Assembly: GCF_016811075.1 (NCBI RefSeq)
Contig: NZ_JAFBGL010000002.1
Span: 62,001-126,000 of the forward strand
Reading direction: 5' to 3'
DNA from: Oceaniferula flava
Lineage (GTDB): Bacteria; Verrucomicrobiota; Verrucomicrobiia; Verrucomicrobiales; Akkermansiaceae
DNA: 64,000 bases
This document shows positions 1 through 64,000 of this stretch, piece after piece. The translations under genes were made by a program, and so were the position numbers. Every line of letters starts with the position of its first letter. Positions within the stretch are counted from its first letter, which is position 1. Under the pieces are notes generated by a model. The model worked only from the letters and a program-made list of their open reading frames with translations. It searched no databases and was not told the origin of the DNA.

Positions 1-399
1 GTTTTGATATATCTTCGGGCCTTTTTCATACTGCATGACGGTGAGTTCTCCCGATTGCTCCGATTGCCCAGTGACCTCTATAACCACAGCGATGGCTTTG
101 ATCATCCAACCAAGTCTTTTTTTCTCACCCTTTCCACCAGCTAGAGCATTCATAGAAAGAACTGAGAGCAAGTCTTCAATGTTCCAGACATCTACAGAGA
201 CACGACCGTGATAACCGTCTAATTCCTCGCGGGCCTTGATGGCTTCAATTAGAATTTTCTTTTGATCATCAGTGAGTTTCTTTTCTTCATATCTCCCAGT
301 TTGGGCCATCTTCCACATAACGTCCATGAAGTTGCCCATTAAAGGGATCCCCGCATCGAAACTTGTTCCTGCGCCAAAGATGAAAACGTTATCACACAT
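1..399 (-). CDS. SIR2-like domain protein, N-terminal part (cut by window edge)
   Basis: The reading frame is open from an ATG at 399 to the left edge (133 codons seen), so the C-terminus lies outside the window. Residues 5-18 read VFIFGAGTSFDAGI, followed by PLM: this is the Rossmann-type NAD-binding loop GAGxSxxxGIP of the SIR2-like (SIR2_2) families. In bacteria such domains often act as NAD-consuming effectors in phage defence (Thoeris ThsA, SIR2-HerA, DSR types). The visible part continues as a charged helical segment. The start lies 6 bases after the stop of the NYN gene at 406-1080, so the two are almost certainly co-transcribed and probably translationally coupled. No Shine-Dalgarno site is obvious. 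Seen: the motif and the spacing. Inferred: NADase or deacylase activity, since the catalytic His/Asn region cannot all be checked here. Confidence 0.7.
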   Translation of the reverse strand, partial: MCDNVFIFGAGTSFDAGIPLMGNFMDVMWKMAQTGRYEEKKLTDDQKKILIEAIKAREELDGYHGRVSVDVWNIEDLLSVLSMNALAGGKGEKKRLGWMIKAIAVVIEVTGQSEQSGELTVMQYEKGPKIYQN

Positions 400-405
400 A
401 GCTTT

Positions 406-1080
406 TTATTGGGTAGACCAGACACGGGGTTTATTGAAGGTCCCCACGGAATCACTGAGGTGAGATGGAAACTGCGAAGATTGTAGCTGAGCATCTCTGA
501 TGCCGTTGCGATAGACTTGGGCGGCGGACTGTAAGCCAGCACTACCACGGCGCTGTTTGCGACGGTGGGGGCCGGAAATCAATTGAGGGTTAACGACACA
601 GACGGCCTTTCCTAGCTCCTCATTGACCATGCGTATGGGTGTGATTAGATCAGAATCACCCGTTATCACGATGGCTGTGGTAAATTTATCCTGAAAAGCG
701 TTTAGCAATAAATGCGCCCCTAAATTGACATCGGAACCTTTTTCCTCCGTGCTGTATATTTCAATGGTGTTCGGCGGCGGAGTTACGACCTTGGCTCGTT
801 TTTTACGGACACGAAAATGACCTTCGATAATTGTCATATTGGGCAATGTCCGTAGAGCACGCCAGTAGGTCATCTGGCGAGTAGGTGCATCAGGATCATT
901 CGGCAAGGCAGAGACAGGGGCTGAGCAGTATTTCGTGGCAACGATTTCGTTATTCCGAAACATTTGAGAAGCAAGTGCGATAGGATTGAGCCATTTATAG
1001 GGCGTATCCTTGATTGCTCCGTAGTAGAGATTGAAACCATCAATGTAGAGAATGGTCTTGAGCCGTCGCCGCTTAGGCAT
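406..1080 (-). CDS. NYN-domain (PIN-like) ribonuclease
   Basis: 224 residues. The NYN (LabA/DUF88-type) fold is marked by YIDGFNLYY at 12-20 (Asp14, Asn17), KGSDVNLG at 114-121 (Asp117) and ITGDSDL at 139-145 (Asp142, Asp144). These are the acidic residues that hold the catalytic metal in PIN-like nucleases, and none is missing. NYN proteins are usually single-strand RNA endonucleases or RNA-processing enzymes. The C-terminal 60 residues are polar and show no recognised domain. The start is supported by a good Shine-Dalgarno site, AAGGAG, about 6 bases before the ATG, which is unusual in this window. The stop lies 6 bases before the SIR2-like gene, making a two-gene unit. The DNA is AT-richer than the core genes, in keeping with accessory or transferred origin. 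Cellular target unknown. Confidence 0.85.
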   Translation of the reverse strand: MPKRRRLKTILYIDGFNLYYGAIKDTPYKWLNPIALASQMFRNNEIVATKYCSAPVSALPNDPDAPTRQMTYWRALRTLPNMTIIEGHFRVRKKRAKVVTPPPNTIEIYSTEEKGSDVNLGAHLLLNAFQDKFTTAIVITGDSDLITPIRMVNEELGKAVCVVNPQLISGPHRRKQRRGSAGLQSAAQVYRNGIRDAQLQSSQFPSHLSDSVGTFNKPRVWSTQ

Positions 1081-1412
1081 AACAGTCTCCTTCCACCGTG
1101 GCTGTAAACGGCAGCCCTCTTACAAAGGCAAGGGCAGCGTCCCAGAAGGAGGCTGCCCTGCATCCTGTAGCCGAAGCTATCAGGAGTGATGTGCGCGGAA
1201 GATAGTCTCCACTGTATGGATCCGTCAAGTTTGTATTTTGTAACACGATTCGGCGGCAAGAACCAGACTCTAGGCAGAAGCTATAGATTTTGTTCGACGC
1301 TGGGATATCTTTCATAGCGAGATGTTAGACTCAAGATCACCTATTTCAAGAAAAATAGATGATCTAATGAACACTTTGTTTGTGATGGGGAAACGATGAG
1401 AGCTAGCCTTCG
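1081..1412. other. Intergenic stretch between NYN gene and rtcB
   Basis: About 330 bases without a convincing gene. The part next to 1080 carries the AAGGAG ribosome-binding site of the NYN gene (on the minus strand) and should contain its promoter, but no clear -35/-10 pair is visible. An 80-codon minus-strand frame (1073-1315) overlaps the NYN start; it has no ribosome-binding site and no recognisable content, so it is not called. The AT-rich segment around 1320-1390 may mark the border of the accessory block. Confidence 0.5.
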
Positions 1413-2972
1413 TCAACCTTCTTCCTGATACAGCTCCTGCCTGACTCTTCGGCGTTCGGCGCGGTGCTGGATTTGGCGTTTTTGTTTGGGGGTGAGGTCT
1501 TCTTCTTTCCATGGGCCGCGTTGTTTGGCGCCGGCCATGATGCAGCCGAGCGGTTGGATCTTGCCGATAATTTCGGCGAGTTTGAACTCTTCGATCTGAG
1601 CGGTGACTTGGTCGGCGTTTTTGTAAGCGATAGGTGTTTCGCTTAGGTCGGCCTTGCCACAGTACCAGCGGACGTCGATGTCCTTGGTGGAGTGGCGGAT
1701 GGCGTTCTGGCGATCGGCTTCATCGGCGAACTGTCGCTTCAGCGCGGTGCGTGAGACGTTGCGTCCGGCACCGTGGGGAGCGAAGGAGAGATACTCGTCA
1801 TTGTCAGAGCCTAGCACCATCAGGATCGGCTCCGCCATGTTGAGCGGAATCAAACCTAACAGCGGGTTGCCATTTTCATCCTTCCATGCAGGGGTGGCAC
1901 CTTTGCCGTGGTAGTAGGTGTCGCCACGTTTCCAGACAAAGTTGTGTTCATTGCCAAACTGGGCGGTGACTTCGCCGCCGATGCGTTCGATGAAGCGGGC
2001 ATGGATCGCCTGATGGTTGGCGCGGGTCCAACGTCCGACATACTGCAGCGCCTCCCAGTATTCCTGGCCGATTTCCGATGTGGCATCTAACCACGCGGCG
2101 GCCTTGGGGATGTGATTACCCGCGCGAGCGCTGTGTTTTACTGCGGCGATTTGTCCCCGTTGGTAGAGCTTGGCTCCGAGCCCACGCGACCCGTGGTGGG
2201 TCACGAGAACTCGGAGCGTGAGGGCTTGATGATTTTCAGAATCCGTGAGGGCACGTTCGAACTGAGCCGCCAGTCCGGTGTGACCGGACTGCAGTAATTT
2301 TCCGATCAGGCTGTGGGTGACTTCCAGCTCGCCGATGTAGGCGAAGTGGTTGCCGTCGCCTTGATCCGCGATGTGGATTTTCGCCCAGTCGTAGAGACCG
2401 GAGAGGAACTTATTGTCCCAGACGTCTTCGTCTAACACCGGGTGGTGCACGAGGTCATCAAAGTGCCGACCGCCGGGGCCGAAGCGGGTGGCGGTGGTGA
2501 GGGCGTCAAGTTCGCTATCCACGTCGCTGCGTGCCAGGTAGAAGGTGGCGTACATGGAGCAGCACACATCGGCCGAGTGGGCACTGGGGATGATGGCATT
2601 TTCCACGGCGATGGCACCACCCACGGGGATCACTGCCTTGTCCATGGAGGCAGGGCAGGCGTCCGGCATGATGGCGCCGCGCTTGATCACGGGTGTCTTC
2701 AGCAGCTCGTCCATTTTCTGCCGCACCGAGGCGACGTTCTTTTTCTCGTCTTTCGTTTCAGGACGGATGGCTTCTGAAAATGGAGCGGCTTTTTCACGCA
2801 TCAGCATCTTGGCTGGCGGCGGTGTGAAGTCGCGCTTGAGGAGCTTGAGCATGTACTTGGCATCGTGGATGCCACGGGTTTCATACTCGTCGATCTTGAC
2901 AAGCATCTCAGCGATGTGAGGGCCGGGGTCCCAGCCTGCATCGATGAGGTCTTGTTCGGTGATAGTTTTCAT
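1413..2972 (-). CDS. rtcB: RtcB-family RNA-splicing ligase
   Basis: 519 residues from the chosen start. RtcB joins RNA 2',3'-cyclic phosphate (or 3'-phosphate) ends to 5'-OH ends, using GTP and Mn2+. Seen: the metal-binding Asp135-x-Cys137 segment, QGDGNHF at 204-210, HHGSRG at 259-264, EHNF at 342-345, and PHGAGR at 399-404, where His400 is the expected guanylylation residue. The C-terminus (about 475-519) is a highly basic helical tail rich in Lys, Arg and Gln, longer than in classical E. coli RtcB. The frame extends upstream to 3020, but those 16 residues look like translated leader; the ATG at 2972 starts a plausible N-terminus (MKTITEQDLIDAGW). No archease or RtcA is nearby. The upstream neighbour is an HNH nuclease, 82 bases away on the same strand, suggesting co-expression. 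Confidence 0.92.
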   Translation of the reverse strand: MKTITEQDLIDAGWDPGPHIAEMLVKIDEYETRGIHDAKYMLKLLKRDFTPPPAKMLMREKAAPFSEAIRPETKDEKKNVASVRQKMDELLKTPVIKRGAIMPDACPASMDKAVIPVGGAIAVENAIIPSAHSADVCCSMYATFYLARSDVDSELDALTTATRFGPGGRHFDDLVHHPVLDEDVWDNKFLSGLYDWAKIHIADQGDGNHFAYIGELEVTHSLIGKLLQSGHTGLAAQFERALTDSENHQALTLRVLVTHHGSRGLGAKLYQRGQIAAVKHSARAGNHIPKAAAWLDATSEIGQEYWEALQYVGRWTRANHQAIHARFIERIGGEVTAQFGNEHNFVWKRGDTYYHGKGATPAWKDENGNPLLGLIPLNMAEPILMVLGSDNDEYLSFAPHGAGRNVSRTALKRQFADEADRQNAIRHSTKDIDVRWYCGKADLSETPIAYKNADQVTAQIEEFKLAEIIGKIQPLGCIMAGAKQRGPWKEEDLTPKQKRQIQHRAERRRVRQELYQEEG

Positions 2973-3054
2973 AATTTGATGGGTTGTTCGTTGAATAGCG
3001 AAAGGGGGCGGATGTGTCATTGGTTTTTCGGTGCACCTGCATTTCGCGTTGTGG

Positions 3055-3645
3055 TTAGTTGTCGTTGTTAGGGAGGAAGACTTTCCAGTCTTCGATGTTG
3101 TGTTGGTTGTGCAGTGTCAGGGTGACTGGCACGGCACGTGGTGTTTCGGGGCGACGCAGTAGTCGCAGTCCGGCTTCGGCCGGTGTGCGGTCGGCCTTGC
3201 GGGTGTTGATTTTCCGGCAGGACAGCACGCAGTTTTCCCAGGAGGTTTCGCCGCCACGCGATTGCGGGATGACGTGGTCGATATTGCCTTCGTCCTTGCG
3301 CAGCAGCCGACCAGTGTATTGGCACCTGCCGCCGTCCCTGAGCCAGAGGGTTCTGGCGCTGAAGTTCGGCCTGTGCATCGGCACATCCGCGTAGCGCGAA
3401 AGCACGATGACGGTGGGCACACGCAGCGGTCCGCGAGCCGTGCCAATGCTGAGATCCGTCTCCCGCACTGGCAGGGAAAGCCAGGTGTTCCAGTCAACGG
3501 GCACCATCCAATCGAGATGCTGGATGTCGAGACCCGTGGCCGCATCCGTCGCCATCTGACCATACGCATGGGCGGGGGTGGTGACGGAAATTGCCTGCCA
3601 GTTCCGGTTCAGAACGAGAACGGTGTTTTTGTGGAGGTAGGACAT
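3055..3645 (-). CDS. HNH endonuclease
   Basis: 196 residues. The C-terminal half holds a compact HNH (beta-beta-alpha metal) motif: RCQYTGRLL, then NIDHVIPQSRGG with the catalytic-type Asp-His, then WENCVLSCRKINTRKADRTP with the Asn and the last ligand region. The N-terminal half (VLVLNRNWQAI onward) matches the architecture of small bacterial HNH proteins that begin with a strand-rich domain. Such proteins cleave or nick DNA; whether this one is sequence-specific cannot be seen. It lies directly upstream of rtcB on the same strand, so DNA or RNA cleavage and RNA ligation may be expressed together. The start has no Shine-Dalgarno site; instead the leader reads AACAACCTACTACTG before the A-run and ATG, a pattern shared with several other genes here. 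Confidence 0.85.
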   Translation of the reverse strand: MSYLHKNTVLVLNRNWQAISVTTPAHAYGQMATDAATGLDIQHLDWMVPVDWNTWLSLPVRETDLSIGTARGPLRVPTVIVLSRYADVPMHRPNFSARTLWLRDGGRCQYTGRLLRKDEGNIDHVIPQSRGGETSWENCVLSCRKINTRKADRTPAEAGLRLLRRPETPRAVPVTLTLHNQHNIEDWKVFLPNNDN

Positions 3646-3673
3646 TTTTTCAGTAGTAGGTTGTTAGTAATCA

Positions 3674-3694
3674 GGTGTCGGGTGTCGGGTGTCG
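3674..3694. repeat. Short tandem repeat, 3 x 7 bp
   Basis: Three perfect head-to-tail copies of GGTGTCG, followed by a degenerate partial copy, in the gap between the HNH gene and the next gene. It may be a slippage-prone (variable-number) tract; no function is implied. Confidence 0.8.
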
Positions 3695-3853
3695 GGAGGT
3701 GTCTGTAATTGTTAGGATTTAGAATTTGAGAACGCGGGTGTTCGTTTTAAAAAATGGAATCGGTGAACGTGGCCGCGCCAAAAGGGTCTGAGACATGAGC
3801 GAGCGGCCGGTTTCCACGATGGAAAAAGTCGCTGACCGAATCCAACCAGCACG

Positions 3854-5218
3854 ATGAATGACGGCACGAGGCGATGGCCTGTTAGTAAAATAATCAGCAA
3901 GTGTCTGGGGACGCTGCTGCTGGCCGCGGGGCTGTGGTTTTTCCTGATCCCCGGGCTGACCGTTGGGTGGTACATCGCCACAGACAAAGGTATTCATGGA
4001 GAAGGAGTTTCGCAGTTTGCCTACAAACGTCACACGCTTCTAAGTGACGATTATGCAAAATACGCTCGTGAGCGGGTTCGATCGGGGAAAGCGGAAACCT
4101 TGAACACCAGTCAAATCGCCGAGACGGAGTGGCCGCTGTTCGGGTCGGCTTTCTATCTCTGGGCGACCGAGGCCTTGCAGCTGGAGTGGGAAAAGGATCC
4201 CAGTTTATCCAAGCAGGCACCGAAGGTTTATGCACGGGAAGCCATCGATGCTAGCCTCGTGCTGATTCTCGATCCTGGTCATGCCACGTGGGTGAAAGAC
4301 CATTGGGGCGAGAGCTACATGGAGCGTGAAAATACCTTCTACCGGATGCTGGTGATTTCGGCAATTGTATCGCATCACAACCTAACGGGAGAACGGAAAT
4401 ATTTCGCTCTGCTGCGCGAACAGGCCACTAGCTTGGCGCAGGAAATCGATGCCTCGGACACGGGGCTAACCGATGATTACCCCGGCCAGTGTTACCCTGC
4501 GGACGTGGTGGCTGCGATCGGTGCGATCCAACGGGTTGATAAGTTGTTAGGAACCGACCACTCAGCGATGATTCACCGGTCACTACGTGCGTTCACTGGA
4601 AAAATGGCAGAGCCTTATGGCCTTCCTCCCTACGCCGCCGATGCGGAAACAGGTCGCCGATTCGATGACTCGCGTGGCTGTGGAAATTCGTATTTCGCCA
4701 CCTTCGCCCCGGCGATCTGGCCGGAGCAGAACCCTGGCTGGTATCAATCCTACGCCGATCACTACTGGCAGCAAAATTGGTTTGCCGCCGGGTTCAGAGA
4801 GTTCCCACATGAGGTCGGGGACGAGTATTATTTTGATGTCGATGCCGGGCCGGTCTTTGGCGGATTCGGCACGGCGGCCACAGCGTTTGGTGCAGGTGCG
4901 GCGCGGACGAATGGTCGCTTTGACCACGCATCGACTCTTTCCTATGAAATGATCGCCGCGAGTTGGCCTCTGCCTGATGGCACGCTGCTATTTCCCCGCT
5001 TGTTTTCCAACGGAGACCACGCGCCCATGCTCGGTGAGGCAGCGATCTTGTTTCAATTGAGCCGACAAGCGGTTGATCCTACCCAAGCGGTCAACGAACG
5101 AGGCCCGATCCCAGCCTGTGTCTGGCTGATGTTGTTAGGCTATGCCTTTCTTGCATGGATCACCTGCCGGCCTGCTTGGCGTTTGCTCAGAGGGAGGAAA
5201 AAATCCACGAAGCGATGA
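3854..5218 (+). CDS. Membrane-anchored protein of unknown function
   Basis: 454 residues. A hydrophobic segment at about 18-40 and another near 428-445, followed by a basic tail (RGRKKSTKR), suggest two membrane anchors with a large domain outside the cytoplasm. The middle is helix-rich, with conserved-looking clusters: ESYMERENTFYRML near 155, DDYPGQCYPADV near 210, RGCGNSYFATFAPAIWPE near 275. Several Cys, Tyr, Asp and His residues hint at an enzyme with an alpha/alpha-barrel fold; the linalool dehydratase/isomerase-like group is one possibility, but I cannot confirm it. The ATG at 3854 lacks a Shine-Dalgarno site. The stop codon is followed after 2 bases by the displaced tRNA-Gln 3' end, so the gene once ended right beside the tRNA. 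I do not recognise a function. Confidence 0.6.
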   Translation: MNDGTRRWPVSKIISKCLGTLLLAAGLWFFLIPGLTVGWYIATDKGIHGEGVSQFAYKRHTLLSDDYAKYARERVRSGKAETLNTSQIAETEWPLFGSAFYLWATEALQLEWEKDPSLSKQAPKVYAREAIDASLVLILDPGHATWVKDHWGESYMERENTFYRMLVISAIVSHHNLTGERKYFALLREQATSLAQEIDASDTGLTDDYPGQCYPADVVAAIGAIQRVDKLLGTDHSAMIHRSLRAFTGKMAEPYGLPPYAADAETGRRFDDSRGCGNSYFATFAPAIWPEQNPGWYQSYADHYWQQNWFAAGFREFPHEVGDEYYFDVDAGPVFGGFGTAATAFGAGAARTNGRFDHASTLSYEMIAASWPLPDGTLLFPRLFSNGDHAPMLGEAAILFQLSRQAVDPTQAVNERGPIPACVWLMLLGYAFLAWITCRPAWRLLRGRKKSTKR

Positions 5219-5220
5219 TG

Positions 5221-5258
5221 GCGCCCGGGGGTGGAGTCGAACCACCATTGACGGAGTC
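5221..5258 (-). repeat. Displaced tRNA-Gln 3' half (putative attachment-site copy)
   Basis: 38 bases identical to 7298-7335, the 3' half of the complete tRNA-Gln gene from the last anticodon base through the T arm and acceptor strand. After this the two sequences diverge at once. There is no 5' half here, so it is not a functional tRNA. A block running from the anticodon to the tRNA 3' end is the classical target of tyrosine-recombinase integration. The copy at 7298-7335 is now part of the intact gene and would have been brought by the element; this one is the original chromosomal 3' end, pushed aside. Confidence 0.85.
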
Positions 5259-5322
5259 GCTTCGTTGCATATAACATAGGGATCGTTGTGCGTATAATAT
5301 ACAAAATTATAGAAAGTAGGGA

Positions 5323-7125
5323 TTAACCTGTTTGGTTGTCGTCCTCGAGTTTTAGAGAAAGAATCTGTTCCACACGCCGGTGGTTAAGCTTTGAAGTTGC
5401 TGCGATTTCGTTTACGGCTGCTCGGATATCTGTAACGATTTTTTGAACATCTTCATACTCAGTGCCACTCCAATTTATTCTGAATAGCGTTCGAATACTT
5501 ACGAGTAAATCTGGATGCCTTACTTTGAGGAAAAACTCTTTGTAGTCGTTGATAGTCCACTCTGTTAATTTGGCTCTGAGTTCATGACTGAAGAATTTTC
5601 GGTCATCTTTGTTAAATTCTATTAAAGCAGTTAGAAATTCCGTTTTCAGGTCGACTGAAGGCGAAGACTTGACGCGATTGACGGGTTCAAGTTCTTTAGG
5701 GAAAATATCTGAGATGCGCGCAAGCCGAGCGATAGCCTCGGTATCTCCTTTGTGATGATCTACCCATGCTCTAAAATAACCCTCTGTTGGATATCCTAAA
5801 TAACACATAAGGTCGGTTACTTCGCTGACGATGTGGGGAGACAGAAGATCAAGATGGTTCTCAAACAGTTCATCCGTTCTTTCTTTGATTTCTTTTTCCT
5901 TGTCGCTAAAATCGCCATTATAAATACGCCAAAAATCCCGCATTATTTGGTCCCTTCTTTCCTGCTTCTCCCTTGCAAGCTTATGATTTCTAAAGGCTTC
6001 AACTTCATTACAGTCAGCATCGCCGGTTTTGAAGAACTCAAGGCAAATCCCAGTAAACTCACTGGCTGGAAAGTAATCTAGTTTCTCGATGAGTCCCAGC
6101 AACTCTCTAGTTGTGTCGGGAAGCTCTTTTTCACGTGGATACCAATGCATACTTGCTGCATCCCCTAGAGCTGAGGCGCTAAAATCAACTCCGCTGTGGT
6201 AATATATAGAAGCCGTTTTAACGAGTTCGACTTGTTCGGATTCAAAGAGGGATATGTTTCTTTCTTTGAAAAAATCTTTGGCTCGGTTGACCAGCGCCTC
6301 AGTCTTCAGCATTGTCCGTATGTTATGAGATCCTAAGGCCACATGTATCTCAGAGATTATAGCTTTGAGGTTTTCAGTTTTAACGTAGTGGAATGCTGTT
6401 GATTGTATATCAGGAGCGAATGTTATTTCACGGTCAACAACTTTCTCCCTGAGTTTAGCCCATATGTCTTTGTCTATCCTAGATAGCTCGTCATCGTGCA
6501 GAATCAAAATGGCCTTGGTTCGGCCTCTTGAGTGTTCCGTCATGCTGGAGACGAAACCAACTAGATCGTTGAGTTTTAGAGAACCGGAATTTCTATCTAT
6601 GTCGTCGATAACTAAGAGCATCCCCGCCCGCCTAGCAATCGCCCATATTAAAGATGTGGCGGATAACTCTATGTTGACTCCTCCAATGAATGGCTTTATC
6701 AGTTTCTGGAGCATGTTGAGACCAACATCTAGTTTGGCTGCTTGCTGGTGCTTGCCGCTGGCTATTTTGTTATCGGATCGCCCCTCAAGGCTTCCCGCGA
6801 TGGTTAATTGAAGTTCTTTGAGCGAGTTGACTCCGAAGACAGAAGTGTATGCTATCCATTTAGGGCAGGCTTTTGGCATATGGTTATTTGTCAAGTAATC
6901 GTCTCGTAGAAAATAAGATTTCCCCGATCCATAGCTGCCACGGATCACAAGCACCCGCTCAAGGGGTTCTTTTAAAAATTGAGATATCTGGTTTCGTGCT
7001 TGGTCAATGTGATCTAAATGGTTCGAAGTTGTCATGGGGATAGGATGATCTTTAATCAATTTTTGACATAGGTAGGTCGTTGGGGATCTTCTGGTGTTGG
7101 TTGCCAAGATGTAAGTGACATTCAC
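5323..7125 (-). CDS. KAP/AAA-like P-loop NTPase, sole cargo of tRNA island
   Basis: 600 residues. Walker A is GSYGSGKS at 63-70 and Walker B is LLVIDDIDR at 170-178; the spacing and the IDDIDR form resemble KAP-type and STAND-like P-loop NTPases. These are often part of bacterial defence or membrane-associated signalling, but no long hydrophobic insertion is visible, so a soluble protein is likely. The remaining 400 residues are helical and charged, with no nuclease, protease or TIR motif that I can see, so the effector function is unknown. The ATG at 7125 has GGGAG 9 bases upstream; a second in-frame ATG at codon 31 (7035) has none, so the upstream start is preferred. It stands alone inside the island. 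A phage-defence role is inferred only from the family and location. Confidence 0.8.
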   Translation of the reverse strand: MNVTYILATNTRRSPTTYLCQKLIKDHPIPMTTSNHLDHIDQARNQISQFLKEPLERVLVIRGSYGSGKSYFLRDDYLTNNHMPKACPKWIAYTSVFGVNSLKELQLTIAGSLEGRSDNKIASGKHQQAAKLDVGLNMLQKLIKPFIGGVNIELSATSLIWAIARRAGMLLVIDDIDRNSGSLKLNDLVGFVSSMTEHSRGRTKAILILHDDELSRIDKDIWAKLREKVVDREITFAPDIQSTAFHYVKTENLKAIISEIHVALGSHNIRTMLKTEALVNRAKDFFKERNISLFESEQVELVKTASIYYHSGVDFSASALGDAASMHWYPREKELPDTTRELLGLIEKLDYFPASEFTGICLEFFKTGDADCNEVEAFRNHKLAREKQERRDQIMRDFWRIYNGDFSDKEKEIKERTDELFENHLDLLSPHIVSEVTDLMCYLGYPTEGYFRAWVDHHKGDTEAIARLARISDIFPKELEPVNRVKSSPSVDLKTEFLTALIEFNKDDRKFFSHELRAKLTEWTINDYKEFFLKVRHPDLLVSIRTLFRINWSGTEYEDVQKIVTDIRAAVNEIAATSKLNHRRVEQILSLKLEDDNQTG

Positions 7126-7297
7126 TATGACTCCCTAATCCGTTGTGATGGATTCCTTTCTCGGTTCGCCGTGTGATACGGACGCTCTTCATCAAGAAGC
7201 AGGAATAGATCAGGTGGGGTTTTGAGTACATATTAGAAACTAGTTACTCACTCCAACATGCCAAGTAAATAGAGGCTTCAATTTATGTGTAGAAGTC
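7126..7297. other. Upstream region of island ATPase gene
   Basis: About 170 AT-rich bases between the ATPase start and the tRNA-Gln gene, within the island. It must hold the promoter of the minus-strand ATPase gene; AT-rich hexamers such as TAATAT are visible around 7230, but no -35 box at a proper distance could be fixed. Confidence 0.4.
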
Positions 7298-7335
7298 GCG
7301 CCCGGGGGTGGAGTCGAACCACCATTGACGGAGTC
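7298..7335 (-). repeat. Putative attachment-site copy within intact tRNA-Gln
   Basis: Right-hand member of the 38-bp direct repeat pair (partner 5221-5258). It covers the last anticodon base to one base past the discriminator of tRNA-Gln, so integration here regenerates a full tRNA. Confidence 0.85.
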
Positions 7336-7371
7336 AAAGTCCGTTGTCTTGACCAGTTAGACGACCCAGGA
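7299..7371 (-). tRNA. tRNA-Gln(UUG)
   Basis: A 73-base cloverleaf on the minus strand: acceptor TCCTGGG/CCCGGGC, D stem GTCT/AGAC, anticodon stem ACGGA/TCCGT with loop CTTTGAC (anticodon TTG), T stem GGTGG/CCACC with loop TTCGACT. Base 1 (U) faces C72, so the first pair is open; a weak first pair is normal for tRNA-Gln and helps its synthetase. A U4-G69 wobble is present. CCA is not encoded. Its 3' half is duplicated at 5221-5258. Confidence 0.93.
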
Positions 7372-7426
7372 GCAATCAGGTAGCGGTGCCTGTATGTCGG
7401 CGATGTGTGCGATATGTCGCACAGAA

Positions 7427-7502
7427 TGGTATCCCCACCGGGGCTCGCACCCGGTTCTTCAGCGTGAAAGGCTGAGATCCTAACTACATAGACGATAGGG
7501 AC
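7427..7502 (-). tRNA. tRNA-Glu(UUC)
   Basis: A minus-strand cloverleaf with acceptor GTCCCTA/TGGGGAT (two wobble pairs), anticodon stem TCAGC/GCTGA, loop CTTTCAC (anticodon TTC), T stem CCGGG/CCCGG with loop TGCGAGC, discriminator A and an encoded CCA at 7427-7429. It lies 55 bases upstream of tRNA-Gln in the same direction, so the two probably shared one transcript before the island arrived. Confidence 0.93.
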
Positions 7503-7558
7503 GTAAATTGGGTCTGCTCAGACAAGGTGAGCAGTGGAAAATAGGAAAGGTCAGCGAG

Positions 7559-8218
7559 CTACTGGCTCTTCTTCAAGAGCGGCAGCATCGCCTTGTAAAC
7601 ATGGCTGGCAACAATGGCCTGGCCCTTGGCATTGGGATGAATGCCATCGGGGAGATTGAGCTCTTTGTCAGCTGCCACGCCTTCGAGTAAAAACGGCAAG
7701 GTGGCCACTTTCTTTTCAGCAGCTACCTCGCCAAAGACCTTGCGAAACGATTCCGTGTAGGCCTCTCCCATATTCTCGGGCATTTGCATGCCGGTGAGTA
7801 GAATTTTCACCTCAGGCTGTTTTTTTCTAACAATGTCCACGATGGTTCTGAGATTGTTGCCACTGACGGTTGCCGGAATTCCACGCAGGCCGTCGTTGCC
7901 GCCAAGCGCGATCACGAGCAGATCGATCGGTTGCCTCGCGAGCACTGCGATCCTGCGCATCCCCCCGCTGGTGGTATCGCCACTCAGGCCGGCGTTGATC
8001 ACCTTGATGTTGTGACCGTCGGCCTTGGCGAGCTTCTCGATGATTGCCGGATATGCTTCCGATTTTTTCAGGCCGTAACCAGCCGTGATGCTGTCGCCAA
8101 GAAATACCACCCGCTGCGCCTGCTCATCGGCTTGGCTGCGACTTGTGAGGGCAAAAATGCAGCTCAATGTCATCATCAGCGCGAAAATAAAAGACGATCT
8201 TGGGAAAAGGTGTATCAT
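7559..8218 (-). CDS. tesA: SGNH-type arylesterase / lysophospholipase (TesA-like)
   Basis: 219 residues. The N-terminal 30 residues form a signal peptide (hydrophobic stretch, then SRSQA before DEQ), so the enzyme is exported. SGNH blocks are complete: FLGDSITAGYG with the nucleophile Ser43 (block I), the block II Gly, LGGNDG (block III) and DGIHPN with the Asp-His of the catalytic triad (block V). The family hydrolyses acyl esters and thioesters. The gene is divergent from the ABC ATPase gene at 8278, with only 59 bases between the starts. This is the same arrangement as tesA versus ybbA-ybbP in proteobacteria, which strengthens both assignments. Length fits the family. The natural substrate is not deducible. 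Confidence 0.9.
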   Translation of the reverse strand: MIHLFPRSSFIFALMMTLSCIFALTSRSQADEQAQRVVFLGDSITAGYGLKKSEAYPAIIEKLAKADGHNIKVINAGLSGDTTSGGMRRIAVLARQPIDLLVIALGGNDGLRGIPATVSGNNLRTIVDIVRKKQPEVKILLTGMQMPENMGEAYTESFRKVFGEVAAEKKVATLPFLLEGVAADKELNLPDGIHPNAKGQAIVASHVYKAMLPLLKKSQ

Positions 8219-8277
8219 GGTCTATCTGGTAAACGTCAGAGCAATCTATACTTTTCCCACTAATTAGCTAGAAATTC

Positions 8278-8967
8278 ATGGCCACTCCTCACTCGACTTC
8301 GATTTTATCCACCAAAGACCTCACCAAAACTTATCAGAGCGGCGATCACTCACTGACGGTTCTCGATCATGTTAGCATCGATGTGCCACAGGGCGCTACG
8401 GCGGCGATTGTAGGGCCATCGGGCAGTGGGAAAACCACGCTGTTAGGCCTCTGTGCCGGCCTCGATCAGTCGACCAGCGGTTCGGTGGAGCTGGATGGTA
8501 AAAATATTTCCAACTTCAATGAGGACCAGCGGGCGCGACTGCGCAGTGAATCGGTCGGGTTCATTTTTCAGAACTTCCAACTCATGCCCACGCTGACGGC
8601 CTTGGAAAATGTATTGGTTCCCGGTGAACTCAGCGGCACCAGTAATGGTAGTCTAACAGACCGTGCTGCGAGCCTGCTCGAACGCGTCGGCCTCGGTGAG
8701 CGCAAGGATCACTATCCCACACAGCTATCCGGCGGTGAACAGCAGCGGGTGGCCATTGCCAGGGCATTTATCCATCGGCCGAAAATCCTCTTTGCCGATG
8801 AACCCACGGGGAATCTCGACGAGGAAGCCAGCGTTACGGTGGAGTCGATGCTTTTCGATCTCAACCGCGAGTCCGGCACGGCGCTGGTGATGGTGACGCA
8901 CGATCTGGAGTTGGCAAAAAAGGCATCGCTGGTGTTCCGACTCAAGGGCGGCAAGCTGGTGGAGTAA
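8278..8967 (+). CDS. ybbA: ABC transporter ATP-binding protein (YbbA/LolD type)
   Basis: 229 residues. A complete ABC ATPase: Walker A GPSGSGKTT near 43-51, signature LSGGEQQRVAIARA near 146, Walker B ILFADEPTGNLD near 170, and the H-loop VTHD near 204. The sequence type, with Q-loop FIFQNFQL and GNLDE after Walker B, is that of the MacB/LolD/YbbA group, which drives extraction or export of lipids, lipoproteins or peptides rather than import. It is followed after 19 bases by its large permease, so the two form one transporter. It is divergent from tesA. Confidence 0.93.
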   Translation: MATPHSTSILSTKDLTKTYQSGDHSLTVLDHVSIDVPQGATAAIVGPSGSGKTTLLGLCAGLDQSTSGSVELDGKNISNFNEDQRARLRSESVGFIFQNFQLMPTLTALENVLVPGELSGTSNGSLTDRAASLLERVGLGERKDHYPTQLSGGEQQRVAIARAFIHRPKILFADEPTGNLDEEASVTVESMLFDLNRESGTALVMVTHDLELAKKASLVFRLKGGKLVE

Positions 8968-8986
8968 TTCCTAGAACGCAGAATCG

Positions 8987-11593
8987 ATGTTGAATTTACT
9001 CAAACACCTCTTCTCTGGCTGGGCATGGAAAATGGCCTGGCGCGATAGCCGCCCTGTGCGCTGGAAATTGTTACTTTTTTCCGCATCCATCGTCTTCGGT
9101 GTCGCGGCCTTGGTGACCATTGGTTCTCTGCGGGAGAATCTAACCGACTCGGTGAGTTCACAAGCGAAGTCGCTGCTGGGAGCCGATCTGATGCTATCGT
9201 CACGCGAACCATTTTCTGAAGAAACCCAGTCGGTGATCGATGAAATCACCGATGACGGCGGCGTGGAGGCGAAGGAGATTAGTTTCACCACCATGTTGGC
9301 GGTGGGTGAAGACGCGGCGCCGAAGTTGGTCACTGTGCGTGGTCTGGAGCCGATTTTTCCTTTCTACGGTCAGGTGAAAACCGAGCCGGAAGACGCCTGG
9401 CAGAAAGTCCAGCAGTCGCCGGGCTTGATTGTGGAAGCGTCGTTTTTAAAGCGGATGAATGGTCGGGTGGGAGATCTGGCCAAGTTAGGTGAGAAGGAGC
9501 TGCCGATCATAGGCGTGCTGCGGCAGTCGCCGCCGTCTGGGTCGGGTTTTGCCGCGATGTCACCGACGGTGGTGACATCGATCGATGTCATCAAAGACTC
9601 AGGATTGTTAGGAGCGAGAAGCATGGTGTTCTATCGTTCCTATTTCAAACTGCCCAAAACCGTGGACACGCAGGCGCTGGCCAAAGCCAACAGAGAGGTG
9701 CTCGGCGAGCAACGTGTGCGCCAGGTGACCTCGCAGAAGCGGAGTGAAAATGTTGAGGAAGCGATTAACCGACTCTATCTGTTTTTCAATCTGATCGGCT
9801 TCAGCGCGTTGTTCCTCGGTGGCATTGGCGTTGCCGGGGCGATTCATATTCATATCTCGGAGCGACTCCAGAGTGTGGCGACTTTGCGTTGCCTCGGCTG
9901 CTCGGCAGCGCGGGCCTTCGCTGTCTACTTGGCCCAGTGCATTGCCATGGGTGTGGTCGGCACCGTGGCTGGGATTGTGCTCGGGAGTGGATTTGTCTAC
10001 CTGCTGCGCTGGGTGGTCGCGAGCCTGCCGGCGGGGCTGTTGCCCTTCGCCGTGGAGGTGGCACCGGTTGGCTGGGTGATTGCCAAGGCGGCGGGTGTGG
10101 GTTTGTTAATCTGTATTTGTTTTGCCCTGCTGCCACTGCTGGCGGTGCGACAAGTGAGCCCGCTGGCGGCACTGCGGCGGGAGGAAGCGGCGATGAAACA
10201 ATCGGGTCGCGATCCTTTCCGCTGGCTCGTCATCGTTGCTTTGGTCGCCCTGGCGTTTGGCCTGACATGGATGGATTCACACGACGCCGCCAATGGTTGG
10301 AAGACCGCGCTGGGATACATCGCCTTTCTTGGCTTGGCGTTTTTGTTCCTGCTCCTCGCGGGGAAATTACTGCGCTGGCTGACCAGTCTGATCGCACGCC
10401 CTTCATGGCCGTTTGTGGTGCGCCAAGGTATTGCCAGCCTCTATCGACCCAATAACCAGACCGGACTCTTCATGGTCTCAATCGGTCTCGGAACCTTTTT
10501 GATTTTCACCCTGATGCTGATGCAGAGCATCCTGCTGCAGTGGCTCGATCCCGTGAGGTTGGAAAGCAAACCGAACCTGTTTTTGGTCGACGTTCCGCCG
10601 GAGCAAAATGCCGAGGTGGGAAAGTTGATCACCGACACCGGAGTGAAGATGTTAGGAAATGCACCCATCGTTCAGATGCGCCTCACCGAGATCAAAGGTC
10701 AGCCAGTTTCCGAACTGGTCGGGCCCGATGTGAAGGATGGAAAACGGATACCTCGCTGGATTGTGCGCAGGGAGTTTCGGTCGACCTACCGCTCAGAACT
10801 CACCGAGACTGAAAAGCTGAGCGCTGGCGAGTGGGTGGCGGATTACCAGCCATCCGCAGACGGTGGCGTGATCCCTGTGAGTTTTGAAGACGGCATCGCC
10901 GCGGACTTGGGGCTGGGAATCGGCGATGAAGTCACGGTGAGTCTGGAAGGATTTGGCGAGACGAAAAAGCTTCGGGTAGCCAGCCTGCGTGAGGTCGATT
11001 GGCGGAGCATGGATCTCAATTTCTTCATCGTCTTCCCTCCCGGAAGCATCGATGACTACGTTTCCTTCAACGTTATGGCTGCGCATTCCCCCAGTGACGA
11101 ATCCACGGCCCAACTCCAGCAGGCGATGTTTAAACGGCTGCCATTTGTCAACACCATCGATCTCAGTCTGATTCTGAAAACGGTGCAGTCGGTTCTTTCT
11201 GCCGCGAGTAAAACCGTGCAAATCATGGCGCTGTTCACCGTGGTCACGGGCGGCATCGTGCTGGTGGCATCGATTCTGGCAGGACGAAGAATTCGCATCC
11301 GCGAGAGTGTCCTGCTGAGAACACTGGGAGCGAGTCGGAAACAAATTTCCCAGATCCTCGCGGTGGAATACACCCTCCTCGCTGCGATGGCGACCCTGGC
11401 GGGCTCATCACTCGCGCTGGTTGCTAGCGTGTTGTTAGGAAACCTGGTGTTCGATGGTGAATCGTATCAGGTTCCTTGGGGGCTGCTATTCACCAGCATT
11501 GCGGTGGTGATCTCGATTACGGTGGCACTGGGGATGTTACTCAGCCGCGGCATCGCGAGTCGGCCACCATTGCAGATCCTCAGGTCGCAGTGA
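8987..11593 (+). CDS. ybbP: FtsX-like ABC permease (YbbP type)
   Basis: 868 residues. The architecture is that of YbbP: an N-terminal membrane segment, a large periplasmic domain (about 50-255), three membrane helices (about 265-385), another pair near 410-460, a second FtsX core start near 490, a second periplasmic domain (about 525-725) and a final three-helix block ending near 860. Two FtsX-like halves in one chain are expected for this family. FtsX folds transmit ATP-driven motion to the periplasm instead of forming a channel. It partners the ATPase at 8278. The role is probably release or transfer of lipid-linked substrates at the inner membrane; inferred from the family. The stop lies 20 bases before the tRNA-Lys 3' end. 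Confidence 0.9.
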   Translation: MLNLLKHLFSGWAWKMAWRDSRPVRWKLLLFSASIVFGVAALVTIGSLRENLTDSVSSQAKSLLGADLMLSSREPFSEETQSVIDEITDDGGVEAKEISFTTMLAVGEDAAPKLVTVRGLEPIFPFYGQVKTEPEDAWQKVQQSPGLIVEASFLKRMNGRVGDLAKLGEKELPIIGVLRQSPPSGSGFAAMSPTVVTSIDVIKDSGLLGARSMVFYRSYFKLPKTVDTQALAKANREVLGEQRVRQVTSQKRSENVEEAINRLYLFFNLIGFSALFLGGIGVAGAIHIHISERLQSVATLRCLGCSAARAFAVYLAQCIAMGVVGTVAGIVLGSGFVYLLRWVVASLPAGLLPFAVEVAPVGWVIAKAAGVGLLICICFALLPLLAVRQVSPLAALRREEAAMKQSGRDPFRWLVIVALVALAFGLTWMDSHDAANGWKTALGYIAFLGLAFLFLLLAGKLLRWLTSLIARPSWPFVVRQGIASLYRPNNQTGLFMVSIGLGTFLIFTLMLMQSILLQWLDPVRLESKPNLFLVDVPPEQNAEVGKLITDTGVKMLGNAPIVQMRLTEIKGQPVSELVGPDVKDGKRIPRWIVRREFRSTYRSELTETEKLSAGEWVADYQPSADGGVIPVSFEDGIAADLGLGIGDEVTVSLEGFGETKKLRVASLREVDWRSMDLNFFIVFPPGSIDDYVSFNVMAAHSPSDESTAQLQQAMFKRLPFVNTIDLSLILKTVQSVLSAASKTVQIMALFTVVTGGIVLVASILAGRRIRIRESVLLRTLGASRKQISQILAVEYTLLAAMATLAGSSLALVASVLLGNLVFDGESYQVPWGLLFTSIAVVISITVALGMLLSRGIASRPPLQILRSQ

Positions 11594-11613
11594 AATGTTT
11601 TATAGATGGTAAG

Positions 11614-11687
11614 TTGGCTCGGTGGGACTCGAACCCACAACTTAGCGCTTAAAAGGCGCTTACTCTAACCGTTTGAGTTACAAGCCA
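11614..11687 (-). tRNA. tRNA-Lys(UUU)
   Basis: A minus-strand cloverleaf: acceptor TGGCTTG/CGAGCCA, D stem ACTC/GAGT, anticodon stem AGCGC/GCGCT with loop CTTTTAA (anticodon TTT), T stem GTGGG/CCCAC with loop TTCGAGT, discriminator A. CCA is not encoded. Last gene of a four-tRNA minus-strand group. Confidence 0.93.
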
Positions 11688-11698
11688 ATGTTAAAAAT

Positions 11699-11792
11699 TG
11701 GCGGAGCTCCGAGGACACGATCCCCATTCCCGTATGATCAGGAACGCAGTGTTTAGCAAACACGCCCGGCACGCCTGTCCGGTTGAAACTCC
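11699..11792 (-). tRNA. tRNA-Ser(GCU)
   Basis: A class II tRNA of 91 bases plus an encoded CCA. Acceptor GGAGTTT/GAGCTCC (with G-U pairs), D stem CCGG/CCGG, anticodon loop TTGCTAA (anticodon GCT), a long variable arm containing TTCC/GGAA, discriminator G as expected for serine. Oddities: C instead of U at position 8, and a T loop of ATCGTGT instead of TTCGAAT. The fold is convincing, but these changes could defeat simple tRNA searches. Confidence 0.8.
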
Positions 11793-11807
11793 ATCGATAA
11801 AATAAGA

Positions 11808-11881
11808 TGGTGCGGTATCCGGGAGTCGAACCCGGGTATCCAGTTTGGAAGACTGGCGTTCTGCCATTGAACTAATAGCGC
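11808..11881 (-). tRNA. tRNA-Gly(UCC)
   Basis: A minus-strand cloverleaf of 71 bases plus an encoded CCA: anticodon stem CCAGT/ACTGG with loop CTTCCAA (anticodon TCC), T stem CCGGG/CCCGG with loop TTCGACT, discriminator A. The acceptor GCGCTAT/ATACCGC has one C-C mismatch at pair 4-69; all other pairs hold. Confidence 0.9.
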
Positions 11882-11888
11882 GTGAAAT

Positions 11889-11963
11889 TGGTGGTGAGAG
11901 CGGGAGTTGAACCCGCGTGGACGGACTTATGAGATCCGTCTGGAAACCGACATCCATCTCACA
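11889..11963 (-). tRNA. tRNA-Met-like (CAU) with aberrant D arm
   Basis: The anticodon arm (CGGAT/GTCCG, loop CTCATAA, anticodon CAT), the T arm (GCGGG/CCCGC, loop TTCAACT), six acceptor pairs (GTGAGA/TCTCAC), discriminator A and an encoded CCA all fit. The first pair is open (T1 facing C72), which recalls initiator tRNAs, but the three stacked G-C pairs expected in an initiator anticodon stem are absent. The D arm is poor: the best stem is TGG/CCA, starting where U8 should be. It could be a real but divergent tRNA-Met or tRNA-Ile2, or a decaying copy. Confidence 0.65.
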
Positions 11964-11977
11964 TTGTTGCTGGAATG

Positions 11978-12152
11978 GAACATTTAAGGTTCAGCCTTTG
12001 GCGGGGGATCCACCGGTCAACACACACATGAAGCGGCTGAACCCTAAATGTTCAATTCAAAGCAGCACGTCGCCCAAGGCTGGGCCTCAGACGACGTGCT
12101 GTTGATTGAATAAGGTGAAGCCGTCGTGATTGATTCACGGTGACTCCACCTT
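11978..12152. other. Cluster of three strong hairpins (candidate structured RNA or tRNA-operon leader)
   Basis: Three successive inverted repeats: arms 11978-11996 and 12035-12053 (19 positions, one G-U or mismatch), arms 12061-12072 and 12092-12103 (12 bp, enclosing a small CCCA/TGGG stem), and 12112-12152 (about 17 positions with G-U pairs). No open frame explains them. The group sits just upstream of the Met-like tRNA in the direction of tRNA transcription. It does not match tmRNA, RNase P, SRP or 6S RNA signatures that I know. Confidence 0.5.
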
Positions 12153-12331
12153 CTATTTAAAACGAACACCCTTGCCACTTCTTGATGAAGTCACAGCCGC
12201 GGGTTTTCCCGGCGGACGTTTCGGTGTTTCTGGCACACCTCCCTGGTAAAGCCTGTTGAATGCGCTCACAGGGGAAGGGTTATATAAACTTAAAGAGATG
12301 TAATGAGTCTAGGCACAGTGGTGCCAGTCTT

Positions 12332-12407
12332 GACCGAGTTGGTGTTTGAAGATAGCATTCAATCTTAGTGAGGTGATCGTTTGCGGAGTTCTTCAAATAG
12401 CTCGGTC
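12332..12407. other. Long interrupted hairpin in non-coding region
   Basis: GACCGAG (12332-12338) pairs with CTCGGTC (12401-12407), and further in TTTGAAG (12345-12351) pairs with CTTCAAA (12391-12397). A smaller perfect hairpin, GGCAC/GTGCC, lies just before it near 12312-12325. The remaining non-coding DNA from 12153 to 12470 shows no gene. Confidence 0.45.
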
Positions 12408-12473
12408 AGGCTTTGCCTTCCCAGGTCGTCATCAGTTCCAGCTGATGGCGGCCGTTTTGTTTGTGGGCTATGT

Positions 12474-12541
12474 GGTTGGTTGATTAGTTAATTGGTCATT
12501 AGTTGTGGTCATTAGTTGATTGGTTGATTGGTTGATTGGGT
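12474..12541. repeat. Imperfect tandem TTGATTGG-type repeat
   Basis: A low-complexity tract made of TTGATTGG, TTGGTTGA and TTAGTTGA units, including two copies of GGTCATTAGTTG. It is G/T-rich on the plus strand and free of open frames. It separates the hairpin-rich region from the terminator at 12561-12593. Confidence 0.7.
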
Positions 12542-12560
12542 TTTGGAAGCGTCTGGGCAT

Positions 12561-12593
12561 AAAAAATCCCGCTTCCTGTGTCAGGAGAGCGGG
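12561..12593 (-). terminator. Rho-independent terminator, minus strand
   Basis: Read on the minus strand: CCCGCT, a bulged base, TCCTG, a 3-base loop, CAGGA AGCGGG, then A and six T. An 11-bp stem followed by a U-run is a textbook intrinsic terminator. It lies about 470 bases beyond the stop of the nearest minus-strand gene (13059), with no gene between, so it may end a separate non-coding RNA. Confidence 0.85.
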
Positions 12594-12960
12594 TCTGCGT
12601 GGGTGTTATCCCTTGATATTGTTACGATTGAACGTATTTCAATGATCTATGCAGACCGTGGACCTCCTTCCTGTTTGGTGATTGTCTCATTGCGACTGAT
12701 ACAATGCTGCGCGTGAGGCTGGCTGAGGCATGACTCCTGATTCCCGGTCTCAGACCCGGATGTTCCAGCACACGACATCACTATCCAATCGCCCTTAATG
12801 CGGGAGACGGTAGTTGGCGTGAATGCGGAATAGATCATCGGTCGGTGAGTTGAATGTGAAAGTTATCTAGGGAATGTTTGTGGGACTCCGATCAGCGGAG
12901 TGCCGTGCTTCTAATCGGAGTTTATAGAAACGGCAAGAAATAAATACATATCATGATCAC
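12594..12960 (-). ncRNA. Candidate non-coding RNA upstream of the terminator
   Basis: About 370 bases with no credible protein gene lie between an AT-rich, promoter-like zone (about 12940-13010) and the strong minus-strand terminator at 12561-12593. On the minus strand the segment can pair GGTCTGC with GCAGACC, ATTGAA with TTCAAT and GGTCT with AGACC, so a structured transcript is plausible. A 63-codon frame at 12647-12838 has no ribosome-binding site and an unremarkable composition. It could instead be a long 3' untranslated region of the gene at 13059. I do not recognise an RNA family. Confidence 0.35.
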
Positions 12961-13058
12961 TTTTTTTTCACATTAAGATATAATGATATGTTGTTCTGTT
13001 AGTTTCTGTGCGTGTGGATTTGTGGGACTGTCCCTTGGCTTTGCGGGTTTCTAACATG

Positions 13059-13613
13059 CTATAGGCCTAACGTGACCACGACCGTTTGCTGATCGATTTC
13101 CACATTTTTCAGCAGCAATTTCGCCGCGGTCTTCTTCGCGTCGGTGGCTTTGAGCGTGTAGACGGGGTATTGCTCCAGCTGTTCGGCGGCGTATTCCGCA
13201 GCGAGTTTGAGCACGGTCTTGCGATACTTTTCCGGCACGCCATCGATCTCGAAACGATCGAAAGTAGTGTCTGTTAGGTAGAAGGCCTGAGTGTTCTGAT
13301 CGTAACGCAAGCTGCTTGTGACGGTGACCCCTCCACCCAAGTTCTTCGCTTCGTCGTTGATCTTGACGTTCAGGCTGGCGTCCAATCCCACCTGAATGCG
13401 ATGATTCTCAGGCAACAGCGTCACCTGCGGGTTTGAGTAGGTGAGCTGGAAAATGAAGAGGGCGGATTTTTTGACCGGGAACTGTTTGGCGAGGGTGCGG
13501 TCGATCTGCTGCTGGGTGATGGCGATTTGGTAGCGCTTTCCTTTGAAATAGGCATAGCCGCCGATCACGGCGATCAGGGTAAACATGCCGGCGATGATAA
13601 GAACGCGTTTCAT
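13059..13613 (-). CDS. DUF1439-type exported/anchored protein
   Basis: 184 residues from the chosen start. An N-terminal hydrophobic segment (about 3-22, RVLIIAGMFTLIAVIGGYAY) anchors or exports it. The rest alternates amphipathic strands, and the pattern ITQQQIDRTLAKQFPVKK followed by NPQVTLLPE resembles the DUF1439 (YceB-like) fold, a lipid-binding-like beta sandwich. No lipobox Cys is present. The frame is open further upstream, but the ATG at 13613 overlaps the stop of the upstream SDR gene as ATGA, a standard coupling signal, so that start is chosen. Function unknown; probably periplasmic. Confidence 0.7.
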   Translation of the reverse strand: MKRVLIIAGMFTLIAVIGGYAYFKGKRYQIAITQQQIDRTLAKQFPVKKSALFIFQLTYSNPQVTLLPENHRIQVGLDASLNVKINDEAKNLGGGVTVTSSLRYDQNTQAFYLTDTTFDRFEIDGVPEKYRKTVLKLAAEYAAEQLEQYPVYTLKATDAKKTAAKLLLKNVEIDQQTVVVTLGL

Positions 13614-14290
13614 GGTGCGGTGAGCGCCTCGCCGTTTTGATCGGCTGAAAGCTTGAGCAGGAAAGGTGCGGCGGTTTTGGCCCATGCTTCAGGACCCTCG
13701 TAGCTGGCGGCATGTTCGCCGAAGCAGCTTTGTAGCATCGCGGTATCGATGATGCCGGGGTTCAGGGAGACGGTGGCGAGCCCAGGCGGGAGTTCCTGAG
13801 CCAGTGCCTGGGTGAGTCCTTCGATCGCCCATTTGCTCGCACAATAAGGGGCGACCTCCGGCGCCGTTGATCGACCCCACCCGGAGGAGACGTTGACGAT
13901 CACGCCACCGGCTTTTTCCATCATCGGCACCACGTGGCGGATGATGTTGGCGGTGCCGTTGATGTTGATGGCTGTTAGTCGATCGAAGTCTTCGGCGGGG
14001 ATTTCCCAGAGTGGGGCGGAGGGGTTGATCATCGCGGCGTTATTGATCACGAGGTCGGGCGCTCCCGTGCGTTCGAATGCTTGCTGGCAAAAGGCCTGCA
14101 CCTGCGAGTCGTCCGCGACATCGACGGTAGAAAAGTAATGAGGTTCTGGAAATTGCTGCTTGAGTTCTTCGATCTTCTTAGTCCGTCGGGCACAGGCGGC
14201 CATGGGGTGACCCGCTGTCGTGAATGCATCGACCAGTGCCCGTCCGAGGCCCGAGCTACAACCGGTCAGCCAGATAGTTTTTGATTTCAT
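13610..14290 (-). CDS. Short-chain dehydrogenase/reductase
   Basis: 226 residues of classical SDR: the cofactor loop TGCSSGLG near 9-16, NNAA near 83, the catalytic Ser in NVSSGWG, and YCASK (catalytic Tyr and Lys) near 153. An Arg pair after the second strand (ACARRTKK) suggests NADP(H) preference. Family members oxidise or reduce alcohols and ketones; the substrate cannot be told. It is translationally coupled to the DUF1439-type gene through a 4-base overlap (ATGA), so the two form a small operon read leftward. Confidence 0.88.
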   Translation of the reverse strand: MKSKTIWLTGCSSGLGRALVDAFTTAGHPMAACARRTKKIEELKQQFPEPHYFSTVDVADDSQVQAFCQQAFERTGAPDLVINNAAMINPSAPLWEIPAEDFDRLTAININGTANIIRHVVPMMEKAGGVIVNVSSGWGRSTAPEVAPYCASKWAIEGLTQALAQELPPGLATVSLNPGIIDTAMLQSCFGEHAASYEGPEAWAKTAAPFLLKLSADQNGEALTAP

Positions 14291-14385
14291 GACGATGATT
14301 CAATCAAGAATGTCGCCGCATGACCATGTGAAATCACTCGTTGCTGTGGGTTGACTTCATCGTATGAATTTTTCAATACTGGGCT

Positions 14386-15711
14386 GTGAGTTCGAATCAG
14401 CAGGCATCGGGGAAAGAGTGGGTGGTCATGGCGGTGATTGGGTTGAGTCTTTGTGTGCTGGGCATTGCGACAGGGGCTGTGTGTGTGATCCGAGACGGTT
14501 GGAGGGGAGAGGTGAAGCAGCCGGCTGCCGGCCCCAGCGTCTATCAGCTGAGACGATCCGATGACCCTGCGGACCACGCCGAGGCACGCAGGCTAACCGT
14601 AGCTTATGATCGTGAGATGGAGAAAATTCTCAACCGACATCCGTCGCTGCGTCCTGTCTGGAAGGAAGTTCCGGACAGTAAAAATGGATTCCTGCTGTGG
14701 CTGAATTTCATGGAACGTCGTGGTGGAGCCTTGGCTACCGATGACGATGTGGATTTCGAAATGCCGAACAAGATCTACGAGATCATCTATGAGATGACTG
14801 ACTGGGACGGAGAGGCGGTGGATCATTTTCTAACTGAAAAGGCGAGCATTTTAAATGAAGTCCGTCGCATTGGTCTGCTGGAACATCAATCTGCAGCGGG
14901 GATCAGTGTGGACCGGTATTCATTCGTGCCGGCGAGCTTTGCCAAGAAATGTATGGATTTACTATGCGCTGATGCGCGGGTGGCTGCAGGAAAAGGGGAT
15001 TCAGAAAGAGCGCTGGAGAGTCTGCGGGCGGCTTTAGGGATCGCTCGGCATCATGCAGGTATTGAAGTCCCGTCGCTGATCAATGAAACCATCGCGGTGC
15101 TGGGGCAGCTGACGGTGTATCAGACGGCGGTCCGAGATGTGATTCCTGCATTGGATCTTGATCCGAGTGATCTTAGGGTGTGGAGAGAGAAACTTCAGCC
15201 AGTGAGTAACGAGCGATTTTCACAGGTTATGAGAGGTGAGTTTTTTGTAGGAGTGCGGGGCTTGGTCATTCCGTGGGTTAATTATGACCCTGAGAAGATG
15301 ATGGAAGATGGACTGCCTGACAAAGACGCCTTTTATGATGCATTGGCTGGGTTGATGAAATTTAGAATGAACCGGACGGATTGGTTGAATCCTCTTGGCA
15401 TGTGGCAGGTAAGCCATGGCGTGTGGGAATATGAATTTGATAGCGACCTGTCTCGTGAGTCGAGAGATTTGATCGATGTCTACTCGATAGGCTTCGAGGT
15501 CTATACCAAAGGCTGGACTAGGGCGCGATCAATCTACCGTTATTACAATGCGGCCCTAGCCATCGCAGCAGGCGATGAACCTCCGTTAGAGCTGATCACC
15601 GGTAAGGCGTTCCTTTTTGACGAAAAGACGCGGGTGCTATCGTTCCCAGACGATCCGGTGCTGGAGGGATTGCAGCCTGAGGAGGATGTGGTGGTGCCCT
15701 TGGCGAGTTAG
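14386..15711 (+). CDS. Hypothetical membrane-anchored protein
   Basis: 441 residues, starting at GTG. One hydrophobic segment at about 12-35 follows a short polar N-terminus, so the bulk probably lies outside the cytoplasm. The rest is acidic and helical (EMEKILNRH, RALESLRAALGIARHH), with helix pairs reminiscent of TPR-like packing, but no clear repeat or catalytic motif. It converges on the deacetylase-like gene, and the two coding regions overlap by 4 bases at 15708-15711. I do not recognise the family; proteins of this look (one anchor, helical exterior) are common in Verrucomicrobiota. Confidence 0.6.
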   Translation: MSSNQQASGKEWVVMAVIGLSLCVLGIATGAVCVIRDGWRGEVKQPAAGPSVYQLRRSDDPADHAEARRLTVAYDREMEKILNRHPSLRPVWKEVPDSKNGFLLWLNFMERRGGALATDDDVDFEMPNKIYEIIYEMTDWDGEAVDHFLTEKASILNEVRRIGLLEHQSAAGISVDRYSFVPASFAKKCMDLLCADARVAAGKGDSERALESLRAALGIARHHAGIEVPSLINETIAVLGQLTVYQTAVRDVIPALDLDPSDLRVWREKLQPVSNERFSQVMRGEFFVGVRGLVIPWVNYDPEKMMEDGLPDKDAFYDALAGLMKFRMNRTDWLNPLGMWQVSHGVWEYEFDSDLSRESRDLIDVYSIGFEVYTKGWTRARSIYRYYNAALAIAAGDEPPLELITGKAFLFDEKTRVLSFPDDPVLEGLQPEEDVVVPLAS

Positions 15712-16625
15712 CCCTTGCCAAATTCCTTCGCTATCTTCTTGGCGGAGGCCACGGTGTTGCGGTGAAGTTTGGCGGTGAGGTCCGGCTGGCGATTGTAGCC
15801 GCCACCGTAGAGGATGGCGAGCGGGATGCGGTTCTTGATGAAGGCGCGGATGATGACGTCGTCCCGCCGCTGCATGTCGGCGACGGTGAGCATCATGTTT
15901 CCCAACAGGTCGTTCGAGTGGTTGTCGGCTCCGGCGACCCAGATCACCAGGTCCGGGTTGAACACATCGAGGGCGCTGGCGAGGGTGTTGAAGAGCTGTT
16001 TGAGATACATGTCACCTTCTACAAAGCGGACCGTTTCAACATCCATATTGCCATCCACCTTATTGAGTGTGCCGGGAGTGTGGCCGACGTGGATTGAGTA
16101 GGTGAAGACACGGGGATCGTCTTTCAGCAGGCTGTTGGTGCCATTTCCCTGGGCGGCGTCGGTATCGACCACCATGATTTTGATGCCCGGTTGTTTTTCC
16201 TGCAGGTCGCGGATGGCGATGGCGACATCGTTGAAGACACAGAAGGCTTCGCCGCGACCTTTGAAGGCGTGGTGCGTGCCGCCAGCGAGGCAAACGGCGA
16301 CACCTTCCGCGAGTGCGGCGTGGCAGGTCTGGCGGGTGGCCTCGGCTTCGGTGGCACAGCGGGCGAAAAGCTTGGCGCTGACTGGCAGGCCGAGCGCGAT
16401 CTGCTCTTTGCGGTCGAGCGCACCGTGGTAAATCTTCGAGAGGTAGCTGCCGTCGTGCACCCGCTTGAGGACGTGGAGATCGGTCTGTTTCACATCGATG
16501 ATCTCCTCCGGCTTCAGCACGCCGTGCTGCAGCAGCATCTCACGGCTCGCCGAAAACTTGTCCTTGGGAAAAGGGTGGTTGGTCGGGAGATCGAGATCGA
16601 GGTCGGATGAATAGAAACAGCGCAT
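15708..16625 (-). CDS. Histone-deacetylase-fold protein, zinc site altered
   Basis: 305 residues from the ATG at 16625; the frame extends upstream, but MRCFYSSDLDLDLPTNHPFP is the usual family N-terminus. GGTHHAF holds the paired active-site His118-His119, and AGADNHSND holds the zinc ligand Asp234. The other zinc-binding segment reads DTDAAQGNGT (154-163), where the family has DxDxHxGxGT: Asp156 is present, but the His expected at 158 is Ala. Loss of one zinc ligand would weaken or abolish deacetylation, or shift metal use. Family members remove acetyl groups from proteins, polyamines or acetoin-related compounds. Single gene, convergent with the hypothetical gene at 14386. Confidence 0.88.
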   Translation of the reverse strand: MRCFYSSDLDLDLPTNHPFPKDKFSASREMLLQHGVLKPEEIIDVKQTDLHVLKRVHDGSYLSKIYHGALDRKEQIALGLPVSAKLFARCATEAEATRQTCHAALAEGVAVCLAGGTHHAFKGRGEAFCVFNDVAIAIRDLQEKQPGIKIMVVDTDAAQGNGTNSLLKDDPRVFTYSIHVGHTPGTLNKVDGNMDVETVRFVEGDMYLKQLFNTLASALDVFNPDLVIWVAGADNHSNDLLGNMMLTVADMQRRDDVIIRAFIKNRIPLAILYGGGYNRQPDLTAKLHRNTVASAKKIAKEFGKG

Positions 16626-16763
16626 AGAGTGGGGTCCTGAAAAAAGGGGCTTATGGCTAATTCTAAGTGAGGAATCGGCAGGGGAAAGCGCAAACTTGGA
16701 AGATTCAAGTTTGAACAATGGGATCGGCGAGATAAATAGGGGTCAGTCTAACGCTAATCATTT

Positions 16764-18299
16764 ATGCAAACTCAATCGAGATTTATGAAATCATCCATTT
16801 TCAGCCGTGTTTACCGGCCTGCGGCAGTGGCCGTGATGTCGCTCAGTGTCACTCTCGCCGGTGTCGCCTCCGCCCAAGACGGCAAAGCCGCCAAAAAGCC
16901 CGCCAAGGGGGAGAAGAAGGAAGAAAAAAAGGTCGTGAGCAAGCAGGCCAGCGTCACCATCGCGGGCAAGAAGATCGACTACACCGTGACCTCTTCCCGC
17001 CTGGTATTGAAAACCGACGACGGCAAGGCGCGGGCTGCCGTTTTCCACGTGGCCTATACCCGCAACGATGTCAAAGACCTCTCGAAGCGCCCCGTGCTCT
17101 TCGCTTTCAATGGTGGGCCGGGTTCGTCCGCTGTCTGGCTGCACATCGGCGCGCTCGGGCCGCGTATTTTGCCAACATCGCCGGACGGCACAACGGCGCT
17201 CGCGCCACCGATCACCGTGGGAGAAAACCCCCACTCGATCCTCGACGTTGCCGACCTGGTCTTCATCGACCCCGTTTCCACCGGCTACTCGCGGGCTGAG
17301 GAGAAAAAAGAACAGTTCCATGGTGTCGATGGCGATATTCGCTCGGTGGGAGACTTCATCCGCCGCTGGGTGACGGAAAACAAACGCTGGGGGTCGCCGA
17401 AGTATTTGTTAGGGGAAAGTTACGGTGGCGTGCGCGCTGCGGGGCTTTCGCACGAACTGCAGAGCCGCTATGGCATGAGCCTGAATGGTGTGGTGATGCT
17501 GTCCAGCCTGGTCGACTTCCGCACGCTGAACCCGAGCAACGGGGACGACCTTGCCTACATCGCCTATCTGCCATCCTACACCGCGGTGGCTCATTACCAC
17601 GGCAAAATCCAAGGTGACCGCGATGCCCTGGTGAAAGAGGCCGAAGCCTTTGCCAAGGGTGCATACGCCACCGCCCTGCTGAAAGGTCACGCCCTTGCGG
17701 CTGACGAGCGGCAGAAAATTGCCGCCAAACTCTCCGAACTCACTTCACTGTCCGAGGAGCTGATCCTGCGTTATGACCTGCGGATTTATCCATCGCGCTT
17801 CCGCAAGGACTTGCTGCGTAAGGAAGGCAAGGTGCTAGGCCGCTTCGATGCCCGCACCGCCTGGCCGATTGCTGACAAGGCCGACGACGTCGCCAGCTAC
17901 GATCCCTCCTTTTCAGTCGCCATCGGTGGTTTCTCCACAGCGATGTTAGACTACCTCGGTAACGGTCTCGGCTGGATGGACGAGCGCCCGTATGAGATCC
18001 TGGCTCGTGTCCGCCCTTGGGATTGGGGTCAGAAAAACAGCGTGGTGAACCTCTCCAGTCGTCTTGCCGTGGCGATGCGTGACAATCCTCATCTGCGCGT
18101 GCTGATCCAGTGTGGCCACTCGGATCTGGCGACCCCTGCCGGTGGGATTTTGCACTCTTTTGATCACCTGAATATTGCCCCCTCATTGCGGAAAAACATC
18201 AGTGTGGAGTGGTATGAAGCCGGTCACATGTTCTACCTCAACCAGCCTGACCTTGAGAAAATGCGCAAGGATCTGGTGAAGTTCATCGAGAACGAATAA
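16764..18299 (+). CDS. Serine carboxypeptidase, family S10, exported
   Basis: 511 residues. A signal peptide is visible (hydrophobic core near 20-35, cleavage after VASA). A Lys/Ala-rich linker follows (about 40-60). The S10 alpha/beta-hydrolase core shows NGGPGSSAVWLH near 117, the nucleophile in GESYGG (Ser near 219), the acidic member near SDLATP, and the His in AGHMFYL near 487. S10 enzymes remove C-terminal residues from peptides, often at acidic pH; many bacterial members are uncharacterised. It is followed after 17 bases by a small membrane protein gene in the same direction. Confidence 0.9.
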   Translation: MQTQSRFMKSSIFSRVYRPAAVAVMSLSVTLAGVASAQDGKAAKKPAKGEKKEEKKVVSKQASVTIAGKKIDYTVTSSRLVLKTDDGKARAAVFHVAYTRNDVKDLSKRPVLFAFNGGPGSSAVWLHIGALGPRILPTSPDGTTALAPPITVGENPHSILDVADLVFIDPVSTGYSRAEEKKEQFHGVDGDIRSVGDFIRRWVTENKRWGSPKYLLGESYGGVRAAGLSHELQSRYGMSLNGVVMLSSLVDFRTLNPSNGDDLAYIAYLPSYTAVAHYHGKIQGDRDALVKEAEAFAKGAYATALLKGHALAADERQKIAAKLSELTSLSEELILRYDLRIYPSRFRKDLLRKEGKVLGRFDARTAWPIADKADDVASYDPSFSVAIGGFSTAMLDYLGNGLGWMDERPYEILARVRPWDWGQKNSVVNLSSRLAVAMRDNPHLRVLIQCGHSDLATPAGGILHSFDHLNIAPSLRKNISVEWYEAGHMFYLNQPDLEKMRKDLVKFIENE

Positions 18300-18316
18300 G
18301 CCAACTGCACCGAGCC

Positions 18317-18796
18317 ATGGACCGCGAAACCTCCCCCCAACCTCCGGAAATGCCCAGCGGCTCAGGTGCCGATCCTTACGTCACCCCCGCTCAACCGCCG
18401 ATGCTGCCAACAGCGGCGCAAGCGGATGCCAACGGGGTGACGGCGGACGATCGCAGCATGGGGATGTTGGTCCACCTCTTGGGCTTGCTCACCGGGTTTA
18501 TTGGTGTGCTGATCATTTGGTTGGTGAAAAAAGATCAATCGCGATTTGTCGACTTTCATGGTCGGGAGGCGTTGAACTTCATGATCACGATCTTCACTGT
18601 CACCATGGGGGGAATGCTCGTGGGTTTGGCCCTCAGTATTTTCACCATGGGGCTGGGCATGCTGCTGTTGTTCCCCCTGATTTTCCTCGTGGGCGTGGGG
18701 CAGTTGGTCTGTGAGATCATCGCCTGCATTGCCGCAAACCGCGGTGAGTGGCACCGCTATCCGATGACGATTCGGTTCATTCCGGATCGTCAGTAA
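18317..18796 (+). CDS. DUF4870-type small membrane protein
   Basis: 159 residues. The first 45 are Pro- and Gln-rich and probably cytoplasmic or disordered. Then comes LVHLLGLLTGFIGVLIIWLVKKDQ, a short loop with FVDFHGREALNF, and two further hydrophobic segments: the pattern of DUF4870 (Tic20-like) membrane proteins, in which the loop motif (D/E)xQxREALNFQ is typical. Function unknown. It lies 17 bases after the carboxypeptidase gene and probably shares its transcript. Confidence 0.8.
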   Translation: MDRETSPQPPEMPSGSGADPYVTPAQPPMLPTAAQADANGVTADDRSMGMLVHLLGLLTGFIGVLIIWLVKKDQSRFVDFHGREALNFMITIFTVTMGGMLVGLALSIFTMGLGMLLLFPLIFLVGVGQLVCEIIACIAANRGEWHRYPMTIRFIPDRQ

Positions 18797-18873
18797 CGAG
18801 GTGCGCCCGCGTTTAATGCCATTCTCCATTGGCGGAGCCTGGGAAGTGGATGTTTAAGCCAGACGCCGCTAAG

Positions 18874-20262
18874 TTACTTCTGCAGCACTCCGGGGTCACC
18901 CTGCTGTTTCATCCATGCACGGATCGACTTCTTGAAGCTCTCGATACGATATTTGTGTTCAGGATGATTCGCTAAGTTGCGTTGCTCCCAACTGTCCTTG
19001 CTGAGGTTGTATAGTTGATACTCCGGAGGGGCGCGGAAGCGGTCGATCTGCTGTTGAGCCGGCGCATCGTTTTTCGCTTTCCGCAACCATGATTGATAGA
19101 GTTGGCGAACGTGACGATCCGGCATTTTTTTATCGATATAACCGTAGTCAAAGCCGTTGATCGTTCTGACCGCGAACTTGTTGCCGGGGGTGAGGTTCCA
19201 CATAAATTTGTATTTTCCATCCGTCACAGCTCTCGCATCAAATTTGGGGCCTTCTGAACCGCTGGTATAGTTAAAAAAGGCCTTGTCGCGGAGGCTGTCT
19301 GTTTCCTGTTTGAGCACAGGTAGTAGGCTGCGTCCGTCTATATTCTTGGGCACCGCACCTCCTGCAGCTTCGATTAATGTGGGAACGATGTCACAGTATT
19401 GCGCAAGGGTATCGGTGCGAAATGCTGCCAGCTTCGGATATTTGATCAAGCAAGCGGAGCGCACTCCCCAGTCGTGATTGGTCCATTTCCCTCCTGGCAT
19501 TCCTGCACCATTTTCATCCAGCACGATGAGGATGGTGTTTTCATCCAGATCATGTTTTTTGAGCAGAGATCGAGTTTTGCCCACCTGATCATCGAAAAGG
19601 CGCACCTCAGCCAAATACTCACGGAAATAGTGTCGCGACTCTTTGGTATCGGGAAAGTGGGGCGGAAGTTTGATGTCTTCCAATTTCCAGTGTGAGGTAT
19701 CACCGGAATCCCACGGCGCATGCGCGTGCACGGAACATATCACGAGACAGAATGGTTGCTTCCCATTGCGGGTCATGAATTTTTCTGTTCCGCCCCAGTC
19801 TTCTCCAGCGATTTCTTTGGCATTACAATTCCTTGGGAGCCCTTTTACCATCTCGAAGGGGTAAACGGACCTTGGGCCGAAGTGTGTTTTTCCTGTCAAT
19901 CCTACACGGTAGCCTAACTTTCTCAAGTAATGCACCATGCTCAGTGTGCCTGGTTTCGATTTTTTATGGTTGGTCATGCTGCCGTTCCGGTGCGGTTGCA
20001 AGCCTGTGTAGAGCTCCGCGCGGGCCGGACCACACACCGCCTGGGTGACAAACATATTATCGAAGACCACACTCTGCCTCGCCAGTAGGTCGATATGAGG
20101 AGAGGTGTGAGGATTCTCGCCACCGTAGCAACCAAGCGAACTCGAGCTGATGTCATCAGCCAGTAGGATGACGATGTTAGGTTGGCGGGATTGCTCTGCG
20201 TAGGTTGGCGCGAACGTAAGTAGGCAGGCAGAAAGTAGAAGGTATTGGACGAAAGACATCAT
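18874..20262 (-). CDS. Sulfatase (N-sulfoglucosamine-sulfohydrolase-like), exported
   Basis: 462 residues from the ATG at 20262, which places a clean signal peptide first (hydrophobic core, then TYAEQ). The family start NIVILLADDISSSSLGCYGG carries the metal-binding Asp pair. The formylglycine site is CGPAR within AVCGPARAELYTG; the Cys is the residue that must be converted by a formylglycine-generating enzyme. GKTHFGP and the later DENGAGMPGGKWTNHDWG region match the heparan N-sulfatase-like branch. It hydrolyses sulfate esters or sulfamates of polysaccharides outside the cytoplasm. It follows DUF1501 and DUF1549 genes on the same strand and is likely in one operon. An upstream in-frame ATG at 20292 is possible. 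Confidence 0.88.
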   Translation of the reverse strand: MMSFVQYLLLSACLLTFAPTYAEQSRQPNIVILLADDISSSSLGCYGGENPHTSPHIDLLARQSVVFDNMFVTQAVCGPARAELYTGLQPHRNGSMTNHKKSKPGTLSMVHYLRKLGYRVGLTGKTHFGPRSVYPFEMVKGLPRNCNAKEIAGEDWGGTEKFMTRNGKQPFCLVICSVHAHAPWDSGDTSHWKLEDIKLPPHFPDTKESRHYFREYLAEVRLFDDQVGKTRSLLKKHDLDENTILIVLDENGAGMPGGKWTNHDWGVRSACLIKYPKLAAFRTDTLAQYCDIVPTLIEAAGGAVPKNIDGRSLLPVLKQETDSLRDKAFFNYTSGSEGPKFDARAVTDGKYKFMWNLTPGNKFAVRTINGFDYGYIDKKMPDRHVRQLYQSWLRKAKNDAPAQQQIDRFRAPPEYQLYNLSKDSWEQRNLANHPEHKYRIESFKKSIRAWMKQQGDPGVLQK

Positions 20263-20347
20263 CGTGTGGGGCGAGCTGAAAAGGTGCTCCATCCCATGGC
20301 ATACGGGAAGTTTGATGGACGAGATATGATTCCTGCGCGAAGTGAGC

Positions 20348-21676
20348 TTAGCCAAACAGCTTGGTGATCGGTTTGCCTTCGCGGCCGCCCATGCGAAAGG
20401 GGCGTTTGCTGTCGGACATCACCACTTGATCGTGTTTCACGCCGAGGGCGTGGGCGATGGTGGCGTTGAAGTCCTGGGCATTGACTTTGTCCTCGGTGAC
20501 CGCGGAGCCGGTGGCATCGGTGGCGCCGAAGACCTGCCCACCCTGGATGCCTCCTCCGGCCATGAGGGTGGAAAACGCTTTGGGGTAATGGTTTCGGCCG
20601 GCGTTGCTGTTGATGGTGGGGGATCGACCAAACTCGGTGCCGAGCACGACGAGGGTGCTTTCTAACAGGCCTTTCAGCTCGAGATCCTTGAGTAGGGCGG
20701 CGAGAGCTTGATCGAGCACTGGGATCTGCTCTTCCATCAGACCAAAGTTATCGGCGTGCCAATCGAATCCTCCGAACTCGACTTCCACAAAGCGGACCCC
20801 GCGCTCGACCAGACGGCGAGCTAACAGCACACCTTTGGCAAAGCGCTCGGTGCCGTAAAGCATGTGCACGTCCTTGCCTTCCTGGCTCAGATCGAAGGCT
20901 TCCAGGTCCTTGCTTTTCATCAATTTCACCGCTGCGGAGTAGGCCTCGTTATAGGCGCGGACCTGCTTCTGACCTTGGGCGTATTTCTGGTCGAACTCGC
21001 GGTCGAGCTCCTGGCGGAGGTTGAGCTGATTGTGGAACTCTGCCTCGGTGACCCGTTTGTTGCGTTTGCTGTTGGACAGGCCGGTGGAGGCATCTCCGAT
21101 AGGCAGAGGGGCGTATTTTGCAGGCAGGAATCCGGCACCCGGGTGGCTGCTGCCGCAGTTCACCGTGATGTAGGAGGGGATGTCTCCGCTGCCTCCGTCC
21201 ATCAGTCGGTTGGTCCACGCTCCCGGTGTGGGGTGCACGATGCTGGAGCGTTGCGTGTAACCGGTGCGCATGAAGTAGCGTCCCTGCTCGTGAGCTCCCT
21301 GGGTGGTGTTCATCGAGCGGATCAGGGCGACCTTGTCCATCTGCTTGGCGAGCTTCGGCAGGCAGTGGCCGAGTTGGATGCCATCGACATTGGTATTGAT
21401 CGCTCTGACATCACCTTTGATATCGGAGCCGGCGTTCGGTTTGGGATCGAAGGTATCGATGTGGGTCATGCCGCCGGACATAAACAGATAGATCACATTC
21501 TTCGCCTTTCCGCCACCTGCGGCGATCACCGAAGGATCAAGTGCCACCTGATCGGCGTAGGCTCGTTGGTTGAAAAAGCTGGCGGCAGCACCACCGACGG
21601 TGAGGCCGAAGCAGGACTTGGCAGTGGTGGCGAGAAAGCCGCGGCGTGAGAGCTCGTCGAGTTTATGGGTATCCAT
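20348..21676 (-). CDS. DUF1501 protein, Tat-exported
   Basis: 442 residues. The N-terminus carries a twin-arginine signal (SRRGFLATTAKSCFGL), so it is exported folded. The body is DUF1501, an alkaline-phosphatase/sulfatase-fold relative: VIYLFMSGGMTHIDTFDPKP, GGFDWHADNF and VVLGTEFGRSP are family hallmarks and likely metal ligands. In planctomycetes and verrucomicrobia it almost always follows a DUF1549/DUF1553 gene, as it does here (28-base gap). The biochemical role is unknown; association with sulfated-polysaccharide genes is common and is seen here through the sulfatase downstream. Confidence 0.92.
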   Translation of the reverse strand: MDTHKLDELSRRGFLATTAKSCFGLTVGGAAASFFNQRAYADQVALDPSVIAAGGGKAKNVIYLFMSGGMTHIDTFDPKPNAGSDIKGDVRAINTNVDGIQLGHCLPKLAKQMDKVALIRSMNTTQGAHEQGRYFMRTGYTQRSSIVHPTPGAWTNRLMDGGSGDIPSYITVNCGSSHPGAGFLPAKYAPLPIGDASTGLSNSKRNKRVTEAEFHNQLNLRQELDREFDQKYAQGQKQVRAYNEAYSAAVKLMKSKDLEAFDLSQEGKDVHMLYGTERFAKGVLLARRLVERGVRFVEVEFGGFDWHADNFGLMEEQIPVLDQALAALLKDLELKGLLESTLVVLGTEFGRSPTINSNAGRNHYPKAFSTLMAGGGIQGGQVFGATDATGSAVTEDKVNAQDFNATIAHALGVKHDQVVMSDSKRPFRMGGREGKPITKLFG

Positions 21677-21704
21677 GGTTCTGAAGGTTTGGGGTTGGGG
21701 GAGG

Positions 21705-23765
21705 TTACTGGACGAAGAGAAAGCGTTTGGAGTTCAGCATGGCCTTGGCCAGGGTTTGCACCTGACGGGGGCTGCCCATCAGCGGCTCGAAGCGCTCGCG
21801 CTCTGCCGGTGTGGGCATGCTGCCGTAGATGGTAAGGAAGAGCGTTTCCAACTTCTGGGAGGCGGTGGCTGACGCCCGCATCTCCCTGGCCAGCTTGCCT
21901 TTGCCATCGGTGAGGGTCATGATTTCCTTGCCATTGAGTAGGGTGAGCGCCTGGGGGATGGAGGCGTGTTGGTTCGAGGCGTTCGACGTTTCGCGATCGG
22001 AGGCACCGAACTGGCGCATGAAGGTGCCGGGTCTGAATGGGGCGGGCTGCTCGGAGGCGCGCAGCATGGGAGCCTTGCGCATTCTGAGGTTACGCATGGC
22101 CATCATCGCCATCATGTCATTGCCGCCGGAGCTGTCCATTTTCCGCTTCATGTTGCGGTAGCCTTCACGCAGCTGACGTTCGAGCTTGGCGACCTTGTCC
22201 ATCTCGCCTGCGCCTTTCGCCTTGCTGATGGCGAGCTTGAGCTTGCGGTTCTCGGCGCGCGCGGCGTAGAGGATTTTCTCCTGGGCATCGGAAGCCTCAT
22301 CGAGAGCGACCAGTTCAGGCAGCGACATCTTGAACAGCTTCTCGGTGCTCTGGGTGTATTGTTGCCACTGGGATTGAATCGAGGAGTTCTGTGAGCTGTC
22401 CTTGTTTCCAAACTCGAGCACCAGCATGGAGTCGTGGATTTCCTCGGCGGACATGCGGCGCAGAATAGGGCCGCGGAAATCGTAGCTGCCGCCCATTTTA
22501 ACCTGCTCGCTGGCCACCGCGCTTTCGAACAAGCGGGTGTGATAGAGCACGCGCATGAACTGCTGGACATCGTAGTCGGTGGCTTTCATCACCTCGCAGA
22601 GGTAGTCTAACAATTCCGGGTGGGAGACACGTGTGGTCTCCGACCAATCGTCCAACGGCTCGACGATGCCCCGACCAAAGACCTCGGCCCAGAGGCGATT
22701 GACGATGACTTTGGTAAAGCGTGGATTGCTGGGGCTGGTGACCCAACCGGCAAATGCCTTCCTGCGCTGGTCCTTAGCGACGTTGGTGATGGCATCGCCG
22801 AAGTAGGTTTTGGGCGTGAGGATCTCCCCCGGTTTGCCATCGTTGTACTGGTAGTCCTTCGGCAGGCGTAGTTGCTGGCTGGCATTGGTGCCGGTGGCGT
22901 TTCTTCTGAAATCCTTGAACAGGCTGGCGTAGTCGCGGGCGTATTTCTTGGCGACACCTCGGTTTTTCATCGCTTTCTTGCGCGATTTTTGATCGCCACC
23001 CTGGCGGAAATCGCCGAGCTCCATGCCATTTTCCTTCAGGGTGTAAGTGGTCAGTCGGCGCAGCAAGTGCTCGGCGGCGTCGCTCTTGTAAGTGGTGCCT
23101 CCCATGAAGGCGGCGAGCTCGAAATACTGCTTCTGAGTGAGATCGTCAAAGGGGTGATCGTGGCACTGGGCGCAGCCGATCTGAGTGCCGAGGAAGACTT
23201 GGGCGGTGTTGCTGACATTATCTAACAACATGTTTCGGTCGCGCAGGTAATAGCCCACCGCCGGATTCCGCGCGGCCATGCCTTCGGCTGCGAGCATCTC
23301 GTTGACAAACTGATCGTAGGGCATGTTGTTCTCCACCGCGCTACGAATCCATTGGTGCCAACCGAGTCCGTATTTTTCATCATTGGTCTGCAGCCGCAAC
23401 AGGTCTGCCCAGAAGTTGAACATCTGGCTCTGGTAGCCTTGCGAGTGGACCAGGGCGTCGACCAGGCTCTTGCGTTTGTCCTTGGCGGTGTCGGTCAAAA
23501 ATTCCCGAGCTTCTTCCGAGGTGGGAATGCGGCCACCGATGGAAATGTATGCCCGGCGCATGAAGGTGGCGTCATCGATGACCGGGTTCGCCTTTACCTT
23601 GCTCTTCTGCAAATAGGCGGCGACAAGCTGATCGATCTCATTGCTCGTGCTGCGCACCGTTTCCTGAGAAAATGCTTTGGCGTCTGCCAGTGGGGCGAGG
23701 CTGAGACAGGCCACGGTGGTGAGCACCGTGGCGATGGCTCTGGTGGGGAGGAGGGGGTTTTTCAT
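21705..23765 (-). CDS. DUF1549/DUF1553 protein (PSCyt2-PSD1), exported
   Basis: 686 residues. A signal peptide is present (ATVLTTVACLSLAPLADA). The DUF1549 (PSCyt2) part includes NFWADLLRL and FLGTQIGCAQCHDHPFD, with a CxxCH haem-type motif. The DUF1553 (PSD1) part includes ANWLT-like helices and VNRLWAEVFGRGIVEPLDDW and continues to about 660; between lies a Lys/Arg/Met-rich helical insertion (about 490-560). No separate N-terminal cytochrome (PSCyt1) domain is present, so this is the short form. It probably acts in the periplasm with DUF1501. First gene of a DUF1549-DUF1501-sulfatase operon. Confidence 0.92.
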   Translation of the reverse strand: MKNPLLPTRAIATVLTTVACLSLAPLADAKAFSQETVRSTSNEIDQLVAAYLQKSKVKANPVIDDATFMRRAYISIGGRIPTSEEAREFLTDTAKDKRKSLVDALVHSQGYQSQMFNFWADLLRLQTNDEKYGLGWHQWIRSAVENNMPYDQFVNEMLAAEGMAARNPAVGYYLRDRNMLLDNVSNTAQVFLGTQIGCAQCHDHPFDDLTQKQYFELAAFMGGTTYKSDAAEHLLRRLTTYTLKENGMELGDFRQGGDQKSRKKAMKNRGVAKKYARDYASLFKDFRRNATGTNASQQLRLPKDYQYNDGKPGEILTPKTYFGDAITNVAKDQRRKAFAGWVTSPSNPRFTKVIVNRLWAEVFGRGIVEPLDDWSETTRVSHPELLDYLCEVMKATDYDVQQFMRVLYHTRLFESAVASEQVKMGGSYDFRGPILRRMSAEEIHDSMLVLEFGNKDSSQNSSIQSQWQQYTQSTEKLFKMSLPELVALDEASDAQEKILYAARAENRKLKLAISKAKGAGEMDKVAKLERQLREGYRNMKRKMDSSGGNDMMAMMAMRNLRMRKAPMLRASEQPAPFRPGTFMRQFGASDRETSNASNQHASIPQALTLLNGKEIMTLTDGKGKLAREMRASATASQKLETLFLTIYGSMPTPAERERFEPLMGSPRQVQTLAKAMLNSKRFLFVQ

Positions 23766-23999
23766 GGTGACTGGAGTTGGTGTAGGCGATTTAACCGACT
23801 AGGGGTGTGTTGGTTGCGAGGGTTTTGATTGAAATGCAGAAATCCGATCGAAGCCGAGCCGGCGACAGCCGATTCCACCCCGTTCAACCAGTGAATACGG
23901 TCGGCCGGGTCGATTTATTGCATCGTATGGCCAGCACCCGGTCTCGTTGTTCCTCACCGAGTCTCTCGAGATCCTGCTGCGGGGTGCTGGCATGGCGGA
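23766..23999. other. Intergenic region upstream of the DUF1549 operon
   Basis: About 230 bases between two minus-strand genes. It should hold the operon promoter, but no clear box pair is visible. No hairpin terminator for the gene at 24000 was recognised, and no open frame is convincing. Confidence 0.4.
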
Positions 24000-24551
24000 T
24001 CAATGATCGGTGCTGGTGTGCTGCAAATAGGCCACCGCCTCGGCCTTGGCCGGGTGGTCGACCAGTTCATCGCGGATGTCCGAAAGGCGCTGGTAGAGAT
24101 CATCGCCGAGCTTCTCGCGCAGCATGGCATCATACTGGGCGGCGTGTTCCGCATTTCTTACCGCCTGCTGCCAGGGGGCGGTGAAGACGAGGTGGAGTTC
24201 GTTGTGCAAATTTCCGGCTTGCAGAGCTTCCCACTCGCCGCCATCGAGCCAGATGCCTCCGGTGATCGAGCGATCGATGCGGAAATCCAGCCCGTGACCC
24301 ACGCGGTAACGCGTCATGATGGTGCCGGTGGCCGGGCAGAGTTTCACCGCGTCATTGAACTCGCTGAGAGGGGCGTCGGTCTGGGCTGCGGGCGTGTCGC
24401 TTTTTCCCTCCTGGGTCGATAGCGGTAGCCACTGCCAGTAGTTTTCAACAGGAATCCAGTGCCCGCCGGATTCCGGGCAGCGAAAGGCAATCAGGCCTTC
24501 ATCGAGTTCAGTTTGGACGAGTTCTTGGTGCGATCCTACGGGACTTTTCAT
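24000..24551 (-). CDS. Degenerate zf-TFIIB-like protein
   Basis: 183 residues. Two half-motifs recall the TFIIB-type zinc ribbon: FRCPESGGHWIPVENY (23-38) and LCPATGTIM followed by IDRSITGGIWLDGGEWEALQ. In the normal family the last part reads DxCxxCGGxWLDxGE, but here both cysteines of that knuckle are replaced (IDRSITGG), so zinc binding looks lost while the fold signature GGIWLDGGE stays. The C-terminal third is a charged helix. It lies 44 bases downstream of the SNF2 helicase gene on the same strand, suggesting co-transcription. Function unknown. Confidence 0.6.
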   Translation of the reverse strand: MKSPVGSHQELVQTELDEGLIAFRCPESGGHWIPVENYWQWLPLSTQEGKSDTPAAQTDAPLSEFNDAVKLCPATGTIMTRYRVGHGLDFRIDRSITGGIWLDGGEWEALQAGNLHNELHLVFTAPWQQAVRNAEHAAQYDAMLREKLGDDLYQRLSDIRDELVDHPAKAEAVAYLQHTSTDH

Positions 24552-24595
24552 ATTCCCCGACTATGACTTCCGTGCCTACGGGAGCAAGCTGGAAA

Positions 24596-27259
24596 TCACC
24601 CCTCGGTCGGGTGGATGGGGGCCAGCAGGTTGGTGAGAATGTCGTCGTTGAGTTTGAGGGTGTTGAGCGAGGCGGTGAGGATGGAGTCCGAGATGCCGGC
24701 CTTTTTTTCCTGCATCTGCTGGATGCGCTGCTCGACGGTGCCCTGGCAGATGAGTTTGTGAACGAAGACCGGCTTGTCCTGGCCGATGCGGTAGGCGCGG
24801 TCGGTCGCTTGGTTTTCGGCGGCGGGGTTCCACCAGGGGTCGTAGTGGATGACGGTGTCGGCGTTGGTTAGGGTGAGGCCGGTGCCGCCCGCTTTTAGGG
24901 AGATGAGGAAGACCTCGGCTTTGCCGGCTTGGAAATCTTCGACCAAGTCCTGGCGGTTTTTGGTGGCTCCGGTGAGTTTTAGATAGCTGGTGTCTTGCTC
25001 CACAAGATGCTGCTCGATGATGTCCAACATCGAGGTGAACTGGGAAAAGATCAGCACCCGGCGGCCTTCTTCTTTCAAGGTGGCGAGGAGGTCTGTGAGG
25101 TAGTTGAATTTTGAGGAAGTATTCGGTTTGAGGTTTTCAGTCTTCAGTGAGCCTGTGTCGACGAGGTTTGGGTGGCAGCAGATTTGGCGGAGTTTGAGTA
25201 GGGCATCGAGGAAAACCATCTGGGCTTGCTGGCCACGGATGGCGAGCGCCTGGCGAACGTGTTTGTCCATGGTGGCGCGCACGGTTTCGTAGAGGTCTTT
25301 TTCGTGTTCGCCGAGTTCGATGAGGTGGGGGATCTCGGTTTTCGGTGGCAGTTCGGTGGCGACCTGGTCCTTGGTGCGGCGCAGGATCAGTGGCCCTACC
25401 TTGTGGGCGAGGGCATCGGCGCGTTGCTGGTTGCCGTCTTTCTCGATGGGGTTCCGGAAGGTCTCGCGGAAGGTTTCGCTGGTTCCTAACAGGCCTGGCA
25501 TGAGGAATTCGAAAAGGCTCCACAGTTCTCCAAGGTGGTTCTCCACCGGGGTGCCGGAAAGGCAGACGCGGTGGCGTGAATCGAGCTGCTTGACGGCGGT
25601 GGTGACCTGCGCTCCAGGGTTCTTGATGTGCTGGGCTTCATCGAGCACTAAGAGGTGGAAGGGCTGACTGGAAAGGGGCTCGAGGTCACGGTGCAGCAGG
25701 GCGTAAGAGGTGAGGGCGATATCGCAGTTCGGCAGCTGGCTGTAGCGCTGATAGCGATCGGCCCCCTGCAGGATCACGACCTTGAGTGAGGGGGCGAATT
25801 TGGCGGCTTCGCGTTGCCAGTTTTCCACCACACTGGTGGGGGCGACCACGAGGTTGGGCAGTGTGTTTCCCTTCTCCTTTTCCGCGAGGATGTGGGTCAG
25901 GGTCTGCATGGTTTTCCCCAGACCCATATCATCGGCGAGGATGCCGTGGAGTTCGTTGTTGGCGAGGAATTGCATCCATTGGTAACCTTCCTCTTGGTAG
26001 CTGCGGAGTTCAGCTTTGAGGGTGTTGGGCACCGGAGTGGAGGCCTTGTTTGGTGTCTTGGAGGCGAGCGCCAGGGTTTTGATTTCCTCCGGCGTTTCGC
26101 TTTCGAGATCCTGCTCTAAGGTCTCGGCCACGGCGGCGGCTTCCACTTTGTGCAGACGCATCTTTTTGCCATCGAATTTGAAATCCATCAGCTCGCCGAG
26201 GTGGGTGAGGATGCGGCGGAAACGACCGACCGGTAAAGTCAGCCCGCGGCCGTCGGGCAGGAAGATCAGGAACTGCTGGCCATCGGGTAAATCCCGGGTG
26301 ATCTCGAGGAAATTGTATTCCACCAGGGTGGCGAGCACGGGTTGCAGCTCGATTTGTTCGCCATCGACCTCGAATCCGGCCGAGAGGTGGAACCAGCCGC
26401 GACCTTCCTCGACGATTTCGGCCTTCCAGGTGGAGGCGTTGAAGGCGAGCGGCTTGTGTCCGACGTCGTGGGCGAGGGTGACTTTCCAACCTCGTTTTTC
26501 CAGTGCGGCGATGCCTTCGTGGCGGAAGCGCTGCCAGTAAAGTGACGGCTGCCATTGCTTCGAGTCGGGAGCCCAGAGGGTGCTGATTTCGTCCACGGTG
26601 GGGAGTTTTTTCAGCGAAACTGGCGGTGTTTCGGCGCCGGGGATGAGGTCGAGGGCGTAGAGCGTGTTCAGCGCGTTGCTCTCGGCGGCGCGATCGCGTG
26701 GTCGGGCGATGTTGCCGGCGGGGTCGAGCGGGTAGGATTTCGTGCCGTAGTCGGCGATGGCGGTGGCGTAGGTCTCGGGGAGCCAGGGGAAGTCATCGTT
26801 GTTCGGCCGGCGTTTGATGTGCAGGCGGAAGGTGATGGATGGAGATTCTGCGGGGGCGGGGGACTTTTCAGCATCGAGCTGTTGGGTCGGCGCAGGGGTG
26901 TTTTCAGGGAGCTTGCCGAAGGCCTTTTCAAGTCGGTTCGGCCGACTGAGATGTTCCAGCACGGCGGCGGAGTGGACGCAGCCGCTGCGGACCGGGCAGG
27001 TGCAGTCGGTATCGACCTGTAAGCGCCCTTCCTCCAGCCAAAATGCCAGGGTGCTCTCGTCCTGATGTCCCTCCGGATCGATCACCGTGCCGACCACTTC
27101 GATGTCTCCGGTATCCAGCAATTCAGCGCGTGTTCCGGTGACACGTTTCGCTCTGGCGGCTTTGAATCCGGCGGCGAGAACGCTGTCGGAGAAGAGGCTT
27201 TTCCAATCGCCTGAGGCGAGGAATTCACGGAGGTCATCAATGCCTGGAGGATGGGTCAC
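24596..27259 (-). CDS. SNF2-family helicase with SWIM zinc finger
   Basis: 887 residues. An N-terminal SWIM finger is seen (CTCPVRSGCVH near 84-94), then a middle region with beta-rich segments, then a Swi2/Snf2 ATPase: motif I DDMGLGKT near 440, motif II DEAQ near 538, motif III CLSGTPVENH, and the helicase C half with ATDRAYRIGQ near 845. Bacterial proteins of this layout (HepA/RapA relatives with SWIM) translocate on double-stranded DNA and are linked to transcription or repair; the exact role here is unknown. It is divergent from murG with a 186-base gap, and followed by the zinc-ribbon-like gene. Confidence 0.93.
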   Translation of the reverse strand: MTHPPGIDDLREFLASGDWKSLFSDSVLAAGFKAARAKRVTGTRAELLDTGDIEVVGTVIDPEGHQDESTLAFWLEEGRLQVDTDCTCPVRSGCVHSAAVLEHLSRPNRLEKAFGKLPENTPAPTQQLDAEKSPAPAESPSITFRLHIKRRPNNDDFPWLPETYATAIADYGTKSYPLDPAGNIARPRDRAAESNALNTLYALDLIPGAETPPVSLKKLPTVDEISTLWAPDSKQWQPSLYWQRFRHEGIAALEKRGWKVTLAHDVGHKPLAFNASTWKAEIVEEGRGWFHLSAGFEVDGEQIELQPVLATLVEYNFLEITRDLPDGQQFLIFLPDGRGLTLPVGRFRRILTHLGELMDFKFDGKKMRLHKVEAAAVAETLEQDLESETPEEIKTLALASKTPNKASTPVPNTLKAELRSYQEEGYQWMQFLANNELHGILADDMGLGKTMQTLTHILAEKEKGNTLPNLVVAPTSVVENWQREAAKFAPSLKVVILQGADRYQRYSQLPNCDIALTSYALLHRDLEPLSSQPFHLLVLDEAQHIKNPGAQVTTAVKQLDSRHRVCLSGTPVENHLGELWSLFEFLMPGLLGTSETFRETFRNPIEKDGNQQRADALAHKVGPLILRRTKDQVATELPPKTEIPHLIELGEHEKDLYETVRATMDKHVRQALAIRGQQAQMVFLDALLKLRQICCHPNLVDTGSLKTENLKPNTSSKFNYLTDLLATLKEEGRRVLIFSQFTSMLDIIEQHLVEQDTSYLKLTGATKNRQDLVEDFQAGKAEVFLISLKAGGTGLTLTNADTVIHYDPWWNPAAENQATDRAYRIGQDKPVFVHKLICQGTVEQRIQQMQEKKAGISDSILTASLNTLKLNDDILTNLLAPIHPTEG

Positions 27260-27445
27260 AGCCCCCTCATAACGGAGGAATGTGGCGTTGGCACGGATGT
27301 TTTCTGTAAAATCGGTGATTTTATGGGAAAAACAGGCTTCGGAGAGGTATTTAAGGATTGCTGAATAATACCCTTTTCCTCATACTGTCGGCGGACGCAG
27401 AGGTCCCCCGAATTTCCCCTCATTCCCCCCCAATTACTACTGAAC

Positions 27446-28528
27446 ATGTCTGAAAAAAAGAAGGTCATCATCGCCTGCGGAGGCACTGGGGGGCATTTGT
27501 TCCCGGGAATTGCAGTGGCCGAGGAACTTGAGCGTCAGGGGCACGAGGTGCTGTTGTTGATTTCCGAGAAAAAAGTCGATGCCCAGGCGTCGAGCAAATA
27601 CGGCGATCTGCGTTTCAAGACGGTTCCGGCCATCGCCAAGCCAGCCACCCTCTCGCCGAAGATGATTCCCTTCCTGTTCCGTCTTTGGAGCACCGTCAAG
27701 CAGTGCCGCGCCATCCTCAAGGAGGAGCAGGCGGATGTGGTGCTGGGTATGGGGGGCTTCACCTCACTACCGCCCGTCATGGCAGGCAAGAAGATGGGGC
27801 TCGCGACCTACGTGCACGATTCGAATGCGGTGCCCGGCAAGGCGAACCGACTGACCGCACGCTGGTGTCGGAAGGTTCTGTTAGGGTTCGACGTGACCAA
27901 GAAATATTTCCCCAACTCCGACACCGAGGTCACCGGCACTCCCGTGCGCAAGGAGCTGGAACAGCTACCCAGCCAAGCGGACGCTCGCGCGAAATACGGA
28001 CTGGCTCAGGATGCCAAGACCGTGATGGTGATGGGTGGTAGCCAGGGCGCCAAGCACCTCAACACCCTGGTGGTGGAGGCGGCCAAGGCCATGCCCGGTG
28101 TGCAATTTCTCCACATCACCGGCGCCGCGGACCACGATCGCGTGATGGAGCTTACCAAGGATCTGAAAGGTTACCACGTGCTGTTGTTCTGCGATGACAT
28201 GGCCTCTGCCTACGCCGCGGCGGACATGGCGGTGTGCCGCTCCGGTGCGTCCAGCATGACAGAGCTGGCCTACGTCGCTTTGCCCTCGGTCCTCGTGCCT
28301 TACCCCTACGCCGCCGATGACCACCAGACGGTCAACGCCGAGGTGTTCGAAAGCGCCGGTGCTGCCGTGCTGCGTCAAGAATCTGAGATGGACGCCGGAT
28401 CGCTGGTGGCCGATATCATCCGCATCACCGAGGAGCCTGCCGTCTGCGAGGAAATGAAAAACCGCGCAGACCAGCTCGCCGTGAAAGATGCGGCCAGCCG
28501 AATCTGCAAGGTCATCACGACCTCCTAA
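27446..28528 (+). CDS. murG: MurG, lipid II-forming GlcNAc transferase
   Basis: 360 residues, the normal family length. It adds GlcNAc from UDP-GlcNAc to lipid I on the inner face of the membrane. Seen: the glycine-rich loop CGGTGGHLFPG near 11-21, the second loop GGSQGAKHLN near 197-206, and the nucleotide-binding CRSGASSMTEL region near 264-274 followed by YPYAADDHQ. First gene of the wall/division cluster murG - murC/B - ddl - ftsQ - ftsA, all on the plus strand with gaps of 3 to 47 bases. There is no Shine-Dalgarno site before the ATG. Confidence 0.96.
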   Translation: MSEKKKVIIACGGTGGHLFPGIAVAEELERQGHEVLLLISEKKVDAQASSKYGDLRFKTVPAIAKPATLSPKMIPFLFRLWSTVKQCRAILKEEQADVVLGMGGFTSLPPVMAGKKMGLATYVHDSNAVPGKANRLTARWCRKVLLGFDVTKKYFPNSDTEVTGTPVRKELEQLPSQADARAKYGLAQDAKTVMVMGGSQGAKHLNTLVVEAAKAMPGVQFLHITGAADHDRVMELTKDLKGYHVLLFCDDMASAYAAADMAVCRSGASSMTELAYVALPSVLVPYPYAADDHQTVNAEVFESAGAAVLRQESEMDAGSLVADIIRITEEPAVCEEMKNRADQLAVKDAASRICKVITTS

Positions 28529-28575
28529 CACAATTTTCCGATCACCTATTTTCCCCCACTCTCTCACGCATCTCC

Positions 28576-30879
28576 ATGAATATCGAAGAACTCAGCCAAC
28601 GCCTCACTGACCGTGAGAACCCGATCCACGTGCACCTGATTGGCGTGGCTGGCTCGGGCATGAGTGGCTTGGCTTCGTTGTTGTTAGGTATGGGGCACAA
28701 GGTGAGCGGCTCGGATCGTGTTACCAGTGGCGAGACCCATCGGATGCAAGGCTTGGGCCTGGTCTTTTCCAGTCCACACCACGCCGATGAAGTCCACGGT
28801 GCGGACGTGGTGGTGTATTCCTCCGCCATCCGCGAGGACAATGTCGCGCGGACCGAAGCGCGGGCGGTGAACATCCCCTGCATCCGTCGTGCCGAGTGTT
28901 TGGCTGCGATTCTGCACACGCGCAATGGCGTGGTGATCTCCGGAACGCATGGAAAAACCACCACCTCCGCGATGTGCGCGCACGTCTTGCGCCGGGGTGG
29001 GATCAAACCCTGCCACTACGTCGGCGCCGAGATCCCCGTGCTGGGAAGCAATGCCCACTGGGAGGAAAATGGCGAACTGATGGTGGCCGAAGGCGATGAA
29101 AGCGACGGCACCCTGGCACTCTATCAGCCGGAGCACAGCGTGGTGCTGAACGTCGAGGAAGAGCACCTCGATTTCTATTCCGGCATCGACCACATCAAGG
29201 AGGTGTTCAGCACCCTGCTCGATCAAACGCGCGGGAAGAAAATTTACTTCTCCGGCTGCCCGGTCGCCACCGAGCTGTGCGCCGAGCGCGATGGCGCCGT
29301 GTCCTACGGCTGGGAACATGCCGATTTCCAAGCGTCCGATATTCACGAAACCGGAGGCACGGTCACCTTCGACGTCACCAAGCGCGGTGAGTTGTTAGGT
29401 CGGGTCGAGCTGGGGATTCCCGGTCGGCACAATGTGCTGAATGCCCTGGCCGCCATTGTGGTGTCCGATGCCGCGGGCGTCGATTTTCAACTGGTCGCCC
29501 GCGCCCTCGCCACCTTCGCCGGTGCGCGCCGCAGGTTCGAGACCAAATACCTGACCAAGAAGCTACGCATCATCGATGACTACGGCCATCACCCTACCGA
29601 GGTGGCCGCCACGCTGCAGACGGCGCGCTCGCTGAACCCGGAGCGACTCGTCGTTGTTTTCCAGCCGCACCGATACAGTCGCACCCAGAAGCTGGCGGAT
29701 GACTTTGGCAAGGCGCTGCAAGCGGCCGACCGCGTGTTCGTCACCGATATCTACCCGGCCAGTGAGCTGCCGATCGAGGGCGTCACCGCGCAGACGATCG
29801 TGGATGCGATCAAGGCGAATGGCGACACCCGCGCGGAAGTCGTTGGACCTGTGCGCACCGCCCACCATGTCGTTGGCAATGCGCTTGATGACGGTGATCT
29901 GCTACTGACGCTTGGTGCCGGAAACGTGCACGAAGCCGGCGCAAAAATTGCGCGCGACATGACGGTGTTAGAAGAAATGCTGCGGCAGGTGGAAGACGGT
30001 CAAGTCAGCGCCAAGCTGTATGAACCGATGCGTCGGCACACCACCATCCTCTGTGGCGGCCCAGCCCAGTTTTGGCTCGAACCGCAAAGCCACGCTGCCT
30101 TTGCCGATCTGGTTTCCTACTGCCGCGAACGTGGTCTGCCCCAGCGGGTGATTGGTCGTGGATCGAACCTGCTGGTCCGCGACGGCGGCATCCGCGGTGC
30201 GGTGATCCACCCCACAGGTGGTGTCTTTTCCGAAGTGACGGTGTCCGGCAATGTCATCACCGCCGGTGCTGGGGCCCGATTTAAAAAGGTCGCCAGTGTC
30301 GCCGCCACTCACGGGCTAACAGGCTTCGAGTGGATGGAAGGCATCCCCGGTAACGTCGGTGGCGGATTGCGGATGAATGCCGGCGCCATGGGAACGGAAA
30401 CCTTCGATCAGGTGCTCAGCGTGACCTTCCTCGATGAGGACGGGGAAATCCGCGAGCGTCCACGAGCCGAGATCACCGCGCACTACCGCAGCGTGCCGGA
30501 GCTACGCCAGAACTACGCTTTAGCCGCCACCTTCGAAGGCGAACAGGCCGATGCCGACGCCATCGCCGCGCGCATGGAAGAATCCAAAAACAAACGCCGC
30601 AGCTCCCAACCGATCGCTGCCAGTGCGGGTTGCATTTTCAAAAATCCGGAGCAAGTTCCGGCTGGCATGTTAGTCGACGAGCTTGGGATGAAGGAGGTCT
30701 CGTTCGGCAAGGCCATGGTCTCTCGTGCCCACGGCAACTTCATCGTCAACACCGGCAAAGCGAAATCCGCCGATGTGCTGGGACTGATCGATGACATCCG
30801 GGCGAAAGCCAAATCACAACGCGGGATCACAATGGAAACCGAGGTGCAAATCATCGGTGAAGACGACTACACATTCTAA
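28576..30879 (+). CDS. murC/murB: MurC-MurB fusion
   Basis: 767 residues in one chain. Residues 1-465 are MurC (UDP-MurNAc:L-alanine ligase): GVAGSGMSGLA near 16-26, the ATP loop GTHGKTTTSAM near 123, DDYGHHP near 333. Residues about 475-767 are MurB (UDP-MurNAc enolpyruvate reductase, FAD): GRGSNLLVRDGG near 526, GIPGNVGGG near 590, SAGCIFKNP near 684. MurB normally has a catalytic Ser in GSxFKNP; here the position is Cys686. The fusion links two successive steps (reduction to UDP-MurNAc, then L-Ala addition). MurB-MurC fusions of this order occur in the PVC group. No internal stop or frameshift separates the halves. Confidence 0.95.
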   Translation: MNIEELSQRLTDRENPIHVHLIGVAGSGMSGLASLLLGMGHKVSGSDRVTSGETHRMQGLGLVFSSPHHADEVHGADVVVYSSAIREDNVARTEARAVNIPCIRRAECLAAILHTRNGVVISGTHGKTTTSAMCAHVLRRGGIKPCHYVGAEIPVLGSNAHWEENGELMVAEGDESDGTLALYQPEHSVVLNVEEEHLDFYSGIDHIKEVFSTLLDQTRGKKIYFSGCPVATELCAERDGAVSYGWEHADFQASDIHETGGTVTFDVTKRGELLGRVELGIPGRHNVLNALAAIVVSDAAGVDFQLVARALATFAGARRRFETKYLTKKLRIIDDYGHHPTEVAATLQTARSLNPERLVVVFQPHRYSRTQKLADDFGKALQAADRVFVTDIYPASELPIEGVTAQTIVDAIKANGDTRAEVVGPVRTAHHVVGNALDDGDLLLTLGAGNVHEAGAKIARDMTVLEEMLRQVEDGQVSAKLYEPMRRHTTILCGGPAQFWLEPQSHAAFADLVSYCRERGLPQRVIGRGSNLLVRDGGIRGAVIHPTGGVFSEVTVSGNVITAGAGARFKKVASVAATHGLTGFEWMEGIPGNVGGGLRMNAGAMGTETFDQVLSVTFLDEDGEIRERPRAEITAHYRSVPELRQNYALAATFEGEQADADAIAARMEESKNKRRSSQPIAASAGCIFKNPEQVPAGMLVDELGMKEVSFGKAMVSRAHGNFIVNTGKAKSADVLGLIDDIRAKAKSQRGITMETEVQIIGEDDYTF

Positions 30880-30891
30880 CTGAAAACAATC

Positions 30892-31809
30892 ATGGACAAA
30901 CAATTACTCATCGCCGTCCTCATGGGTGGCCCGGGCTCTGAACGGAAGGTTTCGCTGGCATCTGGAAATGCGGTGCTGGAGGCGCTTCAGGGGGAAGGAC
31001 TCAATGCTGTGGGTGTGGACGTCACCGACCACGCCCTCGATGTTCCGGAGGGCACCCGGCTTTGTTTCAATGTCATCCACGGCACCTTCGGTGAAGATGG
31101 TGAGATGCAGCAATTGTTGGAAGACATGGGCATGCCCTACACCGGCGCAGGTGTGGAAAGCAGCCGTCTGGCATTCGATAAAGTGGCCAGCAAGGTCGCC
31201 TTTGTCGATCATGGCGTGCCGACTCCCGCATCCGAGATTGTCGATTGCTCTTCCGGTGCCAAGTTGCCGGACATGGCGCTGCCCTATGTGGTGAAACCAC
31301 CGCGTGAAGGGTCGAGCGTGGGCGTGCACATCGTGCAGACCGAAGACGAAGCCATGGCGGCGATGGAAGATGCCGCCAAGTATGGTGACGAAGTGCTGGT
31401 CGAGCAGTTTGTCCAAGGCAAGGAGCTCACCGTCGGGGTGCTCGATGATGAGGTTTTACCGATCGTGCACATCGCGCCGCGCAGTGGGTTCTACGACATG
31501 AACAACAAATATCCGTGGCTCAATGACGATGGCGGCACCGATTACTACTGCCCTGCCGATCTCGACGAGGCGACCACCAAGAAAGTTCAGGACGCCGCCC
31601 TTGCCGCGCACCGCGCCCTCGGCTGTGAAATTTACTCCCGGGTCGATGTCTTGCTCGATGACGATGGAAACCCGTTCGTGTTAGAAGCCAACACCATACC
31701 CGGCATGACCGCCAGTAGCCTGCTGCCGAAAGCGGCCAAGGTCGCCGGATATGAATTTGGTCCCCTGTGTCAGAAAATTGCCGAACTCTCGCTCGCAGAA
31801 AGGAGCTAA
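30892..31809 (+). CDS. ddl: D-alanine--D-alanine ligase
   Basis: 305 residues, the short DdlB-like form. Seen: MGGPGSERKVS near 11-21 (first D-Ala site), KPPREGSSVGV near 138 (ATP grasp), EQFVQGKELTVGV near 177, and SRVDVLLDD with FVLEANTIPGMT near 247-270 (Mg2+ and second D-Ala site). It makes D-Ala-D-Ala for the wall peptide. It follows murC/B by 12 bases and precedes ftsQ by 6; ddl directly before ftsQ is the classical dcw order. Confidence 0.96.
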   Translation: MDKQLLIAVLMGGPGSERKVSLASGNAVLEALQGEGLNAVGVDVTDHALDVPEGTRLCFNVIHGTFGEDGEMQQLLEDMGMPYTGAGVESSRLAFDKVASKVAFVDHGVPTPASEIVDCSSGAKLPDMALPYVVKPPREGSSVGVHIVQTEDEAMAAMEDAAKYGDEVLVEQFVQGKELTVGVLDDEVLPIVHIAPRSGFYDMNNKYPWLNDDGGTDYYCPADLDEATTKKVQDAALAAHRALGCEIYSRVDVLLDDDGNPFVLEANTIPGMTASSLLPKAAKVAGYEFGPLCQKIAELSLAERS

Positions 31810-31815
31810 ACCACC

Positions 31816-32802
31816 ATGTCCCTGTTCAAACCACGCAAAAAGACCACCCGCTCGCCCCGTGTAGCGCGGCGTAATGGTGATCTGCAACAACTGCACATCA
31901 AGGTCAGCTCGCCGCGGATCGTGATGATTCAGGTGATGCGTGGTTTGGGTGCGTCGGCCAAGGTGATCATGATCCTGGCAATGCTTGGTCTGGTCGTCTG
32001 GGGCGGCTGGCGCGGGGTGCAGCACCTGTTCCTCGGCAATGAAAAATACAAGCTGCAGGAAATCGACCTGCAGACCAACGGGCACTTCAATGTCCAACGC
32101 TTGATGTCCATCACCTCCATCGATCCGGAATCGAGCATCTTTGCCATCGATACCGCCGAGATCAGCGAGCGCCTGCGGGAGCTGCCGGAGGTGATCGACT
32201 GCGAAGTCGCCTACCGCCTCCCCGGCACCTTGAAAGTGGATATCACCGAGCGGGTGCCGGCGGTGTGGATCGAGTGCGAGGAGCTGGGTCTGCCGGGTCG
32301 GCAAAATGGCGGCGTACTGGCCGACAAGGACGGAATCACCTTTCCCTGCGAAGGATATCTCTGGGAATCGTCGAGAGATCTCCCCGTGATTGTGGTTGCG
32401 CATGCGGCGGAAAATGCTTTTGTCCACGGTCGTAAGATGAATCACCCCGAGGTGATGCGTGCGTTGCGATTGATCCAGGAGTTCGACAGCGCCAAAGTCC
32501 GCGCCCAGTGGCAGGCTGAACGGGTGGTGCTGGTGAACGATTACTCCATGGAAGCGGTCTGCAACGATGGCACCCGCGCCATTTTTGGCATGTATGATCA
32601 CTCGCGGCAAATCGCCGATTTCATCACCATTTGCGAGCACTCGCTGAAAACGCAACGCAGCATCCAGCACGTGAACCTAATTCCTCAGAAAAATATCCCC
32701 GTTAAATTCGCCGGGGACCCAGTCTTGATCAAACCACGCCGCAAACCGGTGACAGTCAGTCCAGACGTGCAGGAGATCGAGTCGATCCTCGACCGCGATT
32801 AA
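31816..32802 (+). CDS. ftsQ: FtsQ, divisome membrane protein
   Basis: 328 residues. A cytoplasmic basic N-terminus, one membrane helix at about 52-70 (VIMILAMLGLVVWGGW), then a periplasmic POTRA domain (YKLQEIDLQTNGHFN to LKVDITERVPAVWI) and a beta domain with the FtsQ-type VHGRKMNHPEVMRALRLI region. It links early and late divisome proteins. The identification also rests on its place between ddl and ftsA. Its start is one of the few in the core genome with a Shine-Dalgarno site (AAAGGAG, overlapping the end of ddl, 10 bases before the ATG). Confidence 0.92.
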   Translation: MSLFKPRKKTTRSPRVARRNGDLQQLHIKVSSPRIVMIQVMRGLGASAKVIMILAMLGLVVWGGWRGVQHLFLGNEKYKLQEIDLQTNGHFNVQRLMSITSIDPESSIFAIDTAEISERLRELPEVIDCEVAYRLPGTLKVDITERVPAVWIECEELGLPGRQNGGVLADKDGITFPCEGYLWESSRDLPVIVVAHAAENAFVHGRKMNHPEVMRALRLIQEFDSAKVRAQWQAERVVLVNDYSMEAVCNDGTRAIFGMYDHSRQIADFITICEHSLKTQRSIQHVNLIPQKNIPVKFAGDPVLIKPRRKPVTVSPDVQEIESILDRD

Positions 32803-32805
32803 ACC

Positions 32806-34044
32806 ATGTTCCCATTTTTTACTAGCATCATGTCCAAATCCAAAATTCACGTAGGCGTCGAAATCGGCACCACCAAAACCTGCATGGTTGTAGGTGAGGT
32901 GAAGCCGGATGGCTCGGTGAAAATTCTGGGGGTCGGTGAGACCCGTAGTGCGGGAGTTCGGAAAGGTGAAATCACCGATTATCCACAGGCGAAAGCCGGG
33001 CTGAAACACGCCCTGCTCAAGGCCGAGGACATCTGTGATGTCGATATTAGCAGCGTGCTGTTAGCCGTGACCGGATCCCATATCGCAGGAGTCAATAACC
33101 GTGGCACCTTCCGTCTTCCTGATGACGAGGAGGAAGTGCATGAAAACCACCTCGATGAGGCTACCGAGATCGCCCGAGACCTGGCGATTCCCGGCGACCA
33201 CGTGTATCTGCACAATTTCATCCGCCACTACCACCTCGACGGCCAGGAGCACAGCGTCAGCCCGGTGGGTCTGTTAGGTCGATCCCTCGATGTTGATTTT
33301 CACATCGTGCACGGCATTCGCACAAGGATTCAGAACAGCATCAAATGTGTTCGTGAGATTCCGCTGGAGGTGGACGACGTCGTTTTTGCACCCATCGCCG
33401 CCGCACAGGTCGCGCTCGATCGTGAACATAAGGATGCCGGCGCACTGGTCATTGATATCGGCGGCGGCACCACCGATTACGTGCTCTATCTCAAAGGAGC
33501 GATTGCTGCGTCCGGCTGTATTCCCGTCGGGGGCGATCACATCACCAACGACATCCACCTGGTCACACACATTCCATTTTCCCGCGCCGAGGAGCTGAAA
33601 CGAACCGAAGGGGACGCCTCAGGTGACCCGGCGAGAGGCATAGGGATGGTGAAAATCATCGATGACCACGGCCTCGAGGAAGGTGAAATGAAGCGCTCGC
33701 TGCTGAACGACATCATCAACGGCCGTTTGGAAGAAACGCTGTATCTCATCCTCGATCGCTTACCGGAAAATGCGATCAAGGAAATTGGCACCGGCGTGTT
33801 TCTCACCGGAGGCACCAGCAGCATGCGTGGCTTTAGTGAGCTGGCGAACAAAGTGTTCGACCTGCCGATCTACCAGTCCGAGCAATCCAACATCAGTGGC
33901 GTGCACGCCAACTTCCGCGATCCTCAGTATTCCACCGCTGTCGGCCTGATCCGCTATGCGCAAATTCTCGATGCCGAGCGCGAATCGAACAGTGGAGGTC
34001 CGGTGACCCGCGCTTTGAAATCGATCTGGCCGTTCAGTCGATAG
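32806..34044 (+). CDS. ftsA: FtsA, actin-like divisome anchor
   Basis: 412 residues. Actin/Hsp70 ATPase folds: GVEIGTTKTCMVVGE (phosphate 1), VIDIGGGTTDYVLY near 218 (phosphate 2), and TGGTSSMRGF near 336 (adenosine). The C-terminus RALKSIWPFSR is the amphipathic membrane-targeting helix typical of FtsA, so the protein is full length. A second in-frame ATG at 32830 (MSKSKIHVGVEIG) is an equally good start. It tethers FtsZ to the membrane, yet no ftsZ follows: the next gene is a divergent-function L,D-transpeptidase on the opposite strand. Confidence 0.95.
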   Translation: MFPFFTSIMSKSKIHVGVEIGTTKTCMVVGEVKPDGSVKILGVGETRSAGVRKGEITDYPQAKAGLKHALLKAEDICDVDISSVLLAVTGSHIAGVNNRGTFRLPDDEEEVHENHLDEATEIARDLAIPGDHVYLHNFIRHYHLDGQEHSVSPVGLLGRSLDVDFHIVHGIRTRIQNSIKCVREIPLEVDDVVFAPIAAAQVALDREHKDAGALVIDIGGGTTDYVLYLKGAIAASGCIPVGGDHITNDIHLVTHIPFSRAEELKRTEGDASGDPARGIGMVKIIDDHGLEEGEMKRSLLNDIINGRLEETLYLILDRLPENAIKEIGTGVFLTGGTSSMRGFSELANKVFDLPIYQSEQSNISGVHANFRDPQYSTAVGLIRYAQILDAERESNSGGPVTRALKSIWPFSR

Positions 34045-34054
34045 GCAACGGGGC

Positions 34055-34690
34055 CTATCCTTGGATAGTCACAGGCGTGCCAATTTTCACCTTGGAGTAG
34101 ATGATCGGCACGATGTGCGACTGTCCACGGATGCAGGCGTGTGACGCGGGGTAACGTGGCACTCGGCCGACGTGCATGCCAATGCCACTCCAGGTCAGAC
34201 GCATCCAGTAGGGCATGGCTGCGCCGACAAATTTACCACCCTCCGGCACCGTGTCCTTGCGCGAGCTGGCATCGCTTTTGTGGACATTTCCATCGGCATC
34301 GTAGATTTTGCCGTAAAGGTTCGAGCGTTTATCGACGATCTTTTCCAAGATCTTGTAATTGCCCGGAGGCGTTGGGTGGGTCGAGGTGCCAGTGGATACC
34401 GCGTAATCGATCGCCACTTCATCGCCATTCATCAGGAAGGCGCGCTGCAGCGGCAGGGAGATCACGATGCGAGAGTTCTCGGCATTGGTTCGGGCCAGTA
34501 CTTCGTGGTTGCGGTAGCTGTTCGAAGTTTTCGGGTAGCTTGGCTCGGCCTTGAAATGGGCATAGGTGCCGGGAGGGTGCGGGTTTTTAAAGACGGGCTT
34601 TGCGGCCTGCGTCGGAGGGGCTGGCGGAGGCGTGGCGCAGCTGCTGATTAGAAGCGCCAGGGCGAAACTCAGTAGAATCGATACTTTCAT
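34055..34690 (-). CDS. L,D-transpeptidase (YkuD) lipoprotein
   Basis: 211 residues. A lipoprotein signal (LISSC, Cys18) is followed by a Pro-rich linker and a YkuD catalytic domain: MNGDEVAIDYAVSTG and TPPGNYKI are family strands, MHVGRVPRY leads into the active site SHACIRG with the nucleophile Cys186. The consensus is SHGCIR; here Gly is Ala185, a mild change seen in some members. These enzymes crosslink peptidoglycan stems or attach proteins to them. It converges on ftsA with 10 bases between stops. Confidence 0.9.
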   Translation of the reverse strand: MKVSILLSFALALLISSCATPPPAPPTQAAKPVFKNPHPPGTYAHFKAEPSYPKTSNSYRNHEVLARTNAENSRIVISLPLQRAFLMNGDEVAIDYAVSTGTSTHPTPPGNYKILEKIVDKRSNLYGKIYDADGNVHKSDASSRKDTVPEGGKFVGAAMPYWMRLTWSGIGMHVGRVPRYPASHACIRGQSHIVPIIYSKVKIGTPVTIQG

Positions 34691-34808
34691 TGCGGCAGCA
34701 TAGCACTGCCTTCACCCTTTGCATCTTTCCATGTGCATTTTTCCAAAAATGACCGAAATCAGCATCTGCCAGCTTGCCAGTGTGGGAAATCTGCCGTTAC
34801 ATAGTTAG

Positions 34809-36209
34809 ATGAAGATTAAATTTTGCGGCGCGGCAGGCACGACCACTGGTTCTCAGCATCTCCTTGAAATCAATGGCAAAAAAATCCTTCTCGATTGCGG
34901 CCTCTATCAGGGGCACCGCAAGGATGCCTACGAGGTGAACTGCTGCTTCCCGCATTTCGATCCGAAAACGATCGATGCGGTGATCCTTTCCCACGCGCAC
35001 ATCGATCACTCGGGGAACCTGCCGAACCTGACCAAGCATGGCTTCACCGGCAACATCTTTGCCACCTTTGCCACCCGCGATCTTTGCCAGATCATGCTCG
35101 CCGACTGCGCGCACATTCAGGAAAGCGATGCCAAATGGCTCAACAAAAAGCGCAAAAAACGCGGTGAGCAGCCGGTGGATGTGATCTACACCAAGGAGGA
35201 TGTGAACCAATGCATGAAGCAGTTTGTCAACGTCGGCTACAATCGGCCCATGCATGTGGCCAACGGAGTCACCCTGCGCTTCATCGATGCCGGTCACATC
35301 CTCGGTAGCGCCCAGGTGGTGCTGGAAGTTGAAGACGAGGATGACGGTCAAACCAAGCGCTTCCTGTTCTCCGGCGATGTGGGGCGCGGCGGCAACGACA
35401 TCCTCTCCGACCCGGTGTCGGCGGAAAACATCGACTATGTCTTGATGGAAAGCACCTACGGCGGGCGTGAGCACGAGCTGGGAACCAAGGCGGACGACCG
35501 CATTGCCGATGTGCTGAAGAAAGCTATCGAACGGGGCGGCAAGATCATCATTCCCTGCTTTGCCGTGGAGCGCACCCAGCAGGTGCTGTATGTGCTGCAT
35601 CAGCTGTTCGAGGACGGCCGGATTCCTGAAGTCCCGGTCTACGTCGATAGCCCGCTGGCGGTGAATGCGACGGAAATCTTCCGCCTACACCCGGAATGTT
35701 TCAACGAGGAGGTGCATCAGTTTCTGTATAACAAGCGCAATCCCTTCGGCTTCGAGGGACTCACTCTGATCCGTGCTGTGAGCAAATCGAAGGAGCTGAA
35801 CGACAGTAAAAAGCAAGCGATCATCATCTCGGCCTCGGGCATGTGCGAGGCGGGTCGCATCCTCCACCACCTGCGCAATGGCATCGGCAACCCGAATAAC
35901 ACGATTCTCTTCGTGGGCTACTGCGCCGAGAACACACTGGGCTGGAAAATCCGCCACAAGCAACCGGAGGTGAACATTTTTGGCGAGCCCTACAAGCTCC
36001 GGGCTCAAGTCGAGATCATGGATTCCTTTTCCGGTCATGCCGATCATTCGGAGCTGCTCGATTACTTCAAGGGGATCACCGGACCGAAAAAGAAGGTCTG
36101 GCTAGTGCACGGCGAGCCCACACGCTCAGCGGCGCTGGCGGAATCTTTGGCGGAAATCCACCAAGGCGATATCCAGGTGGCTGAGCTGGGGATGGAGCAG
36201 ACGTTTTGA
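34809..36209 (+). CDS. Metallo-beta-lactamase / beta-CASP RNA hydrolase
   Basis: 466 residues. Metal site: SHAHIDHSGNLP (His62, His64, Asp66, His67), with further ligands near DAGHILGSA and FSGDVGRGG. The beta-CASP half shows YVDSPLAVNATEIF, SASGMCEAGRILHHL and FSGHADHSELLDYF. This is the bacterial CPSF73-like group (YsH1-type), which acts as RNA endo- or 5'-exonuclease. Length and domain order are normal. The ATG at 34809 comes first in the frame; no Shine-Dalgarno site. Stand-alone gene upstream of tRNA-Val. Confidence 0.92.
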   Translation: MKIKFCGAAGTTTGSQHLLEINGKKILLDCGLYQGHRKDAYEVNCCFPHFDPKTIDAVILSHAHIDHSGNLPNLTKHGFTGNIFATFATRDLCQIMLADCAHIQESDAKWLNKKRKKRGEQPVDVIYTKEDVNQCMKQFVNVGYNRPMHVANGVTLRFIDAGHILGSAQVVLEVEDEDDGQTKRFLFSGDVGRGGNDILSDPVSAENIDYVLMESTYGGREHELGTKADDRIADVLKKAIERGGKIIIPCFAVERTQQVLYVLHQLFEDGRIPEVPVYVDSPLAVNATEIFRLHPECFNEEVHQFLYNKRNPFGFEGLTLIRAVSKSKELNDSKKQAIIISASGMCEAGRILHHLRNGIGNPNNTILFVGYCAENTLGWKIRHKQPEVNIFGEPYKLRAQVEIMDSFSGHADHSELLDYFKGITGPKKKVWLVHGEPTRSAALAESLAEIHQGDIQVAELGMEQTF

Positions 36210-36308
36210 TCGACTCCGACGGGACGAAGAGAAAAAAACAGCTTGCATCCAGCGAGGCGCTGCGGTAACAAATCCGCCCTGCCTCCGGCAGAATGGTTAT
36301 TTTAACTA

Positions 36309-36384
36309 AGCGCGATTAGCTCAGGGGTAGAGCGCATGCTTCACACGCATGATGTCGCAGGTTCAAATCCTGCATCGCGCACCA
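36309..36384 (+). tRNA. tRNA-Val(CAC)
   Basis: A perfect cloverleaf with encoded CCA: acceptor GCGCGAT/ATCGCGC, D stem GCTC/GAGC, anticodon stem CATGC/GCATG with loop TTCACAC (anticodon CAC), T stem GCAGG/CCTGC with loop TTCAAAT. Six T immediately after the CCA (36385-36390) may serve in termination. Confidence 0.95.
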
Positions 36385-36486
36385 TTTTTTCTCCACACCC
36401 TTCGGAAGCTCGTCTTGGGCATTGTGAGAGAAGTTTACCGTTTCTAACATGCTTGTGATGCAATCTCTTTGCGCTCTGTTTAATAC

Positions 36487-37515
36487 ATGCCTGCTGCAGA
36501 GATCATCGAATTGGAATCGGCTACCGTCAAAGTCCGTTTAGTGGCGCGCGGTGCGGCGATTTTTGGGATCGAGACACTGGACCGTCACGGCCAGCCGGCC
36601 GAGATCACCGTGGGCTGTGAGAGCTTAGACGATTTTTACCGGAACAGCGCAGCATTCGGCGCGAGTTGTGGTCGTTTCGCCAATCGCATTGCCAAAGGCC
36701 GCTTCCGCTTGGACGGCCGAGACTATCAAGTGGCATGCAACGATGGTCCGAACTCCTTGCACGGTGGCGATGCCGCCTTTCATCAGCGCGACTGGTCAGT
36801 GGCCGAGGTCGACAGGGACGCCGAGGGTCGGCAGTGCGGGGTGCGTTTTGAACTCAGTAGCCCGGACGGAGACGGGGGCTACCCGGGAGCTCTGCAGGTC
36901 AGTGCCCACTACCAATTGTCGACCGACGGCCAGCTGAGCCTAACGTATTTCGCCACCACGGATGCCGCCACGGTGGTGAACCTCACCAATCACGTGTATT
37001 GGAACCTCAGCGGCGTGCCGAGCTCCAACATCAGGGATCATGTGCTGCAGATGAGGGCGGCTGAATTTTTACCGATTGATTCCAACTACCTCGCGCTGGG
37101 AGAGCGGCTTCCGGTCGATAACACACCCTTTGATTTTCGGCGGGGCGCCAGCTTGGGAGATCGGCTCGATCACCCGGATCCTCAGATTGCCGAGATGCGT
37201 GGCATCGACCATGCCATGGTGATCGAGGGCGAAGGGCTGCGGTCGGCCCTGCGACTGGAACACCCGGTGAGTGGTCGGTGGCTGGAAATGCAGACCGATC
37301 AGCCGGCGGTGCATCTTTACACGGGTGGCTTTCTATCCGACGAAGTGCCCGGCAAGGCGGGTGGGGTCACCGCGCCCCATGCCGGCGTGGCATTGGAGTC
37401 GGAAAATTTCCCCGATGCGCCGAACCGTCCGGATTTTCCGAGTGCCGAGCTCCGTCCCGGTCAACGATACCTGCATCGCATCGTGTGGAGATTCGGCTGT
37501 GACCTCGAGGCGTGA
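36487..37515 (+). CDS. galM: Aldose 1-epimerase (galactose mutarotase)
   Basis: 342 residues, normal length. It interconverts alpha and beta anomers of galactose and other aldoses in the cytoplasm. Seen: FGASCGRFANRIAKGRF near 57-73, LHGGDAAFH near 95 (substrate-binding His), TNHVYWNLSG near 166-175 (catalytic His), and ALESENFPDAPN near 299-310 (catalytic Glu). No signal peptide. Downstream of tRNA-Val and convergent with the glutaredoxin-MauE gene (34-base gap); no sugar operon is linked. Confidence 0.93.
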   Translation: MPAAEIIELESATVKVRLVARGAAIFGIETLDRHGQPAEITVGCESLDDFYRNSAAFGASCGRFANRIAKGRFRLDGRDYQVACNDGPNSLHGGDAAFHQRDWSVAEVDRDAEGRQCGVRFELSSPDGDGGYPGALQVSAHYQLSTDGQLSLTYFATTDAATVVNLTNHVYWNLSGVPSSNIRDHVLQMRAAEFLPIDSNYLALGERLPVDNTPFDFRRGASLGDRLDHPDPQIAEMRGIDHAMVIEGEGLRSALRLEHPVSGRWLEMQTDQPAVHLYTGGFLSDEVPGKAGGVTAPHAGVALESENFPDAPNRPDFPSAELRPGQRYLHRIVWRFGCDLEA

Positions 37516-37549
37516 TCCATGCACCAGCGGCTGACTGGTCGCTTGGGTG

Positions 37550-38293
37550 TTAGAACCAAATTTGCTTGGTCATCATCCAGATCGACATCGCCATCATCAG
37601 CAAGTTTTCAGTCAGTGAGATGAAGCCCAGCGGCACGCTGCTGCCACCGCCGACGCAGGCGCACTTGAGGTCTCGTTTCTCGATGTAGACCGCTTTGAAA
37701 ACGGAGACCGCACCAATACTGCTGACGATCAGGGCGAGGGGCGCCACGACCCAGGTGAATAGCCCGGCAATCATCATCGCACCTGCACCGGCTTCGATGA
37801 CCGGGTAGACATTGGAGTAGGGGACGTAGCGCTGGGCGACGAGGTCATACTGGACAAATCCGGTGGCAAAGGATTTCAGATCCTGCAGCTTGAGAATACC
37901 CAGCACACACATGCTGATCGCGATGAACAGCTCGGTGATGCGGATGAGGTCCAACGCTCCCTGCTGTGCCCAACAGGAGGTGAAGGCCATAACCAAGGCG
38001 ACGGCAAACACGGCAATCACCGGCTGGTAGGTATCACCTTGTTTCGGATCCGGGCCGAGATCAAAGTGCTCGCGCAAATCGTCGTAGGTGCCGATGTGTT
38101 TGTCCTCAATCCAGATTTGCGGTGTCTCGTCGTAGCCGTTTTCCTCTTTGTATCGTTTGTTTTCCTCGGAGCTCTCGAGGTGCTGGTCGTCGATGTCGTA
38201 ACCACGCCGCCGTAACAGATCGAGTGCCTTGAGCCCCCACGGGCAGAAGTGATCAGTCGAAACGATGCGGACTATTTTTGCTTTTTGACTCAT
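37550..38293 (-). CDS. Glutaredoxin-MauE fusion membrane protein
   Basis: 247 residues from the ATG at 38293; the longer frame adds 12 residues that look like leader. Residues 1-80 are a glutaredoxin domain whose active site is CPWG (Cys17), so it lacks the second Cys of CPYC and is monothiol. TPQIWIEDKHIG with the cis-Pro and the GTYDDL segment follow as expected. Residues 90-247 hold about five membrane helices of the MauE/DoxX-like type, with a CACVGG motif between helices 4 and 5. MauE proteins serve periplasmic disulfide or maturation chemistry; the fusion suggests electrons pass from the glutaredoxin part to the membrane part. Inferred role: thiol redox relay. Confidence 0.8.
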   Translation of the reverse strand: MSQKAKIVRIVSTDHFCPWGLKALDLLRRRGYDIDDQHLESSEENKRYKEENGYDETPQIWIEDKHIGTYDDLREHFDLGPDPKQGDTYQPVIAVFAVALVMAFTSCWAQQGALDLIRITELFIAISMCVLGILKLQDLKSFATGFVQYDLVAQRYVPYSNVYPVIEAGAGAMMIAGLFTWVVAPLALIVSSIGAVSVFKAVYIEKRDLKCACVGGGSSVPLGFISLTENLLMMAMSIWMMTKQIWF

Positions 38294-38541
38294 AACGGGT
38301 TGATCAACATAAGGCAGTCGAGAGATCAATCAAGTGAGCTTGAATAGGAGAGAGGTGCTATGGAGGTGGGCTTGAGCAATTTGGGGCACCTTTAAAGACG
38401 TTTCTTTTTGGCGTAGATGAGAGTTCAGATGAGCGGATTTGAGGCTTTACTCGATCTTGTCGCACTGCTCATCATGCTGATAGAGATGCTTTAGAAGGAT
38501 TGCTTGAATATCCACGACCCTAAACTAACAAATAAATTACA

Positions 38542-40350
38542 ATGATCGATCGTTATGAAATAGTTAGCCAGCTGGGTGAAGATCTCCTCGGGGCGGTATA
38601 CCTCGCAGATGATACCATGCTTCAGCGCCGGGTGATGTTCAGGCACATTGAACAGGCGGACCGTAAAGTCGTGGAGAGCAGGAGTGATTCTTGGCGCAAA
38701 GATTTTAGCAAATTTGCAGGGAAACTTTGCAACATGCAGCACCCGAACTTGCTGACTATTTATGATATTTCCACGGAAGACGATGGCGCCTTTGTGGTGA
38801 CTCAGTACATTGAGGGTGACTCATTGGCTGAACGTTTGGAAAAGGGGGCGCTCGGTCAGGTGGGGGTTCATCGGATGGCGGCAGATATGTTAGAAGCCTT
38901 GCATGCGGCTCATCAGTCGGGTGTCTATCATGGAGCCCTTCATACCGCATCGGTCAGCCGAGTGCATCGGGCTGCGGGAGGTCATCGCTATCTGCTGGTA
39001 GATCTTGGTTTGAATCAGTTGGTATCCATGGTGAAAGGTGAGCAAGTCAGCGTGGCTGATCCTGTTTTGCTTGCTCCGGAATTACATGATCGAGATGTCG
39101 AGCCGGATGCCCGAGCGGATTTGTTCATGCTGGGGCAGCTGTGCTACACGGCCTTGGTAGGCGGGCATCCTTTTTCGGGGATGGACGCAGACGAGTGCGT
39201 GGCAGCCTACCAAAGTAAGGGCATGCCTCCCCTGTCAGATTATGTAGAAAATGTGGACCCTAGTTTCGCTGAATGGGTGATGCGGCTGGTGTCTCATGAT
39301 CCGCTAGCAAGACCTATGGACACGGCAGAGGCGATGGTGTCACTGCATACCATCACCCTGGATGAGGTAGCCCCTAACGTGCCGGGTGAAACCCATGCTG
39401 TGGAATTGGCGGAGATGCCACAGTTACGTGCCAGCACTGGCCCTGTGGCAGCCACTCCCGCAACGCCGGTGAGCACATTTGGCAATCCAACTCCTCAGCG
39501 TCAACCTGCCAACTCAGCAGTGCACGCAGCGGCGGCTAACAGCGCTGCAAAAGCCCAGGGCTTGGGGCTTGGCTTGGGCACGTCAGCCCAGAGCGCTGGA
39601 GCTCTGCATCAAGATATCGTGGCGGAAGCCAAGAAGAAAACTCTCAAGCTCACCTTGTCTGGCATCTTGGCGGTATTAGTGGTCGGGGGGCTGTTCATCA
39701 TGTTGAACCAACGGCAAAGCGAGCAACAGGCAAGTTCTGATGCCGCTGAAAGCGAAGCTCTTCCTTCGGTGCAGATTTCCCAAGCGATGATGGTCAATAC
39801 TAACGCGGAACGGGAAGATCCGGTGGTGGTTAATCTCGATACGGCAAACTCCTTGGATTGGCTCGTGACTACCACTCTACCTTCCCCTGAAAACTACACA
39901 TCGAAGATCGATGGCTCGTATATTCAGAGTTTTCAACTGAGTGACGTAAAGAGCGAATACCGTTACACCCAACCATCGGTGAATTTTAAATCCGGAGGGA
40001 AAAAGTTACTTCCGAGAGCTGCGACTGGGAATCACACGGGCAGTAAGCCGGGCGCTGGCTACGAGTTGCTTCTGCGGATCCCTGCTGAGGCCACAGAATC
40101 GTTCACTGCGAATCTCTATTTCCTTCAACGTTACTGTGATGTCCGTGTGGAAATCGATACCCCTGAGAGTGAATCCGCAGAGGTGAAATTGATACCTGCG
40201 ACCGATGCCGGGGTGCTCTGCCTACCTATCGAGATCAATCATCCTAAGCCGGGCGACTTCTACACCATTCGCCTACTTTCAACCTCCTCGTCTGTAAGTG
40301 GTGCCTTTTCCATTGGCTTATGTGGGGTGTCGATTGAGTCGAAGGAGTAG
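38542..40350 (+). CDS. Protein-kinase-fold protein, probable pseudokinase, membrane-anchored
   Basis: 602 residues. Residues 5-270 follow the Ser/Thr kinase fold, but key residues are gone: the Lys of VAIK is Arg34 (VMFRH), and HRDLKPSN reads HGALHTAS (130-137), so the catalytic Asp is Ala132, the Lys is His134 and the metal-binding Asn is Ser137. The DFG Asp remains (DLG, 154-156), as does APE (178-180). This is a pseudokinase pattern. An Ala/Pro-rich linker follows, then one membrane helix near 374-391 and an extracellular beta-rich domain of about 200 residues. It may sense a surface signal or act as a scaffold. No phosphatase is adjacent; the SpoIIE-type gene at 63736 is far away. Confidence 0.85.
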   Translation: MIDRYEIVSQLGEDLLGAVYLADDTMLQRRVMFRHIEQADRKVVESRSDSWRKDFSKFAGKLCNMQHPNLLTIYDISTEDDGAFVVTQYIEGDSLAERLEKGALGQVGVHRMAADMLEALHAAHQSGVYHGALHTASVSRVHRAAGGHRYLLVDLGLNQLVSMVKGEQVSVADPVLLAPELHDRDVEPDARADLFMLGQLCYTALVGGHPFSGMDADECVAAYQSKGMPPLSDYVENVDPSFAEWVMRLVSHDPLARPMDTAEAMVSLHTITLDEVAPNVPGETHAVELAEMPQLRASTGPVAATPATPVSTFGNPTPQRQPANSAVHAAAANSAAKAQGLGLGLGTSAQSAGALHQDIVAEAKKKTLKLTLSGILAVLVVGGLFIMLNQRQSEQQASSDAAESEALPSVQISQAMMVNTNAEREDPVVVNLDTANSLDWLVTTTLPSPENYTSKIDGSYIQSFQLSDVKSEYRYTQPSVNFKSGGKKLLPRAATGNHTGSKPGAGYELLLRIPAEATESFTANLYFLQRYCDVRVEIDTPESESAEVKLIPATDAGVLCLPIEINHPKPGDFYTIRLLSTSSSVSGAFSIGLCGVSIESKE

Positions 40351-40376
40351 CGGCAGGATTGTCGACTGCGATGACG

Positions 40377-40409
40377 AAAAAAGGACGCTGAAATGCATCA
40401 GCGTCCTTT
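40377..40409 (-). terminator. Rho-independent terminator (end of uronate operon)
   Basis: A perfect 12-bp stem (40380-40391 with 40398-40409), loop AATGCA, and on the minus strand a run of six T after the stem. It lies 38 bases beyond the last gene of the minus-strand operon and may also stop plus-strand reading from the pseudokinase gene. Confidence 0.92.
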
Positions 40410-40447
40410 GGAAAAGATGGGCGACCTCGTCGCCGTGACAGTGCTCG

Positions 40448-42736
40448 CTACTGGAGGTCTTTTGCCTGATAGGGGGTGGCTTGATCCTGGGTGGATGCTC
40501 TGACTTTGCGGACTTCATTGACGTCGCCAGCCGAGGCTTTGTTGCTCCAGCTGTTCCGTGTGAAGGTGATGACGTCCGCAAGGTCTTGATCGGAGATGGC
40601 GTGGTTGTCCTTCAGGCCGGGCATGGCCAGTGGGGGACTGTATTTTTTGCCAGCCACGGTGATCGGCCCGGTCATGCCGTGCAGCAAGATTTTGGTGAAG
40701 CGTGTGATGTCTCCGGTGACCCACTCTGACTTGTCCAGGGGAGGCCCCATGTTGTCCATGCCTTCGCCTTCTTGGCCGTGGCAGGCGAAACAGGCGGCCT
40801 TGTTAATGTAGACGTTTTTACCGCGGTTGAACGATTCCAGGGCTTTCCCCTTGAGATGCGATCCGGGGGCTTTTTTCACCACATCTGCCTGCTGGGTAGC
40901 TTTGGTCGCGGCGCTGACGAGCTTGTCGAGTTTGCCATCGGAGAGTTTGCTGTGCTCCTTGCGGAAGCTCACCACCTCGGCGCCGAGTCCGCTGATCAAT
41001 GTTTCACGGACCCAGGGGGCCTTGAGATGGCTTTCGGTCAATTTCAGTGCCTCATCGCTGGATCCTGTGGCGGCCAGTGCCTTGATTTGGGCATGCAGTG
41101 TGCGGGTGTTCTCGGGCAGGGAGACGATCGCCTTTTGCAGCGTTTCGTCCTTGAGTCGCAGGGTGGCGACGAGGTTGAGAGCGTTGTTGACGACATCCGT
41201 GTGATCGCTTTTCAGAGCCGGGATGAGGGCTGGGGCGGTGATGCTGTCGAGCCCTTCCAAGGTCCACATGGCGTGGATCTGAGCGAGGGGATTGGTGCGA
41301 TCGGCCACCACCTTTACCAGCGCATCGACGATGCTAAGATCGCCGGACTCCACGAGCAGGCGCTGGGCGGTGTCGCGGATGGTGCCATTGGCGTGGCTGA
41401 GGTATGGGATCCATTGAGCAGGCGTTAGGCCCTCGAGTTTCGGCACCTCGGAGACTTTATTTTTCTCGTAACGCACGCGGTAGATGCGACCGGTCGACGG
41501 CTTTGGCTGGTCGAGCTTGCGGTGCACATACTGGCGGCGCAGGTAGCTGGTCATGTAGGTTTTGTGCTGCAACAGGCCGAAATACATATCGACGATCCAC
41601 AGCGTGCCGTCCGGGGCGGTGTAGATGTTGCAGGGCAGGAACCACTCATCGTCGCTGGCGAGGAATTCCTTGTCGCCATAAGGGTGGGATCCTTTGGGTT
41701 TGTTCCACTGGTCGCGTTCGATCTGGATTGCCTTGATTAAGTCACCAGCTGGTTCGGTGGTGAAGCCCATGCCCACGGCGGAGGCTGGGAAGTTGTCGCC
41801 CCGGTAGATGGTCATGCCGGCTGCAGCGGTGGCATTGGCCAGCTTGCCATCCTTATCCAAAATATCCTTCATGTAGGCGCGGTTGACACCTGGGGTCATG
41901 TGGATGGGGTTGGTTTTGTTCGTTCCCACACGCTCGGAAATCCTAGCCTTCGGCGTGTAGTGGGAGTTTCCGCGCATGAACATCGGAGGGAACACATCGC
42001 CGACGAGCAGGACGCTGTTGCTATTGTGGTAAAGGTTACCGGCATTGTCCTTGGCCACGCCCCATTGGCCGCGGTTGTTGGTTTTCTCAATCTGCCATTG
42101 GCCTTTGACGCGGCGGTAGCGTTTGTTAGATTTGGCGTTGTAATACCAGTTGTCATGACCCAGCAGCAGGCCGTTCGCCTTGTGCTCCGGGTTGCCGCCA
42201 ATGGCGTATTCGGCATCGACCACGACCGGTTCGCCCACGGGCTTCAGACCATCGCGTTTGATGAAATACAGAACGTCCTTGCTGGTGTAGAGGCAACCGT
42301 CGCTGGTGACGGCCACGGCACGCGGCAGCACCAGACCATCGAGGAAGGTGGTGGTTCGGTCGATTTTGCCATCGCCATTGGTATCTTCCAGAACGCGGAT
42401 GCGACCGTTGGGTTTTTGTTCACCATTGCCATCGAGATCCGGCATGTAGCTTCGCATTTCACACGACCAGGCACGGCCGTTGGCATCAAACGACAGTGCC
42501 ACCGACATGTCGACATCTTCGCCAGCGGCTACCGGTTCGATGACAAAACCAGGTGCCATTTTAAAGGATTTCAGCGCATCGTCGAGATCGAGGTAGGGCG
42601 AAGGCGGGATGGAATCGATCGGTATCGGATCGGTCATATCATGCCCTTTGCGGTTCCCTTGCTGGGCGAAACCAGGAAGGCAGACCAGACTCAGCGATGC
42701 GGTGAGGAGGATGCGTGTGTGCGATGAGAGCTTCAT
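40448..42736 (-). CDS. PVC-type membrane-bound dehydrogenase with HEAT repeats and cytochrome c
   Basis: 762 residues. Signal peptide (SLSLVCLPGFAQQ). Residues about 50-430 form a beta-propeller of the GDH/PVC dehydrogenase type (FDANGRAWSCEMRSYMPD, VLEDTNGDGKIDRTTTF, GGNPEHKANGLLLG). Residues about 440-620 are helical HEAT-like repeats. The C-terminus (650-750) is a cytochrome c with CFACHGQEGEGMDNMGPPLD, so one haem is attached at CxxCH. It is expected in the periplasm, oxidising a sugar or its derivative and passing electrons on. Last gene before the terminator, 26 bases after the DUF1080 gene, so it belongs to the uronate operon by position. Confidence 0.92.
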   Translation of the reverse strand: MKLSSHTRILLTASLSLVCLPGFAQQGNRKGHDMTDPIPIDSIPPSPYLDLDDALKSFKMAPGFVIEPVAAGEDVDMSVALSFDANGRAWSCEMRSYMPDLDGNGEQKPNGRIRVLEDTNGDGKIDRTTTFLDGLVLPRAVAVTSDGCLYTSKDVLYFIKRDGLKPVGEPVVVDAEYAIGGNPEHKANGLLLGHDNWYYNAKSNKRYRRVKGQWQIEKTNNRGQWGVAKDNAGNLYHNSNSVLLVGDVFPPMFMRGNSHYTPKARISERVGTNKTNPIHMTPGVNRAYMKDILDKDGKLANATAAAGMTIYRGDNFPASAVGMGFTTEPAGDLIKAIQIERDQWNKPKGSHPYGDKEFLASDDEWFLPCNIYTAPDGTLWIVDMYFGLLQHKTYMTSYLRRQYVHRKLDQPKPSTGRIYRVRYEKNKVSEVPKLEGLTPAQWIPYLSHANGTIRDTAQRLLVESGDLSIVDALVKVVADRTNPLAQIHAMWTLEGLDSITAPALIPALKSDHTDVVNNALNLVATLRLKDETLQKAIVSLPENTRTLHAQIKALAATGSSDEALKLTESHLKAPWVRETLISGLGAEVVSFRKEHSKLSDGKLDKLVSAATKATQQADVVKKAPGSHLKGKALESFNRGKNVYINKAACFACHGQEGEGMDNMGPPLDKSEWVTGDITRFTKILLHGMTGPITVAGKKYSPPLAMPGLKDNHAISDQDLADVITFTRNSWSNKASAGDVNEVRKVRASTQDQATPYQAKDLQ

Positions 42737-42762
42737 AATCGGCTGGATGGGGGGAATCTGGC

Positions 42763-43461
42763 TTAGAGTTGCTTCAGCTGCAAGTTGCGCCAGCGAACAT
42801 GGCAGGATTTTCCACTGTGCACCTGGAGGCCGAAGAAGCCCTCGCGGGTGTCGTCTTTCTTATCGGTGTCTGTGAAATCGACGCGTTGTTCGCCATTGAG
42901 CCAGGTCTGGATGTGGTTGCCTTCGCAGCGGATCACGATGGTGTTCCAGTCGTCCCATTTGAAGAGTTTTTGACCTTGAGCTGTGAACTTGGCGCACTGT
43001 TCTTTGTTTTTCTTATCGGGGAAAAGCCAGCCGCGGCGTTTCTCATCGAACAGGCCTGCCGTCCATGAGCGGGCGTGGCCATTGTCGCCTTCGCACTGGT
43101 AGCCGTAGACGCGACCATTGCCATCTTTGGATGGTTTTTGCAGGGCGCGGAACATTAGGCCGGAGTTGCCACTGCGATCGTCAAACTTGAACTCAAAGGT
43201 GAGTTCGAAGTCGCCGTAGGTCTTCTCGGTGCGCAGGAAGGTGTTGCCCTTCACGTTCTCGCCGTGACCCACGATGCAGCCGTCCTCAACCTTGAACTGG
43301 CCGTTGCCGCCAACGATTTTCCAACCATCGAGGGTTTTGCCATCGAACAGGGCGATGGTCTTGCTATCCTTGGCCTCTGCGGCTGCAGGTTCGGCATGGA
43401 GAGTTGCGGAGGTGAATACGGCAGCGGCCGCAATGAAGGTGGTTAATCGAGCTAGGTGCAT
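42763..43461 (-). CDS. DUF1080 (3-keto-disaccharide hydrolase-like) exported protein
   Basis: 232 residues. Signal peptide (FIAAAAVFTSATLHAEP). The DUF1080 jelly-roll follows: FDGKTLDGWKIVGGNGQF, GDFELTFEFKFDD, SGLMFRALQ, YQCEGDNGHARSWTAGLFDEKR, ending FFGLQVHSGKSCHVRWRNLQLK. The fold is shared with laminin-G-like sugar-binding domains and with 3-keto-glycoside hydrolases. Together with the Gfo/Idh/MocA oxidoreductase and the TIM-barrel isomerase upstream, this is the usual gene set for 3-keto-glycoside breakdown. Probably periplasmic. Confidence 0.9.
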   Translation of the reverse strand: MHLARLTTFIAAAAVFTSATLHAEPAAAEAKDSKTIALFDGKTLDGWKIVGGNGQFKVEDGCIVGHGENVKGNTFLRTEKTYGDFELTFEFKFDDRSGNSGLMFRALQKPSKDGNGRVYGYQCEGDNGHARSWTAGLFDEKRRGWLFPDKKNKEQCAKFTAQGQKLFKWDDWNTIVIRCEGNHIQTWLNGEQRVDFTDTDKKDDTREGFFGLQVHSGKSCHVRWRNLQLKQL

Positions 43462-43537
43462 GCCTACTTATACGTTCCTAATACCCATCTCACTATCAAA
43501 AAATGCGTATCAGTTTTATTCAGGATGCGACATTTTT

Positions 43538-44404
43538 CTAATCCGAGCCAGCGATGATTCCTTCCATTGCCTTGCCGTATTTGACGTAGCTGTCGTAGCA
43601 CTGTTGCCAATCCACCTCATCCGACTTGGCGTGGAAAACCGTTGCCACATGGGGCTCGATGGCGATGAAGCCGTCGTAATCGTTCGCCTTGAGGTCATCG
43701 ATGATCGCCGGCACATAGGCCTGACCATCGCCCGGGAAAACATACTCCGGCTCGACGTCGTCACTTTTCGGATTCCGACAGTCTTTGATGTGGATGTGGA
43801 TGATGTGCTCGCGCACGTCTTGGTAAAATTGCCATGCGTCCTGCCACGGCTGAGGTTCCTCCTGGGAGCGGTCGCGTTGGAAGACCGGATTGCCGGTGTC
43901 GAAGATCAGGCGCAGGCCGGGGACTTCCTCGATGAGGCGCAGGGTGTGGCCGCTGGAAAAGCCGCCGTAGTTCATGCAGTTCTCATGCGCCACGGTGATG
44001 CCGGCCTCGCTGAAGCGGGCGGTGACGGCGCGCAGGCGACGGAAGCGTTCGTGCTCCCGCTGGTCCTCGCCCCATGGTTCTTGGGCGTAGGACATGACGC
44101 GGACGATCTCGGTGCCGAGCCGTTGCATCCGGGGAATGCAGCGCTCGACTTCATCCATGGTGAGGGTGAAGTCGCTGTCGATTTTTTTCGACCAACTACC
44201 GATCAACGATCCGAACTCGGCGATCTTGATCCCGGCGTCCTCGAGCTGGCCGCAGGCGGTGTCGAATGCCTTGTCGCTCAGGTCGTGGATGTTCTTGCCA
44301 TCGATGCCGCGGGCGGAGATGTAATCCCAGCCGAGCTCCTTAGTAGCTTTGATCTGGGTGGCGAGGTCGAGCGCCGCTTCGTCGGCGAATCCGGTGAGTT
44401 TCAT
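43538..44404 (-). CDS. TIM-barrel sugar-phosphate isomerase/epimerase (AP-endonuclease-2 fold)
   Basis: 288 residues from the ATG at 44404; the frame extends 57 codons upstream into the previous gene's tail but those residues are Pro/Ser/Arg-rich noise. Seen: MKLTGFADEAALDLATQI, AHENCMNYGGF, IFDTGNPVFQ (metal ligand Asp), IHIHIKDCRNP (metal His), FPGDGQAYVP and GFIAIEPHV (Glu). Metal-dependent xylose-isomerase-like fold without signal peptide, so cytoplasmic. Members epimerise or isomerise ketoses and inosose compounds, or act on 3-keto sugars. Sits between the Gfo/Idh/MocA and DUF1080 genes. Confidence 0.9.
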   Translation of the reverse strand: MKLTGFADEAALDLATQIKATKELGWDYISARGIDGKNIHDLSDKAFDTACGQLEDAGIKIAEFGSLIGSWSKKIDSDFTLTMDEVERCIPRMQRLGTEIVRVMSYAQEPWGEDQREHERFRRLRAVTARFSEAGITVAHENCMNYGGFSSGHTLRLIEEVPGLRLIFDTGNPVFQRDRSQEEPQPWQDAWQFYQDVREHIIHIHIKDCRNPKSDDVEPEYVFPGDGQAYVPAIIDDLKANDYDGFIAIEPHVATVFHAKSDEVDWQQCYDSYVKYGKAMEGIIAGSD

Positions 44405-44462
44405 GCTGGTTGGGAAATCGGGAATAGGAATTTCGAGATGGGGCACTGCGTCGGGGCGCAGC

Positions 44463-45506
44463 TTAGAGGAGGATCTTTTTGCCGTCGTTTTGCGCGGACT
44501 CGTAGATCGCGGTGATGACGGCGACCGGTTTTCTGGCTTCGGCGGACGAAGTGGTCGGTTCGCGGCCTTCGGCAATGGCTTGCACCACCTCCTCGAAGTT
44601 GCGCTGGTGCTGGTAGGTATTGATCGCGGTGGGATCGTTGGCGCCGAGTCCTGCTTCCTGGCCTTTCATCAGCGTTTCCTTGATCTCAGCGTCTTCCGGT
44701 TTTTCCTCCATGAAGTCCCAGCTCTCGAAGGATTCATCGGCAAGAAATACCGAACCTTCCGTTCCTGACAGCTGCACACGGGCCGGGTGGCCGTCTTTCG
44801 ACCAGCAGCAGGTGGATGCCTCAATCACGCCGCGGGCGCCATTTTCAAATTCCAACACCGCTACGCAATGGTCTTCGACCTCGATGCGTTCGTGGGCGAG
44901 GCAGACGGTATTCGCCTGCACACTTTTCACGGGTCCGGCGAGGTGGATCAGGGCGTCGACCGTATGGATCGATTGGTTCATCAGCGCACCACCGCCGTCG
45001 AGCGCCCATGTGCCGCGCCAGCCTGCGGAATCGTAGTAAGCCTGATCGCGATACCATTTGATGTAGGCGGATGCCGAAGCGAGGGTGCCGAAGCGTCCTT
45101 CATCTGCGGCTTTTTTAAATGCCTTCATGCCCGGGTGGAAACGGCGGTTCAGCACAGCGGCGAGCGTCTTGCCGTTTTCTTTCGCCGCGGCGATGAGTTG
45201 ATCGATGCGCTCGAGAGTGACTTCTAAGGGCTTCTCAACGATCGCGTGTTTTCCTGCATTGAGGGCAGCAAGTGTGGGATCGAGGTGGGCGCCGCTGGGA
45301 GTGCCGACGGTGACAATTTCCAAGTCACTGTCCGCGAGGAAAGCATCCATGTCCGAGTAAGCCTTCGCCCCAAAGTCGCTGGCCAATGTCTCGGCGCGCT
45401 CCTGGTTGAGATCAAAGACCGAGTGAAGCGATCCGCCGTCCATGTCGGTGATGGCCTTGGCGTGAAAACGGCCGATCATACCGGCTCCAATAATTCCGAA
45501 TTTCAT
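44463..45506 (-). CDS. Gfo/Idh/MocA-family oxidoreductase
   Basis: 347 residues. N-terminal Rossmann loop IIGAGMIGRFHAKAI, then EKPLEVT (Lys of the EKP motif), and the C-terminal beta-sheet domain with DGGGALMNQSIHTVDALIHL carrying the catalytic-type HxxD. It oxidises or reduces sugars using NAD(P). No Tat or Sec signal, so cytoplasmic. Gap to the permease gene is 21 bases. Leader CAACAACCTACTTATCTT before the ATG, with no Shine-Dalgarno site. Confidence 0.93.
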   Translation of the reverse strand: MKFGIIGAGMIGRFHAKAITDMDGGSLHSVFDLNQERAETLASDFGAKAYSDMDAFLADSDLEIVTVGTPSGAHLDPTLAALNAGKHAIVEKPLEVTLERIDQLIAAAKENGKTLAAVLNRRFHPGMKAFKKAADEGRFGTLASASAYIKWYRDQAYYDSAGWRGTWALDGGGALMNQSIHTVDALIHLAGPVKSVQANTVCLAHERIEVEDHCVAVLEFENGARGVIEASTCCWSKDGHPARVQLSGTEGSVFLADESFESWDFMEEKPEDAEIKETLMKGQEAGLGANDPTAINTYQHQRNFEEVVQAIAEGREPTTSSAEARKPVAVITAIYESAQNDGKKILL

Positions 45507-45527
45507 AAGATAAGTAGGTTGTTGAGG

Positions 45528-47141
45528 TTAGGCGATTTTGTTGTTTTTGACGAAGCCGATGATACCGACGATGGCCAGGATGGCGAGGGCTCCCATGCCG
45601 AGTTGACCGGGCAGACCTTTGCCGCTCAGTGCCCAGATCGAGGCAAAGCTGGCAACCCCTGCCGAGATGATCATCAGGATGTTGATCAATGCGCGCTTCT
45701 TGGGGATTTCATTTCCGAGGGCTGACTTCGAGTTCATCAGGAGGATAAAGGCGAGGTAGGCGATGGGTAAAAGGGTGGTGGCGATGACGGAGGCTGGCAC
45801 GGCCATGGCGGCCTTCGATTCGCCCGACCAAAGGTGGGGGGAAAACAGGCCGGCGATGGCAGGCATGGCGGCACCGATCAAGAAGACCTTGGCGCTGCCA
45901 ACCTTGTTCACAGCTTCCGAGATGGCGTAGCCGTTCATCATCATGTGCACCAGCATGGTGGAAATTGCCATGGCGAGAACGCCGATGCCGAAAATGATCT
46001 GGGCACCTTTGCCGAGGAATGGCTCCAGCGACTTGGCGAGGTTGGAGGCCTTGCGGTTGGAGAGCATCGCGGCGAGTTGTTTTTCCGGAAGGGGAACGGT
46101 GAGGCGCGCTGCGGCTTTGTCCTCGTCGTTGAGATTGGCGAATTCCTTGTTGGTGCTGGCAATGCGTTTGTCTAACACCTCGTTGTAGATGCCCTCCATT
46201 CCGGCGAGCGGTTTGCCCTGAGCGTCGATGACGTCGGCATGTTTCGCGTGGAAACTGGCAGCTGATGAGATCACCAGCGCCGAGGCTCCGAGGATAAAGG
46301 GGATGAACAGACCCAGACCGAGATCGAAGCGTGAGAGCTCGCGGTGCTCTTTGCCCCAGCCTTTTTTCTTCAGAGAGTAAGGCAGCAGGAAGGTCATGTT
46401 GATCCCTACGGCGGTGCCGAAGGCGGCGATGATTTTAGAACGCTGCTGGGTGGTGACGTATTCGGTCCAATAAGCCGATTGTTCTCCAGTGGCTTGGATG
46501 GCGGTGTTGATCTGATCGGTGGGTCGGAAAAGGGCAGTGAAGTCAGGAATGAGACCGCCGAAGAGGTGGCCCCAGTTGATGGCTCCCTTAGCCGCAAGCG
46601 TGACAACCACTCCCATGAACGCGAGCACGATGATGGCGACCAGACCCTTCAGCACATTATCGATGATGCGTGACGCCTTGCCTTCCTTTTGGGAGATTGC
46701 AATCAGTGACAGCGAGATGATGAAGAAGGAAACGGTGATGACATAGGGGTTCACATCGAAGCCCAAGTTGCCGGTGATCGCCCCGGTTCCCAGCGCAAAC
46801 TGGGCGGCGCAGAAAACGGTGTCGGCAATCACGGTGGCAATCAGCCAGCCCCAGGCGAGTGCGGGGGAGATTTTTTTCTCCACGGTGCGGAAGGGTCGCT
46901 CATCGGTGGAGAGGGTGACGTAGGAAATGGCCGCCAGCATGACGATACCGCACAGCATGGCCAGTGGTTGCAGCCAGAGGAACTCATAGCCGCCGATTAC
47001 GCCGAGGTAGAGCGCACCGACGAGTGAACCTCCGCCGAGGGTGACCGCCGCCTGGATCCAGCCCGGGCCGCTGAGTTTGGCGTAAATGCCGAGTTTGGTG
47101 AGGAATCCGCCGTTCTGGGCGCGAGTGAGAGGGTCTGACAT
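45528..47141 (-). CDS. Nramp-fold transporter lacking the DPGN motif
   Basis: 537 residues with about 11-12 membrane helices. The first helix reads GPGWIQAAVTLGGGSLVGAL: this matches the position and flanks of Nramp helix 1, but the metal-binding DPGN is replaced by TLGGG, and the helix-6 MPHN-type metal motif is not recognisable. A polar insertion of about 90 residues (around 290-380, with repeated charged residues) lies between helices 7 and 8. Nramp homologues that have lost DPGN are known to carry other substrates. Its place inside a uronate-catabolism operon suggests an organic substrate such as a uronate or disaccharide. Identification of the fold is by pattern only; an APC-superfamily permease is the broader safe call. 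Confidence 0.7.
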   Translation of the reverse strand: MSDPLTRAQNGGFLTKLGIYAKLSGPGWIQAAVTLGGGSLVGALYLGVIGGYEFLWLQPLAMLCGIVMLAAISYVTLSTDERPFRTVEKKISPALAWGWLIATVIADTVFCAAQFALGTGAITGNLGFDVNPYVITVSFFIISLSLIAISQKEGKASRIIDNVLKGLVAIIVLAFMGVVVTLAAKGAINWGHLFGGLIPDFTALFRPTDQINTAIQATGEQSAYWTEYVTTQQRSKIIAAFGTAVGINMTFLLPYSLKKKGWGKEHRELSRFDLGLGLFIPFILGASALVISSAASFHAKHADVIDAQGKPLAGMEGIYNEVLDKRIASTNKEFANLNDEDKAAARLTVPLPEKQLAAMLSNRKASNLAKSLEPFLGKGAQIIFGIGVLAMAISTMLVHMMMNGYAISEAVNKVGSAKVFLIGAAMPAIAGLFSPHLWSGESKAAMAVPASVIATTLLPIAYLAFILLMNSKSALGNEIPKKRALINILMIISAGVASFASIWALSGKGLPGQLGMGALAILAIVGIIGFVKNNKIA

Positions 47142-47177
47142 ATTGCTGATGGGTTGGTTGTCTGGAAAGGGGTGTTG

Positions 47178-47957
47178 TTAGATGCTCATGGCGTCGAATC
47201 CGCCATCGACGATCATTTCTGTGCCGGTGATGAAGCTGCCGGCCTTGCAGGAAGCTAACAGCAGCACAGCGCCAATGAGCTCGTCCGGATTTCCAAAGCG
47301 CGACATCGGCGTGTTGCGCAGGATTTCCAAAACGCGGGATTCATCGAGCACCTTGCGGTTTTGTTCGGCGGGGAAGAAGCCTGGCACCAGCGTGTTCACG
47401 CGGATATCCTTGTCGGCCCACTCTCTGGCGAGGTTTTTGCTGAGGTTGTGCACGGCGGCTTTTGAGGCCGAGTAGGTGAACACACGCGAGAGCGGATTCA
47501 GTCCGGAAATGGAGCCGAGATTGATGATGGAAGCGGGCGCGCCTTGCTCGAGGAAGTATCTGCCGAACACCTGGCAGGCTTGCACGGTGGCGCCGAAGTT
47601 GATGCTCATGATGTTTTCGAGCTCCTCGTCGGTGATTTCCAAAAATGGGGTCGGCGAGTTGACTCCGGCACCATTGATCAGGATGTCGATGCGACCGGAT
47701 TTGACCACCACTTGTTCAAGCAGCGACTCCAGCGAGTCCTTCTTGCTGAGATCGGTGGCGACGAAATAACCTTTGCCTCCTGCTTCTGAGATGGCGTCGA
47801 GTTTGGCGTCCGCCTTGCTGGCGTCACGGCCGGCGAGAACCACCTCCACGCCGGCTTGGGCGAGGCCGTTGGCCATGTGTCCGCAGAGTTCGCCGGTGCC
47901 GCCGATGATGACGGCGACTTTGCCTTTGAGGTCGAAGAGAGAATCGAGATAATTCAT
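47178..47957 (-). CDS. SDR oxidoreductase, probable fructuronate reductase
   Basis: 259 residues, classical SDR: cofactor loop [14 protein letters not shown] near 19, INGAG near 96, catalytic Ser in LGSISG, YSASKAA near 163 (Tyr, Lys) and the [10 protein letters not shown] loop. The sequence type, beginning with [19 protein letters not shown] and lacking the usual TGGxxGIG, resembles the SDR-type D-mannonate oxidoreductases (fructuronate reductase, replacing UxuB) and KduD. The uxaC gene 12 bases upstream makes the first more likely: uxaC yields fructuronate, this enzyme would reduce it to mannonate. No uxuA is in view. Confidence 0.85.
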
Positions 47958-47969
47958 GATGTTGGTTGG

Positions 47970-49388
47970 TTAGAGTGCGGTGGGCCAGTTGAAATACCGG
48001 CTGGCATTCTCGTAGCAAATATGGGTGATGAGGGCATTCAGCTGGGCGCTGTCGTCTGGTATTTCTCCAGCTTCCACGGCTTGGCCGATGAGCTGACAGA
48101 GAAGCCGGCGGAAGTATTCGTGACGGACGTATGAGGTGAACGAGCGGGAGTCGGTGAGCATGCCGACGGAGGTGCCGATCGCGCCGAGCGACATCAGCAG
48201 ATCGAGCTGCTCGATGATGCCGCGTTTGTGGTCGAGGTGCCACCAGGCTGGGCCGTATTGCACTTTGCCCGGGCAGCTGGCGTCCTGGAAATTCTGGGCC
48301 GCGCAGCAGATGGCGGCACTTTCGTTTGGGTTGAGATTGTAGACGATGGTGCGTGGCAGGGCGGCCTGCTTTTGCAGAGCACCGAGGAAATCGACGAGGG
48401 CTTCGGTCTGTGGCCAGGCACCCATGGTATCGAAGCCGGAGTCCGGTCCGGTGCGCTCGAACATGGTCGGGTTCACATTGCGCAGTGGACCGAGGTGCAG
48501 CTGCATGGTCCAGTCTTTCTCCGCGTTCCAGGCGGCGACGTGACTCATGATGGCGGAGGCGAAAAGCTCCTGCTCGTCCTTGTTTGCCGCAGTTCTGCCG
48601 CAGGTGGCCTGGGTGAAGATGTTGTCCAACTCATCGCGGTCGGTGTTGTCATCGTAGCCGTTCGGGCAGAAGGGCAGGCCGTGATCGGAGAGTCGACAAC
48701 CGACGGCGTGGAAGTCGGCGTGGCGCTTTTTCAGTGCATCGATCAGGCTTTGGAAATCGGAGATCGGCTGGCCGACGCATGCTTGCAGCTTCTGAATCCA
48801 CTCGGTGAAGACTTCGGGGCGATCGACCGCCATGGCGAGGTCGGGCCGGAAGGTGGGGAGGGTGACCACCGTGTCTTCACTGCCCAGTTTTCCGTGCACC
48901 GAGAGATCGGCTGCCGGATCATCGGTGGTGCAGACGAGCTTGACCTTGAATTTTTCTAACAAGCCACGCACGCTCAGCGATGGATCATCGGCGAGTTGTT
49001 GGTTGGCATTGTTCCAAATCGTCTCGGCGGTATCGGCGGAGAGCACAGTGTGGATGCTGAAGACTCGCTGCAGTTCCAAGTGCGCCCAGTGGTGCACCGG
49101 ATTGCCCACGGCCATCGGCATGATCTTCGCAAAGGCTTCGAATTTCTCCCAGGGGCTGGCGTCTCCGGTGATAAACTTTTCCTCCACACCACAGCCGCGC
49201 ATCAGGCGCCATTTGTAGTGATCATGTTTCAGCCAAAGCTCCCAGAGGTCAGCGAAGCGATGATCGTCGAGGATCTCTTGCTGGTTCAAGTGGGTGTGGA
49301 AATCGATCACCGGAAGATCGGCGGCGACCTCATGGTAGAGGTGGCGCGCGGTTTCGGTATCGAGAAAGACGTCCTTGTTCAAATACAT
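47970..49388 (-). CDS. uxaC: Uronate (glucuronate) isomerase
   Basis: 472 residues, normal length. It isomerises glucuronate to fructuronate and galacturonate to tagaturonate, using a TIM-barrel of the amidohydrolase group. Seen: DFHTHLNQQEI near 29 (His-x-His), FADLWELWLKHDHYKWRLMRG near 45, the HADFHAVGCRLSDHGL region near 225, and SVGMLTDSRSF near 415. It is the second gene of the operon, 19 bases after the Ldh2-type gene. Start without Shine-Dalgarno. Confidence 0.95.
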   Translation of the reverse strand: MYLNKDVFLDTETARHLYHEVAADLPVIDFHTHLNQQEILDDHRFADLWELWLKHDHYKWRLMRGCGVEEKFITGDASPWEKFEAFAKIMPMAVGNPVHHWAHLELQRVFSIHTVLSADTAETIWNNANQQLADDPSLSVRGLLEKFKVKLVCTTDDPAADLSVHGKLGSEDTVVTLPTFRPDLAMAVDRPEVFTEWIQKLQACVGQPISDFQSLIDALKKRHADFHAVGCRLSDHGLPFCPNGYDDNTDRDELDNIFTQATCGRTAANKDEQELFASAIMSHVAAWNAEKDWTMQLHLGPLRNVNPTMFERTGPDSGFDTMGAWPQTEALVDFLGALQKQAALPRTIVYNLNPNESAAICCAAQNFQDASCPGKVQYGPAWWHLDHKRGIIEQLDLLMSLGAIGTSVGMLTDSRSFTSYVRHEYFRRLLCQLIGQAVEAGEIPDDSAQLNALITHICYENASRYFNWPTAL

Positions 49389-49407
49389 GATCGTGGCTGG
49401 GCGGGAG

Positions 49408-50475
49408 TTAGGAAATGACGGTCAGGGCGGGGCGGCCAAGTGCCTCGGCGATCTCGTTGAGCTCCGCCAGCTCGGCATCGCTGAAGAGGAGACCGCCTGC
49501 TTTTTCAGACTCTTGGGCGGCTTGTGCTTCTAACTGACCGGGCAGCAGGCAGTTTTCATTACCTGGTCCGAGGATGTTTTCTATCACTGCCTTGACGTTG
49601 CCTGCCTGATCGCGACCCGCGGCAAAGGCACCACCGGACATGGCGTCCGGGTGGATGATCTGGAAGAAGAACGAGGTGCTGTTTTTCTCATCGGCACTTG
49701 GAGAAGTGCGGCCACGGTGCGCGGGCAGCGAGCCTCCGATGAAGGCACCGGTGATTTCGTTGATCAGGGAGAGGCCGTAGCCCTTGTGTGCGCCGAAGGG
49801 GAGCAGGGCGGCGACTTGGTTCGGGTCGGTGGTCGGGTTGCCATCGGCATCCACGGCAGCCATTGGCGGCAATTCCTTACCCTCGCGCTTGAGCTGCTGC
49901 ACCCGGCCCATGGCGCAGGTGGACGTGGCCCAGTCGATACAAATCGGGTAGCCCAGTGCCTCGGTGGTGGGGAATCCCCAGCTGTGGGGGTTGGTGCCGA
50001 GTGTCGGGGTTTTGCCGCCGAAGGGAACCACCTCGGCGAGGGTGGAGGTGCAGTTGGTGTAGGCGATGTAGCCGCGCTTGGCGGCCTCGATGACGTAGCC
50101 GCCGCCCCAGAGGTAGTGGAAGCAGTTGTCCACGCTGACCATGCCGATGCCGTGTTGCTCGGCGAGTTCGATCGCGCGATCGAAGGCACGTTTGGCGACC
50201 GATTGGCCGAGCTTCTTGTTCGAGTTCCAAACCTCGGCGGCGGAAAAGCGGTTCTCCACCACGTCGATATCCGCTCCTGGCACACAGCCTCCGTTTTTCG
50301 AACCGAAGAGATCGTCGAGGTGCAGGGCCTTGAGGGCGTTGTGGGTGCGGTTGCCGTGCCAGGTGGCTGCGGCGCACATCTCGGCGGCATCGAGCGCCTC
50401 ATCGGATTTAAACCCACGGGCCTCGTAGGCGGCTTGCACCAGGGCGTTATGTTCTTCGACAGAAATGATGTTCAT
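49408..50475 (-). CDS. Ldh2/MDH-type dehydrogenase (YlbC/YiaK family)
   Basis: 355 residues from the ATG at 50475; 56 upstream codons look like leader. Seen: TWHGNRTHNALKAL (the His-rich substrate loop), GIGMVSVDNCFHYLWGGGYVIEAA, TLGTNPHSWGFPT (family hallmark near 180), and AAVDADGNPTTDP with PFGAHKGYGL (NAD(P) site). The family covers malate, L-lactate, ureidoglycolate, and 2,3-diketo-L-gulonate reductases. In this operon a 2-keto-acid step of sugar-acid breakdown is likely. First gene of the operon, facing the XylR-type regulator. Confidence 0.9.
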   Translation of the reverse strand: MNIISVEEHNALVQAAYEARGFKSDEALDAAEMCAAATWHGNRTHNALKALHLDDLFGSKNGGCVPGADIDVVENRFSAAEVWNSNKKLGQSVAKRAFDRAIELAEQHGIGMVSVDNCFHYLWGGGYVIEAAKRGYIAYTNCTSTLAEVVPFGGKTPTLGTNPHSWGFPTTEALGYPICIDWATSTCAMGRVQQLKREGKELPPMAAVDADGNPTTDPNQVAALLPFGAHKGYGLSLINEITGAFIGGSLPAHRGRTSPSADEKNSTSFFFQIIHPDAMSGGAFAAGRDQAGNVKAVIENILGPGNENCLLPGQLEAQAAQESEKAGGLLFSDAELAELNEIAEALGRPALTVIS

Positions 50476-50607
50476 GATGTATGAAGGATGGTAGTGGTCT
50501 GGAAATGTTAGGGTGGTCCGGTGGCTGTCTGGGCACGGCCGAAGCCTTCCTTGGGCCCCGGATTTCCCACGCGGGAAACGTAGAGACTGACAGCACGCAA
50601 TACAATA

Positions 50608-50634
50608 TTGACCTGCGTAATAAGAATTTATAAA
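50608..50634 (+). promoter_or_regulatory. Candidate sigma-70 promoter of the AraC/XylR-type regulator
   Basis: TTGACC (50608-50613) and TATAAA (50629-50634), 15 bases apart, 41 bases before the regulator's ATG. The region between the two divergent genes (50476-50675) should also hold the operon promoter and the operator bound by the regulator; no clear inverted repeat was found. Confidence 0.45.
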
Positions 50635-50675
50635 ACGCGACACAGTTAAGCTGCTGAACTAGCCCATCTCACCAT

Positions 50676-51821
50676 ATGAAATCAAGAAAACCAATTGTCC
50701 TATTTCTAGGTAACCGTCAGGGATACTTTTCTCGAGAGGTCCTCCGAGGGATCATGTCGATGCGCTCGGATGGCTGCGACTGGGAAGTCTGGGTGATGCC
50801 GATGATTCACGAAAAACGACAGTTAGCGGCCTGCCTCGAGGGGCGGACCATTGCAGGCGTGATCGCTCGCGGGCTCAATAAAGAGCTCCAAGATTTCCTC
50901 GTGGAGCTGGAAGTTCCCTTGGTGGCCATTCGAGGATCGGACTCCAGCGATGAGGATGTTTCCAATGGCCTGCACGTCGATGATGAAGCGATCGGCGGCA
51001 AGGCGGGGGCGGAATTCGAGCACCTCAATCTCGACTACTGGGGGTTTGTGCACTGGCAGGGCGTGGCGTGGTCGGAGGCGCGGTTGAAATCATTCCAGGC
51101 CTACGCCGATTTCCGTGGTGCGACCAACAGCATCCTTTCGCTGGATGCCAGCGAGCGCCAAGTTTGGGACGGGGTGACCAAGATCCGCGACTGGCTTCTC
51201 GAGCTGCCGAAGCCCTGCGGGATTTTGGCCTGCAATGATGAAGCCGGGGTGGATGTCTTGCACGCCTGTCAGCTCGCCGAGCTGAGTGTGCCGGACCAGG
51301 TGGCGGTGATTGGGGTGGACAACGATCGACTCCTCTGTGAGTCCGCCGTGCCGCCGCTGAGCAGCATCGACCTGCAAGCTGGCGATGTCGGTAAGGCCGC
51401 AGCGATGCAGTTGCGTAGTTTGTTAGGTCATGAAGAGGTCGAAAGCGTGCATATCAGCCAGTCGTCCATCGTGGTGAGGGAGTCGAGTCACGAGATCGAC
51501 CGCTACTTGCTGACCTATCAGAAAGCGATGGACTTCATTGCCAGCAAGGCGGTCAGCGGCATTTCGGTGGCGGAGGTGGCATTGAGCTGTGGGGTTTCGC
51601 GCCGCGGGGTAGAGCGGGCCTTTGAAAAATACTCCAGTGAGACTCCCGCGGGAGTGATCCGGCAGCAGCGCTTGGCCGCGATCCTGCATTTGTTGAAAAG
51701 TCAGCCCCTGAACCTGGAGCATCTCGCTCAGCAGACTGGGTTCTCTGATCCGGCTGGCCTGTCCAACTTCATCAAGCGCATGACCGGCAAGCCGCCGGGC
51801 GCATTCCGCCAAGATCATTGA
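50676..51821 (+). CDS. XylR/AraC-family transcriptional regulator
   Basis: 381 residues. The N-terminal 275 form a LacI-like sugar-binding domain (VLFLGNRQGYFSREVLRGIM, GILACNDEAGVD near 184, VIGVDNDRLLCESAVPPLSSI near 211-231). The C-terminal 100 carry an AraC-type double helix-turn-helix (GISVAEVALSCGVSRRGVERAF, then HLAQQTGFSDPAGLSNFIKRMTG). This layout is that of E. coli XylR. It is divergent from the uronate operon, so it most likely activates it when a uronate or related sugar binds. Confidence 0.92.
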   Translation: MKSRKPIVLFLGNRQGYFSREVLRGIMSMRSDGCDWEVWVMPMIHEKRQLAACLEGRTIAGVIARGLNKELQDFLVELEVPLVAIRGSDSSDEDVSNGLHVDDEAIGGKAGAEFEHLNLDYWGFVHWQGVAWSEARLKSFQAYADFRGATNSILSLDASERQVWDGVTKIRDWLLELPKPCGILACNDEAGVDVLHACQLAELSVPDQVAVIGVDNDRLLCESAVPPLSSIDLQAGDVGKAAAMQLRSLLGHEEVESVHISQSSIVVRESSHEIDRYLLTYQKAMDFIASKAVSGISVAEVALSCGVSRRGVERAFEKYSSETPAGVIRQQRLAAILHLLKSQPLNLEHLAQQTGFSDPAGLSNFIKRMTGKPPGAFRQDH

Positions 51822-51893
51822 TGGTCAGGGAGTTGTTTTTATGCAACTCGCGACCGAAACGTTTGTTTCATTGAGCAACCTCACAACATTGCC

Positions 51894-52595
51894 ATGAAAC
51901 AAACACAAATAACCCTATCCCTCCTCGCCGCTTTTTGCGTCGCTAGTTTACCCGCCCACGCCGCTCCTCGAGGAGTTGCCGGGAAGGGGAAACTGATCCA
52001 CCGAGACCGCAGCGCCAACATCGCCGAGCGCATTGCCAGCAAGGAAGAAGAAATCCTTTTCAAGCAAGACGCCCACGTCTGGAGAAAAGACCCGGAAGCG
52101 CTGGATCAACGACCCGAAGACCTGCGCGCCTACAGCAACCATAGCTATCGCCGCATTGTCCGCCTACTCACGCTCGGAGGACTGGAAGAGGCGGATGGCA
52201 CCAAGTTCAAAAGCCGTCATGCCGAGATCGTGGCCGCGGCAAAGGCCGCCAACAGCGATGGTCTGGACGCTAGCGAGAAGCAAAGCATCCGCACCCAGCT
52301 GAACCAGCTCAACGATGCCATCAACGCCGCCGTGACGGAGGTGGAGAAGGGCAAGGAGCGCACACCGATCGTCAACCGCGCCCAGCATCGCTTCGAAGAA
52401 CGCATTGAGTTCGGAGTGAAGTCGGGTCGGCTCAGCACTCTTGAGGCATCGAGCTTACGTCGGAAAGTGGCCAAGCTGGAAGCCTTGGAAGAACGCCTCA
52501 AGGCGGGGCAAAAGCTCTCCAGCAACGAGCGGGAGCGACTGATGAAGGAAGTGGTCGAGCTCCAGCGCGACCTGACACGGGCGCTGCATAACTAA
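51894..52595 (+). CDS. Exported coiled-coil protein
   Basis: 233 residues. Signal peptide with cleavage near PAHAAPRG. The mature part is highly charged and helical, with long heptad stretches (SANIAERIASKEEEILFK, LRRKVAKLEALEERLK, RERLMKEVVELQRDLTRAL), so a periplasmic coiled coil is likely. NSDGLDASE at about 121-129 resembles half of an EF-hand, but one such motif is weak evidence. Function unknown. It ends 33 bases before a strong terminator. Confidence 0.7.
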   Translation: MKQTQITLSLLAAFCVASLPAHAAPRGVAGKGKLIHRDRSANIAERIASKEEEILFKQDAHVWRKDPEALDQRPEDLRAYSNHSYRRIVRLLTLGGLEEADGTKFKSRHAEIVAAAKAANSDGLDASEKQSIRTQLNQLNDAINAAVTEVEKGKERTPIVNRAQHRFEERIEFGVKSGRLSTLEASSLRRKVAKLEALEERLKAGQKLSSNERERLMKEVVELQRDLTRALHN

Positions 52596-52627
52596 GCGAT
52601 CGCCAAGCGGCGCAAAACATCACCCAG

Positions 52628-52660
52628 AGCCACCGGAACTCCCTTCCGGTGGCTTTTTTT
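52628..52660 (+). terminator. Rho-independent terminator
   Basis: AGCCACCGGAA (52628-52638) pairs with TTCCGGTGGCT (52644-52654), loop CTCCC, followed by seven T. It ends the coiled-coil gene at 51894-52595. Confidence 0.95.
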
Positions 52661-52700
52661 CGCATAGCGCTTCTAAGAAAAATTTCCCCCTGCCCGTTCC

Positions 52701-53765
52701 ATGGGTATGGCTATACACGCAAACTTGTCCCCCGAAGCTCAACTGCGGCTGCAGTCCCAGCTGCGCACCTCCACCTTGAGCAGTCTGTTGATTTCCATTC
52801 TCACGGTGGTCTTGGTCGGGCTGTTGCTGATGTTTTTCCTGCTGCCGAGCATCGAGGAAGTCACTCCTGAAATTGTCACCCGCCGCGGCGAGGAGGCGGA
52901 GGTGACGAAGACGCCTGAAAAGCAAATGCAGCGGAAAGTGCAGCCGAAACCATCATCCCCATCGTTTTCCATGGCGAAGGTGATGGCGGCGAACGTGGTT
53001 TCCCAGCTCTCCATGCCCGTCCCTGACACACACGCGGAAATCTCGCTGGACTTGGGTAATGGCGACGGTCTGGGGGACGGCTGGGGAAATGGTGAAGAGT
53101 GGGGTGAGGGAGGACCCGGAACCACGTTTTTTGGCCAGGATGTGAAGGCCGAGCGGGTGGTATATGTGATCGATTACTCGCGTTCGATGAATGGAAAACG
53201 CATTCGTTTGCTGAAAAAGGAGCTGATGAAGTCTGTGAATCAACTCCCGGACGGCACCCAGTATCAGCTGATCTTTTTTGCCGGGCCAGCGTGGTTGGCG
53301 GGCGATCAGGTGACCATGGCTGGCGATCGGAAATCAGCCGAGGTAATTAGCGGCGAGCGCAGTTACCGTTGGGAATCGCCACGCGGTGGTGCGCATTCCT
53401 GGGAACCCAAAGGCAGTAAACAGCGCGCGCTTTGGCTCAGCGCGGATGTCAAACAGCTCAAGCTTTCCAGCGCCGCGATTGAGGAGACACCTTTGGTGTG
53501 GGGGACCGACTGGGCAAGGCCGCTGGAGATGGCATTGGAAATGAAACCCACTCCGCAAGTAATCTGCTTCATGACCGATGGGGCCGTAGGCGGTGCCGCC
53601 GAGCAAGTGGCCAAGAGCATCGCGCGCAAAGCAAAATCACGTGATTGCAAAATCAACACTGTCGCCTTGATGCAGCCTGGAGCAGAGAGCGCCATGAAGG
53701 AAATGGCCGAGATCAGCGGCGGTCAATACGCTCTGGTCGACGAAAGAGGTCAGGTGAAGAAGTAA
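52701..53765 (+). CDS. Membrane-anchored protein with vWA-type domain
   Basis: 354 residues. One membrane helix near 30-50 (LLISILTVVLVGLLLMFFL), a charged and Pro-rich linker, then a Gly-rich stretch (DGLGDGWGNGEEWGEGGPG) and a von Willebrand A-like domain from about 145: VVYVIDYSRSMNG contains the MIDAS motif DxSxS (Asp-Tyr-Ser-Arg-Ser), and later strands end with ICFMTDGAVGG and INTVALMQPG. The opening (membrane helix, then linker) recalls vWA proteins attached to TonB/ExbD-like systems. It probably binds a protein or metal outside the cytoplasm; partner unknown. No Shine-Dalgarno site. Confidence 0.8.
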   Translation: MGMAIHANLSPEAQLRLQSQLRTSTLSSLLISILTVVLVGLLLMFFLLPSIEEVTPEIVTRRGEEAEVTKTPEKQMQRKVQPKPSSPSFSMAKVMAANVVSQLSMPVPDTHAEISLDLGNGDGLGDGWGNGEEWGEGGPGTTFFGQDVKAERVVYVIDYSRSMNGKRIRLLKKELMKSVNQLPDGTQYQLIFFAGPAWLAGDQVTMAGDRKSAEVISGERSYRWESPRGGAHSWEPKGSKQRALWLSADVKQLKLSSAAIEETPLVWGTDWARPLEMALEMKPTPQVICFMTDGAVGGAAEQVAKSIARKAKSRDCKINTVALMQPGAESAMKEMAEISGGQYALVDERGQVKK

Positions 53766-53842
53766 GCCAAAGTTGGCTCAGTGATTCTGGGCTTACGATT
53801 CCCCAGCCGTCGCGTTCGATAGCTGCTACGCAAAGTCGCCGT

Positions 53843-53985
53843 TCAGGAGATCAAATAAATGGGCACCCGGCCGCGCCAGGCTTCATTGTGGATCTCACCG
53901 CTGAATTTCACTCCGTGGGAATTTAGCTTCGCGTGTAAGGCATCGACATCATCTGCGTGGATGTCGAATCTGAGGCAGGGAATGC
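53843..53985 (-). pseudogene. Remnant of a VOC-family (glyoxalase-like) gene
   Basis: On the minus strand a frame of about 47 codons ending at TGA (53843-53845) reads IPCLRFDIHADDVDALHAKL, then NSHGVKFSGEI and NEAWRGR before VPIYLIS. The pattern of a beta strand, DDVDAL helix, GVKF and WRGR is the second half of a vicinal-oxygen-chelate domain. No start or first half is found upstream, and the usual DPDGN end is missing. It is the only recognisable trace in the 541-base gap between 53766 and 54306. Confidence 0.6.
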
Positions 53986-54306
53986 GATGAATTTGGCTTT
54001 GAGGTTTTCATGGCGATGGTTTGGTAGCTACGCCATGATCATTCACCGCATCCCAGTTCTTGGGGATTTCTACTTTTCTACGAGAGGTTTTTTCCGTGTC
54101 GGCTCCATGGCATTGGCCTGAACTTCTGGCCGATGTCGAAGAAGTGCCCTGAGAGGTGAATCTGTGAAGGTTTGTCTGCTTGATGTCACGGCTATAGGCA
54201 AATGCTTCTCGGTAAAATTGACGATCATACGGGAAGATCATAATTTGATCATAGGAAAGCAACATGCCATTTTTAGCATTGTAAGTCTATTACTCACAAA
54301 CGCATC

Positions 54307-54972
54307 ATGTCACAAAAACTATTCCTCAAAAAACTTATGTTCAGCCCGCTGGCGGCTGCCATCCTCAGCGGCCCGGCCTTCGCCGCTACTCCAATCATCG
54401 ACGAAGACTTCACTGGTCTGAGCGGCTCACTCCCAAATGATGGCGGAAACCCAGTCGATAACCAGGACGCTTGGTTCCGCACTGGAGGCGCCACCTCCAC
54501 GGACTTCGACGGCTCGGTGGACGGCAGCGCGATTCACATGGGATTCCGCTACCATAACACAAATGCCAACTTTGTCTCATCCAGTACATGGGACATCACT
54601 GCTACTTACACCTTCAGCTTCGATTATATCACCAGCAACACGCAGCTTAATGGCACCCTGCCGTCGTGGCAAATTGGCGCTGGTGACGGAACTGACCGGT
54701 TTCTTTCTGACCTCGTCGATTCAGGCAGCTTCATTTCCACCGCCGGCACGCACGATGTTAACATCACCATCACCTCGACGGATCTGATTAATGCCGGGGT
54801 GACAATGGGCGACAATATCTATATCAGATTTGAGAAGCCTGGTGATGGTGGTGCCTTACGCTCAGCTGTCTACCAGGTTGACAACGTCAACCTGTCAGTG
54901 GTTCCCGAGCCTTCCTCGGCTGCCTTGCTCGGACTCGGGGGGCTCGCGCTGATCCTCCGTCGCCGGAAGTAA
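54307..54972 (+). CDS. PEP-CTERM sorted exported protein
   Basis: 221 residues. Signal peptide (PLAAAILSGPAFA) and at the other end the PEP-CTERM sorting tag: VPEP, a hydrophobic helix (SSAALLGLGGLALIL) and RRRK. Such proteins are processed by exosortase and tied to exopolysaccharide. The mature part is a beta-rich jelly-roll (WDITATYTFSFDYI, SLVD-type strands) without a catalytic motif that I can see. It stands alone. The 5' leader is A/C-rich and has no Shine-Dalgarno site. Confidence 0.9.
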   Translation: MSQKLFLKKLMFSPLAAAILSGPAFAATPIIDEDFTGLSGSLPNDGGNPVDNQDAWFRTGGATSTDFDGSVDGSAIHMGFRYHNTNANFVSSSTWDITATYTFSFDYITSNTQLNGTLPSWQIGAGDGTDRFLSDLVDSGSFISTAGTHDVNITITSTDLINAGVTMGDNIYIRFEKPGDGGALRSAVYQVDNVNLSVVPEPSSAALLGLGGLALILRRRK

Positions 54973-55011
54973 GTCGTCCCTCTCTATTTCCCGCCCCTTT
55001 GGGAGTGGGAA

Positions 55012-56514
55012 TCAGGAATAACCAAGTTTCTCGAGCCATGGATCCAGGCGCTGTACTGCCTGCCCGATCCATGGCTCGTATCTTTTCCATTTTTCCACCG
55101 CTTTGTTGTGCGGTGCTTCGGTGACCGAATCATAGCTTGGCGAGAGCACCAGCTGCTTGGTAGCGACATGTTCTTGTGGACTTGCCTGCTCTTCCTGCCA
55201 ATTCAGTCCCATGAAATCAGTGACCACGCGGCCTTCTTTCTGCGGATTTTCAACCAGTGACTCATAGCGGCACTCGGTGAAGCGCTCCTGCGGCAGTAGT
55301 TCCCGCATTTTCCACCATACCTGCATGGTGTGTTCATACACCTCTGCGAGATCTTCTGCATTCGTCCAGAACACGCTAATCTCGCTTGGCGCGTCAATGA
55401 ATACTTGGAAGGTGGACCACAGCACCGCTCTTGGATCGCGGAATGGCACAATGTAACTTGCCCCCGGAAGCAGGCGGGGAAACAGCATGACGGACTCCAT
55501 TAATCCTGGGTTCTTGTCTAGGAGCACTTTATTCGGCTGGTAGGTATCCATCTGGCGTTTCAACTCCTCGCGGTAGGCCTCGTGTCCTCTTGCCGCGGTA
55601 TCAGGGCGGATATGGTCCAGATAGTTGATGAACTGGTTGGCCGCGAATTTTTCATCCGCTGGCACAGAAAATCCCTTGGTCACAGGCTCAAGTATGGTCG
55701 CCGCCAGAGCATCGCGCTCATCGGTGGATATCACCTCGCTGTGGGTCTCGAGCATGTTTTCCAGAAGTGTGGTGCCGGACCTCGGCATACCCAGCATGAC
55801 ATACCACGGGGAGAGGTCAGTAGCATCCCCCTCGTCCAGCCACCTCCTGACCGTGTCCCGATCCAGGCTATCCATGACCATGCGCATTCTGGCGAATGTT
55901 TTCCGGCGGCTAGCCAGCCATTGTTGCTGGCGCGAAATGCCGATGGCTTGGCGCGATGCTTCTTTGGATTTCAGCAGGGCAGCCCAGGCGCTTTCATAAT
56001 CGCCCAATGCGTCATGAATGCGGAATTTCTCGTGCCAAGCCTCGGCCGCGGTGGCGGGTTCCATATCACGCTCGCAGCGAGCCAAGTCTGAAACGATCTC
56101 CAGAGCGGCATCCGCATCGCCTGCGCGGCGGTGGAGTTTCGCTCGCAGTGGCAGCGTCGCCAGCTCCGTGCCTAACCGTGGAAGCAAAGCTAACGCATTC
56201 TGCACTCGGTTTGCCCGTTCGAGCATGCGAGCGAGTCCGGCGGCGGCTGGTTCAGCTGTAGTTGTCGCCCGTTCGGCCAGCGTCCAGTGTCTCTCGGCTT
56301 CTTCGTATTTCCACGCCTTCGTTAGCAGCCGGGCAGCTGCCAAGTGGAATTTTGGTGCATCCTTCTTGTGTACAAGCTTTGCGGTTTTGCGCAGCACTCG
56401 GACAAGCTCTTTGCCATGCTGCCTGCTGGCCAGACGCCCACAGTAGCTCATCCAGTAATTCACATTTTTTCGCTGAGGGCCTGCAAGCAGCCGAAGAAGT
56501 TCATCGTCTGTCAT
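55012..56514 (-). CDS. TPR-sulfotransferase fusion
   Basis: 500 residues. Residues about 50-210 are TPR-like helix pairs (KFHLAAARLLTKAWKYEEAERHW, LHRRAGDADAALEIVSD). From about 240 follows a PAPS-dependent sulfotransferase: the 5'-phosphosulfate loop LGMPRSGTTLLENML near 247, LLDKNPGLM near 334, and the 3'-phosphate site YIVPFRDPRAVLWS near 360. It moves sulfate from PAPS to a carbohydrate, protein or lipid. TPR-sulfotransferases are common in PVC and marine bacteria. No signal peptide. Single gene. Confidence 0.92.
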   Translation of the reverse strand: MTDDELLRLLAGPQRKNVNYWMSYCGRLASRQHGKELVRVLRKTAKLVHKKDAPKFHLAAARLLTKAWKYEEAERHWTLAERATTTAEPAAAGLARMLERANRVQNALALLPRLGTELATLPLRAKLHRRAGDADAALEIVSDLARCERDMEPATAAEAWHEKFRIHDALGDYESAWAALLKSKEASRQAIGISRQQQWLASRRKTFARMRMVMDSLDRDTVRRWLDEGDATDLSPWYVMLGMPRSGTTLLENMLETHSEVISTDERDALAATILEPVTKGFSVPADEKFAANQFINYLDHIRPDTAARGHEAYREELKRQMDTYQPNKVLLDKNPGLMESVMLFPRLLPGASYIVPFRDPRAVLWSTFQVFIDAPSEISVFWTNAEDLAEVYEHTMQVWWKMRELLPQERFTECRYESLVENPQKEGRVVTDFMGLNWQEEQASPQEHVATKQLVLSPSYDSVTEAPHNKAVEKWKRYEPWIGQAVQRLDPWLEKLGYS

Positions 56515-56670
56515 GAACTCTAAAGTAGGTAGGACATCGCGGAAATGCCAGCGTCAACGAGGCAGAACGAAGCACAGGAAATTGCAGCAAGGGCGCGCAG
56601 CTGAGGTGTAGCCTGATGTTGTATGTCTCTAGACTGATCGATACTCGTGCTGCCTGCCTTGAACGGTGCC

Positions 56671-57420
56671 TTACTTCTCTTCGAGCAGCGTTTTCAGGGT
56701 TGGCTCCATGGCCTCGGCCCAGATTTGGTAGCCGTGGGCGCGCGGGTGGAGCAAATCCGGCATGACTTTTTTGCTGAGCACACCATCGTCCTCCAGGAAG
56801 CTGGGTGCGAGATCGAGGTAGGTGATGCGTTCGTCCTCGGCGTAGCCTTTGATGATCTCGTTCACCTTGTCATTGAGCACACGCATTTTGTGATCGGGCT
56901 GAGCGCCACGTGGGAAAATGGCGAGCAGTAGCACCTTGGTCTTGGGGTTCTGCTGATGCACCCGATCGATGATCGCCTTGATGCCGGCCGCCGTTTCCTC
57001 GGCTTTTTGCATCGAGTGACCGGTGTTATTGGTGCCGATCATGATGATGGCCACCTTGGGTTTCATGCCGGCCATCTCGCCGTTGTCCAGTCGCCACAGC
57101 ACATTCTGGGTGCGGTCGCCAGAGAAGCCGATGTTGAAGGCATTGCGCGGGGCGTAGTATTCTTTCCAGATCTTCGCGCCACCTCGTTCCCAGGCATGGG
57201 TGATGGAGTCGCCGATGAACAGGAGGTCCACCTTGGCCTTCTTCGCGGCGGCGACTTTCTGCTCGTGGCGTTTTTTCCACCAGGCGGATTTTAATTTGTC
57301 GGCTGGTGTGGTGGCGGAGTTGGCCTCGGCCTCTTGCGTGGGAGCTGCAGGTGCTTGGGCGTGGAGCTGAACTAGGCTGCTGCAGAACATGGCTGCGACG
57401 AGAGTGGATTTGAGAATCAT
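56671..57420 (-). CDS. SGNH/GDSL hydrolase, PAF-acetylhydrolase-like
   Basis: 249 residues from the ATG at 57420. Signal peptide (TLVAAMFCSSLVQLHAQ). Blocks: DLLFIGDSITHAWERGG (nucleophile Ser), AFNIGFSGDRTQNVLWRL, IIMIGTNNTGH (Asn), and DLLHPRAHGYQ (Asp, His). The layout matches platelet-activating-factor acetylhydrolase-like SGNH esterases, which in this phylum are frequent parts of polysaccharide deacetylation gene sets. Exported. Followed on the same strand by the gene at 57477 upstream of it; the two may share a transcript. Confidence 0.9.
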   Translation of the reverse strand: MILKSTLVAAMFCSSLVQLHAQAPAAPTQEAEANSATTPADKLKSAWWKKRHEQKVAAAKKAKVDLLFIGDSITHAWERGGAKIWKEYYAPRNAFNIGFSGDRTQNVLWRLDNGEMAGMKPKVAIIMIGTNNTGHSMQKAEETAAGIKAIIDRVHQQNPKTKVLLLAIFPRGAQPDHKMRVLNDKVNEIIKGYAEDERITYLDLAPSFLEDDGVLSKKVMPDLLHPRAHGYQIWAEAMEPTLKTLLEEK

Positions 57421-57476
57421 GGGAAATGAATAAGTGGTGAGTGGCAAAATAGAGGCGGCCGGGAGAAGTCGGAGAA

Positions 57477-57881
57477 TTAGCTCGCGGATGTGGCTGGCTT
57501 TTTCGGCAGGAAGGGGGCGGCGAGGGTGTCGTGCAGGGAGAACAGGTTGGCAAAGTCCTCGGGGGTGTCCGAATCCTGTTTGCCGAAGGCTCCCTCTTCA
57601 ATCAGGGCGAAGACCATGTTGCCGATATCGGTGCAATCTTTCACGCCCCACTCGCTCATCATGGTGGTGGCCATGGGGCCGAACTCCTGCATCGCGAGAT
57701 CGCGGAATCCGTGCAGCAGCTCGCTGGCGGTGACGTGGCGGTGCTGGCCATCGTTGTTATCCATGGCCCGCTTGACGGTGAAATCCAAGGCGTCCTTGAG
57801 GAAGTAATAGGCACCAATGTCAAAGCGCTTGTCACGTGCGAGCACGGATTTCACGGCATCCATAAACTGAGTCGGCTGCAT
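57477..57881 (-). CDS. Minf_1886-type conserved protein
   Basis: 134 residues. The sequence pattern (AYYFLKDALDFTVKRA, HVTASELLHGFRDLAMQEFG, WGVKDCTDIGNMVFALIEEG, KQDSDTPEDFANLF) is that of a small protein family confined to Planctomycetes and Verrucomicrobia. No membrane helix or signal. Function unknown; strong conservation across the phyla suggests a core role. Its presence is one of the clearest taxonomic markers in the window. Confidence 0.88.
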   Translation of the reverse strand: MQPTQFMDAVKSVLARDKRFDIGAYYFLKDALDFTVKRAMDNNDGQHRHVTASELLHGFRDLAMQEFGPMATTMMSEWGVKDCTDIGNMVFALIEEGAFGKQDSDTPEDFANLFSLHDTLAAPFLPKKPATSAS

Positions 57882-57925
57882 GGTAAAATTCTCCTGTGTT
57901 CCGCTCTTTCTGTCAAGACGGGGAT

Positions 57926-60004
57926 TTACTGCACTCCGCCGAGGTGTTTTTTGAAGAACTCGATGCGCTTGCGCCGCATGTGCGGTTTTTCCCCGCAGCC
58001 GTGGCCGGCGCCGGGGACGAGGTAGTATTCGAAGTCCTTGTCCGCTTTCAGCAGGGCATCCACCAGCTGGGTGGTGGATGAGGGGTCGACGTTGGTATCG
58101 AGCTCGCCCACGGTCAACATCAGCGCGCCTTGGAGTTTGGCGGCATGGGTGCTATTCGCTTGTTGTTCATAATGCGGGCCGATCGGCCAGTCCATCCACT
58201 GCTCGTTCCACCAGATTTTATCCATCCGGTTGTCGTGGCAGCCGCAATCCGAGGCGGCGGCCTTGTAAAACTCACCGTGGTGTAGCATGGCGGCGGTCGA
58301 GCTCTGGCCACCGGCCGAGCCCCCGAGGATGCCCACGCGGGAGGTATCGATGTAGGGTCGGGTAGCTGCGGCGGCCTTGATCCATTTGATCCGATCCGGG
58401 AAGCCGGAGTCGACCAAGTTTTTATAGCAGAAATGGGTGAAGTCGTGGTGGCGGTAGTTGGTGCCCAGGGCGTCGATCTGCACCACCACAAATCCCTCCG
58501 CGGCAAATTCTGTCATCAGGTGGTAGGACGTTCTGAACGCCTTCGGCACAAAGGCGCTGTGCGGGCCGGCGTAGATGTGTTCGATGACCGGGTATTTCTT
58601 GTTCGGATCGTAGTTCGGCGGTGTGATGATGACGCCCCAGACATCGAAGCGGCCGTTGCGATCTTTGCAGTGGAATCTCTCAGGCATGCGCAGGCCGTGT
58701 TGCGCCCAGCTGCTGGCATCAGCGCGCAGGAGTTCTCTGACCAGCGATCCATCGGCGCTGCGACGGAGCTCGTAGACCGGTGGGTGATCGACTCTCGACC
58801 AGGTGTCAATGTAGTGGCTGCCATCGGGGGAAAACTCCAGCTTGTGGGTGCCGTCGCCCTGCGTCAGTGCGGTCAGCTCGCTGCCATCGAAGTTCACCCG
58901 GTAGTAATGGAGGTGGTAGGGATCTTCGCCGGGGTTTTTACCACTGGCGCTGAAGACCAATTGGCGGGCCTCGGTGTCGACGTCGATGACATCGCGGACA
59001 AACCAATTTCCCTGGGTGATGCGATGTTTCACGCTGCCGCTTTTGGCATCGAGTAGGTAGAGGTGGCGCCAGCCGTCGCGATCCGATCCCCAGATGATTT
59101 CGCCCGTTTCGGTGAGGTCCTTGTGGTAGCGGATGCCGTAAACGTGGATGTAGGTATCGCTTTCTTCTTTGGCGATGAGTCGCTGTTCGCCGCTTTTGGC
59201 ATCCATCGAGATGAGGTAGTGTTTGCCGAAGCCCCGCTCGATGTATTCGTAGAGCAGCGCGCTGCCATCGTGGTTCCACTCGGCCTCACCCAGGCTGTAT
59301 TGATCCGCGGTGAGCTTGGGATCGGGGGCGTGCTCGGATTGACCATCGAGGCTGAAAATGCGCGGTTCGGTGCGATCGATGTGGTCGCCCGGTTTGTCGT
59401 AACGCACGGTGAGAAGCTTCGGCTGCAACTGTTTCTTCGGTGACGATTCCACCAGGGTGATGGTGCGCCGTTGGCCGGGCTGGACGTGGCGGGCCATGAA
59501 GTGTGTGGAGCTCGGGCTCCAGCTGATGGGTCCGGTGTAGTAGCTGCCGTTCTCGCTGGCAGCTCCGAGCGGCTTTTTGGCGGAGTCGCTGCCGAGCTTT
59601 TGCAGAAAGACCCGACCGTCCTCGATGCTGGCGCGCCACTGGCCGTCCGGTGAGTCCTGGCGACTGTCGGATTTTTTCCCGCGCCTAGACGATTTGCGTG
59701 ACGGACGTTTTTTGGTTTCAGCCGACTGTTTCGGCAGCTGTTTGGGATCGATCCCTTCCTCGGCCTGACCATCCGCCAGCTGAACCTGGACCCACTGCTC
59801 GGTGATCTTGCCGCTTTGGGGATCGCGCGATTGCTTTTTGAATGCCAAGGCACCGTCCACCCAGCGGAATGCCGGTTTCAGGTTGGTGACCGTTTCCTTG
59901 GACAGCTGCGAGGCCTGTTTCCACTTTTGGCTGTATTCCGCAGTGCTGGTCGCCTGCGCCTGGACCTGGAGTAGGTAGCTGAGAAGGATGAGCGTTCGAA
60001 TCAT
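57926..60004 (-). CDS. S9 family prolyl-oligopeptidase/DPP-IV-like, exported
   Basis: 692 residues. Signal peptide (TLILLSYLLQVQAQA). Residues about 30-440 form the DPP-IV N-terminal beta-propeller (blades with WSPSSTHFMARH, EWNHDGSALLYEYIERG, FSPDGSHYID). The catalytic half has HIYAGPHSAFVPKAF, GGSAGGQSS (Ser), GELDTNVDPSST (Asp) and GAGHGC (His). It cleaves peptides, usually after Pro, or hydrolyses acyl-peptides, in the periplasm. Single gene. Confidence 0.92.
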   Translation of the reverse strand: MIRTLILLSYLLQVQAQATSTAEYSQKWKQASQLSKETVTNLKPAFRWVDGALAFKKQSRDPQSGKITEQWVQVQLADGQAEEGIDPKQLPKQSAETKKRPSRKSSRRGKKSDSRQDSPDGQWRASIEDGRVFLQKLGSDSAKKPLGAASENGSYYTGPISWSPSSTHFMARHVQPGQRRTITLVESSPKKQLQPKLLTVRYDKPGDHIDRTEPRIFSLDGQSEHAPDPKLTADQYSLGEAEWNHDGSALLYEYIERGFGKHYLISMDAKSGEQRLIAKEESDTYIHVYGIRYHKDLTETGEIIWGSDRDGWRHLYLLDAKSGSVKHRITQGNWFVRDVIDVDTEARQLVFSASGKNPGEDPYHLHYYRVNFDGSELTALTQGDGTHKLEFSPDGSHYIDTWSRVDHPPVYELRRSADGSLVRELLRADASSWAQHGLRMPERFHCKDRNGRFDVWGVIITPPNYDPNKKYPVIEHIYAGPHSAFVPKAFRTSYHLMTEFAAEGFVVVQIDALGTNYRHHDFTHFCYKNLVDSGFPDRIKWIKAAAATRPYIDTSRVGILGGSAGGQSSTAAMLHHGEFYKAAASDCGCHDNRMDKIWWNEQWMDWPIGPHYEQQANSTHAAKLQGALMLTVGELDTNVDPSSTTQLVDALLKADKDFEYYLVPGAGHGCGEKPHMRRKRIEFFKKHLGGVQ

Positions 60005-60079
60005 TACCTCGCTAAACGATGCCGGGAACGGTGATCTTACGCGGCTGGCGAATCTGTGCTGAAAATGGAAGCAGGGCTA

Positions 60080-60113
60080 AAAAGAAAGGCCGCCTCCATA
60101 GGGAGACGGCCTT
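60080..60113 (-). terminator. Rho-independent terminator of the RRM gene
   Basis: A 12-position stem (60086-60097 with 60102-60113; one C-A mismatch), loop of 4, and on the minus strand CTTTCTTTTT. It ends the RNA-binding protein gene at 60138-60410. Confidence 0.88.
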
Positions 60114-60137
60114 AAAAAGGGAATGTCTAGAGAGAGA

Positions 60138-60410
60138 TTACCAGTTGTCGCGACGTGGTGGACGCTCCTCGCGTGGGCGAGCTTCGTTGACGGTCAGGTT
60201 TCTGCCGTCCACGGATTGGCCGTTGAGGGCTTCGATCGCTTTTTGAGCGTCGCCATCATCGGGCATTTCGACGAATCCAAATCCTTTGGATCGTCCTGTG
60301 TCTCTGTCTTGGATAATTTTGGCGCTAGCGACGGATCCATGCTCTGCGAAGAGGTTTTGGAGATCGTTATCACTGAGTCCGTAAGACAGGTTACCTACAT
60401 ATATGTTCAT
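60138..60410 (-). CDS. Small RRM-type RNA-binding protein
   Basis: 90 residues from the ATG at 60410 (MNIYVGNLSYGLSDNDL); a longer frame starts at 60431 but the first 7 residues are non-family. RNP2 is IYVGNLSY and RNP1 is RSKGFGFVEM, both intact. A Pro/Arg-rich tail (RPREERPPRRDNW) follows. Single-RRM proteins of this kind (RbpA-like) bind U- or G-rich RNA and are often cold-regulated in cyanobacteria and proteobacteria. Both 5' and 3' flanks are AT-rich; the 126-base leader upstream might carry regulation, but no thermometer or riboswitch pattern could be assigned. Confidence 0.94.
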   Translation of the reverse strand: MNIYVGNLSYGLSDNDLQNLFAEHGSVASAKIIQDRDTGRSKGFGFVEMPDDGDAQKAIEALNGQSVDGRNLTVNEARPREERPPRRDNW

Positions 60411-60571
60411 TTGCTTTTCTTGTATGTGCATTGTTCAACTTGAAACTATCGATTAACCGTATGCACAAATTATTCGAGAGGGTTTTGCCTAATTGTCGGC
60501 AAAGGGAATCACCTCTTATTGAAGTAATCTTGTCCAGTTAGTCTTGTTGTAGCTTTTTTGCAAGAAGAATC

Positions 60572-60601
60572 TAAGCTCTGCGACAAGGATGTCACAGAGC
60601 T
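60572..60601. terminator. Hairpin at the end of the large PVC gene
   Basis: AAGCTCTG pairs with CAGAGCTT around a 14-base loop. On the minus strand it lies 20 bases after the stop of the gene at 60621 and is followed by a T-rich stretch, so it may terminate that gene. Weak compared with the others. Confidence 0.5.
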
Positions 60602-60620
60602 TGAGCACAAGAGCGGCTAT

Positions 60621-63600
60621 TTATTTCAGCGATTGCAGGTAATTGACCATGTCGGTGAAGTCCTTAATCGACAGCTGATCGGCCAGGTGCGGCCCCATGA
60701 GGGTGGAGTCGGCTTTGGCAACCTTGGCCACGTCTGCCATCTTCAATTTCATCGGAATGCCGGCGATATTGTGGATCACCACTTCGGTATCGGTCTTGGA
60801 TACCAAGGTGCCGGTGTGCTTGGTGCTGCCGTCCTTCATGGTGACGTCTACCCAGCTGTCCGCGATGGTGGCTTCCGGCTTGAGGATGGCTTCGGCAATC
60901 TGGTCACGGGTCAGGTGTCCGCCCAAGGTCAGCAGGTTTGGCCCTTTGATCGGGTCTTCCGGCTTGAGGTTGTGGCAGGCACCGCAGGCGGCCATGCCGG
61001 CGAAGACTTTTTTCCCGTTCGCCTTGTCGAATTTATTTTTCTCGAAGGCGAGCATGACGTCCTCGATCGAGAGGTCGCCCACTTTTTTGCCGGTGTTCTT
61101 TTTCACCACTTCCATTTTACCGATGCCTTTGAGGTTCATGCGGTGTTTGGTGGCGATGGCGGCGAGCTGGTTCTTGCCGGCGACGCTGGATTTTTCATAG
61201 GCCGAGCGATAAGCGGTCTCGATTTTCGAGGAGGCCTCCCAAGTTTCCGGCTTGTAGTATGGTCCGCGGGTGTCTGGCTGGGTGCCCCACCACCAGGAGC
61301 CGTCGTAGGCTTTTTCCCGGGTGTAAAGGCGAGCCAGGGCGCTGAGGATCTTGATCTGCAGCTTGCCGTCGCTGGTGGAGTTGAGTTTGGCAATCAGGCC
61401 GTCGACGACTTTCTGGTCGTGCATCAAGCGCAGGGCCCAGAGTGCTCCGTCTTGGTTGTCACCATCGAGGGCGGCGAGGCTGGCATCGATGGCTTCCAGT
61501 TCCACCAGTGACTGCACCGCGATGTGAGGCAGGATGATGGGGGAGTTCGGTGTGGCGTGAGGGCCTTCGCGCTTGGCATCATCGAGGATGGGGGCGGTGG
61601 CGGAGACCACGAAGCGCACGCTGCCTTGTCCCTTGGACTTGTCCGTGAGGCCGATGGTGGCCTTGAGGCGGACGTATTCGAAGGCGATCTTGAAGTGGAT
61701 CACCGAGAAGGCCTTACCGGCATAACCTTGGCTGGCGGACTTGCCGTTGACCATTTTCAGCTCAGATTTTGGGCTGGACGGGTGCTGGATTTTCGTTGGG
61801 TTAGGGTTCTTTCTCGTGGCTTTGTTGATGAGCTTGGAGAGCTTGCTTTCCTTGCCTTTGTCATCGACCAGAATCGGATCAAACCAGGCGGCGAAGTCCT
61901 GGCTGGCATCATCATCGGTGCTTTCGATGATGAGATACATGTCCTTGATGCGGTTGATATCGACGTCGATATCGAGCGTTTGGTCACCGGTGATCGGTTG
62001 ACTGGAGTAAACCGGAGCGGCCACGGATTTGGCGGCATTGTTGTCGGGTGCCGGTGGCTGGGACACGCTGAGCAGCGCTTCCGCGGCGGATTGTTTTCCG
62101 ATTCGTGCCAGAGCGACGGCGGAAGCGACCTGAACGCGTGGGTTCTCGTCCTTGATGCCGGCGATGAAGGGCGCGGTGTCCAGGCTGGTGGCGATCAGCT
62201 TGCGATCGGCCATGGCGCGGAGTGCGGATTCGCGGACGCTGGCGTCTTTGGCAAGTTCTTGCAGGGAGTCAATCCCCTTGGAGCCCATCATCTGGGCGTA
62301 GGTGAAGATCGCGGCTACCCGGGATTCGGCGCTGGCGGAGCTGTCTTTGGCGATCGCCAGAACGGCATCGCCATAGCTGTCCGGCTTGGCACGGCGCAGG
62401 ATTTCTTGCGAGACGTGCAGGCGAGTGGTGGAACTAGGAGAGCGCAGCCCCTTGACCAGGGCGTCTTGGGAGAGTTTGCCGAGCTCAGGGAAGGGGGTGT
62501 ATTTCCAATTCTTGGGTGTCACTTGCTGGATGAAGCCTTTCTTCGGGCTGCCCTTGTATCCGGCGCCATCCCAAGCGGCGAGGTAGAGTCGGCCGGAGCC
62601 GTCGACGTCGACATCAGAGATCTGAGGGCTCTGGATGAAGTCTTCCGCTTGCTGCGTGTAGGTCGGGCCGTCAGGGGTGATACGGTGGATGTAGAGGTGG
62701 TTGCGTCCCCAGTCCGCCATCATTGGCACATTGTTGTATTTCTCAGGCCAGCCTGGTTCCTGGAAGAAAAGAGCACCCGTTCCTGATCCTCCACCGAGGT
62801 CCTTGAGGGCCGGAATGGCTTCGTGGGTGAAGTGCTTGAAGAGAACCGGGTAGCCATACTCACCGGACTGAATCTGGTGGATGAATCGCACATTCCAGCC
62901 GCCACCATCGTTGGTGTTGCCGCGGGTGAAGATGTTCATGAAGGGGTCGATGGCGACATCGTAGATGTTGCGCAGGCCGTGGGTGTAGACTTCCATCTCT
63001 GTGCCGTCGGGACGCACACGGAGGATGCCACCGCCGAGCTGGGTGATCTTTTTCCCATCGGTGCCTTCAGCTCCGACAAATCCGAAATCGCCCACAGCGA
63101 TGTAAATCCAGCCGTCAATGCCCATGCGGATCCCATTGGTGGTGTGGTCTGCGCCACGTTTTTGGTTGGATTTCAGAGTGGAGACGTTTTTGACCAGTCG
63201 CTTAGCTGGACCATCGGCCTTGCCGTCGCCGTCAGCATCGGTGAAGACGCTGAGGTGCATGCCGGTCATTTTTTTCCCGGGAGGGATCACGGTGTGCAGC
63301 ACGTAAAGTTTGTCTCCAACGGCAAAGAGGCCGCGTGGGTTGTCGACCTTGGCAAAGACAGTATGCTTGTCCGCTTTGCCATCGTTGTCGGTGTCCACCA
63401 ATTTCACAATGCTTCCTTTGCCCGAGCCTTTGCCCAGTGAGCCAAGTAGATCCACCCCGACGTAGACGTCACCATTAGGGGCCGCTGATAAACAGGCTGG
63501 CGATGGAGTCACATCACTGTCGGCATACTTGGTGATGTCCAGTTCGGGTGGGTTGGCAAACAAGCTGCCGGTCGCGGTGGCGACGATCCCTGTGAGCAGG

Positions 63601-63641
63601 GAAGATCGCAACAAGGAGTTGATGAATGGTGGTCTCGTCAT
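60621..63641 (-). CDS. PVC-type dehydrogenase / cytochrome c protein with HEAT repeats
   Basis: 1006 residues. Signal peptide (LLTGIVATATGSLFANPP). Residues about 25-370 form a PQQ/GDH-like beta-propeller (PNGDVYVGVDLLGSLGKGSG, NGIRMGIDGWIYIAVGD, LRNIYDVAIDPFMNIFTRGN). Residues about 390-530 and 690-760 are HEAT repeats, with a beta-sandwich insertion between (about 540-690). The C-terminal cytochrome has KKVFAGMAACGACHNLKP (CxxCH), and VSKTDTEVVIHNIAG repeats the PVC haem-binding-domain pattern. It is periplasmic and likely oxidises sugars or alcohols. It resembles the gene at 40448 but carries an extra middle domain and stands outside the uronate operon. Confidence 0.92.
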   Translation of the reverse strand: MTRPPFINSLLRSSLLTGIVATATGSLFANPPELDITKYADSDVTPSPACLSAAPNGDVYVGVDLLGSLGKGSGKGSIVKLVDTDNDGKADKHTVFAKVDNPRGLFAVGDKLYVLHTVIPPGKKMTGMHLSVFTDADGDGKADGPAKRLVKNVSTLKSNQKRGADHTTNGIRMGIDGWIYIAVGDFGFVGAEGTDGKKITQLGGGILRVRPDGTEMEVYTHGLRNIYDVAIDPFMNIFTRGNTNDGGGWNVRFIHQIQSGEYGYPVLFKHFTHEAIPALKDLGGGSGTGALFFQEPGWPEKYNNVPMMADWGRNHLYIHRITPDGPTYTQQAEDFIQSPQISDVDVDGSGRLYLAAWDGAGYKGSPKKGFIQQVTPKNWKYTPFPELGKLSQDALVKGLRSPSSTTRLHVSQEILRRAKPDSYGDAVLAIAKDSSASAESRVAAIFTYAQMMGSKGIDSLQELAKDASVRESALRAMADRKLIATSLDTAPFIAGIKDENPRVQVASAVALARIGKQSAAEALLSVSQPPAPDNNAAKSVAAPVYSSQPITGDQTLDIDVDINRIKDMYLIIESTDDDASQDFAAWFDPILVDDKGKESKLSKLINKATRKNPNPTKIQHPSSPKSELKMVNGKSASQGYAGKAFSVIHFKIAFEYVRLKATIGLTDKSKGQGSVRFVVSATAPILDDAKREGPHATPNSPIILPHIAVQSLVELEAIDASLAALDGDNQDGALWALRLMHDQKVVDGLIAKLNSTSDGKLQIKILSALARLYTREKAYDGSWWWGTQPDTRGPYYKPETWEASSKIETAYRSAYEKSSVAGKNQLAAIATKHRMNLKGIGKMEVVKKNTGKKVGDLSIEDVMLAFEKNKFDKANGKKVFAGMAACGACHNLKPEDPIKGPNLLTLGGHLTRDQIAEAILKPEATIADSWVDVTMKDGSTKHTGTLVSKTDTEVVIHNIAGIPMKLKMADVAKVAKADSTLMGPHLADQLSIKDFTDMVNYLQSLK

Positions 63642-63735
63642 AAAAAAATGAGTTAGTGTGTTCGCAGAGCGCGATTCAAGATGAGTCGCCAGTGAATACT
63701 AGTCAAGCGGCACAAAGCTTTCTCTTTTTTTACTG

Positions 63736-64000
63736 TCAGGATCGGACCGCACCCCCCGCTGGTCCGTGATCGGTGAGCACCGCCACCAAGCATAAATCGT
63801 CGTCAAGTGGCCGGTTGCCAGTGAATTCGTTCAGGCGCTCCACCACCGCATGGGTCAGTTCATCCACCGGCAGCTGGCGGTGGGCGTGCACGGTCTCGAT
63901 GAGTTGACCGTCGCCAAACATCTCGCCCTCGGCATTTTCCGCTTCGATCAGGCCGTCGGTGAACAGCAGGTAGACATCGTCAGCCTGCAGGGCGCGGCTG
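63736..64000 (-). CDS. SpoIIE-type protein phosphatase, C-terminal fragment (cut by window edge)
   Basis: 88 codons are visible, ending at TGA (63736-63738); the N-terminus lies outside. LLFTDGLIEAENAEGEMFGD is the last PP2C motif, with the metal-binding DG, and the end reads RPLDDDLCLVAVLTD, the DD(x)T/C-type closing motif. The family (RsbU/SpoIIE) removes phosphate from anti-anti-sigma factors or kinases. Its regulatory domain cannot be seen. Confidence 0.85.
   Translation of the reverse strand, partial: SRALQADDVYLLFTDGLIEAENAEGEMFGDGQLIETVHAHRQLPVDELTHAVVERLNEFTGNRPLDDDLCLVAVLTDHGPAGGAVRS

Follow-up and report, generated by a model that had tools for sequence, protein, structure and literature searches.

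Proteins of the Pfam family Nramp (PF01566) are commonly annotated as metal transporters. In the accessible part of PMC12873925, Nramp-related proteins were described as diverse and paraphyletic, lacking DPGN, MPH or the proton path; among these groups only EleNRMT (characterised), which carries Mg2+ without the canonical motif, and MntG (hypothesised) had been assigned, and the rest were called entirely uncharacterised. A set of 'orphan' PF01566 proteins was treated as the outgroup of Slc11 in the available portion of PMC10606218. An organic cargo has a precedent in PxpT of C. glutamicum, since this protein was essential for growth on 5-oxoproline; it is 50% identical to YcsG and is counted as an Nramp by TCDB, and its authors do not exclude metal transport (PMC13274462, accessible text). 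YcsG, also named MntG, was reported as an Mn2+ importer (PMC10448178, accessible text). Additionally, a 3-keto-glycoside pathway comprising LacABC, DUF1080, a transporter, two epimerases, and a reductase was proposed in Caulobacter (PMC9007349, accessible text). No link of Nramp-fold proteins to sugar carriage was found in the literature covered, to which subscription journals mostly did not belong.

Predicted fold and metal-site residues

The window, which is the whole analyzed stretch of 64,000 nucleotides from Oceaniferula flava, contains a Nramp-related permease (hereafter NRL) in a series of eight minus-strand genes running from 50475 to 40448 (Table 1). These encode, in order, Ldh_2, UxaC, SDR, NRL, GFO, TIM, a 3-keto-disaccharide hydrolase, and a haem CxxCH protein. 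They are spaced by 12-76 nt, given internal ATG starts for Ldh_2 and TIM: the longest Ldh_2 ORF covers 49408-50643 with a likely ATG at 50475, and the longest TIM ORF (43538-44575, TTG start) would overlap GFO, with a likely ATG at 44404. The eight genes presumably form one transcript; promoter and terminator scans stayed near shuffled expectation and were given no weight. As had been stated in the preliminary description, NRL is located between the SDR and the Gfo/Idh/MocA dehydrogenase genes; all three are on the same strand. It was the sole multi-pass protein recognised among the eight, where TIM, which the ORF pick of the window had replaced with an antisense ORF, is a soluble barrel by Pfam. 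UxaC was identified by Pfam (PF02614, E=1.6e-171) and by its NCBIfam equivalog (527 bits against a cut-off of 387). Just beyond the 3' end of the operon, a serine/threonine-kinase-like protein of 602 aa was recognised by eye on the opposite strand (38542-40350, +).

Table 1. Features of the NRL operon and its surroundings, in window coordinates.
Feature	Position	Strand	Description or basis
NRL, Nramp-fold permease	45528..47141	-	537 aa; TLGGG at (I)DPGN site; 12 TM segments by rough hydropathy count
NRL codons T34-G38 (TLGGG), site of Nramp (I)DPGN	47028..47042	-	Alignment to E. coli MntH
NRL 81-residue insertion, residues 298-378, TM7-TM8	46008..46250	-	Alignment and model
GFO, Gfo/Idh/MocA dehydrogenase, constant NRL partner	44463..45506	-	Pfam and neighbourhoods
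TIM, xylose-isomerase-like TIM barrel (AP_endonuc_2), probable sugar epimerase/isomerase	43538..44404	-	Pfam
3-keto-disaccharide hydrolase domain protein (PF06439)	42763..43461	-	Signal-peptide-like N-terminus by eye
PVC-type haem-binding CxxCH protein (TIGR02604)	40448..42736	-	Signal-peptide-like N-terminus by eye
SDR oxidoreductase	47178..47957	-	NCBIfam D-mannonate oxidoreductase best, 245.4 bits, below cut-off of 281
UxaC glucuronate isomerase	47970..49388	-	43% identity with E. coli UxaC
Ldh_2 (malate/L-lactate dehydrogenase) family enzyme	49408..50475	-	Start at internal ATG
XylR-like regulator, periplasmic-binding-protein-like domain and AraC-type HTH	50676..51821	+	Divergent from operon

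The ATG start of NRL was consistent with those of close relatives. Nramp (PF01566) was the sole Pfam family found in it (E=6.1e-25), scoring 88.5 bits where the cut-off is 29.8, and the NCBIfam metal-transporter equivalog Nramp_1 remained below cut-off (30.1 bits against 50). A fold search was needed because a PDB sequence search with NRL alone gave no match and a PDB profile search gave just a weak match to human DMT1 (Nramp2; E 0.015). An AlphaFold model, for which 27 natural family members served as input, reached a pLDDT of 85.9 and a pTM of 0.85. Among Foldseek's 1000 best matches, the top structure was DraNramp (Z 41.3, rmsd 2.6 over 379 residues); the other Nramp-type matches included human NRAMP1 (Z 40.0), EleNRMT (37.9), and the YcsG model (36.7), and the top non-Nramp match was AdiC (Z 28.8). 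Since the model is closer to the Nramps than to AdiC, the prediction indicates an Nramp fold, beyond a generic LeuT fold. The PF01566 score and the Nramp-like predicted structure thus bore out the earlier proposal of an Nramp-fold permease, and the prediction fell within Nramp/LeuT rather than outside the APC/LeuT fold.

The residues of the metal site were compared using helix 1 of NRL, SGPGWIQAAVTLGGG, and an alignment of 114 proteins including E. coli MntH. The IDPGN of MntH helix 1 corresponded to T34-L35-G36-G37-G38 of NRL, the MPH of TM6 to G246-I247-N248, and the proton-path DLAE of TM3 to CAAQ. Two Bacteroidota proteins (L210 and L212) were dropped as canonical references, as they were also without DPGN despite strong Pfam scores, and E. 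coli MntH was therefore taken as the reference. Residues T34, G36-38, Q114, G246, I247, and N248 were invariant in all 27 diverse members, the window included, and the TM1/TM6 motif columns overall were invariant or nearly so across these members. The loss of the motif is therefore shared across the family rather than confined to the window gene, and the earlier claim that TLGGG has replaced DPGN with loss of the metal ligands held in the alignment to MntH and is fixed in the 27 members. Remoter relatives varied in helix 1, where TLGAG, SLGGG, ALGGG, and TIGGG were found. A histidine of TM8, H399, was considered as a cargo-specific residue, since the close GFO-linked clade has it where the sister clades have Leu. 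It was dropped because distant clades share it and other GFO-linked clades do not.

With this fold, NRL might still be a divalent-cation carrier (Mg2+/Mn2+) that supplies metal-dependent enzymes of the operon such as TIM and UxaC. The metal Nramps and NRL have one fold, as seen in the Z scores for DraNramp and EleNRMT, and both EleNRMT, which moves Mg2+ without the canonical motif (PMC12873925, accessible part), and the distant relative YcsG, reported to import Mn2+ (PMC10448178, accessible part), would be examples of such a carrier. However, Asp, Glu, His, and Cys were all absent from the TM1/TM6 site columns of NRL (T34-G38 and G246-N248), and we regard a metal cargo as quite unlikely, also in view of the gene neighbourhoods described below.

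The charged insertion near the middle of the protein, noted in the preliminary description at about 90 residues, was present with a length of 81 aa (residues 298-378). It contains 12 K/R and 11 D/E and was modelled at a pLDDT of 81-93 with several short helices. By homology to the Nramp topology, the insertion would be periplasmic. It seems to be missing from the more distant planctomycete relatives, whose matched stretches are separated by a gap.

Gene order in related genomes

At E 1e-3, relatives of NRL were found in 36 of the 387 Verrucomicrobiota genomes; at E 1e-20, 6 Bacteroidota genomes out of 395 and 77 Planctomycetota genomes out of 392 gave a match. The genome searches, for NRL as for GFO, scored few candidates in each genome, and absences may therefore be overstated. 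A collection of named genomes yielded 40 NRL loci, including those of Rubritalea profundi, Persicirhabdus sediminis, and Croceivirga thetidis. In the genome of O. flava itself, NRL was the single PF01566 gene above cut-off, with a match on C10 below it. The 116 NRL loci were reduced to 105 by removing 11 at 95% or more identity, and a close set of 32 non-redundant loci was defined by an NRL at least 50% identical to that of the window, the window included. Five loci with no recovered NRL ORF (L125, L128, L131, L159, and L180) were left out, as were short or overlapping ones (L001-L033 and L074-L101); most of the latter genomes, not all, re-entered as longer stretches. Genes came from a greedy ORF picker and TM counts from rough hydropathy, the loci from MAGs may contain binning errors, and the NRL tree was built from these loci and rooted on E. 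coli MntH.

In 28 of the 32 close loci, GFO was encoded on the same strand within 250 nt downstream of NRL. The four others were L054, L060, L061, and L057, and in the last TIM follows NRL at 4 nt. Of the 26 close loci having at least 2 kb of downstream sequence, 20 encoded TIM within 2.7 kb. Across all 105 loci, a GFO-like gene was directly downstream in 37, including two (L116 and L118) where GFO was only 36-37% identical, and this linkage spans loci of Verrucomicrobiota and Bacteroidota. Besides NRL, the 37 GFO-linked same-strand runs encoded no recognised protein predicted to have at least six TM segments; two of these runs (L112 and L123) consisted of NRL alone as picked; outside the run, such a protein was encoded within 6 kb in six of the 37 loci (L036, L053, L058, L107, L122, and L123). 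NRL and the best GFO were on different contigs in G240, G339, G273, and the fragmented G115. Many planctomycete relatives were without GFO-TIM neighbours, so the cargo may differ across the family.

This recurrence bears on whether NRL could be a non-transporting sensor or a passenger of the operon. Nothing direct speaks for such a role beyond the lack of a known cargo, while the close linkage to the same dehydrogenase in two phyla and the complete Nramp-type model at a pLDDT of 85.9 argue against it, and we consider it highly improbable.

The neighbourhoods were also characterised by a Pfam scan of 105 neighbour proteins, up to two ORFs per side, from 31 of the 32 close loci. Proteins of less than 150 aa or of 900 aa or more, those at contig ends, and those with X were left out, and the antisense ORF of the window was swapped for TIM. 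The neighbours included 28 Gfo/Idh, 19 AP_endonuc_2, seven 3-keto hydrolase, seven DUF7133, seven cytochrome c, six short-chain dehydrogenase, and five UxaC proteins. Neither metal regulators nor the pxp families (pxpABC) occurred among the 25 commonest Pfam families, the 27 further families having at most one member each. The linkage of homologues to metal-regulated genes, which the preliminary description had named as evidence against its proposal, was thus not found among these 25 families, and this absence also counts against a metal carrier.

Further evidence came from genomes in which GFO is without NRL. GFO (at 51% identity or more) was found in 30 of the 387 Verrucomicrobiota genomes, of which 21 encoded NRL (Fisher p ~2e-18, kinship not corrected). 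Among the nine NRL-less genomes, four (G178, G251, G307, and G327) encoded an MFS protein divergently beside a GFO of 81-83% identity, and their genus mates G277 and G319 had NRL in that slot. The MFS protein matched Pfam Sugar_tr and MFS_1 above cut-off, and its best NCBIfam models, aromatic-acid:H+ and sialate:H+ symport, were below cut-off. In G086, an MFS gene was about 2 kb from GFO, and in the remaining four (G215, G254, G268, and G316) the DNA around GFO encoded no recognised protein of at least six TM segments. The occurrence of an MFS protein in place of NRL was limited to one genus; that it adjoins the same GFO there nevertheless argues against NRL as a metal carrier, which would moreover leave the sugar of the operon without a recognised carrier. 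Conversely, the GFO of the window was 84-85% identical to those of L112, L115, and L124, while NRL in these loci was 44-48% identical, which suggests from sequence comparison that the permease gene swaps within its own family while the dehydrogenase remains.

Sugar chemistry and the uronate link

The lack of a metal site, together with NRL being the apparent sole transporter in sugar-breakdown operons, makes a sugar or sugar acid a more probable cargo than a metal. The two conserved partners were consistent with such a cargo. In GFO, residues E91-K92-P93, N177, Q178, and H181 were kept in at least 95% of 38 rows, and in TIM, residues E141, D169, H205, and E250 were kept in at least 95% of 26 rows. 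The four TIM residues presumably bind metal, and their retention would suit an NRL that supplies the operon with metal. GFO was 28.6% identical to E. coli YcjS (E 1e-21), annotated as D-glucoside 3-dehydrogenase, and TIM matched E. coli YcjR, annotated as 3-dehydro-D-guloside 4-epimerase, over 62 residues only (E 0.001). The PDB chains closest to GFO were 3q2k and 3q2i, which we take to be WlbA, an enzyme that works on C3 of a uronic-acid sugar nucleotide, though this identity was given no weight; the glucuronide-3-dehydrogenase 8tdi was lower in the list.

Two window proteins with signal-peptide-like N-termini, the PF06439 hydrolase and the haem CxxCH protein, are presumably exported, and the latter is possibly a periplasmic dehydrogenase. 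Chemistry on either side of the inner membrane would then meet via one carrier. Among the genes of the window operon, neither a dedicated glycoside 3-dehydrogenase nor a dehydrogenase resembling LacABC was recognised. In 15 of the 116 loci, a separate Gfo/Idh cluster was found at most 7 kb from NRL; its sole member tested (L102:14266-15720, -) is a Gfo/Idh protein with a Tat signal that scored 280 bits with BT_2158_fam against a cut-off of 750. It resembles the BT_2158 glycoside 3-dehydrogenase family and may make the 3-keto sugar outside.

The uronate genes were a less constant association. UxaC was encoded in the flanks of 18 of the 105 loci (10 of 32 close and 8 of 73 others), compared with about 0.4 expected assuming 1.2 copies per 4.5 Mb, and it recurs near NRL in several branches of the tree; homologues beside uxaC, for which the preliminary description had suggested a search, therefore do exist. 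In six loci (the window, L036, L042, L062, L064, and L104) SDR adjoins NRL with UxaC just upstream, although UxaC and SDR are separated by one gene in L036. In the Verrucomicrobiota, UxaC was found in 285 of 387 genomes and in 34 of the 36 with NRL (Fisher p 0.002, kinship not corrected). As UxaC is far commoner than NRL, NRL is not the general uronate carrier of the phylum, and a uronate role, if right, would be local to these operons. In 20 NRL-less genomes, the surroundings of UxaC (16 kb) were surveyed for a carrier that replaces NRL. A protein of at least six TM segments occurred in 6 of 14 usable cases, at variable positions; the crude ORF picker missed UxaC itself in the other 6 of the 20, and the GFO-centred survey was used instead. 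The genome of O. flava, 98.48% complete, gave no PF03786 match for UxuA. This leaves a gap after mannonate or fructuronate in the proposed uronate route, which another dehydratase or route would have to fill; a KDPG-aldolase-family gene was present.

Taken together, NRL is proposed to be an inner-membrane importer of a sugar acid or 3-keto sugar whose cargo is processed by GFO and TIM, with a probability of about two in three. A 3-keto-glycoside hydrolase outside would free a 3-keto sugar or sugar acid, which NRL would import by the alternating access of the LeuT fold. GFO would then carry out a redox step at a ring carbon of the cargo, perhaps C3, and the epimerase-like TIM would convert it along with GFO. 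The product would pass, in the window as in related operons, to UxaC and the fructuronate-reductase-like SDR, and the cargo there would therefore most likely be glucuronate or a 3-keto-glucuronate that the hydrolase frees outside. There is fair confidence that NRL carries an organic solute and, separately, fair confidence that this solute is of a sugar type; a uronate or 3-keto-uronate as cargo is tentative. Of the sugar or uronate carrier expected earlier, the sugar or sugar-acid carrier remained the best supported, as a putative role, while the uronate genes proved to be minority neighbours (18/105): the constant partner of NRL is the dehydrogenase-epimerase pair, and only some of the loci show the uronate link.

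NRL could instead carry another small organic solute, such as an aglycone, an amino-sugar, a lactone, an intact glycoside, or an exported by-product, on which the dehydrogenase-epimerase pair would act. PF01566 proteins of related genomes beside Oxidored_FMN, DUF993, and MR_MLE genes, or beside amidohydrolase, zinc alcohol dehydrogenase, and apiosidase-like genes, would fit such a cargo, as would the need for PxpT in growth on the lactam 5-oxoproline (PMC13274462, accessible text). The conserved partners, in contrast, are from families rich in sugar-acting members, and UxaC recurs in several tree branches, which makes a solute of this kind unlikely. 

Several variants were observed among the more distant relatives. 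A shorter planctomycete NRL clade (L171-L173, L177, and L179) was flanked by FMN-oxidoreductase-like (Oxidored_FMN), DUF993, and enolase-superfamily (MR_MLE) genes, which suggests a different organic cargo. In another locus, a motif-less PF01566 protein of 446 aa (L206:5297-6637, -) was encoded amid an amidohydrolase, a zinc alcohol dehydrogenase, and an apiosidase-like gene, a sugar-type setting. Additionally, a 479-aa PF01566 protein (L209:5713-7152, -) with SIGNGE in helix 1 was encoded near a same-strand SMP-30/gluconolactonase-like gene.

Comparison with known systems

Most Nramp-related groups beyond the metal importers are without an assigned cargo in the accessible part of PMC12873925, and the NRL branch, with its fixed sugar-enzyme partner, offers a concrete and testable cargo class. 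A sugar role would correct annotations in Verrucomicrobiota and Planctomycetota, would add a sugar-linked branch to the question of organic versus metal cargo raised by PxpT and YcsG, and bears on the cargo of the Nramp-family ancestor before metal. In a broader and rather doubtful extension, the glycine-motif, DPGN-less Nramp-related proteins would be organic-solute symporters (of sugar acids, 3-keto sugars, and lactams) from which the metal Nramps were derived by gaining DPGN and MPH. On this view, the NRL clade would import 3-keto-uronates made outside the inner membrane and would, to our knowledge, comprise the first sugar carriers with an Nramp fold.

Compared with the canonical Nramp/MntH proteins (SLC11), NRL has the fold and PF01566 in common, whereas DPGN, MPH, and DLAE are all replaced. 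EleNRMT is alike in fold (Z 37.9) and is also without the canonical motif, but its cargo is a metal. PxpT and YcsG resemble NRL as non-canonical Nramp homologues in a catabolic operon, with a Z of 36.7 for the PDB model of YcsG; unlike NRL, they belong to a pxpABC operon, and YcsG is 14% identical to NRL in the structural alignment. The proposed Caulobacter pathway, in the part of its description available, is similar to the window in its 3-keto hydrolase, epimerase, reductase, and one transporter, and the PF06439 hydrolase, the Gfo/Idh enzyme, the AP_endonuc_2 enzyme, and one putative transporter stand all together in the window operon. It differs in that the transporter slot of the window is taken by an Nramp-fold protein and LacABC is without a recognised counterpart in the operon. 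NRL is also like the Nramp-related and orphan PF01566 proteins ('G-motif' groups), which, as far as their accessible descriptions go, have the Nramp fold, no DPGN or MPH, and missing proton-path residues, as NRL does. NRL is unlike the orphan groups in its recurrent sugar-catabolic gene order and its 81-residue TM7-TM8 insertion. The loss of the motif as such has already been described; what is new is the context of NRL, a recurrent sugar-catabolic gene order.
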